This document shows positions 1 through 45,219 of a DNA stretch of 45,219 bases, one piece after another. The stretch is from Sanguibacter inulinus (GTDB lineage: Bacteria > Actinomycetota > Actinomycetes > Actinomycetales > Cellulomonadaceae), in NCBI RefSeq assembly GCF_013415325.1, contig NZ_JACBYE010000036.1:1-45219 (forward strand), in the 5' to 3' direction. Under the pieces are notes generated by a model that was not told the origin of the DNA, ran no database searches, and saw only the letters and a list, made by a program, of their open reading frames with translations. The stretch's first letter is position 1. Every line of letters starts with the position of its first letter. The translations under genes were made by a program, and so were the position numbers.

Positions 1-25
1 GTGGGCAGGTGGGCAGGTGGGTCAG
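1..25. repeat. Short direct repeat of GTGGGCAG at window edge
   Basis: Two exact copies of the octamer GTGGGCAG are followed by a third copy carrying one extra T. They lie just beyond the stop codon of tyrA, in what is visible of the downstream intergenic space. The window edge cuts it, so its full length is unknown. No function is visible. Confidence 0.5.
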
Positions 26-56
26 CCTGCGGGCCGTGAGCCGTCGAGCCGGGCGG

Positions 57-1043
57 TCAGCCGGCCTGCGGCTCGCTGAGCTCGACGCTCGCAGCAGCCG
101 GGTCGACCGCGAGGACCTGCGCGCCCTGGCGACCACGCTCGGTGAGGTCCGTCTGCCACCCGTCGGCGCCGATCTGGAGAGACCGGGTCGACCGGTCTGG
201 CGCTGGCGCGCCACGGAGCGGGTCGGCGCGGTCGAAGAACTCGTCGACCTGAGCGCCCTCCTCGAGCCGAGAAGCCAGCACCTCGAGGTCGCGGGCCGCC
301 CGCCGGAGGGCTGCGGCCACCCAGCCCGCGTTGTCGGTCACCATCGCCTGGGTCCTGCGCGGGGTCGTCCGAGCCACCCGCGTGCCGTCGCGGAAGCTCC
401 CGGCTGCGAGCCCCTGCGCGACCTCGCTCACCGGCGAGCCGACGACGAGGTTGAGGAGCTCGGTCGCCACGACGTGCGGCACGTGGCTGACGAGCGCCAC
501 GGCCGCGTCGTGCACGTCGTCGGAGAGCGGGTGCACGACGCTCGCGAAGGGACCCGTGATCATCTCGGCAACGGTCAAGAACGCGTCGAGGCGCGTCGTC
601 TCGTCGAGGGTGACCGCCCAGCGGACCTCGCGGAGCAGATCCGGGTCGGCCGCGGCAAAACCGCTGTGCTCGGTGCCTGCCATCGGGTGGGCGCCGACGT
701 AGCGGTCGCCGAGCCCGGCAGCCTGCACAGCATCGCGGACCGGGCCCTTGACGCTCGCCACGTCCGTGAGGACCGTCGAGGCGGGCAACGATGCGGCGAG
801 CCTCTCGACAGTCGCCCGGACCGCGCGGAGCGGGACCGCCACGACGACGAGCGGGGCTCCTGAGGCGGCGAGCTCCTCGAGGGTCGCGACGGCCTCCACA
901 CCCGCGGCACCCGCGAGCTCGCGGGTCGGCGCGTCGGGGTCCCAGCCCGTGACCCGGCGCCCGTCGGCGACGAGGGTCTGCGCGACAGAGCCGCCGATGA
1001 GGCCGAGACCGACGACGGCGACGTGCTGGGCACGCTGGCTCAT
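57..1043 (-). CDS. tyrA: Prephenate dehydrogenase (TyrA)
   Basis: The 328-residue product should oxidise and decarboxylate prephenate to 4-hydroxyphenylpyruvate in tyrosine synthesis, in the cytoplasm. The N-terminus carries a Rossmann dinucleotide-binding loop (VAVVGLGLIGGSVAQ, residues 9-23). A histidine-containing GAHPMAGTEHSG segment near residue 120 matches the catalytic region of TyrA proteins. The rest fits the all-helical dimerisation domain of the family; there is no obvious C-terminal ACT domain. The ATG overlaps the pheA stop by four bases (ATGA), so the two genes are translationally coupled and this is the last gene of a three-gene aromatic operon. Family assignment is firm; NAD versus NADP preference cannot be read from the sequence. 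Confidence 0.95.
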   Translation of the reverse strand: MSQRAQHVAVVGLGLIGGSVAQTLVADGRRVTGWDPDAPTRELAGAAGVEAVATLEELAASGAPLVVVAVPLRAVRATVERLAASLPASTVLTDVASVKGPVRDAVQAAGLGDRYVGAHPMAGTEHSGFAAADPDLLREVRWAVTLDETTRLDAFLTVAEMITGPFASVVHPLSDDVHDAAVALVSHVPHVVATELLNLVVGSPVSEVAQGLAAGSFRDGTRVARTTPRRTQAMVTDNAGWVAAALRRAARDLEVLASRLEEGAQVDEFFDRADPLRGAPAPDRSTRSLQIGADGWQTDLTERGRQGAQVLAVDPAAASVELSEPQAG

Positions 1044-2137
1044 GACGCGTCGACCTCTCCGCCGCGGGTCTCTCTGAGGGCCTCGTCACCGCGGGGCTCC
1101 CCCGCACGGGACGCCCCGGCTCGGGGCTCTCCCCCGCGGTCGACCTCACGCCCCTCGTCGCCCCACAGGAGCCCCCGGTCGAGGTCTGCGGGGGTCGAGC
1201 CCGAGCGGACGCTGCCTGCGGGCACCCTGTCGATGTCGACCGTGCGGTCGAGCTCTCCGCGGGACGGGAAGACGCCGAGGGTCTTGACCGAGTCCCCGGC
1301 GTCGAGCAGACCGCGCAGGACCTCGTGGAGGTCACCAGACCACGGGGCCGCGTCGACGGTGAGGATGAAGACGTAGCGTCCCTCGAGCGCCTTGACAGGG
1401 CGCGTGATGAGGCTCGAGAGGTTCACCCCGCGCGCGCCGAAGGCCGCCGTGATGCGGGCCAGCACCCCGGGACCTGTCAGGTGCGGGGTCACGGCGAGCA
1501 TCGACCGCCAGGTCGCGGGTGCCTCGTCCTGGCGCGGCGAGACGGCATCACGACGGGTGAGGAGCAAGAAGCGTGTGCGAGCACCTGCGAAGTCCTCGAC
1601 CCCCTGCTCCCACGTGGTGAGTCCGTAGAGCTCTCCGCACAGGGGCGGGCCGAGCGCGACCTGGCCCGGCTGGATGTCGCGGCAGGCCGCGGCGTTCGAC
1701 GACGCCGGGACGGGCAGCAGGCCGTGCCTGTCGACGAAGCCCTGGCACTGTGCGAGACCGTGCGGGTGCGCCGTCGCCTGCTGGGGCGGCGCGTCGCTGC
1801 CCGGCAGCACGAAGGCGTCGAAGGTGATCGAGACGAAGGCCTCGTCGACCGCGACGACCTCAGGCGCGGAGACGATCGCGTCGAGGGACGGGACCACATA
1901 GCCCTCGACCGAGCTCTCGATGGCGACGACGCCGTGGCTGGCCTCCCCAGAGGCCACGGCGGCGAAGACCTCGGGCACGGTCCGGAGCGGGACGAGGGTG
2001 GTCTCGTCAGAGGACCAGCCGGTCGCAGCCTGGTGGGTGAAGCTGCCCTCGGGCCCCAGGTAGGCGAGCGTCGTCACGGGGCCACCGCCGAGCGTCGGCG
2101 CGGGTGCCGGCACCGCAGCGGGCACCGGCACGCTCAC
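1040..2137 (-). CDS. pheA: Prephenate dehydratase (PheA)
   Basis: The product converts prephenate to phenylpyruvate for phenylalanine synthesis. It opens with the family signature AYLGPEGSFTHQA (about residues 25-37), continues with IESSVEGYV and HPHGLAQCQGF, and has the catalytic TRF motif in GARTRFLLL near residue 187. A C-terminal ACT domain follows (TPHLTGPGVLARITAAFGARG onward). Two departures from the usual motifs are visible: the common IENS is IESS, and the ESRP of the Phe-binding ACT domain is ITRP. At 365 residues it is longer than the usual 280-310, because of a Pro/Ala-rich start and a charged Arg/Gly/Glu-rich tail after the ACT domain. The GTG start overlaps the previous stop by four bases (GTGA). 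An internal GTG at 2077, just before the first motif, is an alternative start. Confidence 0.93.
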   Translation of the reverse strand: MSVPVPAAVPAPAPTLGGGPVTTLAYLGPEGSFTHQAATGWSSDETTLVPLRTVPEVFAAVASGEASHGVVAIESSVEGYVVPSLDAIVSAPEVVAVDEAFVSITFDAFVLPGSDAPPQQATAHPHGLAQCQGFVDRHGLLPVPASSNAAACRDIQPGQVALGPPLCGELYGLTTWEQGVEDFAGARTRFLLLTRRDAVSPRQDEAPATWRSMLAVTPHLTGPGVLARITAAFGARGVNLSSLITRPVKALEGRYVFILTVDAAPWSGDLHEVLRGLLDAGDSVKTLGVFPSRGELDRTVDIDRVPAGSVRSGSTPADLDRGLLWGDEGREVDRGGEPRAGASRAGEPRGDEALRETRGGEVDAS

Positions 2138-3000
2138 GGCGCGGAGACCTCGACGTCGGACCAGACCGGGGTGAGCGCGTCAGGGCCGGGCAAGAACTGC
2201 TGGCCGGTGAGCACGGCCAGGACGCGGTTCTCCACGCCCCGGGCACCGAACTCGGCGACCACGTGGGCCAGCACGTCCGAGCTCTCGCAGGTGAAGGACG
2301 TGAGGAAGACGTGCGGCCCGGCCTGCGACCGCTGGCTGCGCAGGTGCTGCAGGTCGATCTCGGCGGCGGCGAACACCCCGAGCGACTGCTGGAGCGACCC
2401 GCGGTGGTCGTCGCGCGGCCCGAAGGCCAGCCACACCTGGGCGGGCGTGTCGAAGACGACCGGGGCGTCCGGGGTCTCGAGCAGGCCGTACCAGAGGAGC
2501 GGGACGGCCTGCAGGCCGGCGCTCCCGGGGAGCTCCTGGAACCCTGCGGGGATGGCAGAGCGCTCGACGACGAGCGTCCCGTGGTCCCCGGCGAGCTGGA
2601 TGCGCTCCGCGACCGACGTCGTGGTCGGGACGAGGTGCGGGCTCACGCCCATGGTGCGGAGCGCGTGACGGCAGTCGCGCATGCCGGACTCGTCGACGAT
2701 CGCGACCCCCGTCGCGTCGGCGGTCCGCCCGACCCACACCCACTCGGAGGGCACCGCGACGGCTGCGGTGAGCATGAGCGACCTGTCGCTCGACAGCAGG
2801 TTCCGCTCGAGCTCGGGGGTCGGCTGCGCAGGGTGACCGAGGTGCACGACTGCTGCGAGGTTCTCGAGGTTCGCGACGGTCGACAGCGTCGCCGTGGTCG
2901 ACCCGAGGTCGAGCAGCTCCGCGTCGACGTCAGACCATCCGCCGAGCGTGGCGGCCCGTCGCGCGTGCGGACCGGACTCGCGTGCACTCTTGCCGAGCAT
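2134..3000 (-). CDS. Prephenate dehydratase-like ACT-domain protein, probably non-catalytic
   Basis: This 288-residue protein has a C-terminal ACT-like segment (HRGSLQQSLGVFAAAEIDLQ, near residues 204-223). The middle (GVSPHLVPTTTSVAERIQLA, then an AIPAGFQEL stretch) resembles the second periplasmic-binding-like lobe of prephenate dehydratase. The catalytic TRF motif and the GPEGSF opening of PheA are absent, so activity is unlikely. It heads an operon with pheA and tyrA, joined by four-base overlaps, which points to a regulatory or binding role in aromatic amino-acid synthesis; that is inference. The ATG at 3000 has a purine-rich site (GAGGAAGAG) just upstream. An alternative is an ACT-only amino-acid sensor unrelated to catalysis. 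Confidence 0.7.
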   Translation of the reverse strand: MLGKSARESGPHARRAATLGGWSDVDAELLDLGSTTATLSTVANLENLAAVVHLGHPAQPTPELERNLLSSDRSLMLTAAVAVPSEWVWVGRTADATGVAIVDESGMRDCRHALRTMGVSPHLVPTTTSVAERIQLAGDHGTLVVERSAIPAGFQELPGSAGLQAVPLLWYGLLETPDAPVVFDTPAQVWLAFGPRDDHRGSLQQSLGVFAAAEIDLQHLRSQRSQAGPHVFLTSFTCESSDVLAHVVAEFGARGVENRVLAVLTGQQFLPGPDALTPVWSDVEVSAP

Positions 3001-3119
3001 GTTCTCTTCCTCGCCTGTTGCGGGCCGACCGTGCGTGACGGTCGTCGGCCGACATCGCTGTCGCCGCGACCCTCACGACGGCCGAGCCTGTGGGGTGGAG
3101 CCTGTCGGGCAGGGGCCTG

Positions 3120-5555
3120 TCAGCCCGCTGGAGGAGCGTCGCAGACGACGCCGTTCTGCGGCTTGTAGCGCCACGAGTTGGACTCGTCGATGACGACCTC
3201 GCCCGTCGCCGCGACGGCGACCTTGCGGGAGACCGTCACCGAGAACCCGGGGTTCCCGCGGCTCTGCGGAAGGCAGCCGGCCCCCGACTTGTGCTCGATG
3301 GTCGCGGCCACGACGTCGGAGCGTGCGCTCGTGCTGTCGGTCACCGTGTAGTACTTCGTGCTCCAGGCGACCACGTGGAGGCGTCCGCCGGCGATGTACG
3401 ACTGCATGAGCACGCCGTGCGGCGAGTCGTTGCGCCAGCGCATGTTGATCTGCCCGACCGCCAGGGTCGACTCACGACCCTCCGGGTAGCGGTCGAACCA
3501 ATAGCTGTGCGGCCTGTGCTCGAGGTCGACCATGCCCGCGTAGAAACCGGCGTTGTACGTGGTCGTCGACATCTGCGAGAGGCCTCCGCCGACACCGTCG
3601 ACGATCTGCCCGTTCGAGATGATGTGGGCTTCCTGGTAGCCGTTGGCCTTCGTGATCGGGCCGATGACCTCGGTCAGGTCGAAGACCTCACCGGGGAGCA
3701 CGAGCGTCCCCGTGACCTTCTCGGCGGCGATCCGCAGGTTCTCGGTGCGCACGGGCTCGTTGGTCAGCGGAGTCGAGAACTCTGACACGATCTCGTTGAT
3801 GCCCAGGGCCTGGAGGGCCTCGGTCGACTGCGCGGGGTCGCTCTCGACCAGCTCGACGGGTGCTGTCCTGTCGTCACCCGTCGCGGCGGTCTGCACGGCG
3901 GCGGCCAGGGCCGCCGGGTCGAGCGTCGTGCCAGGCAGCCCGGCCTCGATCTGCGGGGTGCCGTCGACGAAGACGAACTTCGCGTCGGCGGCGTCGGAGA
4001 GCAGGTCGGTGGTGCGGTCGACGACGTCCTGCACCAAGAGCTCGCCGTCGAAGGTCAGCTGGAGGGCGCCGTCGACAGGGGTCATGGACGCGGCGGCCGC
4101 GACGGTCTCGGCGGGGATCTCGGCGCTCTGGTCGGCGACAGTGACGGTCACCGGCGCAGAGGCGACCTTCTCCGCGACAGCGAGGGCCTCGTCGGTCTCG
4201 GCCTGGGTGATCTCGGGCTCGACGGCCTCGGTCGGCACGACGAGCGGGCGGGCTGCGGTCAGCCACGTCGAGCGGACCAGCTCGGTCGCCGCCTCGGCGT
4301 CGACGGCGCTGCCCTCGACAGCCTCGGTCGCGACGGCTGCACCGTCGACGAAGCTCACGGTCCCGCTCGTCGGCTCGACCTCGAGGTCGACCGACATCGT
4401 GGCGACAGCGGCGTCGAGCGCTGCGTCGTCGACCACCGTGACCGGCTCGACGGCGTCCCCGCCGGAGATCTGCGAGAGCAGACGGGACGGCGACAGCGAG
4501 AAGGCTGTGAGGCCCTCGACGGTGGCCCGCGCGTCGAAGGTGAGCCCGGCGGCTGCGGGGTCGACCGTGGTGGTCGACTCCCCCGCCGTCACCGGGAGGG
4601 GCTCGGCGGCGATACCACCGAGCTCTGACTCCAGACGCTCGATCGCGGCGTCGTTCGACAGACCGCCGATGTCGATGCCGGCGACAGTCGTCTCGCGCGG
4701 GATGCGGTCGGCGAAGTACCACTGCGCACCGACGTAGGCGCCGGCGAGCACGAGCACGCCGCACGCGGTCCAGAGGAGGTTGCGGGGCCAGCGTCGGGAC
4801 TTCTCGTCGCGGTCGAAGTCGCTCAGGACAGAATCCTCCGATGGGTCGGACGTGCTCGCGGCGTCGGTCGACGTCTGGGGTGCGGACTGTGCTGACGTGC
4901 TCGCAGCCGGGCCGGTTGCTGCTGCGCTGGCGGCGGATCCTGCAGGCTCGGTGGCTGTCGACTGCACGGGTTCAGGGTCGGTCGCCGCTGCGGTCGCGAC
5001 GGGCGCAGTCGCCTGGACCGCCGGGAAGACCTCGGTCCGGTCCCCTGAACGGACGACGAGGGTGTCGTCGTCGTCAAGGTCTGAGTCGTCAAGGTCTGAG
5101 TCGTCACGATCTGAGTCGTCGAGGTCCACCTCGTCGAGGTCCTCGTCGGCCAGGTCTGCCTCGTCGAGGTCCTCGTCGGCCAGGTCTGCCTCGTCGTCGT
5201 CAGCCGTGCCACCGTGAGGCGCGTCGTCGGTCGCCTCGTCAGCCGCGGAGGGCGGCGTCGCAGCGGCGGACGTCGTGGGGTCGGACGGCACGCGCTCTGT
5301 CGTCGGCTCGCGCCCTGCCGTCGGCTCGCGCTCTGTCGTCGGCTCGCTCTCGGCCGCCGACGCGTCCTCGACAGGGGGGCGGTCGAGCACCGGGTACGCC
5401 GGGAGCGTGCTCTCGCTGCTCTCGGTCGCCTCGGGCGTCGTCTCAGCCTCTGCGTCGTCGCGAGGGACGGCTGGGCCGGTCCCCTCGGTCGGCTCCGGGA
5501 CAGGACCTGTCGGCGGTCCGGACGTGGTGTCCGTGCCGTCGGGACTGCTGCTCAT
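3120..5555 (-). CDS. VanW-family envelope protein with acidic N-terminal tail
   Basis: The 811-residue product has three parts. Residues 1-255 are low-complexity Pro/Thr/Ala/Glu-rich and include a run of Asp/Glu-Leu repeats (about 120-164). One membrane segment follows (LLWTACGVLVLAGAYVGAQWY, about 260-280). The outer part carries repeated beta-rich regions like the putative peptidoglycan-binding domain (PG_binding_4) found in VanW/YoaR proteins, then a VanW domain at about 590-740, recognisable by VLPGEVFDLTEVIGP and GVGGGLSQMSTTTYNAGF. Such proteins are thought to act at the cell wall; the biochemical role of VanW is unknown. It should be an N-in membrane protein with the VanW part outside. 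It stands alone between the aromatic operon and the mshB pair. Confidence 0.85.
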   Translation of the reverse strand: MSSSPDGTDTTSGPPTGPVPEPTEGTGPAVPRDDAEAETTPEATESSESTLPAYPVLDRPPVEDASAAESEPTTEREPTAGREPTTERVPSDPTTSAAATPPSAADEATDDAPHGGTADDDEADLADEDLDEADLADEDLDEVDLDDSDRDDSDLDDSDLDDDDTLVVRSGDRTEVFPAVQATAPVATAAATDPEPVQSTATEPAGSAASAAATGPAASTSAQSAPQTSTDAASTSDPSEDSVLSDFDRDEKSRRWPRNLLWTACGVLVLAGAYVGAQWYFADRIPRETTVAGIDIGGLSNDAAIERLESELGGIAAEPLPVTAGESTTTVDPAAAGLTFDARATVEGLTAFSLSPSRLLSQISGGDAVEPVTVVDDAALDAAVATMSVDLEVEPTSGTVSFVDGAAVATEAVEGSAVDAEAATELVRSTWLTAARPLVVPTEAVEPEITQAETDEALAVAEKVASAPVTVTVADQSAEIPAETVAAAASMTPVDGALQLTFDGELLVQDVVDRTTDLLSDAADAKFVFVDGTPQIEAGLPGTTLDPAALAAAVQTAATGDDRTAPVELVESDPAQSTEALQALGINEIVSEFSTPLTNEPVRTENLRIAAEKVTGTLVLPGEVFDLTEVIGPITKANGYQEAHIISNGQIVDGVGGGLSQMSTTTYNAGFYAGMVDLEHRPHSYWFDRYPEGRESTLAVGQINMRWRNDSPHGVLMQSYIAGGRLHVVAWSTKYYTVTDSTSARSDVVAATIEHKSGAGCLPQSRGNPGFSVTVSRKVAVAATGEVVIDESNSWRYKPQNGVVCDAPPAG
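5076..5190. repeat. In-gene tandem repeats coding for acidic D/E-L-D units
   Basis: Two perfect adjacent 30-base copies lie at 5131-5160 and 5161-5190, each coding for ten residues of the DEADLADEDL type. Beside them are three 15-base units at 5076-5090, 5091-5105 and 5106-5120 (the third with two changes) coding for DSDLD-type pentads. All are in frame inside the VanW-family gene, so copy-number changes would alter tail length without a frameshift. Confidence 0.9.
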
Positions 5556-5667
5556 GACGCTCGCTCCACTCGCGACGGTTCAGGGGCATGACCCCGTGGA
5601 CTGGCGTGGGATGCTCTCCCCCTGCCGGACCAGTGTACGGGGCGGGTCCCCTGCGGGTGACGGGATG

Positions 5668-6054
5668 TCAGTCGGTGAACCAGCGTCGCGGCGCGAAGGC
5701 CGCCACGCCGATCATCAGCATGCCGCCACCCATCCACACGTAGCTCCACGGGTCGCCCGGGAGCAGGACGTCTCCCCCGGGGCCGGCGGTCGCGGCGACC
5801 TGGACCAGGGCGAGCCACCCGAGGCCGTAGGCGACGAGCCCTCCGCCGCCGACCCAGGCACGGACCATCACCGCTGCGGCCAGGACCGCGAGGAGGCAGA
5901 GCACGAGGACCCAGGGCAGCCACTGCCTGTGCGCGACTGTGCCGACCAGGCCGACGAGCGCGCCGAGCAGGAGAGCGACGACGTAGCCGAGGACCACGGA
6001 GGACCGGCTGCGCACCGGGGCGGCTGCGGGCGGGAGACCAGACATGCGGGACAC
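5668..6054 (-). CDS. Small integral membrane protein next to mshB (DUF6113-like)
   Basis: The 128-residue product has four hydrophobic segments, at about 20-40, 46-66, 70-88 and 103-120, and ends in a short polar tail. Small membrane proteins of this type, annotated as DUF6113, commonly sit beside mshB in actinobacteria; I assign it by context and shape, not by a catalytic motif. The GTG start at 6054 lies one base after the mshB stop; an ATG at 6045 is equally possible. Transcription with mshB is very likely. No function is known to me. Confidence 0.7.
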   Translation of the reverse strand: MSRMSGLPPAAAPVRSRSSVVLGYVVALLLGALVGLVGTVAHRQWLPWVLVLCLLAVLAAAVMVRAWVGGGGLVAYGLGWLALVQVAATAGPGGDVLLPGDPWSYVWMGGGMLMIGVAAFAPRRWFTD

Positions 6055-6055
6055 G

Positions 6056-7105
6056 CTACCGGCCTTCGCTGACCGCGCGCTGGACGTCGGGCTGCTCGGC
6101 CTGCGGCTCTGCGGCCGCGTAGTACTCGTGCGCCAGCCACGGGACGAGCACGTCGTTGCTCAGCGCGTACCAGCCGAGGACCTCGTCGGCCGCGGGCAGG
6201 ACTGTCGCGGTGGGCCGTCCTCCCGGGGTGCCCGACGGGTCGGCGGACTCGACCCAGTGGACCTGCGTCGCGTGCGCGCGCAGCGCCCCCTCGACCTGCT
6301 CGACGACAGGGCGGACGTCGATCGTCGCCACGACCTCGCGCGCGGGCTCGGCGACAGCCGGCAAGGGTCCCTGCGGGAGCGCGGCCGAGGGGTGGGTCTG
6401 CAGCAGGGCCTGGAACCACGGGTCGTCCTCGGCACGGCGGGCGAGGCTCGCGCGCGCGTCGGCCAGCACCTGCGGCGGCACGACGTTCCACCAGACGTGG
6501 CCGGGCACGTGCGCCGCGTGCGAACCGTCAGCCTCGGCTGCGAGGGCGAGAGCCCGCGTGGTGATCTGGTGCGCTCGGACGTGGTCCGGGTGCCCGTAGC
6601 CGCCGCCGGGCTCGTAGGTCACGACGACGGCAGGGCGGCGGTCACGCAGCAGCACGGCGAGACGCTCGGCGCACTCCTCGAGCGAGGCACGCACGAGCGC
6701 ACGCTCGGGCACGTCGGTGGCCGCACCGGCCTGGCTGCTGGCCCCGGGGGCTCCGTCGCCCACCCAGGCCATGCCGGAGTCCTCGAGACGCTGACCCTGC
6801 GCGAGCGCACCCGGCTGACCGGGGAGCGCGTCGAGGAACACGTGGTCCTCGACGCCGAGCGCACGGAGCGCCTCGGCGAGCTCGGCCTCGCGGTGCTCGG
6901 CGAGCGCTGGACCGTCGCCCTCGAGGTGCGCGAGCGCTGTGCCGATGACCTCGCCGCGCTCGCCGCGCGTGCAGGTCACGAGGGTCACGGGTCGTCCCGC
7001 CGCCGCCCAGGTCGCGAGCAGCCCGCCCGTCGCGAGCGTCTCGTCGTCGGGGTGAGCGTGCACGACGAGCAGGGGGCCGTCGGGCAGGGTCGTCTCGGTG
7101 ATCAT
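6056..7105 (-). CDS. mshB: N-acetyl-GlcN-Ins deacetylase (MshB), mycothiol biosynthesis
   Basis: The product removes the acetyl group from GlcNAc-Ins, the second committed step of mycothiol synthesis, in the cytoplasm. It belongs to the LmbE/PIG-L zinc deacetylases: the metal-binding AHPDDE motif is near residue 16 and the second motif GGGYGHPDHVRAHQ lies near 160. The ATG at 7105 is preferred over the longer reading because a GAAGGA ribosome site sits six bases upstream and the Met-Ile-Thr start leads directly into the core fold. At 349 residues it is longer than the usual roughly 300; the extra length is C-terminal. A related mycothiol S-conjugate amidase is an alternative, but the length and the neighbouring small membrane gene fit MshB better. 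Confidence 0.88.
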   Translation of the reverse strand: MITETTLPDGPLLVVHAHPDDETLATGGLLATWAAAGRPVTLVTCTRGERGEVIGTALAHLEGDGPALAEHREAELAEALRALGVEDHVFLDALPGQPGALAQGQRLEDSGMAWVGDGAPGASSQAGAATDVPERALVRASLEECAERLAVLLRDRRPAVVVTYEPGGGYGHPDHVRAHQITTRALALAAEADGSHAAHVPGHVWWNVVPPQVLADARASLARRAEDDPWFQALLQTHPSAALPQGPLPAVAEPAREVVATIDVRPVVEQVEGALRAHATQVHWVESADPSGTPGGRPTATVLPAADEVLGWYALSNDVLVPWLAHEYYAAAEPQAEQPDVQRAVSEGR

Positions 7106-7178
7106 GGAAGTCCTTCGTCCGCGGAAGTGCTGCACGCCCCCGTGCTGCGCGGTACCTGACCGCGCGTGCTCGCCTGGG

Positions 7179-7222
7179 AAAAGCCGATGGCTGCCGGGTC
7201 GGTGGACCTGGCAGCCATCGGC
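7179..7222 (-). terminator. Intrinsic terminator behind typA
   Basis: Arms 7183-7195 and 7210-7222 form a perfect 13-bp stem (GCCGATGGCTGCC and its complement) around a 14-base loop. On the minus strand the stem is followed by TTTT (7179-7182). It lies about 40 bases after the typA stop and before mshB. Confidence 0.85.
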
Positions 7223-7226
7223 ACAG

Positions 7227-7253
7227 GACCCGCGCGCCGTGAGGGCGCGGGTC
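7227..7253 (-). terminator. Second hairpin behind typA
   Basis: A perfect 9-bp stem (GACCCGCGC at 7227-7235, complement at 7245-7253) with a 9-base loop starts about ten bases after the typA stop. Together with the next hairpin it makes a tandem stop signal. It has no T run of its own. Confidence 0.6.
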
Positions 7254-7262
7254 GTGGGTGGA

Positions 7263-9185
7263 TCAGCCGTTCTTGTTGCGCGAGTAGGCGCGCGAGCGCT
7301 CGTTCTGGTCGAGGATGACCTTGCGGATGCGCACGACCTCGGGGGTGACCTCGACGCACTCGTCCTCGCGGGCGAACTCGAGGGACTCCTCGAGCGTGAG
7401 GTGCTTCGGCGGGGTCAGGTTCTCGAAGGTGTCAGAAGACGCCGCACGCATGTTGGTGAGCTTCTTCTCCTTCGTGATGTTGACGTCCATGTCCTCGTTG
7501 CGGGAGTTCTCGCCGACGATCATGCCCTCGTAGACCTCCTGCGTGGGGTCGACGAAGAAGGAGCCGCGCTCCTGCAGGTTGATCATCGCGAACGGCGTCA
7601 CGACACCCGAGCGGTCGGCGACGAGCGAGCCGTTGACACGGGTCTCGATCGGGCCGGCCCACGGCTCGTAGCCCTCGGCGATCGACGAGGCGATGCCGGT
7701 GCCGCGCGTGTCGGTGAGGAAGCGCGTGCGGAAGCCGATGAGGCCACGGGCGGGGACGACGAACTCCATGCGGACCCAGCCGGTGCCGTGGTTCGACATG
7801 GTCTCCATGCGGCCCTTGCGCTGGGCGAGGAGCTGCGTGACGGCGCCGAGGTACTCCTCGGGGACGTCGATGGTCATGCGCTCCATCGGCTCGTGGCGCT
7901 TGCCGTCGATGGTGCGCGTGACGACCTGCGGCTTGCCGACGGTGAGCTCGAAGCCCTCGCGGCGCATCTGCTCGACGAGGATCGCGAGAGCGAGCTCTCC
8001 ACGGCCCTGGACCTCCCAGGCGTCAGGACGCTCGGTCGGCAGGACGCGGAGCGACACGTTGCCGATGAGCTCCTTGTCGAGGCGGTCCTTGACCTGGCGG
8101 GCGGTGACCTTGTGGCCCTTGCCACCCTTGCCCGCGAGCGGGGAGGTGTTGATACCGATGGTCATCGAGATGGCCGGGTCGTCGACCGTGATGAGCGGCA
8201 GCGGACGCGGGTCGTCGGGGTCCGTGAGGGTCTCACCGATGGTGATGTCCTCGATGCCGGCGACGGCGACGATCTCACCGGGGCCTGCGGAGTCCGTGGG
8301 GACGCGCGAGAGCGCCTTGGTCTCGAGGAGCTCGGTGATCTTGACGTTCTGCATCGTGCCGTCGGCGCGGGCCCAGGCCACGGTCTGGCCCTTGTTGATC
8401 GTGCCGTTGAAGATGCGGAGCAGCGCGAGGCGGCCGAGGAACGGCGAGGCGTCGAGGTTGGTGACGTGAGCCTGGAGCGGCGCGCCCTCCTCGTACGTCG
8501 GGGCCGGGATCTTGTCGAGGATGACCTTGAAGAGCGGCTCGAGGTCCGGGTTCTCGGGCGCGGTGCCGTCAGCGGGCTGCTCGGTCGACGCGCGGCCGAC
8601 CTTCGCTGCCGCGTAGACGACGGGCATGTCGAGGATCGCGTCGAGGTCGAGGTCGGGGACCTCGTCCGCGAGGTCGCTCGCGAGACCGAGCAGGAGGTCG
8701 GTCGCCTCGGCGACGACCTCTTCGATGCGCGAGTCGGGGCGGTCGGTCTTGTTGACCACGAGGATCACGGGGAGCTTGGCGACGAGCGCCTTGCGCAGCA
8801 CGAAGCGCGTCTGGGGCAGAGGGCCCTCGGACGCGTCGACGAGGAGGACGACACCGTCGACCATGGACAGGCCGCGCTCAACCTCACCACCGAAGTCGGC
8901 GTGGCCCGGGGTGTCGATCACGTTGATGGTGATGCCGTCGGGCTGGCCGGCGGCGATCGCGGCAGGACCGGCGTAGTGGACGGCGGTGTTCTTCGCGAGG
9001 ATCGTGATGCCCTTCTCGCGCTCGAGGTCACCGGAGTCCATGGCGCGCTCGTCGACGTGCGCGTGGGATCCGAACGCGCCGGACTGGTGCAGCATCGCGT
9101 CGACGAGGGTGGTCTTACCGTGGTCGACGTGGGCGACGATCGCGACGTTACGCAGGTCGGAGCGCACAGACATAGAGAAACTCAT
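7263..9185 (-). CDS. typA: Ribosome-associated GTPase TypA/BipA
   Basis: This translational GTPase of the EF-G family is linked to ribosome assembly and stress adaptation. The G1 motif AHVDHGKTT lies near residue 17, followed by the switch region RAMDSGDLEREKGITI, the G3 motif DTPGHADFGGE, and NKTD as G4. The downstream EF-G-like domains and the TypA-specific C-terminus (GFRTRFLTDTRGTGI and following) are intact. Starting at the ATG at 9185 gives 640 residues, the usual length; ATG 9173 would give 636. The reading frame stays open upstream to 9383, but that stretch lacks family similarity. It appears monocistronic, with a double hairpin behind it. Confidence 0.95.
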   Translation of the reverse strand: MSFSMSVRSDLRNVAIVAHVDHGKTTLVDAMLHQSGAFGSHAHVDERAMDSGDLEREKGITILAKNTAVHYAGPAAIAAGQPDGITINVIDTPGHADFGGEVERGLSMVDGVVLLVDASEGPLPQTRFVLRKALVAKLPVILVVNKTDRPDSRIEEVVAEATDLLLGLASDLADEVPDLDLDAILDMPVVYAAAKVGRASTEQPADGTAPENPDLEPLFKVILDKIPAPTYEEGAPLQAHVTNLDASPFLGRLALLRIFNGTINKGQTVAWARADGTMQNVKITELLETKALSRVPTDSAGPGEIVAVAGIEDITIGETLTDPDDPRPLPLITVDDPAISMTIGINTSPLAGKGGKGHKVTARQVKDRLDKELIGNVSLRVLPTERPDAWEVQGRGELALAILVEQMRREGFELTVGKPQVVTRTIDGKRHEPMERMTIDVPEEYLGAVTQLLAQRKGRMETMSNHGTGWVRMEFVVPARGLIGFRTRFLTDTRGTGIASSIAEGYEPWAGPIETRVNGSLVADRSGVVTPFAMINLQERGSFFVDPTQEVYEGMIVGENSRNEDMDVNITKEKKLTNMRAASSDTFENLTPPKHLTLEESLEFAREDECVEVTPEVVRIRKVILDQNERSRAYSRNKNG

Positions 9186-9372
9186 TTCACCGTGTGGAAG
9201 GAACGGGGCAGCGCACAGGTGCGCCGCTGGGTACCCGAGGAGGCCACGCGTCAGCGGTTCGACAGCGGCCCGGATGCTGGCGTGTGCCGCACCTGGGAAG
9301 CGCTCGTCGACGAAGAGACGACGTTGACCTATGCAACTGTACCCGGAGCGCAGAGGGCCACGCGAGAGTGTG

Positions 9373-10062
9373 TCAGGAGACACGTCCGTCGTGGAGGGTG
9401 ATCACCCTGTCCGCCCTGGCGGCGAGCAGGGGGTCGTGGGTCGAGACCACCGCTGCGACACCCTCCTGGTGCACGAGGTCGTGCAGCAGGTCCATCACCG
9501 TAGCCGCTGTCGCGGAGTCCAGCTGACCCGTGGGTTCGTCGGCGAGCAGGATCGACGGCCTGGCGACGATCGCCCGGGCGATCCCGACACGCTGCTGCTG
9601 CCCGCCGGACAGCTCGTAGGGACGCTGGTGGCCGTGCCGCTCGAGGCCGACCGTCGCGAGCACCTCGCGGACCCTGGCGTCGCGCTCCCGCGGCTCGGTG
9701 CGCAGCAGCCGGAGCGGGATCTCGACGTTCTCGGCGGCCGAGAGCACCGGGACCAGGCCGAAGGACTGCAGCACGTACCCGACGCCGGTGGTCCGCAGCC
9801 GGAGCCGCCCTGCGGTGTCCAGGCTGTCGAGCCGCTCGCCGTCGACCTCGACGTGGCCCGAGGTCGGCTCGTCGATGCCGCCCAGCAGGTGGAGCAGGGT
9901 CGACTTGCCCGAGCCCGAGGTGCCACGCAGCACGACGAGCTCGCCGCGGCCGACCTCGAGAGACACGTCGGAGACGGCGTGCACGTCGCCCGCAGGGGTC
10001 GAGAAGGTCCGGCTGACAGCGTGCGCCCGGAGCGCAGGGCCGGTCCGCTGCGTCGCGCTCAT
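9373..10062 (-). CDS. ABC exporter ATPase, MacB/LolD type (second of pair)
   Basis: A 229-residue nucleotide-binding subunit. Walker A is GTSGSGKST (about 47-55), the signature is LSGGQQQRVGIARA (about 149-162), and Walker B is ILLADEP followed by TGQLDSATA. This ATPase type partners FtsX/MacB permeases in export or mechanotransmission rather than import. The ATG overlaps the stop of the other ATPase by four bases and has GGGGAG upstream. It is the last of four coupled genes. The substrate cannot be told from sequence. Confidence 0.92.
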   Translation of the reverse strand: MSATQRTGPALRAHAVSRTFSTPAGDVHAVSDVSLEVGRGELVVLRGTSGSGKSTLLHLLGGIDEPTSGHVEVDGERLDSLDTAGRLRLRTTGVGYVLQSFGLVPVLSAAENVEIPLRLLRTEPRERDARVREVLATVGLERHGHQRPYELSGGQQQRVGIARAIVARPSILLADEPTGQLDSATAATVMDLLHDLVHQEGVAAVVSTHDPLLAARADRVITLHDGRVS

Positions 10063-11117
10063 CGCTGCTCCCCCGTCTCGTCGGTCGATCCTGCTGTGAC
10101 GTCAGCTGTCGCGCCGTCGGCCACCGCGTGCCGAGGAGCGGGACCTGGACGGTGGCGTCCGGCTCCAGCGGCCGGTCCGACGGGACCCGGCACAGGGACC
10201 GACCCGTCGGGCCACACACCCACGTGGTCAGGCTCGAGCGACAGCCTCACGCGGTCGCGGAGGTCCAGGCTCTCGACGAAGTCGGGCGGCAGCTGGAACC
10301 TGCCGACCCTGTCGAGGACCGCGAACTCCTCGGCGACGTGCCGCTCGGTGCCGTGCTCGTCGGTCTCGGTGCGGCGCAGCACCTCGGTCGAGGTCCGGCC
10401 GTCGCGGATCTGCACGGTGCGGGCCACGTGCTCCGAGACCGTCGGGTCGTGCGTGACGATCAGCGTGGTCACACCGGTCTCCGCGTTGACCGCGCGGAGC
10501 ATCTCGAGGACCTCGGCCGAGGTCGCCTCGTCGAGCTCGCCCGTGGGCTCGTCGGCCAGCAGCACCCGCGGCGAGTTGGCCACGGCGACGGCGATCGCGA
10601 CACGCTGCTGCTGACCTCCCGACATCTGGGAGGGCAGGCGGCCCTGGCAGTGCGCGACGCCGAGCAGGTCGAGCAGCTCGAGAGCCCTCCCCCGACGGTC
10701 TGGTGCCCGGGTGATGGTCAGCGGCAGCGCGACGTTCTGCGCAGCCGTCAGGTATGGCAGGAGGTTGCGGGCCGCCTGCTGCCACACGAAGCCCACGGTC
10801 TGACGCTGGTACCTCACGCGGTCCCGGCGACCGAGGGTCAGCAGGTCGGCGCCCGCGACCTCCGCAGTGCCACCTGTCGGCCTGTCCAGACCCGAGAGGA
10901 TCGACAGCAGCGTCGACTTCCCCGAGCCCGACGCTCCGACGAGAGCGACGATCTCACCGGCCTCGACCCGGAGGTTGAGGCCCTGCAGGGCTTGCACCTC
11001 GATCCCCTCGGTGACGAAGATGCGCACGAGGTCACGGCACAAGATGTCCGGCGACGCCGGTCTCGGTGCTGCGCTGGCGGAGGCGTGCCGGCCGAGGGCC
11101 GGGGGCTGGGTGGTCAT
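10059..11117 (-). CDS. ABC exporter ATPase with C-terminal AbrB-like extension
   Basis: This 352-residue ATPase carries Walker A (GASGSGKST), the signature MSGGQQQRVAIAVA and Walker B (VLLADEP). After the roughly 220-residue ATPase core comes a segment (LDRVGRFQLPPDFVESLDL, then RVRLSLEPDHV) whose spacing resembles a short SpoVT/AbrB-like swapped-hairpin strand set, ending in a Pro/Gly/Ala-rich tail. The start at 11117 is chosen because AGGAG lies eight bases upstream; a GTG at 11126 overlapping the permease stop is also possible. It should pair with the neighbouring FtsX-type permeases and the shorter ATPase. Confidence 0.9.
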   Translation of the reverse strand: MTTQPPALGRHASASAAPRPASPDILCRDLVRIFVTEGIEVQALQGLNLRVEAGEIVALVGASGSGKSTLLSILSGLDRPTGGTAEVAGADLLTLGRRDRVRYQRQTVGFVWQQAARNLLPYLTAAQNVALPLTITRAPDRRGRALELLDLLGVAHCQGRLPSQMSGGQQQRVAIAVAVANSPRVLLADEPTGELDEATSAEVLEMLRAVNAETGVTTLIVTHDPTVSEHVARTVQIRDGRTSTEVLRRTETDEHGTERHVAEEFAVLDRVGRFQLPPDFVESLDLRDRVRLSLEPDHVGVWPDGSVPVPGPVGPAAGAGRHRPGPAPRHAVADGATADVTAGSTDETGEQR

Positions 11118-11122
11118 GTCTC

Positions 11123-13942
11123 TCACTCCTGTACCGACCGCAGCGTCGCCGCGGAGCTGACCCGTCGTCCGAGGGCCGCTGAGACGAGGCAGCAGACCCC
11201 CACGACGACGACGAAGACCCCGAGGACGCCGAGCAGCGCGGCAGGGTCGTAGACGAGCGGCGGTGCGGTCGCACCGCCGGTGAAGGCGCGCAGGTCGACG
11301 GTCCGGGCGACGAGCACGGGCAGCGCCAGCCCGAGGGCCAGCCCTGCGACGAGGGAGGGCACAGCCCAGGAGGCGATCTCCCAGGTGGTGATGACCCGAG
11401 GCCCGCGCGCGGGCATCCCGAGGATCTTGAGCACGGCGACGAGCCTCTCGCGACGACCCGTCGCCATGACCTCGCCGAGCACGATCGTCGAGGCGCCCAC
11501 GACGAGCGCCACGAGGGTCCCGACGAGGAGCGCGCCCTGCAGCCCGGCGAGCGTCGGGTCCTCGAGGCGGAGCCCGACGGCGTCGGCCTGGACCTCGAGG
11601 GCGCTCGGCCCGGTGATCTCACCGACCTGCGCGACGACGGCAGCCCGGTCCGCGTCCTCGACCGTAGGGTCGAGGCGGACCAGCAGGGTCCGCGGCAGGT
11701 AGGTGGTCCCGGTCAGGTCGGCGAGGCTCGACCTGTCGAGCAGCACCCAGCCCGACGTGGTCGAGACGCCCGGGACCTCGGGGCGCTGGTTGACGACGTC
11801 GAGCACGACGACCTGCCCGTCGACCGTGACGGTCGCCCCGCCCTCGAGCGCGAAGCGGCTCGACACGACAGCCGGCAGCGGACCGCCGTCCGTCGGGGCG
11901 GCGAGGTCGGGGACGGTCCAGCCCGGGACGTCCTGCTGGACCTGCGCGAGGTCGACCGGGTCCACGAGCAGCACCCGCGCCTGGAGCCTGTCGTCACCCG
12001 TCGAGAGCGCCGCGGGGGTCACCTCGGTCGCGGTGGTGGCCGCCGCGACGCCTGGCACCTCACGGACCAGGGCGAGGGTCTCCTCGTCGACGATCGGCCC
12101 CGTCGAGCGCAGGTCGGCCCCGATGGCGTCCCAGGTCTGGGTCTCGAGCCCGGTGCGCACCGTGGTCAGCAGGACCGTGGAGAGCACCGCGACGGTCACG
12201 GCCACCACGAGCCCGACGAGCGGGGCCAGCTGGCCACGACGGTCCCGGGTCGCCGAGGCCGCCCCGAGGAAGGACAGCGCGCCGCGCCGCGAGCGGGCCA
12301 GCCGGACGACAGGGGCGAGGAGCAGCGGCGCGATCCGTGCGACCACCACGGCCGTCGCGACCGCCAGGAGGGCCGGCGTCGCGGCGAGCAACGGGTCCGT
12401 CCCGCTCCCGGTGTCCTCGGCACCGCGGCGCAGCACCAGGACCGTCGCGGTCACGGCGACCGCCACGACGAGCACCTCCCAGACTCTCCGGAGCCGGCTC
12501 GTCGACCGGGCCGCAGAGTCCTGACGGACACCGCGCAGACCTGCAGGAGGTGCGCTCGCCGCGAGCATCACGGCGGGGGCGAGCGCCGCCACGAGCGGTC
12601 CGACGAGGACGGCGGGTGCGAAGGCCGTCGGCACGAGCAGCACGGCTCCGAGCAGGCCGAGCCCTCCCCCGACGATCCCGAGCAGCAGGCCCTCGACAGC
12701 CAGGAGGCCGCGGACCTGCAGACCGGAGGCCCCGCGGGCCCGGGCCAGAGCGAGCGCGGTGCGGCGTCGCGAGGCGATGACCCTGACGGCCGCGAGCAGC
12801 AGCAGCCCGAGCCCCGCGACGGGCCCGGCAGCGAGCAGGGCGACGACAGTCGTCGTCGCGGAGATGTCACGCTCGATCGTGTCGAGGGTCCCGGGGAGTT
12901 CCGAGGAGAGCTTGAGGGTCCCGTCGGGCTGGTCGACGCCGTAGGACAGCGGAGCCGCCGTGAAGCCGCGGAGCTGGGAGGAGATGTCGGACAGCTGGTC
13001 TGAGGTGTAGGGCGAGGGGTCGACGTCGAACCAGACGTCGAGCCTGTCGAGGAACGGGTCGATCCCCGGTCCCCGGTACGCGGCGGCCGTGAGCACGATG
13101 CCGACGTTGATGCTGTCGACGATGGCCGGCTGAGCCGCAGACGGGGTGTGGTACCAGTAGTCCTCGTCAGGGTCGTCCGCGGTGTAGGTCCCGAGCAGGA
13201 CGAAGTCTCCACGGCCGAAGGCCTGGCGGGTCTGGCCGACGTCCCAGGCGAGCCTCTCGGCGGCGGCGGCGGAGAGGGCGATCCCGACGGGCTGCGGTGT
13301 CCGCTCGATAGGCCCTTCCGCGAGGGCCACCGGCGAGTCGTCGATGGTCGGCCAGCGCCCCTCCGTGAGGGTCACGTGCTCTGCGAGGTAGGGGTCCTGG
13401 GTCTCGCGGAGGTTGATGGCGGCCACGTCCGAGCGCTCTGAGGTCTCGACCACGACGTCCCCTCGCGCCGAGGTCCGCATGCGCGGGTCGAGGACCCCGG
13501 CGCGCAGCGGGTCGGGCAGGGCGTCGTGAGCCTGCCGCAGACCGCCGTCGAGCAACCCGAAGGTGGTCTCCCACTCGTCGGGGACCGCCGACGGCGCTGT
13601 CCCCCGCGAGGCGCCGTAGTACGGGGTCTGGTTGCTCGACGAGATGTCCCGGGTGATCGGCGTGGTCGCGGCGAGCCTGTGGCTCGTGATGTCGTCCGAG
13701 ACCACCTGGACCGCCCGCGGCCACACGGCGAGCAGCAGCGCGGCGACGACCGTCACCAGGAGCACGACAGTCCCGGCCCGGAGGTCGTCGGCGAGCACCC
13801 GCCGGACCACCGGGACCCGTCGCTCGGCGCGCGTGGTCCTGCGCGCGGCGGGCGCAGGGCCAGGCACCGCCGGAGTCCGCGGCGGGCCGGACCCGGGTGC
13901 GTGGGAGCCTCCGGGGCTGCCGGCTGCGCTCGTGCGGCTCAT
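11123..13942 (-). CDS. Giant FtsX-like ABC permease (MacB family), shorter paralog
   Basis: The 939-residue membrane protein starts with a polar tail and a first membrane span near 48-70. A large extracytoplasmic region of about 280 residues follows, then a block of membrane helices (about 355-460 and 480-600), a second outer region, and a C-terminal FtsX core (about 795-930; LLVGTLVALVVGASTIVLGEV, then the conserved RRERLVAVLKILGM cytoplasmic loop). Duplicated FtsX cores of this kind are typical of actinobacterial exporters. The ATG overlaps the stop of the larger paralog by four bases. The two ATPases downstream supply energy. The cargo is unknown. Confidence 0.85.
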   Translation of the reverse strand: MSRTSAAGSPGGSHAPGSGPPRTPAVPGPAPAARRTTRAERRVPVVRRVLADDLRAGTVVLLVTVVAALLLAVWPRAVQVVSDDITSHRLAATTPITRDISSSNQTPYYGASRGTAPSAVPDEWETTFGLLDGGLRQAHDALPDPLRAGVLDPRMRTSARGDVVVETSERSDVAAINLRETQDPYLAEHVTLTEGRWPTIDDSPVALAEGPIERTPQPVGIALSAAAAERLAWDVGQTRQAFGRGDFVLLGTYTADDPDEDYWYHTPSAAQPAIVDSINVGIVLTAAAYRGPGIDPFLDRLDVWFDVDPSPYTSDQLSDISSQLRGFTAAPLSYGVDQPDGTLKLSSELPGTLDTIERDISATTTVVALLAAGPVAGLGLLLLAAVRVIASRRRTALALARARGASGLQVRGLLAVEGLLLGIVGGGLGLLGAVLLVPTAFAPAVLVGPLVAALAPAVMLAASAPPAGLRGVRQDSAARSTSRLRRVWEVLVVAVAVTATVLVLRRGAEDTGSGTDPLLAATPALLAVATAVVVARIAPLLLAPVVRLARSRRGALSFLGAASATRDRRGQLAPLVGLVVAVTVAVLSTVLLTTVRTGLETQTWDAIGADLRSTGPIVDEETLALVREVPGVAAATTATEVTPAALSTGDDRLQARVLLVDPVDLAQVQQDVPGWTVPDLAAPTDGGPLPAVVSSRFALEGGATVTVDGQVVVLDVVNQRPEVPGVSTTSGWVLLDRSSLADLTGTTYLPRTLLVRLDPTVEDADRAAVVAQVGEITGPSALEVQADAVGLRLEDPTLAGLQGALLVGTLVALVVGASTIVLGEVMATGRRERLVAVLKILGMPARGPRVITTWEIASWAVPSLVAGLALGLALPVLVARTVDLRAFTGGATAPPLVYDPAALLGVLGVFVVVVGVCCLVSAALGRRVSSAATLRSVQE

Positions 13943-16900
13943 CGGGCGTCCTCCCGGTGGTCGAGGTCGAGGGCCTGCCTGCGCACGGTCCGGGCCTGGT
14001 CCGCGACGAGCAGGCCGGCGCCGACCACGAGGGCGAGCAGCAGCACGACCATCGGGACGACTGAGGGGTGCACACCCGAGGCGATGCCTGCGAAGGCCTC
14101 GGGCACGGTGACGCGGGCGAAGAGCCCGGCGACCGCCAGCGTCACCAGCGCACCGGAGACGAGCCCGGCGACGACAGCGCAGCCGAGCACGACGAGGAGC
14201 TCAGAGGTCCGAGAGCGTGCCTGCGCGCCCCCGCTCACACCGACAGCACGCAGCGCGACGACCTCGCCGCGCCGCGCACGGCCCAGGGCTCCGAGGACCG
14301 ACCACGTCCCCGCGAGGGACAGGGCGACGGCCCCGGCTGCGGCGATCCAGAAGGCCGACCCGATCGAGGGGGCCGGGACCGCGGCGGCGGTACCGGCGCT
14401 CGTGACGGTCCACGCAGGCGGGACCTGCGTCTCGACAGCCTCGACGAGCACACCGACCTCCGAGGGGTCCTGGGCCACCACCCAGATCTCGTCGCCCGCG
14501 GCCGGGGCCCGCGCCGTGCGCAGACCGTAGGCCTGCAGCGCGTCGAGGTCGAGCATGAGTGCGGGACCGCCGAGACCGCCGGGCAGCGCGGGCACCGAAC
14601 CGACGATCTCGAGCGTCACGCGCTGACCGACGACCGTCGCGTCGAGCGTGTCACCGACTGCGGCGTCGAGACGAGCCAAGAGCTCCGGGACGACGACGGC
14701 GGGGACCGCCGGCGCGAGATCGGTTGCCCCCGGGTCGAGGCTGGGGTCGGCTCCGGGGGGCATGAAGCGGAGCCGCGCCTGGACCGCCGCGGCCTCGAGC
14801 ACGCCGCTGACCGCGGGCAGCACGGCGTCAGGCGGGCTCGTCAGCGACAGGCTCCCGTCGTACGCGGTGCCCGACGCCCCGACCAGCGCGTCGAGCAGGC
14901 TCCACGTGCCCTGCGCCCCGGCGAGGTCTGTCGGCCCCGACGTCCCGTCGTCAGCGGTCGCCCCGGTGTCCGCGAGGGTCCCGACGCTCGTGACCGCGAG
15001 GTCGAGGGCCACAGGTCCGCGCCGAGGGTCGGCGCGCAGCTCGACGGAGACCACCCGCCAGCTGCTGGCCGTGTCTGGGACAGGGATCTCGACCTCGACG
15101 TCGGTGCGTGAGCCGTCGTCGCCGGCGAGGACCGGGAACGAGACGGGATCGGCGCTGGTCTGCACGATGCCGCCGTGCTCGTCGGCCAGCCACACGACCG
15201 TGGTGACCGGGACAGGCGGTCCGCCGAAGGCCGGCATCGGCGCCCGGATCCTGCGGGAGAACCGTGTCTCGTCGATCTCCGCCTCGACGGCCTGACCGCT
15301 GAGGTCCAGCCGCAGCGCGCTGGTCCCCTCGGGCAGAGCCAGGCCAGGCAGCGCAGGGCGGGGAGCCACGACGACGAGCGACGACGCATCGACCGCAGGT
15401 GTCCGCGAGAGCAGCGGCGCGATCTGCTCGCCGGGCACCGCGAGGACCCGGACAGGTCCGTCACCGACAGTGCCCTCGACATCGAGCACGAGCGACGAGG
15501 CTGCGGCGACTCCGTCGTCGACGTCGAGCGCCGGGACCGTGGTGAGCGGCGTGACCACCCCGGTGGTCGTGGTCTGCACCCGGACGTCGCTGCCTGTCGC
15601 GAGCCCGCCGACCTGACCGCGCAGGTGGTCCACGGTGCCGCTGTAGCCGCTCGCGAGCAGCACGGAGCCTGTCGCGAGCGCCACGAGCACGGCGGGGACC
15701 GTGAAGGCCACGAGCCTGCGGGAGACCTGGCGCGCCGCGTAGACCGGCGCCAACCCAGGTCTGCGGCGGGCGCGACGCTCGACGAGGCGCAGCGTCGGCG
15801 CGAGCAGCACGAGGACGACGAGCACGAGGGCGAGCAGCAGGACTCCCGGGGCGGCGACCACGAGGGCCTCCGCCTCGGGGACCGCGAGCCCGCGGGCCCG
15901 CCACAGCCGCCAGCCGAGCAGCACGGAGACCGCGCCCAGCAGCACGACGGCGACGACTCCGACCGCGGTCCGGGCCCGGCCCGACGCGTCGACCGCCCGC
16001 GCCCGGGCGAGGGACCTCGCGTCGACAGCCGTCACCACCACGAAGACGACGGCGACGAGGACTGCCACACCGGCAGCCGACCCGACGATCCAGGCAGCAC
16101 CGAGCGCCGTCCACCCTCCGACAGGGCCGACGAGGGCCAGCGCAGCCCACGCGCCAGCACCACCGAGCAGCGCACCGCCCACAGCTGCCGGGAGCACCTC
16201 GACCAGCCCCAGCCACCCGAGCTGAGCCGCCGACGCCCCGCGGGCGACGAGGATCTGGCTCTCCCTGGCCCGCACGGCCACGAGCATCCGCGCGAGCTCG
16301 ACGAGCGACACGAGGCTCACCACGAGCAGCAGCACCACGGGCGCCGTCGTCACGGCACGGGCCGTCGACGCCTGCGCGTCGAGGGCCGCGACAGTCGCCG
16401 TGAGCGTTCCGGTCTCGACGACACCACGGACGTCGGCAGGGCTCGCCGTCACGGCGCCGCGCACCCCCGGGAGCCCGGTGGCGAGGGTGGCGACGTCGTC
16501 GACGGTGAGCAGCGGGGTGCGAGTCGAGACTGTCCAGCCGACGAAGGGGTCGTCCTGGACCGCGAGCAGCGTCTGCTCGTCGACGAGGACAGGGCCGTAC
16601 GGGGGCTCACCCGAGCCGGAGGTCTCGTCGAGGGCGGACCCGGGCGCCCCCGGGTCCGGCTCCCAGAGCCCGACGACCACGAGCGGGACGTCGGCGACCA
16701 CGACGGTGTCGCCGACCTCGAGGCCCAGCGGCTCGGCGGCAGAGGTCGGCAGGAGCGCCTCGCCGGGGCCGGGGACTGTGCTGCCAGCTGCGGCGGTCCG
16801 GGCGCTGAGGACGACCTGCTCGAGCGGTGCGCCGTCGGCGGCGCTCGCCGAGCGGGCCTCGGTCGTCAGGGAGCGAGAGACGTCCACGGGGGTGTCACCC

Positions 16901-17250
16901 GTCGCGGACGCGAAGATCTGGCGCACGGTGCCGTCCTGCGCGGTAGGGTCCGGCGCCAGCCGGGTGGTGACCCGCAGCACAGAACCAGGTCCCGTCAGCA
17001 GGTCGGGTGCGGTCCGGACGGCCTGGGTGCTGCTCTGCTCGACGAAGGCGAAGGTCCCGCCGACCGTCCCGGCGACGAGCAGGGTGACGGCGGCCAGGCC
17101 GAGGAGTGCCGCCCTGGACGCGCGGAGCCGGGCCCGGAGGAGGCCTGCGAGCCCTGTCGAGGGTGTCCCGGTCGGGCTGGTGCCGGCCCGCGCCCGCTCT
17201 GGGGCGCGCGACGGGACGGCACCAGGTGCCGTCGTGGTCTTCGTCCCCAT
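13939..17250 (-). CDS. Giant FtsX-like ABC permease (MacB family), larger paralog
   Basis: The product is about 1103 residues, with a first span near 45-65 (AALLGLAAVTLLVAGTVGG), a long outer region, a central group of membrane helices, a second large outer region rich in beta-type sequence, and a C-terminal FtsX core containing LGALGRARRGEVVALRAVGVSGG. It is the first gene of the four-gene exporter operon. I start it at ATG 17250, which has GGAGGG upstream. The frame is open to 17376, but that extra stretch includes a strong hairpin at 17325-17361 best explained as a terminator of the importer operon before it. Substrate unknown. Confidence 0.85.
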   Translation of the reverse strand: MGTKTTTAPGAVPSRAPERARAGTSPTGTPSTGLAGLLRARLRASRAALLGLAAVTLLVAGTVGGTFAFVEQSSTQAVRTAPDLLTGPGSVLRVTTRLAPDPTAQDGTVRQIFASATGDTPVDVSRSLTTEARSASAADGAPLEQVVLSARTAAAGSTVPGPGEALLPTSAAEPLGLEVGDTVVVADVPLVVVGLWEPDPGAPGSALDETSGSGEPPYGPVLVDEQTLLAVQDDPFVGWTVSTRTPLLTVDDVATLATGLPGVRGAVTASPADVRGVVETGTLTATVAALDAQASTARAVTTAPVVLLLVVSLVSLVELARMLVAVRARESQILVARGASAAQLGWLGLVEVLPAAVGGALLGGAGAWAALALVGPVGGWTALGAAWIVGSAAGVAVLVAVVFVVVTAVDARSLARARAVDASGRARTAVGVVAVVLLGAVSVLLGWRLWRARGLAVPEAEALVVAAPGVLLLALVLVVLVLLAPTLRLVERRARRRPGLAPVYAARQVSRRLVAFTVPAVLVALATGSVLLASGYSGTVDHLRGQVGGLATGSDVRVQTTTTGVVTPLTTVPALDVDDGVAAASSLVLDVEGTVGDGPVRVLAVPGEQIAPLLSRTPAVDASSLVVVAPRPALPGLALPEGTSALRLDLSGQAVEAEIDETRFSRRIRAPMPAFGGPPVPVTTVVWLADEHGGIVQTSADPVSFPVLAGDDGSRTDVEVEIPVPDTASSWRVVSVELRADPRRGPVALDLAVTSVGTLADTGATADDGTSGPTDLAGAQGTWSLLDALVGASGTAYDGSLSLTSPPDAVLPAVSGVLEAAAVQARLRFMPPGADPSLDPGATDLAPAVPAVVVPELLARLDAAVGDTLDATVVGQRVTLEIVGSVPALPGGLGGPALMLDLDALQAYGLRTARAPAAGDEIWVVAQDPSEVGVLVEAVETQVPPAWTVTSAGTAAAVPAPSIGSAFWIAAAGAVALSLAGTWSVLGALGRARRGEVVALRAVGVSGGAQARSRTSELLVVLGCAVVAGLVSGALVTLAVAGLFARVTVPEAFAGIASGVHPSVVPMVVLLLALVVGAGLLVADQARTVRRQALDLDHREDAR

Positions 17251-17324
17251 CGTCCGGGCCCCCTCCGGTCGAGCGTCGCGTCGTCGCGTCGTCCCCCGGC
17301 CGTGCTGGACGGCGACGGGGCGTG

Positions 17325-17361
17325 GGTCGCGCGCGGGCAGCTGTGCTGCCCGCGCGCGACC
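17325..17361 (-). terminator. Strong hairpin behind the first peptide-importer operon
   Basis: Arms 17326-17341 and 17345-17360 pair over 16 bp (GTCGCGCGCGGGCAGC and its complement) with a 3-base loop. It lies about 65 bases after the DppD-DppF stop and about 75 bases before the FtsX permease start. No T run follows on the minus strand, so it may work as a barrier or mRNA 3'-end stabiliser as well as a terminator. Confidence 0.7.
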
Positions 17362-17423
17362 TGTCGTGCTGGTCATGCTGATCGTGCTGGTCGTGCGTGG
17401 TGCTGGTCTGGCTCAGGTCGTGC

Positions 17424-19421
17424 TCAGCGCAGGTCGAGGTCTTCCGGACCGCTCGGCACCACGTCGAGACGTGATCCCGGGATGGCTCCGAGCAGCTCGC
17501 GCGTGTACTCCTCGCGCGGGCTGTCGAAGACCTCGTCGGTCGTCGCGGACTCGATGATGCGACCGTTCTTCATGACGCACACCTGGTCGGCGATCTGGCG
17601 GACCACCGCGAGGTCGTGCGTGATGAACAGGTAGCTCAGGTCGAGCTCGGACTGCAGGTCGTTGAGCAGCTCGAGGACCTGCGCCTGGACGAGCACGTCG
17701 AGGGCCGAGACGGCCTCGTCGCACACGATGACCTCCGGGCGCAGGGCGAGGGCACGCGCGATCGCGATGCGCTGACGCTGCCCTCCCGAGAGCTCGTTGG
17801 GGAAGCGGCGCATCGTCGACTGCGGCAGGGCCACCATGTCGAGGACCTCACGGACCCGCGCCTCGCGCTCCTTCTTGCTGCCGACCTTGTGGATGCGCAG
17901 CGGCTCTTCGATGGTGCGGAAGATCGAGTACATCGGGTCGAGCGAGCCGTAGGGGTTCTGGAAGATCGGCTGCACCCGGCGACGGAAGTCGAACAGCTCC
18001 GAGGAGCCGAGCGTCGACAGGTCCACGCCGTCGAAGTAGATCTTGCCCTCGGTCGGGTCGAGCAGGTTGAGCATGATGTTCGCGACGGTGGACTTGCCGG
18101 AGCCCGACTCCCCCACGAGCGCGACTGTCGTGCCCTTCTTGATCGAGAACGACACGTCGTCCACGGCCTTGAAGTCCTGGTGCTTGCCGGACCCGCGGAT
18201 CTGGAACACCTTGGTGAGGTTCTCGACCACCACGACGTCGTCGCGGCTGCTGCTGACACCGTCACCAGCGGTCGCGGCAAGGAGGTCCTGAGACTGCTCG
18301 CCGCGTGCCTTGGCCGACTGGATGCGACGCGAGGCGAGCGACGGGGCCGCCGCCACGAGGCGCTGGGTGTACGGGTGCTGCGGGTTGGCGAGGATCTCCC
18401 GCGAAGGCCCGGACTCGACGACACGCCCGCGGTACATGACCACGAGGTGCTCGGCCCGCTCGGCCGCGAGGCCGAGGTCGTGGGTGATGAACAGGACCGC
18501 TGTGCCGAGCTCGCGCGTGAGTCCCTCGAGGTGGTCGAGGATCGTCCGCTGCACCGTCACGTCGAGCGCCGACGTGGGCTCGTCCGCGATGAGCAGCTTC
18601 GGCCGCGAGGCCAGGCCGATCGCGATGAGCGCACGCTGACGCATGCCGCCCGAGAACTCGTGCGGGTACTGCTTGGCGCGGCGGACCGCGTCCGGCAGAC
18701 CAGCCTCGGCAAGCAGACCGGCGACTCGGTCGTCGACGTTCGCCGTCGTGGTCTCGGCCTCGACGACCGAGCGCGCCGAGGCGAGCCCGACCTCTTCGAG
18801 GATGCTCACGGCTGCGGCCTTGGTCGTGGACCCCACGACGATCCGCTGGTCGGCCGTGGCGACAGCAGCCTCGACGGCTGGGCCGTCGACGCCGGGCTGC
18901 TCGGTGAGCGAGGTGCGCAGCACCCCGAGCAGCGAGGCCTTGCCCTTGCGCCCGATGAGCAGGTCACCACCGGTGACACCGCCCTCGGACGAGCCGATCG
19001 CCTCGGCGAGGCCCTTGCGGGTCCCGCGGGAGACGTCGATGTTGTTGGCGGCCAGCGCCTCCTTGACCTGGAAACCGATGCTCCAGACAGGGTTGAGGTT
19101 CGACATCGGGTCCTGAGGGACCAGGCCGATCTGGTCGCCGCGCATCGCGACGATCTCCTTCTTCGAGGCCGTGGTGATCTCGCGGCCGTCGAAGCGGATC
19201 GAGCCGCCCGTGACTTTGCCGGTCCCGGGGAGCAGGCTGATGATCGCGTGCGCCGTCGTGGACTTGCCCGAGCCGGACTCGCCGACGATCGCGACGGACT
19301 GGCCGGGGTAGATCGTGAGGTTGGCGCCGCGGACCGCGGGCACCTCCCCGTTGATGGTCGTGAACGTGACGTCGAGGTCACGGATCTCCAGGAGGGGCTC
19401 CTGGCCTGCTGTCGCGCTCAT
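17424..19421 (-). CDS. Peptide ABC importer ATPase, fused DppD-DppF, with insertion in first ATPase
   Basis: This 665-residue double ATPase powers the importer encoded upstream. The first half has Walker A GESGSGKST (about 48-56), Q-loop PQDPMSNLNP, signature FSGGMRQRALIA (about 256-267) and LLIADEPTSALD. The second half (from about 385) has GESGSGKST, LSGGQRQRIAIARA and VIVCDEAVSALD, where the usual DEPTSALD is DEAVSALD. Between Q-loop and signature of the first half lies an extra Gly/Ala/Ser-rich segment of about 90 residues (roughly 137-230) that the paralog at 23616-25337 lacks. The ATG overlaps the dppC stop by four bases. Peptides are the likely substrate class; exact specificity is unknown. 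Confidence 0.9.
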   Translation of the reverse strand: MSATAGQEPLLEIRDLDVTFTTINGEVPAVRGANLTIYPGQSVAIVGESGSGKSTTAHAIISLLPGTGKVTGGSIRFDGREITTASKKEIVAMRGDQIGLVPQDPMSNLNPVWSIGFQVKEALAANNIDVSRGTRKGLAEAIGSSEGGVTGGDLLIGRKGKASLLGVLRTSLTEQPGVDGPAVEAAVATADQRIVVGSTTKAAAVSILEEVGLASARSVVEAETTTANVDDRVAGLLAEAGLPDAVRRAKQYPHEFSGGMRQRALIAIGLASRPKLLIADEPTSALDVTVQRTILDHLEGLTRELGTAVLFITHDLGLAAERAEHLVVMYRGRVVESGPSREILANPQHPYTQRLVAAAPSLASRRIQSAKARGEQSQDLLAATAGDGVSSSRDDVVVVENLTKVFQIRGSGKHQDFKAVDDVSFSIKKGTTVALVGESGSGKSTVANIMLNLLDPTEGKIYFDGVDLSTLGSSELFDFRRRVQPIFQNPYGSLDPMYSIFRTIEEPLRIHKVGSKKEREARVREVLDMVALPQSTMRRFPNELSGGQRQRIAIARALALRPEVIVCDEAVSALDVLVQAQVLELLNDLQSELDLSYLFITHDLAVVRQIADQVCVMKNGRIIESATTDEVFDSPREEYTRELLGAIPGSRLDVVPSGPEDLDLR

Positions 19422-20413
19422 CGCTTCCGCGCCTTCGGGTCGAGGGCGTCACGCACGGCGTCGCCCATCATGATGAAGCTGAGGACCGTGAGCGCGAGCG
19501 CTACCGACGGGTAGAGCAGCACGCTCGGGTTGGTCCGCAGCGACGACTGCGCGGTCGCGATGTCGTGGCCCCAGGACAGGACGTTCTGAGGCAGGCCCAG
19601 CCCGAGGAACGACAGCGTCGCCTCGGCGACGATGAAGGTGCCGAGGGAGACCGTGGCGACGACGATGATCGGCGCAGCCGCGTTCGGGATCACGTGGCGT
19701 CCGAGGATGCTCAGGCGCGAGGCGCCGAGGGCCTTGGAGGCCGTCACGTAGTCGTTGTTCTTGACGCTCATGACAGCACCACGGGTGATGCGGGCGACCT
19801 GGGGCCAGCCGAAGACCGTGAGGACCGCGACGACGTTGAGGACCGTGCGGCCCTCGGAGAAGACCTGGCCGAGGACGATCGCGGCGAGCACGAGCGGGAT
19901 CGCGAAGAAGATGTCCGTGATCCTCGACAGGATCGTGTCGAACCAGCGGCCGTAGAAGCCCGCGAGGGCGCCCATGAGGCCGCCGAGGAGCACGACGCCG
20001 ATGGTCGTCAGGACTCCGACGGACACCGACGCGCGTGCCCCGTAGATGACACGGGAGTAGACGTCGCAGCCCTGGCGGTCGAAGCCGAAGGGGTGACCGG
20101 ACTGGGGGTTGCCCAGGGAGTTGCGGAGCTCGCAGAAGCGCGGGTCGACCGACGTGAACAGGCCGGGGAACAGCGCGACGAGGAGGACCGCGAGGATGAG
20201 CGCGGCGGACACCCAGAAGAGCACGCGGTGGCGCAGGTCGCGCCAGGCGTCGCGCCACAGGCTCGAGGCCGGTGCGCTCTCGTCGACCTTGTCGACGACG
20301 GCCACGGGGGTCTGCGAGACGTCGGCGACGAAGTGGGTCTGGCCGGGGCGGGGGGTGCTCGCCGTGGCGTCCTCGGAGGGCCGGCTGTGAGCCGGCGTGG
20401 TGCCATCAGGCAT
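19418..20413 (-). CDS. Peptide ABC importer permease, DppC type
   Basis: A 331-residue integral membrane subunit. After a soluble N-terminal tail of about 65 residues comes the first span (VLFWVSAALILAVLLVALFPGL), then the binding-protein-dependent permease core. The EAA loop that contacts the ATPase reads ASKALGASRLSILGRHVIPNAAA. The LGLGLPQNVLSWG segment and the conserved end (MGDAVRDALDPKARKR) are typical of DppC/OppC. The ATG lies inside the end of dppB (8-base overlap), so the permeases are made together. Confidence 0.93.
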   Translation of the reverse strand: MPDGTTPAHSRPSEDATASTPRPGQTHFVADVSQTPVAVVDKVDESAPASSLWRDAWRDLRHRVLFWVSAALILAVLLVALFPGLFTSVDPRFCELRNSLGNPQSGHPFGFDRQGCDVYSRVIYGARASVSVGVLTTIGVVLLGGLMGALAGFYGRWFDTILSRITDIFFAIPLVLAAIVLGQVFSEGRTVLNVVAVLTVFGWPQVARITRGAVMSVKNNDYVTASKALGASRLSILGRHVIPNAAAPIIVVATVSLGTFIVAEATLSFLGLGLPQNVLSWGHDIATAQSSLRTNPSVLLYPSVALALTVLSFIMMGDAVRDALDPKARKR

Positions 20414-21332
20414 AACGGATCCTTGGGTCCAGGACTGCGTAGAGCAGGTCGACGAGCAGGTTCGCGATGATGTAGACGACCACGAGGATCGTCACGAAGG
20501 TGACGACTGTGGACGGCTCGCCGCGGATGATGGCCTGGTACAAGGTCCCACCCACACCTGCGATGTTGAAGATGCCCTCGGTGACGATGGCGCCGCCCAT
20601 GAGCGCGCCGAGGTCGGCCCCGAGGAAGGTGATCACGGGGATGAGGGAGTTGCGCAGCACGTGCACGTTGACCACGCGCCCGCGAGACAGGCCCTTGGCC
20701 GTCGCGGTGCGGACGTAGTCGGCCGAGAGGTTCTCGGCGACCGAGGTCCGGGTCAGTCGCAGCACGTACGCGAAGGAGACGGCGCCGAGCACGATGGCGG
20801 GCATGAGCAAGGACTTCAGGCTCACGTCTCCGCCGACCGTGGGTGGCAGCCAGCCGGCCTTCACGCCGATGAAGAACTGCAGCACAAAACCGATGACGAA
20901 GGTCGGCACGGCGATGACCACGAGGCTGACGAGCAGCACTGTGCCGTCGAAGATCCCGCCCTTGCGCAGACCGGCGATGAAACCGATGCCGACGCCGAGC
21001 ACGGCCTCGATGACCAGGGCCATGAGCGCGAGCTTGATGGTGACCGGGAAGGCCCGGGCGACCACGTCGAAGATCGGCTGGCCCGAGAACGAGTTCCCGA
21101 GGTCGAAGGTGAAGATGCCCTTGAGGAAGAGCAGGTACTGGACGATGAGTGGCTTGTCCAGGTTGAACTGCGACCGGATCTGGTCGGCGACTGCAGGCGA
21201 GAGCCCGCGGTCTCCGCCGAGCGCCTGGATCGGGTCACCCGGGAGCGCGAAGACCATGAGGTAGATGAGCAGCGTTGCGCCGATGAACACCGGGATCATC
21301 TGCAACAGCCTGCGTCCGATATATCGGACCAT
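20406..21332 (-). CDS. Peptide ABC importer permease, DppB type
   Basis: A 308-residue permease of normal family length. It starts with the typical MVRYIGRRLLQMIPV, which forms the first span, has the polar loop ending in DKPLIVQYLLFLKGIFTFDLGNS, and carries the EAA loop RTATAKGLSRGRVVNVHVLRNS near 223-244. The end, LLYAVLDPRIRYA, is standard. AGGAAGGA precedes the ATG. It follows the binding-protein gene after a 172-base gap that holds a strong hairpin, which probably lowers its expression relative to the binding protein. Confidence 0.93.
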   Translation of the reverse strand: MVRYIGRRLLQMIPVFIGATLLIYLMVFALPGDPIQALGGDRGLSPAVADQIRSQFNLDKPLIVQYLLFLKGIFTFDLGNSFSGQPIFDVVARAFPVTIKLALMALVIEAVLGVGIGFIAGLRKGGIFDGTVLLVSLVVIAVPTFVIGFVLQFFIGVKAGWLPPTVGGDVSLKSLLMPAIVLGAVSFAYVLRLTRTSVAENLSADYVRTATAKGLSRGRVVNVHVLRNSLIPVITFLGADLGALMGGAIVTEGIFNIAGVGGTLYQAIIRGEPSTVVTFVTILVVVYIIANLLVDLLYAVLDPRIRYA

Positions 21333-21422
21333 GGAGCCAATCCTTCCTGCGGGCGGGCAGCTCCTTCGTGAGGAGCGCGCCCGCCACTGTACTGGACGTC
21401 GTGTCAGGCGTCAGACACGACG

Positions 21423-21462
21423 CAGGTGGGGTGGAGGACCGTCTGGCCCTCCACCCCACCTG
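21423..21462 (-). terminator. Hairpin between binding-protein and permease genes (first cluster)
   Basis: Arms 21423-21437 and 21448-21462 give a perfect 15-bp stem (CAGGTGGGGTGGAGG and its complement) with a 10-base loop, starting about 43 bases after the binding-protein stop. No T run follows. In such operons a hairpin here usually protects the binding-protein mRNA and limits read-through to the permeases. Confidence 0.8.
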
Positions 21463-21504
21463 GTGCACGGTGTGCGGTACTACGGGTCTGGCGTCAGTGA
21501 GATG

Positions 21505-23121
21505 TCACCACTGGCTGATCTCGTCAGCCTGTGCCCACAGCTCCTTCGCCTTCTCCGGGTTGTAGACGAGCGCGTCGACACCGGCGAGGGTGTCGCTCCA
21601 GCCGTCGATCACCGGGGAGGTGAAGTCGGCGGCGGGGGTGCGGGTGCCCTCGAAGATGGTGTCGGTGATCGCCTCGCGGTCGATGGCCATCGAGATGGCC
21701 TGACGGCGGAGCTTGCCCTCTTCACCCTCGAAGTGCTCGAGGTTCTGGGCGATGGTGAAGGACTGGAACACGGCAGCGGGCTGGTTGACCGCACGGTCGC
21801 CGAGGTCGTCCTGGAACGTGCCGAACGCGCTGTCGGGGATGCCGTCGAACACGTCGAGGTTGTTGGCCAGGAGGTCGTTGTACGCCGAGTCGAAGGAGTC
21901 GTAGAACACGAAGCTCACACCGGTGTTGGCGGGGGTGCGCGGGCCCGAGTAGTCGGGGTTCACGACGAGGTCGACGGCCTCGTTGTGGCGCCATGCACCG
22001 TTCATCATGTACGGCCCGTTGCCGATCGGCGCCTCGCCGAAGGCAGCCATGTCCGCGTACGCGGCGGACGGCAGCGGCAGGTACGCGCTGTAGCCCAGGC
22101 GGAGCGGGAAGTCGGCCTCAGGCTGGTTGAGCTTGACCGTGAAGGTGGTGTCGTCGACGACCGCGAGGCCGGTGAGCGGCGAGTCGGCGTCGGCCGAGTA
22201 GCCCTCGATGCCCTCGAAGAAGTACGAGGAGAGCTGGGCGTTGCTGAGCAGCGCGCCGTAGTTCCACGCGTCGACGAAGGACTTCGCGGTGACGGCCTCA
22301 CCGTTGGTGAAGGTCGTGCCGCCCTTGATCTTGATGGTCCAGGTCTGCTGGTCGTCGCTCGTGATCGACTCGGCGAGCTCGTTGACCGGCGCACCCGACT
22401 CGTCGTAGGACACGAGGCCCTGGAAGAGCGCGTCGATGATGCGACCGCCGCCGACCTCGTTGGTGTTGGTCGGGACGAGCGGGTTCTGGGGCTCGGTGCC
22501 GTTGGCACGGACGGGGGTGCCGTCCTCCTTCGTCACGGCGTAGTACAGCGGGACGCTGTTCCAGCCGAAGGCGACGTTGTCGACGGCCTCGGAGGAACCA
22601 CCGGTGACGTTGGCGTACCACAGCGGGATCGCGGGGAGGTCGGCGAGGAGGATCTCCTGAGCCTGGTCGAAGAAGCCGTTGGCCTCGTCGATGCTCTTCG
22701 CGCCCTGACCCTGCGTCAGCAGGTCGTCGAACTCGGGGTTCGAGTACTCGCCGTCGTTCGAGCCGGCACCGGTGCCGTAGAGCGGGCCGAGGAAGTTGTA
22801 GAGGCTGGGGTAGTCAGCCTGCCACCCGGTGCGGAACGCGCCGGTCATCTTGCGCTCGGTGACGTCGGTGCGGAGCTCGGCGAAGGTCGCGTACGGCTTG
22901 CCCTCCGCCTCGATGCCCAGCGTGTTCTTGATGCTGTTCGCCGTGGCGTCGACCCAGGCCTGGTGGCCACCGTCAGCGTTGTAGGCGATGGTGAAGACGT
23001 TGTCCGAGGTGGACCCCGAACCCTCTCCGCTGCCGCCGTTGTCGTCGCTGCCGCACGCCGAGAGGGCGAGCACGCTGGCAGCCGTGACGGCTGCGACAGC
23101 GCTGAGCTTCCTGATCTTCAA
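21505..23121 (-). CDS. Circularly permuted peptide-type solute-binding lipoprotein (SBP_bac_5)
   Basis: This 538-residue lipoprotein is the binding subunit of the first importer. It starts at TTG 23121 behind AGGAGG; a signal peptide and lipobox (LSAC, Cys 23) are followed by a Gly/Ser linker. The fold is then out of order. Residues about 42-198 hold the part that normally ends SBP_bac_5 proteins, including RTGWQADYPS near 97-106, which in OppA-type proteins lies near the C-terminus and contacts the peptide. From about 203 the normal N-terminal part begins (TPVRANGTEPQNPL, then GGGRIIDALFQGLVSYD) and continues to the helix NPEKAKELWAQADEISQW, where the protein stops. That stop is exactly where the usual order would continue into VFTIAYNADGGH. 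No lobe is duplicated or missing. Probably functional, since the genes around it are intact; that is inference. Confidence 0.88.
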   Translation of the reverse strand: MKIRKLSAVAAVTAASVLALSACGSDDNGGSGEGSGSTSDNVFTIAYNADGGHQAWVDATANSIKNTLGIEAEGKPYATFAELRTDVTERKMTGAFRTGWQADYPSLYNFLGPLYGTGAGSNDGEYSNPEFDDLLTQGQGAKSIDEANGFFDQAQEILLADLPAIPLWYANVTGGSSEAVDNVAFGWNSVPLYYAVTKEDGTPVRANGTEPQNPLVPTNTNEVGGGRIIDALFQGLVSYDESGAPVNELAESITSDDQQTWTIKIKGGTTFTNGEAVTAKSFVDAWNYGALLSNAQLSSYFFEGIEGYSADADSPLTGLAVVDDTTFTVKLNQPEADFPLRLGYSAYLPLPSAAYADMAAFGEAPIGNGPYMMNGAWRHNEAVDLVVNPDYSGPRTPANTGVSFVFYDSFDSAYNDLLANNLDVFDGIPDSAFGTFQDDLGDRAVNQPAAVFQSFTIAQNLEHFEGEEGKLRRQAISMAIDREAITDTIFEGTRTPAADFTSPVIDGWSDTLAGVDALVYNPEKAKELWAQADEISQW

Positions 23122-23546
23122 TGTTCCTCCTGGAAGGACTGGGGGCCCCCGCACCGGGTGCGTCCCGCTCGAGGGGCCCGGGAAAGATCCGGGCGCGCGA
23201 GAGGGAGAGAGACCGTCGTATGTAGAGGAAACTATCGGCTCTCCGGGGCACCTCTGACCATCGGGGGGCCTGGGGTGGTGATCGTTACCGAAGTGATACT
23301 GGTCAGTAACACTGGAGACACAGTGTTCACATGCTGGACATGCGGCGAGCAGATCGTTGCGATCATTGACCTGTCAGCCCCTCTGAACTGGGACGTTAGC
23401 GCAGGTACATCGGGCGTCCGACCGCCTGCGAGCACGGTCCGAGATCACCCTCGTCGGCGTGGTCCCGCCGCAGCAGGCCGCCGGCGCTCCCCCGGTTGCG
23501 GTCGGCCGCGACGTGCGGCAGAGGTCCCGGCGGCACCAGACGCACG
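23122..23546. other. Intergenic leader and promoter region of the permuted binding-protein gene
   Basis: No gene is supported here. The stretch holds the ribosome site next to the TTG start, a small leader hairpin (GCCCGG at 23176-23181 pairing with 23189-23194), a locally more AT-rich part near 23220-23400, and the palindromic upstream element shared with the second cluster. Read-through from the second cluster is limited by the hairpin at 23547-23584. Confidence 0.7.
23279..23331. promoter_or_regulatory. Shared upstream element with imperfect palindrome (copy 1)
   Basis: This 53-bp block matches 40 of 53 bases of the block at 30137-30189. Its core is GTTACCGAA, a 9-base spacer GTGATACTG, and GTCAGTAAC (23284-23310), an inverted repeat with 7 of 9 pairs. 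A GTTCACA motif follows at the same 15-base offset in both copies. The core starts 163 bases from the TTG start, against 161 for the other copy. It is most likely a regulator-binding site or promoter; the regulator is not identified. Confidence 0.75.
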
Positions 23547-23584
23547 AGAGGCGCCCACCCGATACCAGCCGGGTGGGCGCCTCT
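23547..23584 (-). terminator. Terminator-like hairpin behind the second importer operon
   Basis: Arms 23547-23561 and 23570-23584 form a perfect 15-bp stem (AGAGGCGCCCACCCG and its complement) with an 8-base loop. It lies about 30 bases after the DppD-DppF stop. No clear T run follows. Confidence 0.75.
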
Positions 23585-23615
23585 GCGTGAGCCGTGCGCA
23601 GATTCTGCAGACTTC

Positions 23616-25337
23616 TCAGGTGCGCAGCTCGGTGACCTCGTCGCCCAGCTGGGCGAGCAGGGCGTGGCGTGCGTCGCGGCGACGACGCTGCTCCCCGGGC
23701 TCGGGGACCGGCGCTGCGGCGAGCAGGCGACGCGTGTACTCCTGCGTCGGGTTGAGGAGCACCTCTTCCCGGGTGCCCTGCTCGACGATCTTGCCGTCCT
23801 GCAGCACGACCACGCGGTGCGCGAGCATGTCGATGACCGCGAGGTCGTGCGAGACGAAGACGCAGCCGAAGCGGTAGCGCTCCTGGAGGGCCGTGAACAT
23901 CGCCAGGACGCTCGCCTGGACCGAGACGTCCAGGGCCGAGGTGGGCTCGTCAGCGACGAGCAGCTCAGGGTCGAGCGTGAGGGCGCGGGCGATGCTCACG
24001 CGCTGGCGCTGACCGCCGGAGAGCTCGTGCGGGTACCGGTTGATGACGTCGCGGGGCAGCTCGACGGCGTCGAGGAGCTCGTAGACCTTGGCGAGCCTGG
24101 ACTTCTTGTCGCCGATCTTGTGCACGACGAGAGGCTCGGCGATGCAGTCACCGATCGGGAAGCGCGGGTTGAGCGACGAGGCCGGGTCCTGGAACACGAC
24201 ACCGATCCGCTTGCGGAGCGCCTTGGACTGCTTGTGGTTCATCGCGGCGAAGCTGGTGCCGAAGATCGACACGGAGCCGCTGACCGCCGGGATGAGCCCG
24301 AGGGCGCAGCGCGCGATCGTCGACTTGCCCGAGCCCGACTCCCCCACGAGCCCGACGATCTCGCCCGAGCCGACGGTGAAGGTCACGTCGTCGACAGCGC
24401 GGAAGGGCGTCTTGCCCACGCGCTGGTACTCGATGACGAGGTTCTTCAGCTCGAGCGCCGGCTTGTCACCCTCGGGGGCCTCGGCCACCTCGGTCACGAC
24501 GGTGCCGAGCTGACCCGGCCCGGACCCGAGGTGCGGGACCGAGGCGAGCAGCTTCTTGGTGTAGTCGTGCTGCGGGTGGTTGAGCACCTCGTCGGCCGTG
24601 CCGGTCTCGACGATCGTGCCCTTGAGCATCACGGCCACCCGGTCGGCCATGTCGGCCACGACACCCATGTTGTGGGTGATGAGCAGGATGCCGGTGTTGA
24701 GCTTGTCCTTGAGCGAGCGCAGCAGGTCGAGGATGTCGGCCTGGACCGTGACGTCGAGGGCCGTGGTCGGCTCGTCGGCGATGATCACCTTCGGGTCGCA
24801 GCTGATGGCCATCGCGATGACCACACGCTGACGCTGCCCGCCCGAGAGCTCGTGCGGGTACTGCTTGACGCGGCGCTCCGGCTCGGGGATGCCCACCATG
24901 CGCAGCAGCTCGACGGCGCGGGCCACGGCCTGCTTGCCGTAGGCGATGCCGTGCAGCTCGAGGGCCTCGGTGAGCTGGGTGCCGATGGTGAGCACGGGGT
25001 TGAGCGCTGTCATGGGCTCCTGGAAGACCATGGCCACGTCGTTGCCGCGCATGCGGCGCAGCCCCTTGTCGTCGAGCTCGCCGACGACGGTGTCGCCGAC
25101 CGTGATGCGCCCACCGACGCGAGCGTTCTTCGGGAGCAGACCGAGCGCCGTCATCGAGGTGACGGACTTTCCCGAGCCGGACTCGCCGACGAGCGCGAGG
25201 ACCTCGCCCGGCTGGACCGCCAGGGAGATTCCCTTGACGGCGTGGACCGTGCCGAACTCGGTGCCGAACTTGACGTCGAGGTCGGTGAAGGACAGGACTG
25301 CTGTGCTGTCCGCTGGAGCGGGAGTCGTGGTGCTCAT
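23616..25337 (-). CDS. Peptide ABC importer ATPase, fused DppD-DppF (second cluster)
   Basis: A 573-residue double ATPase with two complete halves. The first has Walker A GESGSGKSV (about 51-59), signature LSGGQRQRVVIAMA and IIADEPTTALDVTVQ. The second (from about 300) has GESGSGKST, LSGGQRQRVSIARA and LLVADEPTSALDVSVQ. The oligopeptide-transporter C-terminal segment follows each half. Compared with its paralog at 17424-19421 it lacks the insertion in the first half, so this is the standard form. Its ATG shares one base with the dppC stop (TGATG), which indicates tight coupling. Confidence 0.93.
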   Translation of the reverse strand: MSTTTPAPADSTAVLSFTDLDVKFGTEFGTVHAVKGISLAVQPGEVLALVGESGSGKSVTSMTALGLLPKNARVGGRITVGDTVVGELDDKGLRRMRGNDVAMVFQEPMTALNPVLTIGTQLTEALELHGIAYGKQAVARAVELLRMVGIPEPERRVKQYPHELSGGQRQRVVIAMAISCDPKVIIADEPTTALDVTVQADILDLLRSLKDKLNTGILLITHNMGVVADMADRVAVMLKGTIVETGTADEVLNHPQHDYTKKLLASVPHLGSGPGQLGTVVTEVAEAPEGDKPALELKNLVIEYQRVGKTPFRAVDDVTFTVGSGEIVGLVGESGSGKSTIARCALGLIPAVSGSVSIFGTSFAAMNHKQSKALRKRIGVVFQDPASSLNPRFPIGDCIAEPLVVHKIGDKKSRLAKVYELLDAVELPRDVINRYPHELSGGQRQRVSIARALTLDPELLVADEPTSALDVSVQASVLAMFTALQERYRFGCVFVSHDLAVIDMLAHRVVVLQDGKIVEQGTREEVLLNPTQEYTRRLLAAAPVPEPGEQRRRRDARHALLAQLGDEVTELRT

Positions 25338-26350
25338 CAGTCCTTGTTCCTGTTCTGACGGGGGTCGAAGGCGTCACGGAGGCCGTCACCGATGAAGTTC
25401 ACGGTGAGCGCGATGGCCAGGATGAACAGACCGGGGAACCAGAAGAGCCACGGTCGGTTGGTGAACGCGTTCTGGTAGTCGCTGATGAGCAGCCCGAGCG
25501 AGACGTCGGGCGGCTTGACCCCGAAGCCGAGGAAGCTCAGCGCGGTCTCGAGCAGGATCGCCGAGGCGATCGACAGGGTTGCCGAGACGATGATGACGCC
25601 GATCGTGTTCGGCAGGATGTGCTTGACGACGATCCGGGCCGAACCCGTGCCGATGGCCCGGGCCGAGGCGACGAACTCGCGCTCACGGAGCGAGAGGACC
25701 TCTCCGCGGACGAGCCTGGCGAGGCCGGTCCAGGTGACGAGGCCGAGCATGATCGCGAGCCCGAACACACCCCACGAGGACGCGATCTGTCCGAGCACCG
25801 CAGCCAGGACCAGGAGCGGGATGACGATGACAAGGTCGGTGAGACGCATGAGGAGTGTCTCGAGCCAGCCGCGGAAGTACCCCGCGAGACCGCCGATGAC
25901 GGTCCCGAGGATGGTCGCGAGGATCCCGACGGTGAAGGCGACGATGAGCGAGACCTGCGTCCCCTTCATCACGAGGGCGAAGTAGTCCTTGCCCGTCGAG
26001 TCCTGCCCGAAGGGGTGCTCGCCGAGCGTGAACGGGAAGGAGTAGGTCGGGCGTCCGCCGTTGATGACGTCCGCGGCCTTGGTGTAGTCCTTGCCCCACC
26101 ACCCCGGGACCGGGCCGATGCCGATCGAGGTGAAGGCGAGCAGCGTGATGAGCACCAGGATGACGAGGGAGACCATCGCGCCCTTGTGGCGCAGGAACCG
26201 GCGCACGACGAGCTGGCCCTGGCTGTAGGACTTCTGCTCGGTCTTCGACGGGCCGGGGGCGTCGTGCATGTGAGCCGCGACGGGGTCGATGCCGCCGTCT
26301 GCCGGAGTCGGGATGCGCTCCGGGTTCACGGGCTGGTTGGGGTCAGTCAT
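25337..26350 (-). CDS. Peptide ABC importer permease, DppC type (second cluster)
   Basis: A 337-residue permease. A soluble N-terminal tail of about 50 residues leads into the first span (AMVSLVILVLITLLAFTSIGI). The outer loop includes FTLGEHPFGQDSTGKDYFA, a DppC hallmark, and the EAA loop is ASARAIGTGSARIVVKHILPN. It ends GDGLRDAFDPRQNRNKD. The ATG at 26350 is overlapped by a short upstream frame that has the better ribosome site, so translation may depend on coupling to it. Confidence 0.93.
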   Translation of the reverse strand: MTDPNQPVNPERIPTPADGGIDPVAAHMHDAPGPSKTEQKSYSQGQLVVRRFLRHKGAMVSLVILVLITLLAFTSIGIGPVPGWWGKDYTKAADVINGGRPTYSFPFTLGEHPFGQDSTGKDYFALVMKGTQVSLIVAFTVGILATILGTVIGGLAGYFRGWLETLLMRLTDLVIVIPLLVLAAVLGQIASSWGVFGLAIMLGLVTWTGLARLVRGEVLSLREREFVASARAIGTGSARIVVKHILPNTIGVIIVSATLSIASAILLETALSFLGFGVKPPDVSLGLLISDYQNAFTNRPWLFWFPGLFILAIALTVNFIGDGLRDAFDPRQNRNKD

Positions 26351-26420
26351 TGCGCTCTCCGGTGGTCATGGCGCGGGTCGCGGACAGGGTGGTCACGGTC
26401 GTGGTGGTCGTGCTGGCCAT
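26343..26420 (-). CDS. Possible 25-codon coupling ORF between dppB and dppC
   Basis: An ATG at 26420 stands behind a near-ideal ribosome site (AGGAGGTGA, about five bases before it) that overlaps the end of dppB. The frame codes for a Thr-rich peptide starting MASTTTTTVTTL and ends at a TGA that overlaps the dppC ATG by eight bases, in a different frame. It may carry ribosomes to the dppC start. It could instead be a chance frame behind a ribosome site that serves dppC poorly. No peptide function is suggested. Confidence 0.4.
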   Translation of the reverse strand: MASTTTTTVTTLSATRAMTTGERND

Positions 26421-26425
26421 GTCCG

Positions 26426-27943
26426 TCACCTCCTGATCCGCGGGTCGAGGGCCGCGTACGCAAGGTCGGCGACGAGGTTCATGACGATCGCCGCGGTGCC
26501 CGTCACGAGGAAGAAAGCCATGACAGGGGCCGGGTCGACGTTGGACAGGCCGGTCTGGAACAGCTCACCCATGCCCTTCCAGCCGAAGACCTTCTCGGTG
26601 ATGACGGCGCCGCCGATGAGACCTGCGAAGTCGAAGGCCACGATGGTCGTGATCGGGATGAGCGCGTTGCGGAAGGCGTGCTTGACGATGACCACCCGCT
26701 CGGAGAGCCCCTTGGACCGTGCTGTGCGGACGTAGTCCTGGTTCATCACCTCGAGCATCGAGGAGCGCGTGTAGCGGGTGTACGACGCGACCGAGATGAG
26801 GGTGAGGACGATGGTCGGCAGGATGAGCTGCGTCCCCTGGTCGAGGAAGGTGTCCCAGAACGATCCCACGAGGTTGGGGGTCTCGGAGCCGATGGTCGAG
26901 ATCGGGCGCGGCTTGAGCTTGAGCAGGCCGCTCCAGTTCGAGATCGCGTGGTCGGCGACGGTGAGGATGCCCATCATCACGGCTGTCGAGATCGAGACCG
27001 TCATCGCGAGACGACGCGACTCTCCGCCCCAGAACCAGCCGACGGCTGCGCCCACCACGACGGTGACAAGACCGAGGACCGCGATGATCCCCCACGAGGG
27101 GTCTTCGAGGATCGGCATGGTGACGAAGTAGCTGACGAGGCCCGCACCGACGGTGGTGAGACCCGCGTAGAGCACCCGGCGGTTGCTGAGCCCGACGACC
27201 AGGACCGTGAGGCCGACCGCGAAGGCCGCCGCGACGAGGACGACCACGCCGACACCGAGAGCCGGGCGGCGGAACCACTCGACTGCGCTGAAGTAGAACA
27301 TCGCTGCCGCGACGAAGACGATCGCGGTGCCCGCGGTCAGCAGGCGCCGCTTGCGGTCACCACCGAGGATCCCCTGCAGCGCGAAGCCGATGACCAGCGC
27401 GGTGATGATGATCTGCACGGGTGAGAAGGTCGGTTCGACGATCCAGTCGTTGAACCTGATCGCGCCGTACTCCTTGAGCAGGACCGCGACCCAGAACACG
27501 GGGAGGGAGTAGAAGAGGAAGGCCATGAAGGTCACGACGTAGTCGAAGCCCGAGTACTGGCGGATGGCCGTCATGATCCCGACGAGCACACCGATGATGA
27601 TCGCGAGCACCGTTGCGAGGATCACGAGTCGGAGGGTCGAGGCGACGGCGTTGCCGAGGAGGGCTGTGACGTCTGTGCCGGAACGGTTGGTCCCGAGGTC
27701 GCAGTTGAGCGTGAAGCACTTGGACACACCGCGGAGCCAGTCCCAGTACCGCGCGTACCAGGGCTCGTCGAGCCCCATGAACGAGGTGCGCTGCTGGATG
27801 AGGTACTCGCGGTTCTTCGCGTTGCTCTCGCGGAGGTCCTTGAGGGGGTCTCCCGAGTTGATCACCAGGACGTAGAGCAACAGTGAGCCGCCGAGCAGGA
27901 CGAGGAGTGACTGTCCTAGTCGACGCAGGATGAACTTGGTCAC
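26426..27943 (-). CDS. Enlarged peptide ABC importer permease, DppB type (second cluster)
   Basis: At 505 residues this DppB is about 190 longer than its paralog (308). The N-terminal span (MTKFILRRLGQSLLVLLGGSLLLYVLV), spans 2-3 (about 100-155) and the C-terminal core with EAA loop RTARSKGLSERVVIVKHAFRN (about 400-420) are normal. Between them, at about 171-345, lies an inserted block with about six further hydrophobic segments separated by short charged turns. The GTG start has GAAGGG seven bases upstream. Longer DppB forms of this kind occur in some actinobacteria; the role of the added helices is not known to me. Confidence 0.9.
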   Translation of the reverse strand: MTKFILRRLGQSLLVLLGGSLLLYVLVINSGDPLKDLRESNAKNREYLIQQRTSFMGLDEPWYARYWDWLRGVSKCFTLNCDLGTNRSGTDVTALLGNAVASTLRLVILATVLAIIIGVLVGIMTAIRQYSGFDYVVTFMAFLFYSLPVFWVAVLLKEYGAIRFNDWIVEPTFSPVQIIITALVIGFALQGILGGDRKRRLLTAGTAIVFVAAAMFYFSAVEWFRRPALGVGVVVLVAAAFAVGLTVLVVGLSNRRVLYAGLTTVGAGLVSYFVTMPILEDPSWGIIAVLGLVTVVVGAAVGWFWGGESRRLAMTVSISTAVMMGILTVADHAISNWSGLLKLKPRPISTIGSETPNLVGSFWDTFLDQGTQLILPTIVLTLISVASYTRYTRSSMLEVMNQDYVRTARSKGLSERVVIVKHAFRNALIPITTIVAFDFAGLIGGAVITEKVFGWKGMGELFQTGLSNVDPAPVMAFFLVTGTAAIVMNLVADLAYAALDPRIRR

Positions 27944-28052
27944 GAACTAACCCTTCAAGTTCCATTGGGAGCGGTGACCTGGGCGCGCGCACCGCACGCG
28001 TCGAGCCACAAAACTCCTTCATAGTGCCATGACCGAGAGGCTTCTGGCTCAC

Positions 28053-28090
28053 AAAAAGCTGGGGTGGAGGCGGTGAGCCCCCACCCCAGC
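28053..28090 (-). terminator. Terminator between binding-protein and permease genes (second cluster)
   Basis: Arms 28058-28067 and 28081-28090 form a perfect 10-bp stem (GCTGGGGTGG and its complement). On the minus strand it is followed by TTTTT (28053-28057), giving a classical intrinsic terminator. It should let only part of transcription reach dppB. Confidence 0.8.
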
Positions 28091-28095
28091 CGGTG

Positions 28096-28128
28096 CGGTG
28101 GTCAGGCGCTCGTAGCGCCTGACCACCG
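28096..28128 (-). terminator. Hairpin directly behind the second binding-protein gene
   Basis: Arms 28096-28110 and 28114-28128 form a perfect 15-bp stem (CGGTGGTCAGGCGCT and its complement) with the 3-base loop CGT. It lies about 39 bases after the binding-protein stop and immediately before the T-tailed terminator, so this gap has two stacked hairpins. Confidence 0.8.
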
Positions 28129-28166
28129 GGACCTCACCGAGGTCAGGTCCCTGTGGTGCTGCGGTC

Positions 28167-29981
28167 TCAGGACGCGCGGACCCACTGCTCGGCGTTCCAC
28201 GCGACGGTGTTCTGCGTCGCCGTGCGGCGGACGTTCGAGAGCGTCGAGTCGAAGGCGCTCACACCGGGGTGCGCGAAGACCGGGATGCCGTACAGGTTGT
28301 CCCAGAGCAGCTTCTCGATGGTCTGGATCTGGGTGAACTGCTCGTCCTCGTCGAGGGTGGTCGCGAGGGCCTCCCACGCTGCGTCGACCTCGGCGTTGGA
28401 GAACCCGCCGTAGTTCTGAGCGCCTGTCGAAGAGTAGATGTTCTGCCCCGAGACGATCTGGCCCGATCCGGCCCAGGCGAAGAGGGCGACCTCGTAGTCA
28501 CCGCGCTCGAGCGTGCCGCCCGGTGCGAAGAAGTCCTCGTTGCCCGCGTCGGTCACGTTGAAGCCGGCCTCGTCGCAGCTGGACTTGATGAGGGCGACCT
28601 GCTCGGTGCGGCGCTGGTTCGGAGCGGAGTAGCCGATGCGGACGTCGATCGGTCCGGTCACGCCGGCCTCTTCGATCTTGGCCTTGGCACCGTCGATGTC
28701 GACCTCGTCGTAGCGACCGTCATAGGAGGTCTCGAGGAGCTCGGAGTAGCGCTCCTGGAACGGGAAGACCTCGCGGGCGTTCATGACGACAGCCTCGGGG
28801 TCGACAGGCTTGACCAGGTTGTCGACGATCTGCTGACGCGGCACGCACATGGCGAAGGCCTCACGGAGCGCGAGGTTGTCGGCGAAGACACCGTTGTTGA
28901 AGTTGAAGTCCAGGTGCTCCCACGTGAGGGACTGCCCGGTCTCGAGGGTGACGGAGTCGCCGATGCCCTCGAGCTGGGCGACGGTGTCGACCGTGGCCTG
29001 CGGCTCGATGACGTTGAGGTCACCGTTCTGCAGGGCCTGCACCATGGCCTCAGGGGCCACGAAGCGGTAGACGAGCGTCTTGGTCGCGGGCGGGGTACCC
29101 CAGTAGTTCTCGTTGGCCTCGAGGGTGATCGACTCGCCCGCGGTCCAGGAGGACAGCTTGTACGGGCCGGAGGACGGACGGATCGCCTCGTCGGGCAGCT
29201 CGCCCGGCGTCGGGGAGAGCCATCCGGTGTTCCAGAACTCGGCCACGGGGCGGAGCGTCTCGACGTCCTTGGCCTTGATGGCCTCGACGAGCTGCTCGAC
29301 CGTGAGGCCACCCTGCTCGGCGGCGATGTGCGCGGGGAAGGCGCTGGTCACCTGGAGCTGGTAGTCGGGGTACGGGCTCTCGTAGTCGTACGTGAAGGTC
29401 TTGCCGCCGATCTCACCCTGCGGGCCCTCGAGCACGCGGCCGCCGAACTCGAGGCCGGAGACGCTGTTGAACAGCGGGACGGGGTTGCCCTCGTCGTCGA
29501 CGCCGTCCGTCATGGACTGAGCGGCCCAGTCGAGGAGGTAGTCCTCGTACGCGATCGGCGTGCCGTCAGACCAGACCGCCGCGTCGTTGAGGGTGTACTC
29601 GACCGACATCGGGTCTTCGGACGTCAGCTTGAACGTGCCGTAGTCCTCGTCCTGGTAGATGGCGCCGTCGGTGCCGAAGTACATGAAGCTGCCGAAGATG
29701 CGGTCGTTGACCACAGAGTTGTAGGTCGAGTAGGTCTCCGGCGTGTTGCCGTTGTACCCGAGCCACTCCTCACCACCGAGGCTGTAGGAGATCGAGTCGT
29801 CAGCCGTGACGACCTCGCCGAGGTCTTCCTTGCCGGTGCTGGTCGGCTCGGCAGAGCCACCGGTGCTCGACGACGACGCGCTGGGGGCGTCGTCAGAGTC
29901 GTCGGACGACGTGCAGCCGGCGAGCACGAGAGCGCCCGTGGCCAGCATCGCGACCGTGGCGTGAGTGCGCCTGATCTTCAA
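28167..29981 (-). CDS. Peptide-type solute-binding lipoprotein (SBP_bac_5), normal domain order
   Basis: The 604-residue lipoprotein should capture substrate for the second importer. It starts at TTG 29981 behind AGGAGG; a signal peptide with lipobox LAGC is followed by a Ser/Asp-rich linker. The order of segments is standard: N-terminal part with VNDRIFGSFMYFGTDG, AAVWSDGTPIAYEDYLLDW in the first lobe, then SSGPYKL, the ALREAFAMCVPRQQIVDN helix, and the C-terminal lobe (PIDVRIGYSAPNQRRTEQ to the end). Similarity to the permuted paralog is low apart from the fold and the identical start region. Upstream lies copy 2 of the shared palindrome. Substrate class is peptides or similar, by family only. 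Confidence 0.9.
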   Translation of the reverse strand: MKIRRTHATVAMLATGALVLAGCTSSDDSDDAPSASSSSTGGSAEPTSTGKEDLGEVVTADDSISYSLGGEEWLGYNGNTPETYSTYNSVVNDRIFGSFMYFGTDGAIYQDEDYGTFKLTSEDPMSVEYTLNDAAVWSDGTPIAYEDYLLDWAAQSMTDGVDDEGNPVPLFNSVSGLEFGGRVLEGPQGEIGGKTFTYDYESPYPDYQLQVTSAFPAHIAAEQGGLTVEQLVEAIKAKDVETLRPVAEFWNTGWLSPTPGELPDEAIRPSSGPYKLSSWTAGESITLEANENYWGTPPATKTLVYRFVAPEAMVQALQNGDLNVIEPQATVDTVAQLEGIGDSVTLETGQSLTWEHLDFNFNNGVFADNLALREAFAMCVPRQQIVDNLVKPVDPEAVVMNAREVFPFQERYSELLETSYDGRYDEVDIDGAKAKIEEAGVTGPIDVRIGYSAPNQRRTEQVALIKSSCDEAGFNVTDAGNEDFFAPGGTLERGDYEVALFAWAGSGQIVSGQNIYSSTGAQNYGGFSNAEVDAAWEALATTLDEDEQFTQIQTIEKLLWDNLYGIPVFAHPGVSAFDSTLSNVRRTATQNTVAWNAEQWVRAS

Positions 29982-30537
29982 TGTTCCTCCTCGAAGGATG
30001 CGAGATACCCGTGGGCCTGCGACACGTCTCACCCCTGCCGGGACGACCGGGGGGATGCGGCTGGTCTGGGGATCGTGTGTACGAGAAAGTTACCTACGTG
30101 ATGTCGACCACTCGAACGAATCTCACCCATAAAGGCTGATCGTTACCGAGTTGATACTGCTCGGTAACATTGGTCATCTGCCGTTCACAATGTGGACCGT
30201 GGACGCTGTGCACCTTGGTATCTCAACGTTTTCAGAGATGCTGAACCGGGACCCAAGCACCACTACAGCCCTCACGAGCGTTCCCGCATGCCTTTTTAAG
30301 GTGACAAGAGCGCTGAAATCGTGTCAACCGCGCGAGACGAAACGATCTGGTCATTGCTCACCCGTCGACGACGCCGCTCCTCGCACCCCCGATGTGCAGG
30401 GTCGTCCTACGTCCTCCACACAGTCGTCACGAGCGGTCCCACGCCCAGCGCCGGGCGACGACTAGTCTCGGGAGGTGCCGGGACATCTCGACCGACGAGG
30501 TCGCCCCGACCTCGGACCGACAGGAGCACGACGACAG
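29982..30537. other. Divergent intergenic region between binding-protein and relQ-like genes
   Basis: About 555 bases without a supported gene. It holds the leader of the binding-protein gene, the palindromic element at 30137-30189, and an AT-richer stretch from about 30070 to 30340. The promoter of the alarmone synthetase gene should lie at its right end; a TAGTCT hexamer near 30463 is a candidate -10 with no clear -35. Short frames here (such as 30151-30465) have poor codon use and no ribosome site. Confidence 0.6.
30137..30189. promoter_or_regulatory. Shared upstream element with perfect palindrome (copy 2)
   Basis: The core GTTACCGAG, spacer TTGATACTG, CTCGGTAAC (30142-30168) is a perfect 9-bp inverted repeat. 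The flanks TGATC on one side and GTTCACA at a 15-base offset on the other are conserved with copy 1 at 23279-23331. It lies 161 bases from the TTG start of the second binding-protein gene. It probably binds a dimeric regulator; which one is unknown, and no candidate regulator gene lies beside it. Confidence 0.78.
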
Positions 30538-31383
30538 ATGAGCGCCGACGCGCACGAGGCCGATCGCCTCTCCCCAGGGTTCCCCCCGCCGACGGTCGGC
30601 AGCGGCCCCCTCGCCGAGCCGGTCGCGCAGTCCTTCGCACGGCTCTCGCCGGACCAGCGCGGCGCCCTGGTCGCCGCGCGCGACGAGCTGACCCGCTTCG
30701 TCATGGCGTACCAGTTCGGCCTCGAGGAGATGCTCACCAAGGTGAACATCCTCAAGGACGAGTTCAGCTACGTGCGCGACTACAACCCGATCGAGCACGT
30801 GAGCTCTCGGCTGAAGTCCCCCGAGGGCATCCTCGCCAAGGCGGTCCGCAAGGGCTGCCCGCTGCGCGTCGACGCGATCCGCGAGCAGATCTTCGACATC
30901 GCCGGGATCCGGATCACGTGCAGCTTCATCGCCGACACGTACACGATCCGGGACATGCTCATGTCGCAGGAGGACGTGACGGTCGTCGAGGTCAAGGACT
31001 ACATCGCCCACCCGAAGGAGAACGGCTACAAGAGCCTGCACCTCATCGTGCAGGTGCCGGTGTTCCTGTCGGACAGGGTCGAGCACGTCAAGGTCGAGAT
31101 CCAGATCCGCACGATCGCGATGGACTTCTGGGCGAGCCTCGAGCACAAGATCTACTACAAGTACGACGGCGACGTGCCGCAGACCCTGCTCGACGAGCTG
31201 CGCGACGCGGCGACCGTAGCGAACCGGCTCGACGTGAAGATGGAACGCCTGCACCAGGAGGTCAGCCGCCTCCCGCACGCGAGCGCCGCCGAGACGTCAG
31301 AACCGTCCAGCGCGCTCGAGGCTGTTCCCGCCGAGCTGCTCCAGACGCTGTTCCAGCAGATCGGGCGCGAGACGGGGACGTAG
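30538..31383 (+). CDS. Small alarmone (p)ppGpp synthetase, RelQ/YjbM type
   Basis: A 281-residue single-domain RelA/SpoT synthetase that transfers pyrophosphate from ATP to GDP or GTP. Visible family motifs include VSSRLKSPEGI near residue 88, DIAGIRITCSFI, the KENGYKSLH loop, and VEIQIRTIAMDFWASLEHKIYYK near 183-205. There is no hydrolase domain and no TGS or ACT domain, which separates it from the long Rel enzyme. The ATG at 30538 is preferred because AGGAG lies eleven bases upstream. It is transcribed away from the importer operon and converges on the photolyase gene. Confidence 0.92.
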   Translation: MSADAHEADRLSPGFPPPTVGSGPLAEPVAQSFARLSPDQRGALVAARDELTRFVMAYQFGLEEMLTKVNILKDEFSYVRDYNPIEHVSSRLKSPEGILAKAVRKGCPLRVDAIREQIFDIAGIRITCSFIADTYTIRDMLMSQEDVTVVEVKDYIAHPKENGYKSLHLIVQVPVFLSDRVEHVKVEIQIRTIAMDFWASLEHKIYYKYDGDVPQTLLDELRDAATVANRLDVKMERLHQEVSRLPHASAAETSEPSSALEAVPAELLQTLFQQIGRETGT

Positions 31384-31428
31384 CCCCAAGGCGCCGTAGC
31401 CGGCGAGCCTCACCGTGGCGCGGGGCCG

Positions 31429-31445
31429 CTGGCCGAGTCGGCCAG
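31429..31445. terminator. Weak hairpin in the convergent gap
   Basis: CTGGCCGA at 31429-31436 and its complement at 31438-31445 flank a single base; a real stem would use the outer six pairs. It sits between the stops of the alarmone synthetase and photolyase genes and may serve either strand. No T run is seen. Confidence 0.35.
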
Positions 31446-31447
31446 GC

Positions 31448-33256
31448 TCATCCTGAGGACGGGTCAGGTGGCTGAGTCCGGAGCAGCCGGGACGCCCCGT
31501 CCGCCGGCTCGAGCAGAGCGCCCGCACGCCGTCGGTGCTCGCGGAGGGTCGTCGGGGCCATCCTGTCGAGGAGGGCGACGACCATCGTCGCGCGGTGGTT
31601 GGCCTCGAAGACCGGGCGGTGGTCCTCGACGAAGGCCCAGTAGAGCCCGTCCCAGTCCGCCCTCCACTCCCCCGGCGGGAGGTCGGACATCTTCCGCAGA
31701 TAGCTGCTGCCCGAGACGTAGGGCTTGGTGGTGATCGCCGTCCCGGCGGCGAACTGGCTCATCGCGTAGACGTTGGGGACCATCACCCAGTCATAGGCGT
31801 CGATGAACATCTCCATGAACCACAGGTAGACCTCGTCAGGGTCGACCCGCAGGAGCGACATGGCGTTGCCCAGCACCATGAGCCGCTCGATGTGGTGGGC
31901 GTAGCCCGTCGCGAGGACCCTGGAGATCACCAGGTCGACGGGTTCCAGGCCCGTCGTGGCGTCCCACCAGCCGTCGCCGAGGGCGTGGGTGTGCCCGAGG
32001 TGGTTGGACGTCCGCAAGCGGCGGCCGTAGACGCGGTACGTCGCGCGCATGTACTCGCGCCACCCGATGAGCTGCCTGACGAATCCCTCGACCGAGGCGA
32101 GCGGCGTGCTCTCGTCGGCGCCGTCGAGCACGGCCTGCAGGACCTCGCGAGGGTCGAGCAGACCGATGTTGAGCGCCGCGGTCAGCAGGCTGTGCGCGAT
32201 GAAGGGGTGCTCAGTCGAGATCGCGTCTTCGTAGGGGCCGAAGTCGTGCAGACGCTCGCGGACGAACTCGTCCAGGTGTGCTCGTGCCTCGTCGGCGCTC
32301 GTGGGCCAGGCGAAGAGCTGTGGGTCGCCCGGGGCGTCGGGGAACTCTGCGGCCACCCAGGCGATCGCGTCGTCGACCTCCTGGGGTCGCGTGGCACCGT
32401 CGCGACCGCTGCCATCTCGGGAGCTGCGACCGTGACGGTGATCGCCGTCGTGGCCGCCAGCAGGGTCGACGGCCGGGTCGACGGCTGGGTCGTCGGCCGC
32501 GTCGTCGGACGGGCCGCCAGCCGTGTCGTCGGCTGGTTCGTCGAAGAGCGACTCGAGGTCGAAGGTCCCTTCGTCGCGCAGCACGGGATGGCGTGCGAAG
32601 CGGCCGACCACGGGGGGCACGTAACCGCGCGGGAGCTTCTTGCGGTTGTCGGCGTCGTAGGACCACCTGCCGCCGACGGGCTGGTCGCCGTCGAGCAGGA
32701 CGTCGAGCCTGCGACGCTGCCACACGTAGAAGTCCTGCATGCGCGGGGCGTTGCCGGCAAACCACGCGTCGACCTGGGCGCGGTCGGTGAGGAAGCTCGG
32801 GCTCTCGAGCACGTCGTCGGCGTGGAGCGTGTACCCGCCGTCCGCGAGCGCGGAGCGGAGGTCACGCTCCATCCAGTCGTCGACCACGTCGAAGAAGGTC
32901 ACCTGGGCCGGGGCCATGTCGCGCACGAGGGCGCAGAGCTGGTCGTGGGAGCTCCGACCGGCGTCGCTGCGCAGCGTGCGGACCTCGTGCCCGCGCGCCC
33001 GCAGGCGTGCCGCGAAGCGCTCCGTCGACGCGCGGTGCAGCACCAGCTTGTGGGAGTGGAACCTGTACTGCCTGAAGAGCAGGTCGTGCTCGACCACCAC
33101 GAAGACCGTGCCTGGACCGGCGTCGAGGTGCTCGTCGAAGAGCTGGTGCGGCAGGACGAGACGCAGGTGCGGCAGTGGCGCCGGCTTCAGAGGTGGCTTC
33201 TGGGGCAGGTGCGGCGTCGGGTTCAGGTGCGGTGTCGGGGGTGGCACCGCGGTCAT
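31448..33256 (-). CDS. Photolyase-related protein (DPRP/FeS-BCP family) without the Fe-S cysteines
   Basis: The 602-residue product belongs to the photolyase-related branch typified by PhrB: LRLVLPHQLFD near 31-41 opens the antenna-binding domain, and the FAD domain has VEGFVRQLIGWREYMR (389-404), HHIERLMVLGNAMSL and MEMFIDAYDWVMVPN (481-495). The four cysteines that hold a 4Fe-4S cluster in this family are gone: the EVC position reads EVL (near 373), and the usual Cys-rich stretch after KMSD reads LPPGEWRADWDG. The only cysteine is Cys 108. An Asp/Gly/His-rich insertion lies at about 237-293, and the first 30 residues are Pro-rich. ATG 33256 overlaps the FAD oxidoreductase stop by four bases. 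DNA repair or light sensing is possible. Confidence 0.85.
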   Translation of the reverse strand: MTAVPPPTPHLNPTPHLPQKPPLKPAPLPHLRLVLPHQLFDEHLDAGPGTVFVVVEHDLLFRQYRFHSHKLVLHRASTERFAARLRARGHEVRTLRSDAGRSSHDQLCALVRDMAPAQVTFFDVVDDWMERDLRSALADGGYTLHADDVLESPSFLTDRAQVDAWFAGNAPRMQDFYVWQRRRLDVLLDGDQPVGGRWSYDADNRKKLPRGYVPPVVGRFARHPVLRDEGTFDLESLFDEPADDTAGGPSDDAADDPAVDPAVDPAGGHDGDHRHGRSSRDGSGRDGATRPQEVDDAIAWVAAEFPDAPGDPQLFAWPTSADEARAHLDEFVRERLHDFGPYEDAISTEHPFIAHSLLTAALNIGLLDPREVLQAVLDGADESTPLASVEGFVRQLIGWREYMRATYRVYGRRLRTSNHLGHTHALGDGWWDATTGLEPVDLVISRVLATGYAHHIERLMVLGNAMSLLRVDPDEVYLWFMEMFIDAYDWVMVPNVYAMSQFAAGTAITTKPYVSGSSYLRKMSDLPPGEWRADWDGLYWAFVEDHRPVFEANHRATMVVALLDRMAPTTLREHRRRAGALLEPADGASRLLRTQPPDPSSG

Positions 33257-34509
33257 GGACGCAGTCGGCTCGCGACAGCGTGGCCGGCGCGGTCGCCCGA
33301 GAGCAGCGCCCCTTGGATCGACCCTGTGGCCTGGTGGTCGCCGGCGACCAGCACGCGGTCTCCTGTCCAGCGTGGGCGTCGGTCCCGGAGCGGCGGCGGT
33401 TGCGCGGGCAGCGTGTGCTCGACGACGTGGTGGACCAGCACCTCCCACCTTGCGGTCGACGTCCCGTAGATCCGCGCGAGGTCACGGAGGACGTCGGCCT
33501 CGCTCGCGCGGCCGTCGGGCCTGTCGAGCAGCGTGGTCGCCTGGACCAGATGCTCGCCGGGCGGCGCGTACGACAGGGCGGCCTCGGAGACCACGGCGGT
33601 GTTCCAGACCGGGCCGGCCGGTCCCCCGCCGGGGCGCGAGGCGTCGAGGACGATGAAGGGGCTGGCCCGCGGGACCTCGGGCGTGCGGAACCACCAGGTG
33701 GTCAGCCCGTGCGTGACGGGGGCTGGGACGTCCACCAGAGAGGCGACGTCCTGCGGACCGACCGCGACGACCGCTGCACGGGCGCGGAGCGTCCCCTGGT
33801 CTGTCGACACGGCGACCCCGTCCGAGGTCTCCCGCAGCTCGCGGGCCGGGGTGCTGAGCCGGACCGGCTCGCTCAGCCAGGCGGCCATCTGCTCGGGCAT
33901 CGCCTGCATGCCCTCGCGCGGGAGGCCGGGGGCAGCGAGGGCGAAGGAGCGCATGAGCAGCCTGACGAAGCCTGCGGACGTGCTGCCGGTGCTGTCGGCG
34001 AGGACCCCGGCGAGGAAGGTGTCGAGGACGTCGCGGCGCAGGCGGCCGGTGAGACCGACCTGGTCGAAGGACTCCCGGAGCGGCAGGTCCGGTGTCGAGC
34101 GGAACGCAGCCCTGGCGTGCAGGAGCGTGGGTCCGAGCCACCGGGCGAGCGCGACGAGGTCCGAGACCGGCGTGAGATCGCTGAGCACGGTCCCGAGGGC
34201 GTGCTGCGGGTGCCGGAGCGGGTGAGCGAGGGTCGTCCTGGTCTCACCGGTGCGCACCACGACGCCGACACCGAAAGTCTGGAGCGCGAGGGACGGGACG
34301 TCGATCCAGTCCCGCACGGCCGGGTAGGAGGGGTTGAGCACCTGGAAACCACGGTCGCAGAGGAACCCGTCGACCCTGTCGGTGCGGACCCTGCCGCCGA
34401 CGGCATCACCGGCCTCGAGGACCGTCACCCGCAGACCGAGCCGCTCCAGGCGTCGGGCGCTCTGCAGACCGGCGAGACCTGCGCCGACGACGACGACATC
34501 CGTGTCCAT
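33253..34509 (-). CDS. FAD-dependent amine-oxidase/phytoene-desaturase-like oxidoreductase
   Basis: A 418-residue flavoprotein with the dinucleotide-binding start VVVVGAGLAGLQSARRLERLG (about 5-25), the following GGRVRTD signature, and the C-terminal FAD loop VLVAGDHQATGSIQGALLSG (about 389-408). These mark the NAD(P)-binding Rossmann, FAD-containing amine oxidase family, which also includes carotenoid desaturases; no signature fixes the substrate. No signal peptide is seen. Its stop overlaps the photolyase start (ATGA), so both are made together, and a link to light response or pigment chemistry is an inference from that coupling. Confidence 0.83.
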   Translation of the reverse strand: MDTDVVVVGAGLAGLQSARRLERLGLRVTVLEAGDAVGGRVRTDRVDGFLCDRGFQVLNPSYPAVRDWIDVPSLALQTFGVGVVVRTGETRTTLAHPLRHPQHALGTVLSDLTPVSDLVALARWLGPTLLHARAAFRSTPDLPLRESFDQVGLTGRLRRDVLDTFLAGVLADSTGSTSAGFVRLLMRSFALAAPGLPREGMQAMPEQMAAWLSEPVRLSTPARELRETSDGVAVSTDQGTLRARAAVVAVGPQDVASLVDVPAPVTHGLTTWWFRTPEVPRASPFIVLDASRPGGGPAGPVWNTAVVSEAALSYAPPGEHLVQATTLLDRPDGRASEADVLRDLARIYGTSTARWEVLVHHVVEHTLPAQPPPLRDRRPRWTGDRVLVAGDHQATGSIQGALLSGDRAGHAVASRLRP

Positions 34510-34656
34510 GGGGTTCCCTCCTGATGAGGGGCAAGTCTCGCCCGGGCCTGTCGGCAGGGCAACCGGGACGCATGCCGTGACCGGGGTCGCGAGCCGGGCG
34601 AGAGGGCGACGGCACAGGACGCCGACGACTGGGTGCCCAAGTGCCCAAGTGCAGTC

Positions 34657-35760
34657 TCAGGCGTCTCGGACCGCGCCGTGACGCCCGGTGGCCTCGGCGA
34701 TCCCCGCCTGCTTCGCCTCGGCGATCAGGAGGGCCAGCCGACGGCGTCGACCGCGGACTGCTGACCGCAGCGCGAGCACCATCGCGAGCGCGCCGAGCAC
34801 CACGAGGAGCTGGGGCACCGGGAGCGCCCAGGTGGTGAAGGTCTGGACAACAGGGGCGATGGTGTCTGCACCTGCACCTGCGCCTGCAGCGACCTCGGTG
34901 TCTGCTGCAGGGTGCAACGCGACCGTCGTCCGCAGCGGGCCGAGGGGCCAGACCCTCTCGGTGGTAACGACGACAGGGGTCTGCGCGCCTGGCGACAGGT
35001 CGGGTGTCTGCGTGGCGACACTCAGGGCGCGTCCCGACCACGGGGCGATGCTCGAGCTGACCTCGCTGCGCAGCCTGACGTTGCCGGTGTTGGCCACCGT
35101 CGACGAGACCGTCACCGCGCCCGGGGTGAAGGGGTTCCAGGACTGCACGTAGTGCGCCTCGAGGTCGTCGAGCGCGAGGGCCGGCGCGAGGTCGCCGGCG
35201 ACCCTGACGTCTACCCGGACACCGACACGGTGCTCGGTCGAGACGAGGCCGTCGGCGCTCGTGACCACGCTGGCCGCGACACCCGCCGAGTAGTCCCCCG
35301 GGGTCGCGTCGGCGGGGACCTGGAGCAGGACGGGGACGACAGCACTGTCGCCGGCCCCGAGCTCGAGGGTGCTCACCACGTCGACCCACGCACCGGCCTC
35401 GACCGGGGCGTGGGACCTGGGCCGCATGTCGAATCGTCCCGAGGCTGTGAGGTAGCCGTCGTTGGCGGTGATGTCGAAGGTCACCGCGTGCTCGCTGAGG
35501 TTGCGCACCAGGACGTGCTCCTGGACTGACCCGCCCGGGGGCACGGCGACGTCGATGGTCCGACGCCCGTCAGGTCCCTCGGCGCTGGCCGGCGAGACAG
35601 ACCAGGAGACCTGCGAGGCGGGGTCCGGGGCCGACGCCCCCGCAGCGGGCACCGGACCGAGAGCTGCGGTCACGATCACCAGGGTGAGGACGGCGAGCAG
35701 CCGGGCGACGGCAGCGCGCAGCCGCTCGGCGTCGGTGCGGGAGCCGGGAGACGCGGTCAC
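34657..35760 (-). CDS. WxL-interacting-protein-like membrane protein (DUF916-type)
   Basis: The 367-residue product starts at GTG 35760, directly behind GAAGGAGG. A signal sequence is followed by an immunoglobulin-like region (about 50-165) that fits the DUF916 domain: VSWSVSPAS, then PGGSVQEHVLVRNLSEHAVTF and LQVPADATPGDYSAGV. A second beta-rich region (about 170-295) corresponds to the host-binding half of WxL-interacting proteins. It ends with one membrane span (PQLLVVLGALAMVLALRSAV) and an Arg-rich cytoplasmic tail. In Firmicutes such proteins anchor WxL partners at the cell wall. The adjacent upstream gene supplies a WxL-like partner. Assignment rests on pattern and context. Confidence 0.72.
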   Translation of the reverse strand: MTASPGSRTDAERLRAAVARLLAVLTLVIVTAALGPVPAAGASAPDPASQVSWSVSPASAEGPDGRRTIDVAVPPGGSVQEHVLVRNLSEHAVTFDITANDGYLTASGRFDMRPRSHAPVEAGAWVDVVSTLELGAGDSAVVPVLLQVPADATPGDYSAGVAASVVTSADGLVSTEHRVGVRVDVRVAGDLAPALALDDLEAHYVQSWNPFTPGAVTVSSTVANTGNVRLRSEVSSSIAPWSGRALSVATQTPDLSPGAQTPVVVTTERVWPLGPLRTTVALHPAADTEVAAGAGAGADTIAPVVQTFTTWALPVPQLLVVLGALAMVLALRSAVRGRRRRLALLIAEAKQAGIAEATGRHGAVRDA

Positions 35761-35779
35761 GGGACCTCCTTCGGGAGCA

Positions 35780-35811
35780 GTGGGCGGGGCGCCGTCGGCA
35801 GCCCCGCCCAC
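35780..35811 (-). terminator. Hairpin between WxL-like and WxL-partner genes
   Basis: Arms 35780-35790 and 35801-35811 form a perfect 11-bp stem (GTGGGCGGGGC and its complement) with a 10-base loop, a few bases after the WxL-like stop and just before the ribosome site of the partner gene. It probably protects the upstream mRNA or reduces partner expression. Confidence 0.65.
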
Positions 35812-35817
35812 GGTAGG

Positions 35818-36441
35818 TCAGCCTTCGAAGAGCGAGAGGGTCAGCGTCGCGCTGTAGGAGCCTGGGGGCGCCTCGACGACGGGGACCCTCAGGGCGAGGT
35901 CGGCAGATGCCTCCCACGACGCCCCGAACTCGCGGGCGTCGGAGGAGTCGAAGGTCGACACCAGGAGGTCGTAACCGCCGACCACACCCGTGCCGTCGTC
36001 GGCCTCGGAGGCCACCGGGACCCCCTCGACCACCGATCCGTCGTCGTCGGGCGGGGTGCTCACCAGGCGTGGCGCCCACCCGAGGTACGTCCCGGAGATC
36101 ACCGAGCCGGAGTCGACGGCCTCGAAGTCGGAGGTGTCCCCCACGACAGCCCAGGCGACACCCTCGTCGCTCGTGGTGCGGGTGTCGGTCACGGTGACTG
36201 TCGGCAGGACACCTGTGAACTGCCGGACGTCGCTGTCCGAGCCCGACTCGGTCAGCGCGACGGGGCTGGTGTCGACGGTCATGGCCAGGGCGCCCTGGTC
36301 GGTGACCTCGACCAGCAGCGGCACGCCGCCCTCGTCGACGGGGCCGGGGGCGGGGTCAGGGGCGGCGACGGCTGTCGACGCCAGGAGGAGGGATGCTGAG
36401 CCGAGCGCTGCGATCGCGCCGGCGCGAGAGAGACGAGACAT
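35818..36441 (-). CDS. Secreted WxL-domain-like surface protein
   Basis: A 207-residue protein with a cleavable signal peptide (to about ASTAVAA, residue 27) and then one all-beta domain. The pattern LPTVTVTDTRTTSDEGVAWAVVGDTSDF followed by GTYLGWAPRL resembles the core of WxL domains, where a TVTDTR-type strand precedes a Trp-x-hydrophobic motif; here that is WAV. The last strand (YSATLTLSLFEG) takes the place of the usual second WxL motif but lacks the Trp. There is no sortase signal or membrane tail, so attachment would be non-covalent, as for WxL proteins. ATG 36441 has AGGAAG upstream. The next gene codes for a WxL-interacting type protein. Confidence 0.68.
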   Translation of the reverse strand: MSRLSRAGAIAALGSASLLLASTAVAAPDPAPGPVDEGGVPLLVEVTDQGALAMTVDTSPVALTESGSDSDVRQFTGVLPTVTVTDTRTTSDEGVAWAVVGDTSDFEAVDSGSVISGTYLGWAPRLVSTPPDDDGSVVEGVPVASEADDGTGVVGGYDLLVSTFDSSDAREFGASWEASADLALRVPVVEAPPGSYSATLTLSLFEG

Positions 36442-36546
36442 GGGTCTGCTTCCTGTCGGAGGTGTCGGTCGAGAGAGTGCAGGAGGCGGAGGAAGGCCTG
36501 TGGCGCGACAAGGCATCTGGGCGGCCTCCCTCGGCAGGGCTGGGTC

Positions 36547-36585
36547 CCGCTGGGCCCGGCCGGCGGCACCGGCCGGGCCCAGCGG
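36547..36585 (-). terminator. Strong terminator-like hairpin behind the PQQ/LamG gene
   Basis: Arms 36547-36563 and 36569-36585 form a perfect 17-bp GC-rich stem (CCGCTGGGCCCGGCCGG and its complement) with a 5-base loop. It starts two bases after the stop codon. There is no T run. It separates the large secreted-protein gene from the WxL pair. Confidence 0.75.
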
Positions 36586-36587
36586 TC

Positions 36588-39500
36588 CTAGCAGGTGATC
36601 GCGTCGTAGGGCACGGACTCCTCAGACGTGATCTCGTGCCCGTCGACGACGGCCGTGGCCGTCACGGTCGCCGTCCCGGCGGGCAGCGACGGGCCTCGGA
36701 CGGCGAAGGAGGTGTAGGCCCGCTTGCCGACCTCGAGGGACGCGAACTCTCGAGTCCCCGAGGGGGTCGCCAGGGTCACCGCGCCGAAGGGCACGACGTC
36801 GGCGTTGGTCGCCGACACCGCGACGACCGCAGAGGCCCCGAGGCACCTCGGGACCGCCTCGACGGCGATCTCGAGCTCCCGCTCGGCGACGGGGGTGCCC
36901 GTCACCGTGAGGCCACGCATCCGGCCGACGTTGTCGAAGGACCCGAAGCCCACACGACCCGAGGTGAAGGTCGTGTCGGTCGCCGTGAGCAACGGCTTGT
37001 GGAGACCGTCGAGGTAGACGGCCATCTCGCCGGTGTCGGCGCAGTGCACCACCCGGACCGCGTGGAACTCGTCGTCGGTCACCGCCGGGGGTGCTCCGAC
37101 CGCGCCGTCCCACTGGTCGTCGATGCGTTCGCGGTCCTTGCCGTCGACCTTGAAGATCCCGTTGTGCGGGTAGATCGTGTTGTCCTGCGACAGGTGCGCG
37201 TAGTAGTACTGCGTGTCCGAGGTGTAGCCGAAGACCACGATCACGTCCCGGTTGTTGACGGAGACGGGCTCGTCGAGCCTGACCTCCGCCTGGATGTTGA
37301 CCGACCCGAGGACAGGTCCCTCGGTGAGGACCGCGTACTCGAAGGGTCGGCGGATGCCGTCGTCCGGGTTGGTCCCCGCCTCGGCGAGGATGATCTCCTC
37401 GCCCGGGAGCTGCCACTTCGACGGCGTGCGCGGCGTCCAGCTCTCGGCTCCCATGACGTCGGTCAGGACGACCCCGGCCGGGGTGCACGTCGGCGGCGGC
37501 ACCGTGACGACGGGTTCTGCTGCGTACCTGTCGTACTGCGCCGCGACCTGGTCGGCCGACACCGCGGAGTCGAGAAACATCAGGTCGTCCATCCGGCAGT
37601 CGCACGGGTTGGACTCCCGGGTGTTCTGCGGGAAGCTGCCGCCGATCTTGATGCCGCGCGGGTCGGACTCCGAGGCGCTGCCCGGTCCCCACGGGTTGGA
37701 CGCCGAGGTGTACGTCCCCTCGAGCGGCTGGCCGTTCATGTACAACGCCATCGACCCGTTGACGAAGTCGAAGGTCGCCGTGAGGTGCACCCACTCCCCT
37801 CGCTCCAGGATCTCGTCCCAGGGCAGGTTCGCCGCGTAGGTCCACGAGGCCCCGGTGTCGACCCGGCGGGCCAGGCCGACGACCTTCGGCTCGCCGTTCA
37901 CGTTGATGACCTCGAGCAGCGTGCGGACCGCGTGCCCGTCGGAGGTCCCGGTGAGGATGCCTGCCAGACCGATCGCGTTGTAGCGGTCGGCGGTGCTCGA
38001 GTTGAGCGCGGGCATCTCGCCGGTGGGCTTGAACCAGCCCATGATCGTGGTCTCGTCGGCCCCGGCGAAGGGCCGCAGCGTGTCGACACCTTCAGGGTCG
38101 TAGACCCCTGCCTTCCAGTCGTCGTTGGACGCAGCCGTCGCGCTGAGCTGCTGCGTCTGGAGCGCACGGCCTGCGCCCGGGTAGGCGCGGTCGGTCACCC
38201 GCATCTCTCGGCCTCCGTTGACCAGGTCGATCGTGGTGCCGGAGAAGCCCTGGTCGAGCTCCTTCGTCAGGTCGCCCTCGACAGGGTGGTCGAAGGTGTA
38301 GTGGGCCACGAGGCTCGGGGCGAGCTCGGGCAGCACGGAGGGCTGGACCGGCACCGGGTCGCCCGTGCGGGCTCCCGTCACGGTCCAGACCCGGCCGTCG
38401 GCCTTGGAGACGAGATAGAGCTCGCCGTCGGCGTCGGACCCGAAGCGCAGGTCGACCCGGGTGTCGCCGACGAGGTCGGCGAAGGTCGTCTCGACACCGT
38501 CGACGAAGACCTTGAGCTGGGAGATCTCGGCGAGACCTGCAGGGTCGCCGTCGCCCCTGACCATCTCGTCCTCCTCGGTCGACAGCACCCAGCCGCGGAC
38601 CAGGTCGGTGAAGAGGTACTTGCCCTGGAGCTCGGGGATCGCCCCGCGGTAGACGAACCCACCGTTGAGGGCGACACCCGCGTCCCCGGTCTGGTCGGGG
38701 TCTCGGTTGTGGTCGTAGGCGGCGACGGGGTAGGTGAAGTCGTGCTGCTCGGCGTCGTCGGCCGGGAGCGGGAAGATCTGACGGTTCTCGGCCACGAAGG
38801 GCCCCTCACGGTCCGACCAGCCGAAGTTGTCGCCGGCCTCGACGGCGTAGACCGACTCGACCTGCCACTCGCCGATGTGCCCGAGGTACATGGTGTGCTC
38901 GCCGCCGGTGTCCCAGCTGATCCTGTGCGGGTCACGCATGCCGACGGCGTAGATCTCGCCGAGAGCGCCGGCGGTCCCCACGAAGGGGTTGTCCGCGGGG
39001 ATCCCGTACTGCCCGTTGGTGCTGTCGTCTCCGAAGGGGTCGATGCGCAAGATCGTGCCCTGGGGTGTCGCGAGGTCCTGCGGGTTGTCGTTGCCGACCC
39101 CGTTGCCGCCGTCACCGACGAGGACGTAGAGCTTCCCGTAGTCGGCGTCGCCGGGGGTGACCGTCGGGTTGAAGGCCAGCTGCTGGACCGTGTGCACGCG
39201 GCCGTTGAAGGGCACCCGCATCACCTCGCGGCTGGTGCCCACGAAGGTCGCCGCCGCTGGGTCGTCGGCCGTCCACTCGGTGATGACGCTGTGGAAGTTG
39301 GTCGCCCCGAACCCCGGGAAGTCCGGCGCGTCCTGGGTGAGCGCGGCACCTGCCTCGGTGTGGACCGTGTAGAAGATGCCGTTGGTGGCGTAGTCCGGGT
39401 GGTACTCGACGAAGCCGAGCCCTGTGCCCAGGCCTGCGTGGTTGTGGAAGGTGTCGAGGAACTGCGCGCGGACGTCGAGATAGGGCACGTACTCCCCAGT

Positions 39501-40526
39501 CTCCTTGTCGACCATGTACAGCACGGCGTTCATGTCCGGCACGGCGAGCCTGCCCGAGCCGTCAGGCACCTCGTCGAGGTGTGTGATCCGGTTGTGCCGG
39601 ACCAGCCGCGGGTCGCTCGCTGCCGGGGTGGTCGAGGAGGCCGGCAGCTGCACGAGCTCTTCGACCTCGATCCCCAGCTCGGAGGGCGTCGGGTCGGGCA
39701 GAGGGTTGAGGAGCGGCTCGGCCGGCACCTCGCCGACCTCGCAGTCCGCAGGGTTGCCGCTCGGGACGGCAAGGTTCGCACCGGCGGTGTCGACCGCGAC
39801 GTCGTCGAGGTACTGCGTCCCGGGGTTCGGTGTCCCGTTGACCCAGTAGAACCTGTCGAGGGATCCGCTCACGGCCTGCCGGAACCCGAACTGGGTCTCG
39901 GAGCCTGCCGGGAGGCGGGTCTGCTCGGCGTAGGGGCCGCCCTGGCTGTACACGGCGACGGTGTCGGTCGCGTTGTCCGCCACGATCCACACGCACTGCC
40001 AGACGTCGGGCGACCAGCTGCCCGCGGTGGCGAAGACTCCGCCGTCGCGGACGCGCAGCACGTCGTCGTTCTGGTGGTTGACGTAGGCGCGGCTGTGGCT
40101 GGTGGTGCTCGGTGCGTCGACGTCGGTGAGCCCGAAGGAGGTGTCGACCTTGCCGCTGCGGAGCATGCGGAAGAACAGCGTGCCGGTCTCGCCGTCAGCG
40201 ATCGCCGGGACCTCGCGGAAGGCCCGGATGCTGGGGCCGCTCTGGGTGAGCACGAAGTTGTTGCCGTTGAGCGGGTCGGGCACGACGGCCGTCGCCGGGC
40301 TGGCGGTCCAGCCGTCCTGGCCGTCGAGCGCACCGGGGGTGTACTGCTCGAAGTCCAGGTGCTCGGTGAATCCTGCGGAGGTCGTCGGTGGCGGTGGGCC
40401 ACCGGGGTCGTCGGGTGCCGGTGCGGCACCGGCCGGGGCTGCCAGGGGCAGAGCCCCGAGGACCGCTGAGAGAAGGATGGCGACGGCCGCTCTGCGGCGC
40501 GCCGATCGGGTGCGTGCTGACGTCAT
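36588..40526 (-). CDS. Large secreted PQQ sugar-dehydrogenase-like / LamG multidomain protein
   Basis: The 1312-residue product has a signal peptide (to about residue 34) and no membrane anchor or sortase motif. Region by region: a lectin-like beta domain (about 55-250); a glucose/sorbosone-dehydrogenase-type propeller (about 295-720) with GLGFVEYHPDYATNG, GDGGNGVGNDNPQD and GMRDPHRISWD; a LamG-type domain (about 740-1000) starting LVAHYTFDHP; a DUF1080-like glycan-processing or binding domain (about 1025-1195); and a last Ig-like domain ending in Cys. Enzymes with this propeller oxidise sugars using PQQ and calcium; activity here is not proven. ATG 40526 lies behind GAGGAG. Two LacI-type operators lie just upstream. 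Confidence 0.82.
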   Translation of the reverse strand: MTSARTRSARRRAAVAILLSAVLGALPLAAPAGAAPAPDDPGGPPPPTTSAGFTEHLDFEQYTPGALDGQDGWTASPATAVVPDPLNGNNFVLTQSGPSIRAFREVPAIADGETGTLFFRMLRSGKVDTSFGLTDVDAPSTTSHSRAYVNHQNDDVLRVRDGGVFATAGSWSPDVWQCVWIVADNATDTVAVYSQGGPYAEQTRLPAGSETQFGFRQAVSGSLDRFYWVNGTPNPGTQYLDDVAVDTAGANLAVPSGNPADCEVGEVPAEPLLNPLPDPTPSELGIEVEELVQLPASSTTPAASDPRLVRHNRITHLDEVPDGSGRLAVPDMNAVLYMVDKETGEYVPYLDVRAQFLDTFHNHAGLGTGLGFVEYHPDYATNGIFYTVHTEAGAALTQDAPDFPGFGATNFHSVITEWTADDPAAATFVGTSREVMRVPFNGRVHTVQQLAFNPTVTPGDADYGKLYVLVGDGGNGVGNDNPQDLATPQGTILRIDPFGDDSTNGQYGIPADNPFVGTAGALGEIYAVGMRDPHRISWDTGGEHTMYLGHIGEWQVESVYAVEAGDNFGWSDREGPFVAENRQIFPLPADDAEQHDFTYPVAAYDHNRDPDQTGDAGVALNGGFVYRGAIPELQGKYLFTDLVRGWVLSTEEDEMVRGDGDPAGLAEISQLKVFVDGVETTFADLVGDTRVDLRFGSDADGELYLVSKADGRVWTVTGARTGDPVPVQPSVLPELAPSLVAHYTFDHPVEGDLTKELDQGFSGTTIDLVNGGREMRVTDRAYPGAGRALQTQQLSATAASNDDWKAGVYDPEGVDTLRPFAGADETTIMGWFKPTGEMPALNSSTADRYNAIGLAGILTGTSDGHAVRTLLEVINVNGEPKVVGLARRVDTGASWTYAANLPWDEILERGEWVHLTATFDFVNGSMALYMNGQPLEGTYTSASNPWGPGSASESDPRGIKIGGSFPQNTRESNPCDCRMDDLMFLDSAVSADQVAAQYDRYAAEPVVTVPPPTCTPAGVVLTDVMGAESWTPRTPSKWQLPGEEIILAEAGTNPDDGIRRPFEYAVLTEGPVLGSVNIQAEVRLDEPVSVNNRDVIVVFGYTSDTQYYYAHLSQDNTIYPHNGIFKVDGKDRERIDDQWDGAVGAPPAVTDDEFHAVRVVHCADTGEMAVYLDGLHKPLLTATDTTFTSGRVGFGSFDNVGRMRGLTVTGTPVAERELEIAVEAVPRCLGASAVVAVSATNADVVPFGAVTLATPSGTREFASLEVGKRAYTSFAVRGPSLPAGTATVTATAVVDGHEITSEESVPYDAITC

Positions 40527-40545
40527 TGTCTGGCTCCTCGTCATT

Positions 40546-40559
40546 GGGAAGCGCTTTCA
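40546..40559. promoter_or_regulatory. LacI-family operator, proximal site before the PQQ/LamG gene
   Basis: GGGAAGCGCTTTCA is centred on a perfect AAGCGCTT palindrome with the central CG typical of LacI-family operators. It lies about 20 bases upstream of the ATG, overlapping the probable leader or promoter, as expected for repression. Confidence 0.75.
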
Positions 40560-40615
40560 GGCATGCTCACCCTGGCACGCGCCCAGGCACGTGGCAATGG
40601 TCTGGGCGCAATTGG

Positions 40616-40629
40616 GGGAAACGCTTTCC
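40616..40629. promoter_or_regulatory. LacI-family operator, distal site before the PQQ/LamG gene
   Basis: GGGAAACGCTTTCC shares the half-site CGCTTTC and central CG with the proximal site. The two centres are 70 bp apart, which would allow looping. It lies between the PQQ/LamG gene and the end of the lacI-type gene. Confidence 0.72.
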
Positions 40630-40740
40630 ACGCTGGCTGCGAGCGTCGCCGCCCGGACGAGCCGACAGCCCTCACGGCACTACGAGACGTCCGTGCACGT
40701 CAGAGCACCCGTGCGTCCTCGGGTCGTGAGCCCGGCTCGG

Positions 40741-41778
40741 TCAGGCAGGCGGCGGCGCCGTCGAGGCACGGACGACAAGCTCGAACCCGACCTCGACCAC
40801 CTGCGCCGCGCCTCGCTCGGCTCGCAGCGCGAGCCCCGCGGCCTGCCGGCCCATGCTCGCCATGGGCAGCCGGACCGTCGTCAGCGCGGGTGCGAGGTCC
40901 TGCGCCACCTGGACGTCGTCGACCCCCGTCACCGACACGGCATGCGGCACCGCGACCCCACGCTCGCGCAGGACCGACAGAGCCCCGATCGCCATGGTGT
41001 CGTTGAGCGCGATGATCGCCGTGAGGTCATTGCGTGCCTCGAGCAGCCGGGTCGTCGCCGCCCGTCCGCCGTCACGGGTGAAGGCCGCGTGCTCCCAGGC
41101 CACGTCGTCGATCCCCGCGGCCGCCGCAACCTCCGCGATCCCGCGGCTGCGGTCCTGGACCGTGGTCATCCGCTCCGGGCCGGCCACGACACCGATGCGC
41201 CGGTGCCCGAGCGCCACGAGGTGCTCGGCGACGGCACGCCCCGCACCGACGTTATCGGGCAGCACGGCGTGGCAGTCGAGGTCGCGGTGGCCGATCGCGA
41301 CGAGCCGCCCTCCCGACGCCGCGTAGGCCTCGAGCTCGGCGTTGAGCATGGTGTTCATGGCCGCGTCCCTGTAGCCGGACCCGGCGATGACGATCGCACC
41401 GACGCGCTGACCCCGCAGCAGCCGGGCACCGGCCAGGTCGCTCGCAGGCGTGCGGTCCTGATGGCTCACCTGCACGCTCCACCCCTGCTCGGCCGCCCCG
41501 GCGATCACACCGCCGGCGATCTCGGCGAAGTACGGGTCGTCGATCTCGTAGACCATCAGACCCAGGACGGCCGTCAGACCTCCGGCGAGCGACCGGGCGT
41601 GCGGGTTCACGGTGTACGCGAGCGCGTCGGCGGCCTCCAGCACACGCCGGCCGAGCTCAGGGGTGACGGCCCGCGCGCCGGACAGGGCCCGCGAGGCCGT
41701 CGCGATCGACACCCCCGCGAGCCGTGCGACGTCGGAGAGCCGGGGCTCACCGGGGACGTGCTGCGCTCTGACCGACAT
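40741..41778 (-). CDS. LacI-family transcription regulator
   Basis: A 345-residue regulator with an N-terminal helix-turn-helix (PRLSDVARLAGVSIATASRAL, about 13-33), the hinge that ends in ARSLAGGLT, and a periplasmic-binding-like sensor domain (VLGLMVYEIDDPYFAEIAGGV onward; AIIALNDTMAIGAL near 247-260). ATG 41778 is chosen because AAGGGGG lies about nine bases upstream and the length is then normal; ATG 41796 has no ribosome site. Matching operators lie in its own promoter gap, shared with the divergent LivKHM genes, and before the PQQ/LamG gene. The effector is probably a sugar, by family and by the target genes. Confidence 0.93.
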   Translation of the reverse strand: MSVRAQHVPGEPRLSDVARLAGVSIATASRALSGARAVTPELGRRVLEAADALAYTVNPHARSLAGGLTAVLGLMVYEIDDPYFAEIAGGVIAGAAEQGWSVQVSHQDRTPASDLAGARLLRGQRVGAIVIAGSGYRDAAMNTMLNAELEAYAASGGRLVAIGHRDLDCHAVLPDNVGAGRAVAEHLVALGHRRIGVVAGPERMTTVQDRSRGIAEVAAAAGIDDVAWEHAAFTRDGGRAATTRLLEARNDLTAIIALNDTMAIGALSVLRERGVAVPHAVSVTGVDDVQVAQDLAPALTTVRLPMASMGRQAAGLALRAERGAAQVVEVGFELVVRASTAPPPA

Positions 41779-41857
41779 CGATGGCCCCCTTGCCATGTCC
41801 GGGACTTTGTACCCTCGCCCGGGTCTTGCGCTGATGATATCCGGGAGCATAGTGTGC

Positions 41858-41871
41858 GGTAACCGCTTTCC
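41858..41871. promoter_or_regulatory. LacI-family operator in the lacI-livK divergent gap
   Basis: GGTAACCGCTTTCC has the same GG.AA.C|GCTTTCC pattern as the two sites before the PQQ/LamG gene. It sits between the divergent starts at 41778 and 41954, so one bound regulator could control both directions. Confidence 0.75.
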
Positions 41872-41953
41872 ACCGGATGTTCGACGACGAGCCTCCGCAG
41901 GTGCGGTGATCCCCATTGGATGACCTTCTTACGACGAAGTAGGAGAAACACCC

Positions 41954-43204
41954 GTGGCACACATGACCAGCCGCTCACGCGGCACCAGCGCACGAGGCCG
42001 TGCTCTCATCGCGGCCGCGAGCGCCACAGCGCTCCTCACCGTCGCCGCCTGCGGAGGCTCGAGCGGCGGGTCCGACGGCGGGGGCGACGACCCCATCGTC
42101 ATCGGCATCTCCCTCCCGCTCACCGGCGACTTCTCCGAGCCCGGCAAGGGCGTCCAGCGCGGCTACGAGGCCTGGGCCCAGATCGTCAACGAAGACGGTG
42201 GGCTCCTCGGCCGGCAGGTCGAGCTGAAGATCCTCGACGACCAGTCCAACGCCGACCGCGTCGTCGCCGACTACGAGGTCCTCATCGCCCAGGACGAGGT
42301 CGACCTCGTCTTCGGTCCGTTCTCGACCCGCCTCGTGGTCCCCTCGGCGCGCATCGCGCAGGAGTACGGGATGCTCTTCGTCGAGCCGGCCGGGGCCGCG
42401 GCCGAGGTGTTCGAGCAGGGCTTCGACAACCTCTTCTATGCAGCCCCCGCGATCGCGGACGACCACTACAACAACCTCGCGGACTACATCCTCGCGCTGC
42501 CCGAGGCCGAGCGCCCCGAGACCGTGGCCGTCGCGGCCATGGACGACCCCTTCGCGCAGGGCACCGCCTACGGCCTGCGCGACAAGCTGGCCGAGGGCGG
42601 GCTCGAGGTCCTCGTCGACGAGGTCTACCCGCCCAACACGACAGACTTCTCGCCGATCGCCGCGAAGATCGCCGACTCGGGGGCCGACGTGGTCATCGGC
42701 GGCACCCAGTACCAGGACGCCGTGAACCTCATCGTGGCCCTGCAGCAGCTCGGCTACCAGCCCGAGCTCGCCGCCTTCTCGACGGCCCCGACGAACCCCG
42801 AGTTCTCCGCGGCGATCGGCGCCAAGACCGAGGGCATCCTCTCCCCGACCGGATACACGCCTGACGCAGCATGGCCCTCCAACGCCGACTTCGTCGAGCG
42901 CTACACCGAGATCCACGGCAACCCGCCCGGTGAGGACGAGGCCAACGCCTACACCACGGGCCAGGTCGTGGCCGCTGCCGTCGAGGCCGTCGGCTGCGCC
43001 GAGCAGGGCGACTGCCAGCAGCAGCTGGTCGACTGGCTGCACGAGAACGAGGTCGACACCGTCGTCGGGCCCCTCACCTGGGACGCGACAGGCAAGCCGC
43101 AGGGCGCGCACCTGATCCAGCAGTACGTCGACGGCGAGATCACCATCGTCCTGCCCGAGGACACCGCCGAGGCCGCGCCCATCTTCCCCAAGCCCGAGTG
43201 GTGA
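41954..43204 (+). CDS. LivK-type ABC importer substrate-binding lipoprotein
   Basis: A 416-residue lipoprotein with lipobox VAAC (about residues 29-32), a Gly/Ser/Asp linker, and a type I periplasmic-binding fold of the branched-chain amino-acid branch: PIVIGISLPLTGDFSEPGKGVQRGYEAW (about 46-73) and AAKIADSGADVVIGGTQYQDA (about 236-256). The GTG at 41954 has AGGAG nine bases upstream. LivK-like proteins bind amino acids, amides, urea and other small molecules, so the name does not fix the ligand. A LacI operator upstream and the permease genes directly downstream define the unit. Confidence 0.9.
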   Translation: MAHMTSRSRGTSARGRALIAAASATALLTVAACGGSSGGSDGGGDDPIVIGISLPLTGDFSEPGKGVQRGYEAWAQIVNEDGGLLGRQVELKILDDQSNADRVVADYEVLIAQDEVDLVFGPFSTRLVVPSARIAQEYGMLFVEPAGAAAEVFEQGFDNLFYAAPAIADDHYNNLADYILALPEAERPETVAVAAMDDPFAQGTAYGLRDKLAEGGLEVLVDEVYPPNTTDFSPIAAKIADSGADVVIGGTQYQDAVNLIVALQQLGYQPELAAFSTAPTNPEFSAAIGAKTEGILSPTGYTPDAAWPSNADFVERYTEIHGNPPGEDEANAYTTGQVVAAAVEAVGCAEQGDCQQQLVDWLHENEVDTVVGPLTWDATGKPQGAHLIQQYVDGEITIVLPEDTAEAAPIFPKPEW

Positions 43205-43211
43205 CGGCTCC

Positions 43212-44096
43212 GTGACCGGTTCCCTCCTCGTCCAGAGCCTCATCCTCGGCGTGCTGCTCGGCGGGCTCTACGCCCTCCTCGCGGCCGGCCTGACGCTGTA
43301 CTTCGGTGTCATGCGCGTCGTCATGATCGCCCACTCGGCCTTCCTCATCCTGGCCGCCTACCTCGCGTGGTACGCGAACTCTCGCCTCGGCATCGACCCC
43401 CTGCTGACGCTCGTGGTCACGGTCCCGCTGTTCTTCGGGGTCGGCGTGGTCATGCAGCGCCTGCTCATCCGGCGGCTGCGGCCCGCGACGCTCACCATGA
43501 TGTCGGTCCTGCTGACCTTCGCCATCGCGCTGTTCATCGAAGGCCTCATCGGTTTTGTGTGGGGCGGCACCCAGCGCCGCACCCAGCTGCCCTACTCCTC
43601 GTCGAGCCTCGAGATCTTCGGGGCCCGCATCGCCGTGGTCAAGCTCATCGCCTTCGGGCTCGCGGCGCTCTCGCTGCTCGCCCTGTACCTGCTGATGAAG
43701 CACACGCGGTTCGGTCAGGCGCTGCGCGCCACGATCCAGCACCCCGAGGCCGCCCAGCTGGTCGGCATCAAGACCGACCGTGTCGCCGGCCTCGGCTTCG
43801 GGCTCGGTCTGGCGACGGCGGCCCTCGGTGGGACTGCGCTCTCGCTCGACGCCACCATCTACCCGTCGCTGCACTGGCACTGGATCGGACCGCTGATGGC
43901 GATCATCGTCGTCGGAGGTCTCGGCTCGATCCCCGGGGCCGCCATCGCCGCCCTCGTCCTGGGAGTGGGCCAGAGCCTGCTGCAGGTCCCGCTCGGGACC
44001 ACGTGGGCGCAGACCATCTTTTACGTCGCCCTGTTCGTGACGCTCATGGTGCGTCCGCAGGGGTTCTTCGGAGGTCGCCTTGCCCAACGCTTCTAG
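43212..44096 (+). CDS. LivH-type ABC importer permease
   Basis: A 294-residue permease with about eight hydrophobic segments, starting LILGVLLGGLYALLAAGLTLYFGVMRVVMIAHSAF, the typical LivH opening. The ATPase-contact region includes RATIQHPEAAQLVGIKTDRVAGLGFGLG (about 175-202), and GGLGSIPGAAIAALVLG follows near the end. GTG 43212 lies eight bases after the binding-protein stop. Its end overlaps the start of the LivM-type gene by 17 bases. Confidence 0.92.
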   Translation: MTGSLLVQSLILGVLLGGLYALLAAGLTLYFGVMRVVMIAHSAFLILAAYLAWYANSRLGIDPLLTLVVTVPLFFGVGVVMQRLLIRRLRPATLTMMSVLLTFAIALFIEGLIGFVWGGTQRRTQLPYSSSSLEIFGARIAVVKLIAFGLAALSLLALYLLMKHTRFGQALRATIQHPEAAQLVGIKTDRVAGLGFGLGLATAALGGTALSLDATIYPSLHWHWIGPLMAIIVVGGLGSIPGAAIAALVLGVGQSLLQVPLGTTWAQTIFYVALFVTLMVRPQGFFGGRLAQRF

Positions 44097-45219
44097 CACC
44101 CTGGCCGCACCGTCCCGCGAGACCACGACCCGACAGCCCACCTCACGCCGCACCCGCCGCATCGCCGCGGCGCTCGCGCTCGTGGTCGGTGCGCTCGTGG
44201 TCGCACTCTTCCCGTCCATGGCCCCGAACGCCTACATCCTCTCGGCCGGCGTCGTCGTCCTGTCCTACGCCTGCACAGCCACCTCGTGGAACTTCATGGG
44301 CGGCTTCACCGGCTACATCTCCCTCGGGCACGCCGCCTACTTCGGTCTCGGCGCCTACGGCACCGGCATCATCATCCGGGAGCTCGAGCTGCCGTCCTTC
44401 GTCGCGTGGGCCCTGGCCGGGGTGGTCGTCGCGATCATCACCGTGCCGATCGGCATCGCGGCGCTGCGCGTGCGCGGGGCGTCCTTCGTCATCGTCTCGA
44501 TCTCCTTCGTGCTGATCCTGCTGCTCGTGTTCCAGGGCTGGGGATCCTTCACAGGCGGGTCCAACGGCCTCGTCGTCCCGCGCCCCTTCCCGGACCTCAT
44601 GCGTCCCGAGCACCACCGCGTGTTCTTCTACCTCTTCGCGGCGCTCCTCGCCGTGATGCTCGTGCTGTGGTGGGCGATCGACCGCTCACGCTTCGGCATC
44701 GGCCTCAAGGCGATCCGCGAGGACGAGGACAAGGCCGAGGCCCTGGGCATCCCCACCCGCAACTACAAGCTCGTCGCCTACGTCGTCTCGGCCACGCTGA
44801 CAGGCCTGGCCGGCGGCATGTACGCGCTGTGGTTCGGCGACCTCGACCCGATCTTCCAGTTCTCGATCCTGCTCGGGTCGTACATGGTCCTCATGGCGCT
44901 CCTGGGCGGCATCCGCAACCTCTTCGGGCCTCTTGTCGGGGCCGTGATCGTCGGGGTCGCGCTCGAGGTGTTCAAGCTCGAGTTCGGCGACACGCAGTTC
45001 CACCTCGTCGCGACGGGCCTGCTGCTCGGGCTGGTCGTGCTGTTCATGCCCGACGGGATCATCCCGGCCGTCCAGGCCGGGCTGCGGCGCCTCGGCCCGC
45101 AGTCGTCCTCGATCCGCGAGATGACCGCGAGCGAGCTCGCCGAGCGCAACGCCGCCGCCGGCATCAACGGTGACTCGGTGTTCTCCGGCGGGCTGGCCGC
45201 CCGCGAGCAGTCCCCCGAC
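44080..45219 (+). CDS. LivM-type ABC importer permease, cut by window edge
   Basis: From TTG 44080, with GGAGG a few bases upstream, 380 codons run open to the last base of the window, so the C-terminus is missing. After a polar start of about 28 residues come hydrophobic segments and the LivM pattern CTATSWNFMGGFTGYISLGHAAYFGLGAY (about 66-94), then the cytoplasmic loop RSRFGIGLKAIREDEDKAEALGI (about 204-226) and GALLGG-type end helices. It overlaps livH by 17 bases in another frame. The ATPase genes (LivG/LivF type) should follow beyond the edge. Confidence 0.9.
   Translation, partial: MPNASSTLAAPSRETTTRQPTSRRTRRIAAALALVVGALVVALFPSMAPNAYILSAGVVVLSYACTATSWNFMGGFTGYISLGHAAYFGLGAYGTGIIIRELELPSFVAWALAGVVVAIITVPIGIAALRVRGASFVIVSISFVLILLLVFQGWGSFTGGSNGLVVPRPFPDLMRPEHHRVFFYLFAALLAVMLVLWWAIDRSRFGIGLKAIREDEDKAEALGIPTRNYKLVAYVVSATLTGLAGGMYALWFGDLDPIFQFSILLGSYMVLMALLGGIRNLFGPLVGAVIVGVALEVFKLEFGDTQFHLVATGLLLGLVVLFMPDGIIPAVQAGLRRLGPQSSSIREMTASELAERNAAAGINGDSVFSGGLAAREQSPD

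Follow-up and report, generated by a model that had tools for sequence, protein, structure and literature searches.

The window, the whole 45,219-nucleotide stretch of Sanguibacter inulinus DNA that was analysed, carries an ABC importer operon in which the gene for the putative binding lipoprotein has a rearranged coding sequence (Table 1). In the encoded protein a signal peptide is followed by segment B and then by segment A, such that ~157 residues precede ~335 in the reverse of the usual arrangement.

Table 1 Features of the permuted binding-protein gene and its operon partners (positions are those of the window).
Feature	Position	Strand	Details
Gene of circularly permuted peptide-binding lipoprotein (predicted)	21505..23121	-	538 aa, TTG start, TGA stop, open frame
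Ribosome-binding site AGGAGG, ahead of the TTG start (putative)	23126..23131	-	From sequence
Signal peptide, ending in lipobox LSAC with Cys as residue 23 (predicted)	23053..23121	-	From translation
Segment B, spanning residues 42-198; placed first here, C-terminal third in standard-order relatives	22528..22998	-	
GWQADYP ligand motif, Trp100 and Asp103; counterpart of M. tuberculosis DppA W442/D445	22807..22827	-	Alignment position
Junction linker EDGTP (residues 199-203), old C-terminus to old N-terminus	22513..22527	-	
Segment A, spanning residues 204-538; placed last here, N-terminal two thirds in standard-order relatives	21508..22512	-	
DppB-type permease (BPD_transp_1)	20406..21332	-	Profile match, synteny
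DppC-type permease (BPD_transp_1, OppC_N)	19418..20413	-	Profile match, synteny
Fused DppD/F-type ATPase (several ABC_tran stretches, oligo_HPY)	17424..19421	-	Profile match, synteny

PF00496 (SBP_bac_5) was the sole Pfam match to the window protein (196 bits; curated cut-off, 32.4). It aligned in two stretches that were not collinear, the best of which placed residues 245-532 on profile positions 2-276, and a standard-order relative (L068) gave one stretch (profile 2-366). Mycobacterium tuberculosis DppA (7jls, E = 1.5e-155) was the best sequence match among solved structures and was again aligned as two swapped stretches, query residues 203-538 falling on chain positions 30-377 and query residues 43-200 on 381-538, which together used all but a few residues of the window protein. 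When a doubled standard-order protein served as query, the window protein was matched across query positions 339-837 with an E value of 2.1e-227, far past chance. Identity to standard-order relatives reached 72% in A and 78% in B. The same homologous segments are therefore present, swapped, each occurring once and with the old ends joined, as in a circular permutant. No NCBIfam family scored above its cut-off for the window protein; its best score among the DppA/OppA equivalogs was 97 bits versus a cut-off of 947 (NF011684), and L068, in the standard order, also fell below that cut-off (127 versus 947).

These results bear out the sequence-only reading of the locus, which had described the standard C-terminal part as being read first. 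The swapped match to 7jls confirms that description, and the two PF00496 stretches contradict the single collinear match that was to have overturned it. The frame, said to be intact, is open throughout 23121..21505 (-), with a TTG start behind AGGAGG and the lipobox LSAC. The claim of no loss and no duplication is accurate apart from a few linker residues at the termini, and the permease and ATPase partners, called normal, are the adjoining DppB-, DppC- and DppD/F-type genes. As judged from these comparisons, the gene at 21505..23121 encodes a lipoprotein of the SBP_bac_5 family that is circularly permuted, and its importer operon is normal.

The permuted gene occupies the operon position of its standard-order orthologues. 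The gene order SBP-B-C-ATPase was found in 15/17 permuted and 14/14 standard loci examined, the two remaining permuted loci being extra copies in one genome of the Bifidobacteriaceae group (G356). The sequence features expected of a DppA-type lipoprotein were detected, namely the lipobox, the GWxxDYP motif and the adjacent DppB, DppC and DppD/F genes. In M. tuberculosis DppA the Trp and Asp of this motif (W442/D445) are part of the peptide pocket (PMC6751184), and the motif, in the form [GS]WxxD[YF]P, occurred in 42 of 45 rows permuted at this cut (type I), in the single row with a different permutation (type II) and in 125 of 134 standard rows. Ratios of dN/dS, calculated with a Nei-Gojobori script for three Cellulomonadaceae or Microbacterium-group pairs, were about 0.24, 0.29 and 0.17 (0.083/0.34, 0.157/0.548 and 0.062/0.374). 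Because of the motif, the operon and this purifying selection, we infer that the window protein is the binding protein of a peptide ABC importer of the DppA type (cluster C). The fold is likewise presumed to be retained; the permutant would still close over peptides like a Venus flytrap and then hand them to DppBC, with its lipid anchor hanging on the C-terminal instead of the N-terminal half. An AlphaFold model built from a 5-row alignment was too poor to use (mean pLDDT 47.5, pTM 0.32). The binding protein of the neighbouring importer (28167-30032) gave one collinear Pfam stretch.

The rearrangement is inherited and common to other species, genera and families, a point that the sequence-only reading had left to a search of related genomes. 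Within the source genus the permuted order was found in 5/6 genomes, two of them single-contig, and in four of the five other genomes the permuted protein aligned end to end (75-86% identity). Two further Cellulomonadaceae genera also carried it, at 72% (G160 and G163) and 66% (G020) identity. With 3 to 6 candidates scored per genome under strict E-value limits, which makes the following counts lower bounds, the permuted order occurred in at least 8/221 Cellulomonadaceae genomes, at least 29/213 Actinomycetaceae genomes (all of one genus; 27 near full length and two partial) and at least 3/398 Microbacteriaceae genomes (E = 1e-155 or better), where one more genome carried a different permutation. 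In the Actinomycetaceae genus five other genomes gave matches over A alone, and the two fetched had the standard order. Four permuted genes were present in 2/18 genomes of the Bifidobacteriaceae group, and the permuted order also occurred in Microbacterium halotolerans, M. halophytorum and Frigoribacterium sp. JB110. Among 80 named loci, four had this permuted order, one had another permutation and 75 were standard. Family names were assigned through contig coordinates shared with named loci, namely Cellulomonas (G010 = L071, G143 = L079 and G139 = L078) for Cellulomonadaceae, Gleimia europaea (G524 = L134), Flaviflexus (G414 = L123) and Bowdeniella (G657 = L100) for Actinomycetaceae, Rathayibacter (G875 = L067) for Microbacteriaceae and a metagenome-assembled genome (G457 = L061) for the Bifidobacteriaceae group.

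Two broader samples placed these counts in a wider setting. For the order Actinomycetales, 347 evenly drawn genomes were searched with a doubled standard protein, a query that shows any cut, and two candidates were scored per genome; among the matches listed, 11 of 173 matching genomes were permuted at this cut. In a sample of the phylum (346 genomes, 37 matching) two permutants were detected, both within the order. Outside the order 29/29 matching genomes read as standard, although one of these (G1271) was unclear, with a match that crosses four stops.

Individual genomes showed heterogeneity of other kinds. G356 encodes three permuted paralogues (L160, L227 and L232; respective identities to the window protein, 56, 49 and 37%), and for two of them the flanks examined contained neither a permease nor an ATPase gene of this operon. 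Genus g35 contains both forms (L239 vs L238): G160 and G163 are permuted, G161 and G165 are standard, and the standard form is not the closest relative in the tree, hinting at operon replacement or at loss and regain. In the Actinomycetaceae group (g43) at least 5/29 permuted copies are broken (L161/L250, L193, L201, L234 and L235), the match changing frame, and L235 has ~1.1 kb of extra DNA between two parts of A. The gene is thus dispensable in that genus and seems to be decaying in part of it.

The position of this cut varies by only a few residues. In the window protein the chain is opened, giving the new ends, between '..ADEISQW' and 'FTIAYN', and it stops directly after the former. Across the four clades of permutants resolved below, the cut falls after ..AxxIsxW/F and before xFxIAYN or LTLAYN. 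Standard relatives stop one to a few residues past an ITK/VTK-like motif and their mature domain starts near (I/V)xxNGxEP; in the permutants a short turn, DG, GG or NG in most rows, links these old ends. The whole junction spans 29-31 residues in 48/48 rows (48 permuted genes after duplicate removal, broken copies and L062 included), and the linkers are alike in style across clades. This uniform closing suggests that the old ends may be adjacent strands joinable by one tight turn. The cut corresponds to approximately position 380 of M. tuberculosis DppA, well within its C-terminal half (residues 267-541; PMC6751184), and the lipid anchor would thus have switched to the opposite half of the protein.

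A second cut was found in one metagenome-assembled genome, Micrococcales bacterium 73-13 (L062, one assembly). Here the order is B2-A-B1 (type II), with the cut between '..FAGLRTEVND' and 'AFRTGWQ', an intact frame and a normal operon. Against DppA, this protein aligned in two stretches, 142-540 and then 43-153. No further cut site was detected among the matches listed for the order sample (347 genomes, two candidates scored per genome) or for the phylum sample, and two candidates for other odd orders (G730 and G436) proved to be standard.

Phylogenetic trees were built after rotating all proteins to the standard order and excluding matches shorter than 430 reference positions or 400 residues. 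A first quick tree comprised 180 non-identical rotated rows (45 type I, one type II and 134 standard); a careful mixture-model tree (89 rows) and pairwise tests (52 rows) used subsets chosen for spread. Three broken Actinomycetaceae copies (L161, L193 and L201) entered the 180-row tree as one aligned piece each, L193 also the 89-row tree, and the most divergent G356 paralogue (L232) the 180-row tree only. In both trees the permutants formed four clades, corresponding to Cellulomonadaceae (8 rows), Microbacteriaceae (Microbacterium and close relatives, 6 rows), Actinomycetaceae (27 rows in the 180-row and 10 in the 89-row tree) and Bifidobacteriaceae (4 and 3 rows). Standard Microbacterium proteins enclosed the permuted Microbacterium clade (100/96), and standard proteins of its own genus formed the sister group of the Actinomycetaceae clade (100/99). 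Attachment points of the Cellulomonadaceae and Bifidobacteriaceae clades were poorly supported in the 89-row tree; the latter stood beside the standard proteins of its own group in the quick tree (93, unstarred) but not in the careful tree. The 89-row tree implied four changes of arrangement over the 5-95% bootstrap range, at least three of them forced by starred branches, and one origin of the permutants was recovered in 0/200 bootstrap trees.

Constrained trees gave a similar result. Forcing all permutants into a single clade cost 229 log units and was rejected (AU test, P = 9.7e-50). When clades were joined in pairs (52 rows), the AU test kept apart Cellulomonadaceae and Microbacterium (P = 3.7e-6), Cellulomonadaceae and Actinomycetaceae (P = 1.7e-4), Actinomycetaceae and Bifidobacteriaceae (P = 5.5e-4), Microbacterium and Bifidobacteriaceae (P = 1.9e-3) and Microbacterium and Actinomycetaceae (P = 6.2e-7), equating to 5/6 pairs. 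The union of Cellulomonadaceae with Bifidobacteriaceae was not rejected (P = 0.36), and these two could share one origin. With five pairs kept apart and this one not, the same cut appears to have arisen at least three times within the order, and probably four. A tree of A alone showed four changes, three of them forced. A tree of B alone, which is short and poorly resolved, showed five changes, one forced, and its Cellulomonadaceae rows did not form one clade. The downstream permeases and ATPase (collinear matches; 93 loci, 15 permuted and one type II; LG+G4, quick search) gave the same four clades, with four changes, three forced. This indicates that the operon descended with its bacteria and that the binding protein was permuted in place.

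As to how the permutation came about, we consider an in-place origin the likelier account: the binding-protein gene would have been tandemly duplicated at its present place, the end of copy 1 fused in frame to the start of copy 2, and the outer A1 and B2 lost. The signal peptide and lipobox have stayed at the front of the protein. Where duplication is the route to a permutant, fused tandem copies and intermediates at various stages of trimming are expected (PMC3320104). Tandem standard copies do occur, with two in Cryobacterium sp. PH31-AA6 (L068), seven in G027 and three in G654. In group g23 (L308-L313; 6 genomes, picked for long open frames) two adjacent standard genes share one frame with only stop codons between them; taken at first for fused double genes, these pairs are one step from a fused double protein. 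Trimming of a B-A-B stage could produce either of the two permutations observed. Among the permuted loci examined, neither a B-A-B nor an A-B-A intermediate was found. Nor did 48 loci show a remnant of B behind (500 bases) or of A ahead (700 bases) of the permuted genes, except for fragments of copies broken inside (L234, L193 and L250) and one chance-level match. The missing intermediate would suit a cut-and-paste of B ahead of A, or fission and fusion, with no duplication involved. Such a route is possible but the less convincing of the two, given the tandem standard copies in several lineages and the B2-A-B1 order of L062, which is what a B-A-B intermediate gives by reciprocal trimming.

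Our main reading is a working permutant, and for the fact of permutation, its inheritance and its multiple origins we put the probability at about 0.85. The most serious challenge is a single origin followed by horizontal transfer or paralogue survival, after which gene conversion by local standard copies would have overwritten A and B and hidden the ancestry. It would account for linkers of one length and similar style, for a cut placed within a few residues in all clades and for the failure to separate the Cellulomonadaceae and Bifidobacteriaceae permutants. Uniform linkers, though, fit convergence and common descent alike, and the whole-protein, A-only and operon-gene trees each show four separate permuted clades; in the first and the last of these trees, two of the clades are strongly supported as neighbours of standard proteins from the genus to which they belong. 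Moreover, no genome among the matches listed combined a close standard copy with a permuted one (three of the searches scoring 3 to 6 candidates per genome under strict E-value limits), and the permuted gene stood at the ancestral operon place in 15/17 loci examined; we regard this history as unlikely. Still harder to credit is a permuted order that was ancestral in Actinomycetales and reverted many times. Change counts on an unrooted tree cannot separate gain from loss, but once the tree is rooted on Nakamurella, Blastococcus, Kineococcus and G037 this history takes one gain and 16 reversals versus four gains, and no permutant was found outside the order in the phylum sample.

The two other challenges concern the gene itself. 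The permutant might be expressed but no longer bind peptides, as a structural remnant or in a new role, and the breakage of at least 5/29 Actinomycetaceae copies points that way. Such a loss is nonetheless very improbable for the permutants as a whole, given the low dN/dS in three pairs, the ligand motif kept in 42/45 rows and an operon intact in 15/17 permuted loci examined. An assembly artefact, the other ground on which the initial description was to be abandoned, draws on the fragmentation of the source genome (109 contigs). It is scarcely credible, as the same order is shared by diverged, independent genomes, including the single-contig G003, G004, G163, G020, G274 and G616.

M. tuberculosis DppA (Rv3666c; PDB 7jls, 6e3d and 8wd9), a cluster C lipoprotein and the partner of a Dpp-type ABC importer, MtbDppBCD (PMC12136057), is homologous to the window protein over the whole length and has the same ligand motif, but is ordered A-B where the window protein is B-A. 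Permuted binding proteins are already known in other clusters. Treponema pallidum Tp0684 (MglB-2) is described, with its relatives, as a circularly permuted sugar-binding protein of 'cluster Bc' that retained ligand binding (PMC4990184). Like the window protein it is a lipid-anchored ABC binding protein with its ends moved within a lobe; unlike it, Tp0684 is a cluster B sugar binder whose permuted part is poorly conserved relative to E. coli MglB, and the accessible part of that report does not describe repeated origin at one cut. Glycine betaine- and molybdate-binding permutants were found with CPSARST (PMC2395249). These were detected by structure, at under 24% identity, whereas here identity to standard relatives reaches 72% (A) and 78% (B), which allows both the rearrangement and its past to be traced. 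For C5 DNA methyltransferases, natural permutation has been inferred several times with a uniform pattern, by proposed duplication (PMC5944983); that is an enzyme family, whereas here a secreted binding protein is permuted with its signal peptide kept in front. No report of circular permutation in SBP_bac_5, DppA or OppA proteins was found among the matches listed in our literature search, which covered titles and abstract openings and a minority of the subscription journals; this agrees with the earlier statement that none had been described in the family. What is new here is the parallel origins.

Many natural circular permutants are known only as old pairs whose history is unreadable. In the present family, permuted and standard orthologues occupy equivalent operon positions in related species, some of them congeneric, and two questions become testable, namely the route to natural permutants and whether folding or function dictates where the chain is cut. 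We offer tentatively, and with some doubt, that the same loop was re-cut in four or more lineages since an anchor on the C-terminal half is useful, with tandem in-frame copies supplying the material. If so, the benefit of the shifted anchor may lie in tethering, docking on DppBC or release, and the family would amount to a set of natural replicates for the study of topological evolution, the second cut site being a bonus. A large two-lobed protein can, on this evidence, apparently be re-threaded repeatedly in nature. On the practical side, profile annotation can split such permuted proteins into partial matches, and the proteins themselves may provide ready-made permuted scaffolds for biosensor design.

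A separate irregularity was observed in the importer upstream. Its permease (26426-27943, reverse strand, 505 aa) has BPD_transp_1 profile positions 1-184 spread over residues 118-505, with ~200 residues inserted within the domain. Homologues of similar length (45% identity) were present in two Cellulomonas loci (L071 and L079), beside a standard binding protein.
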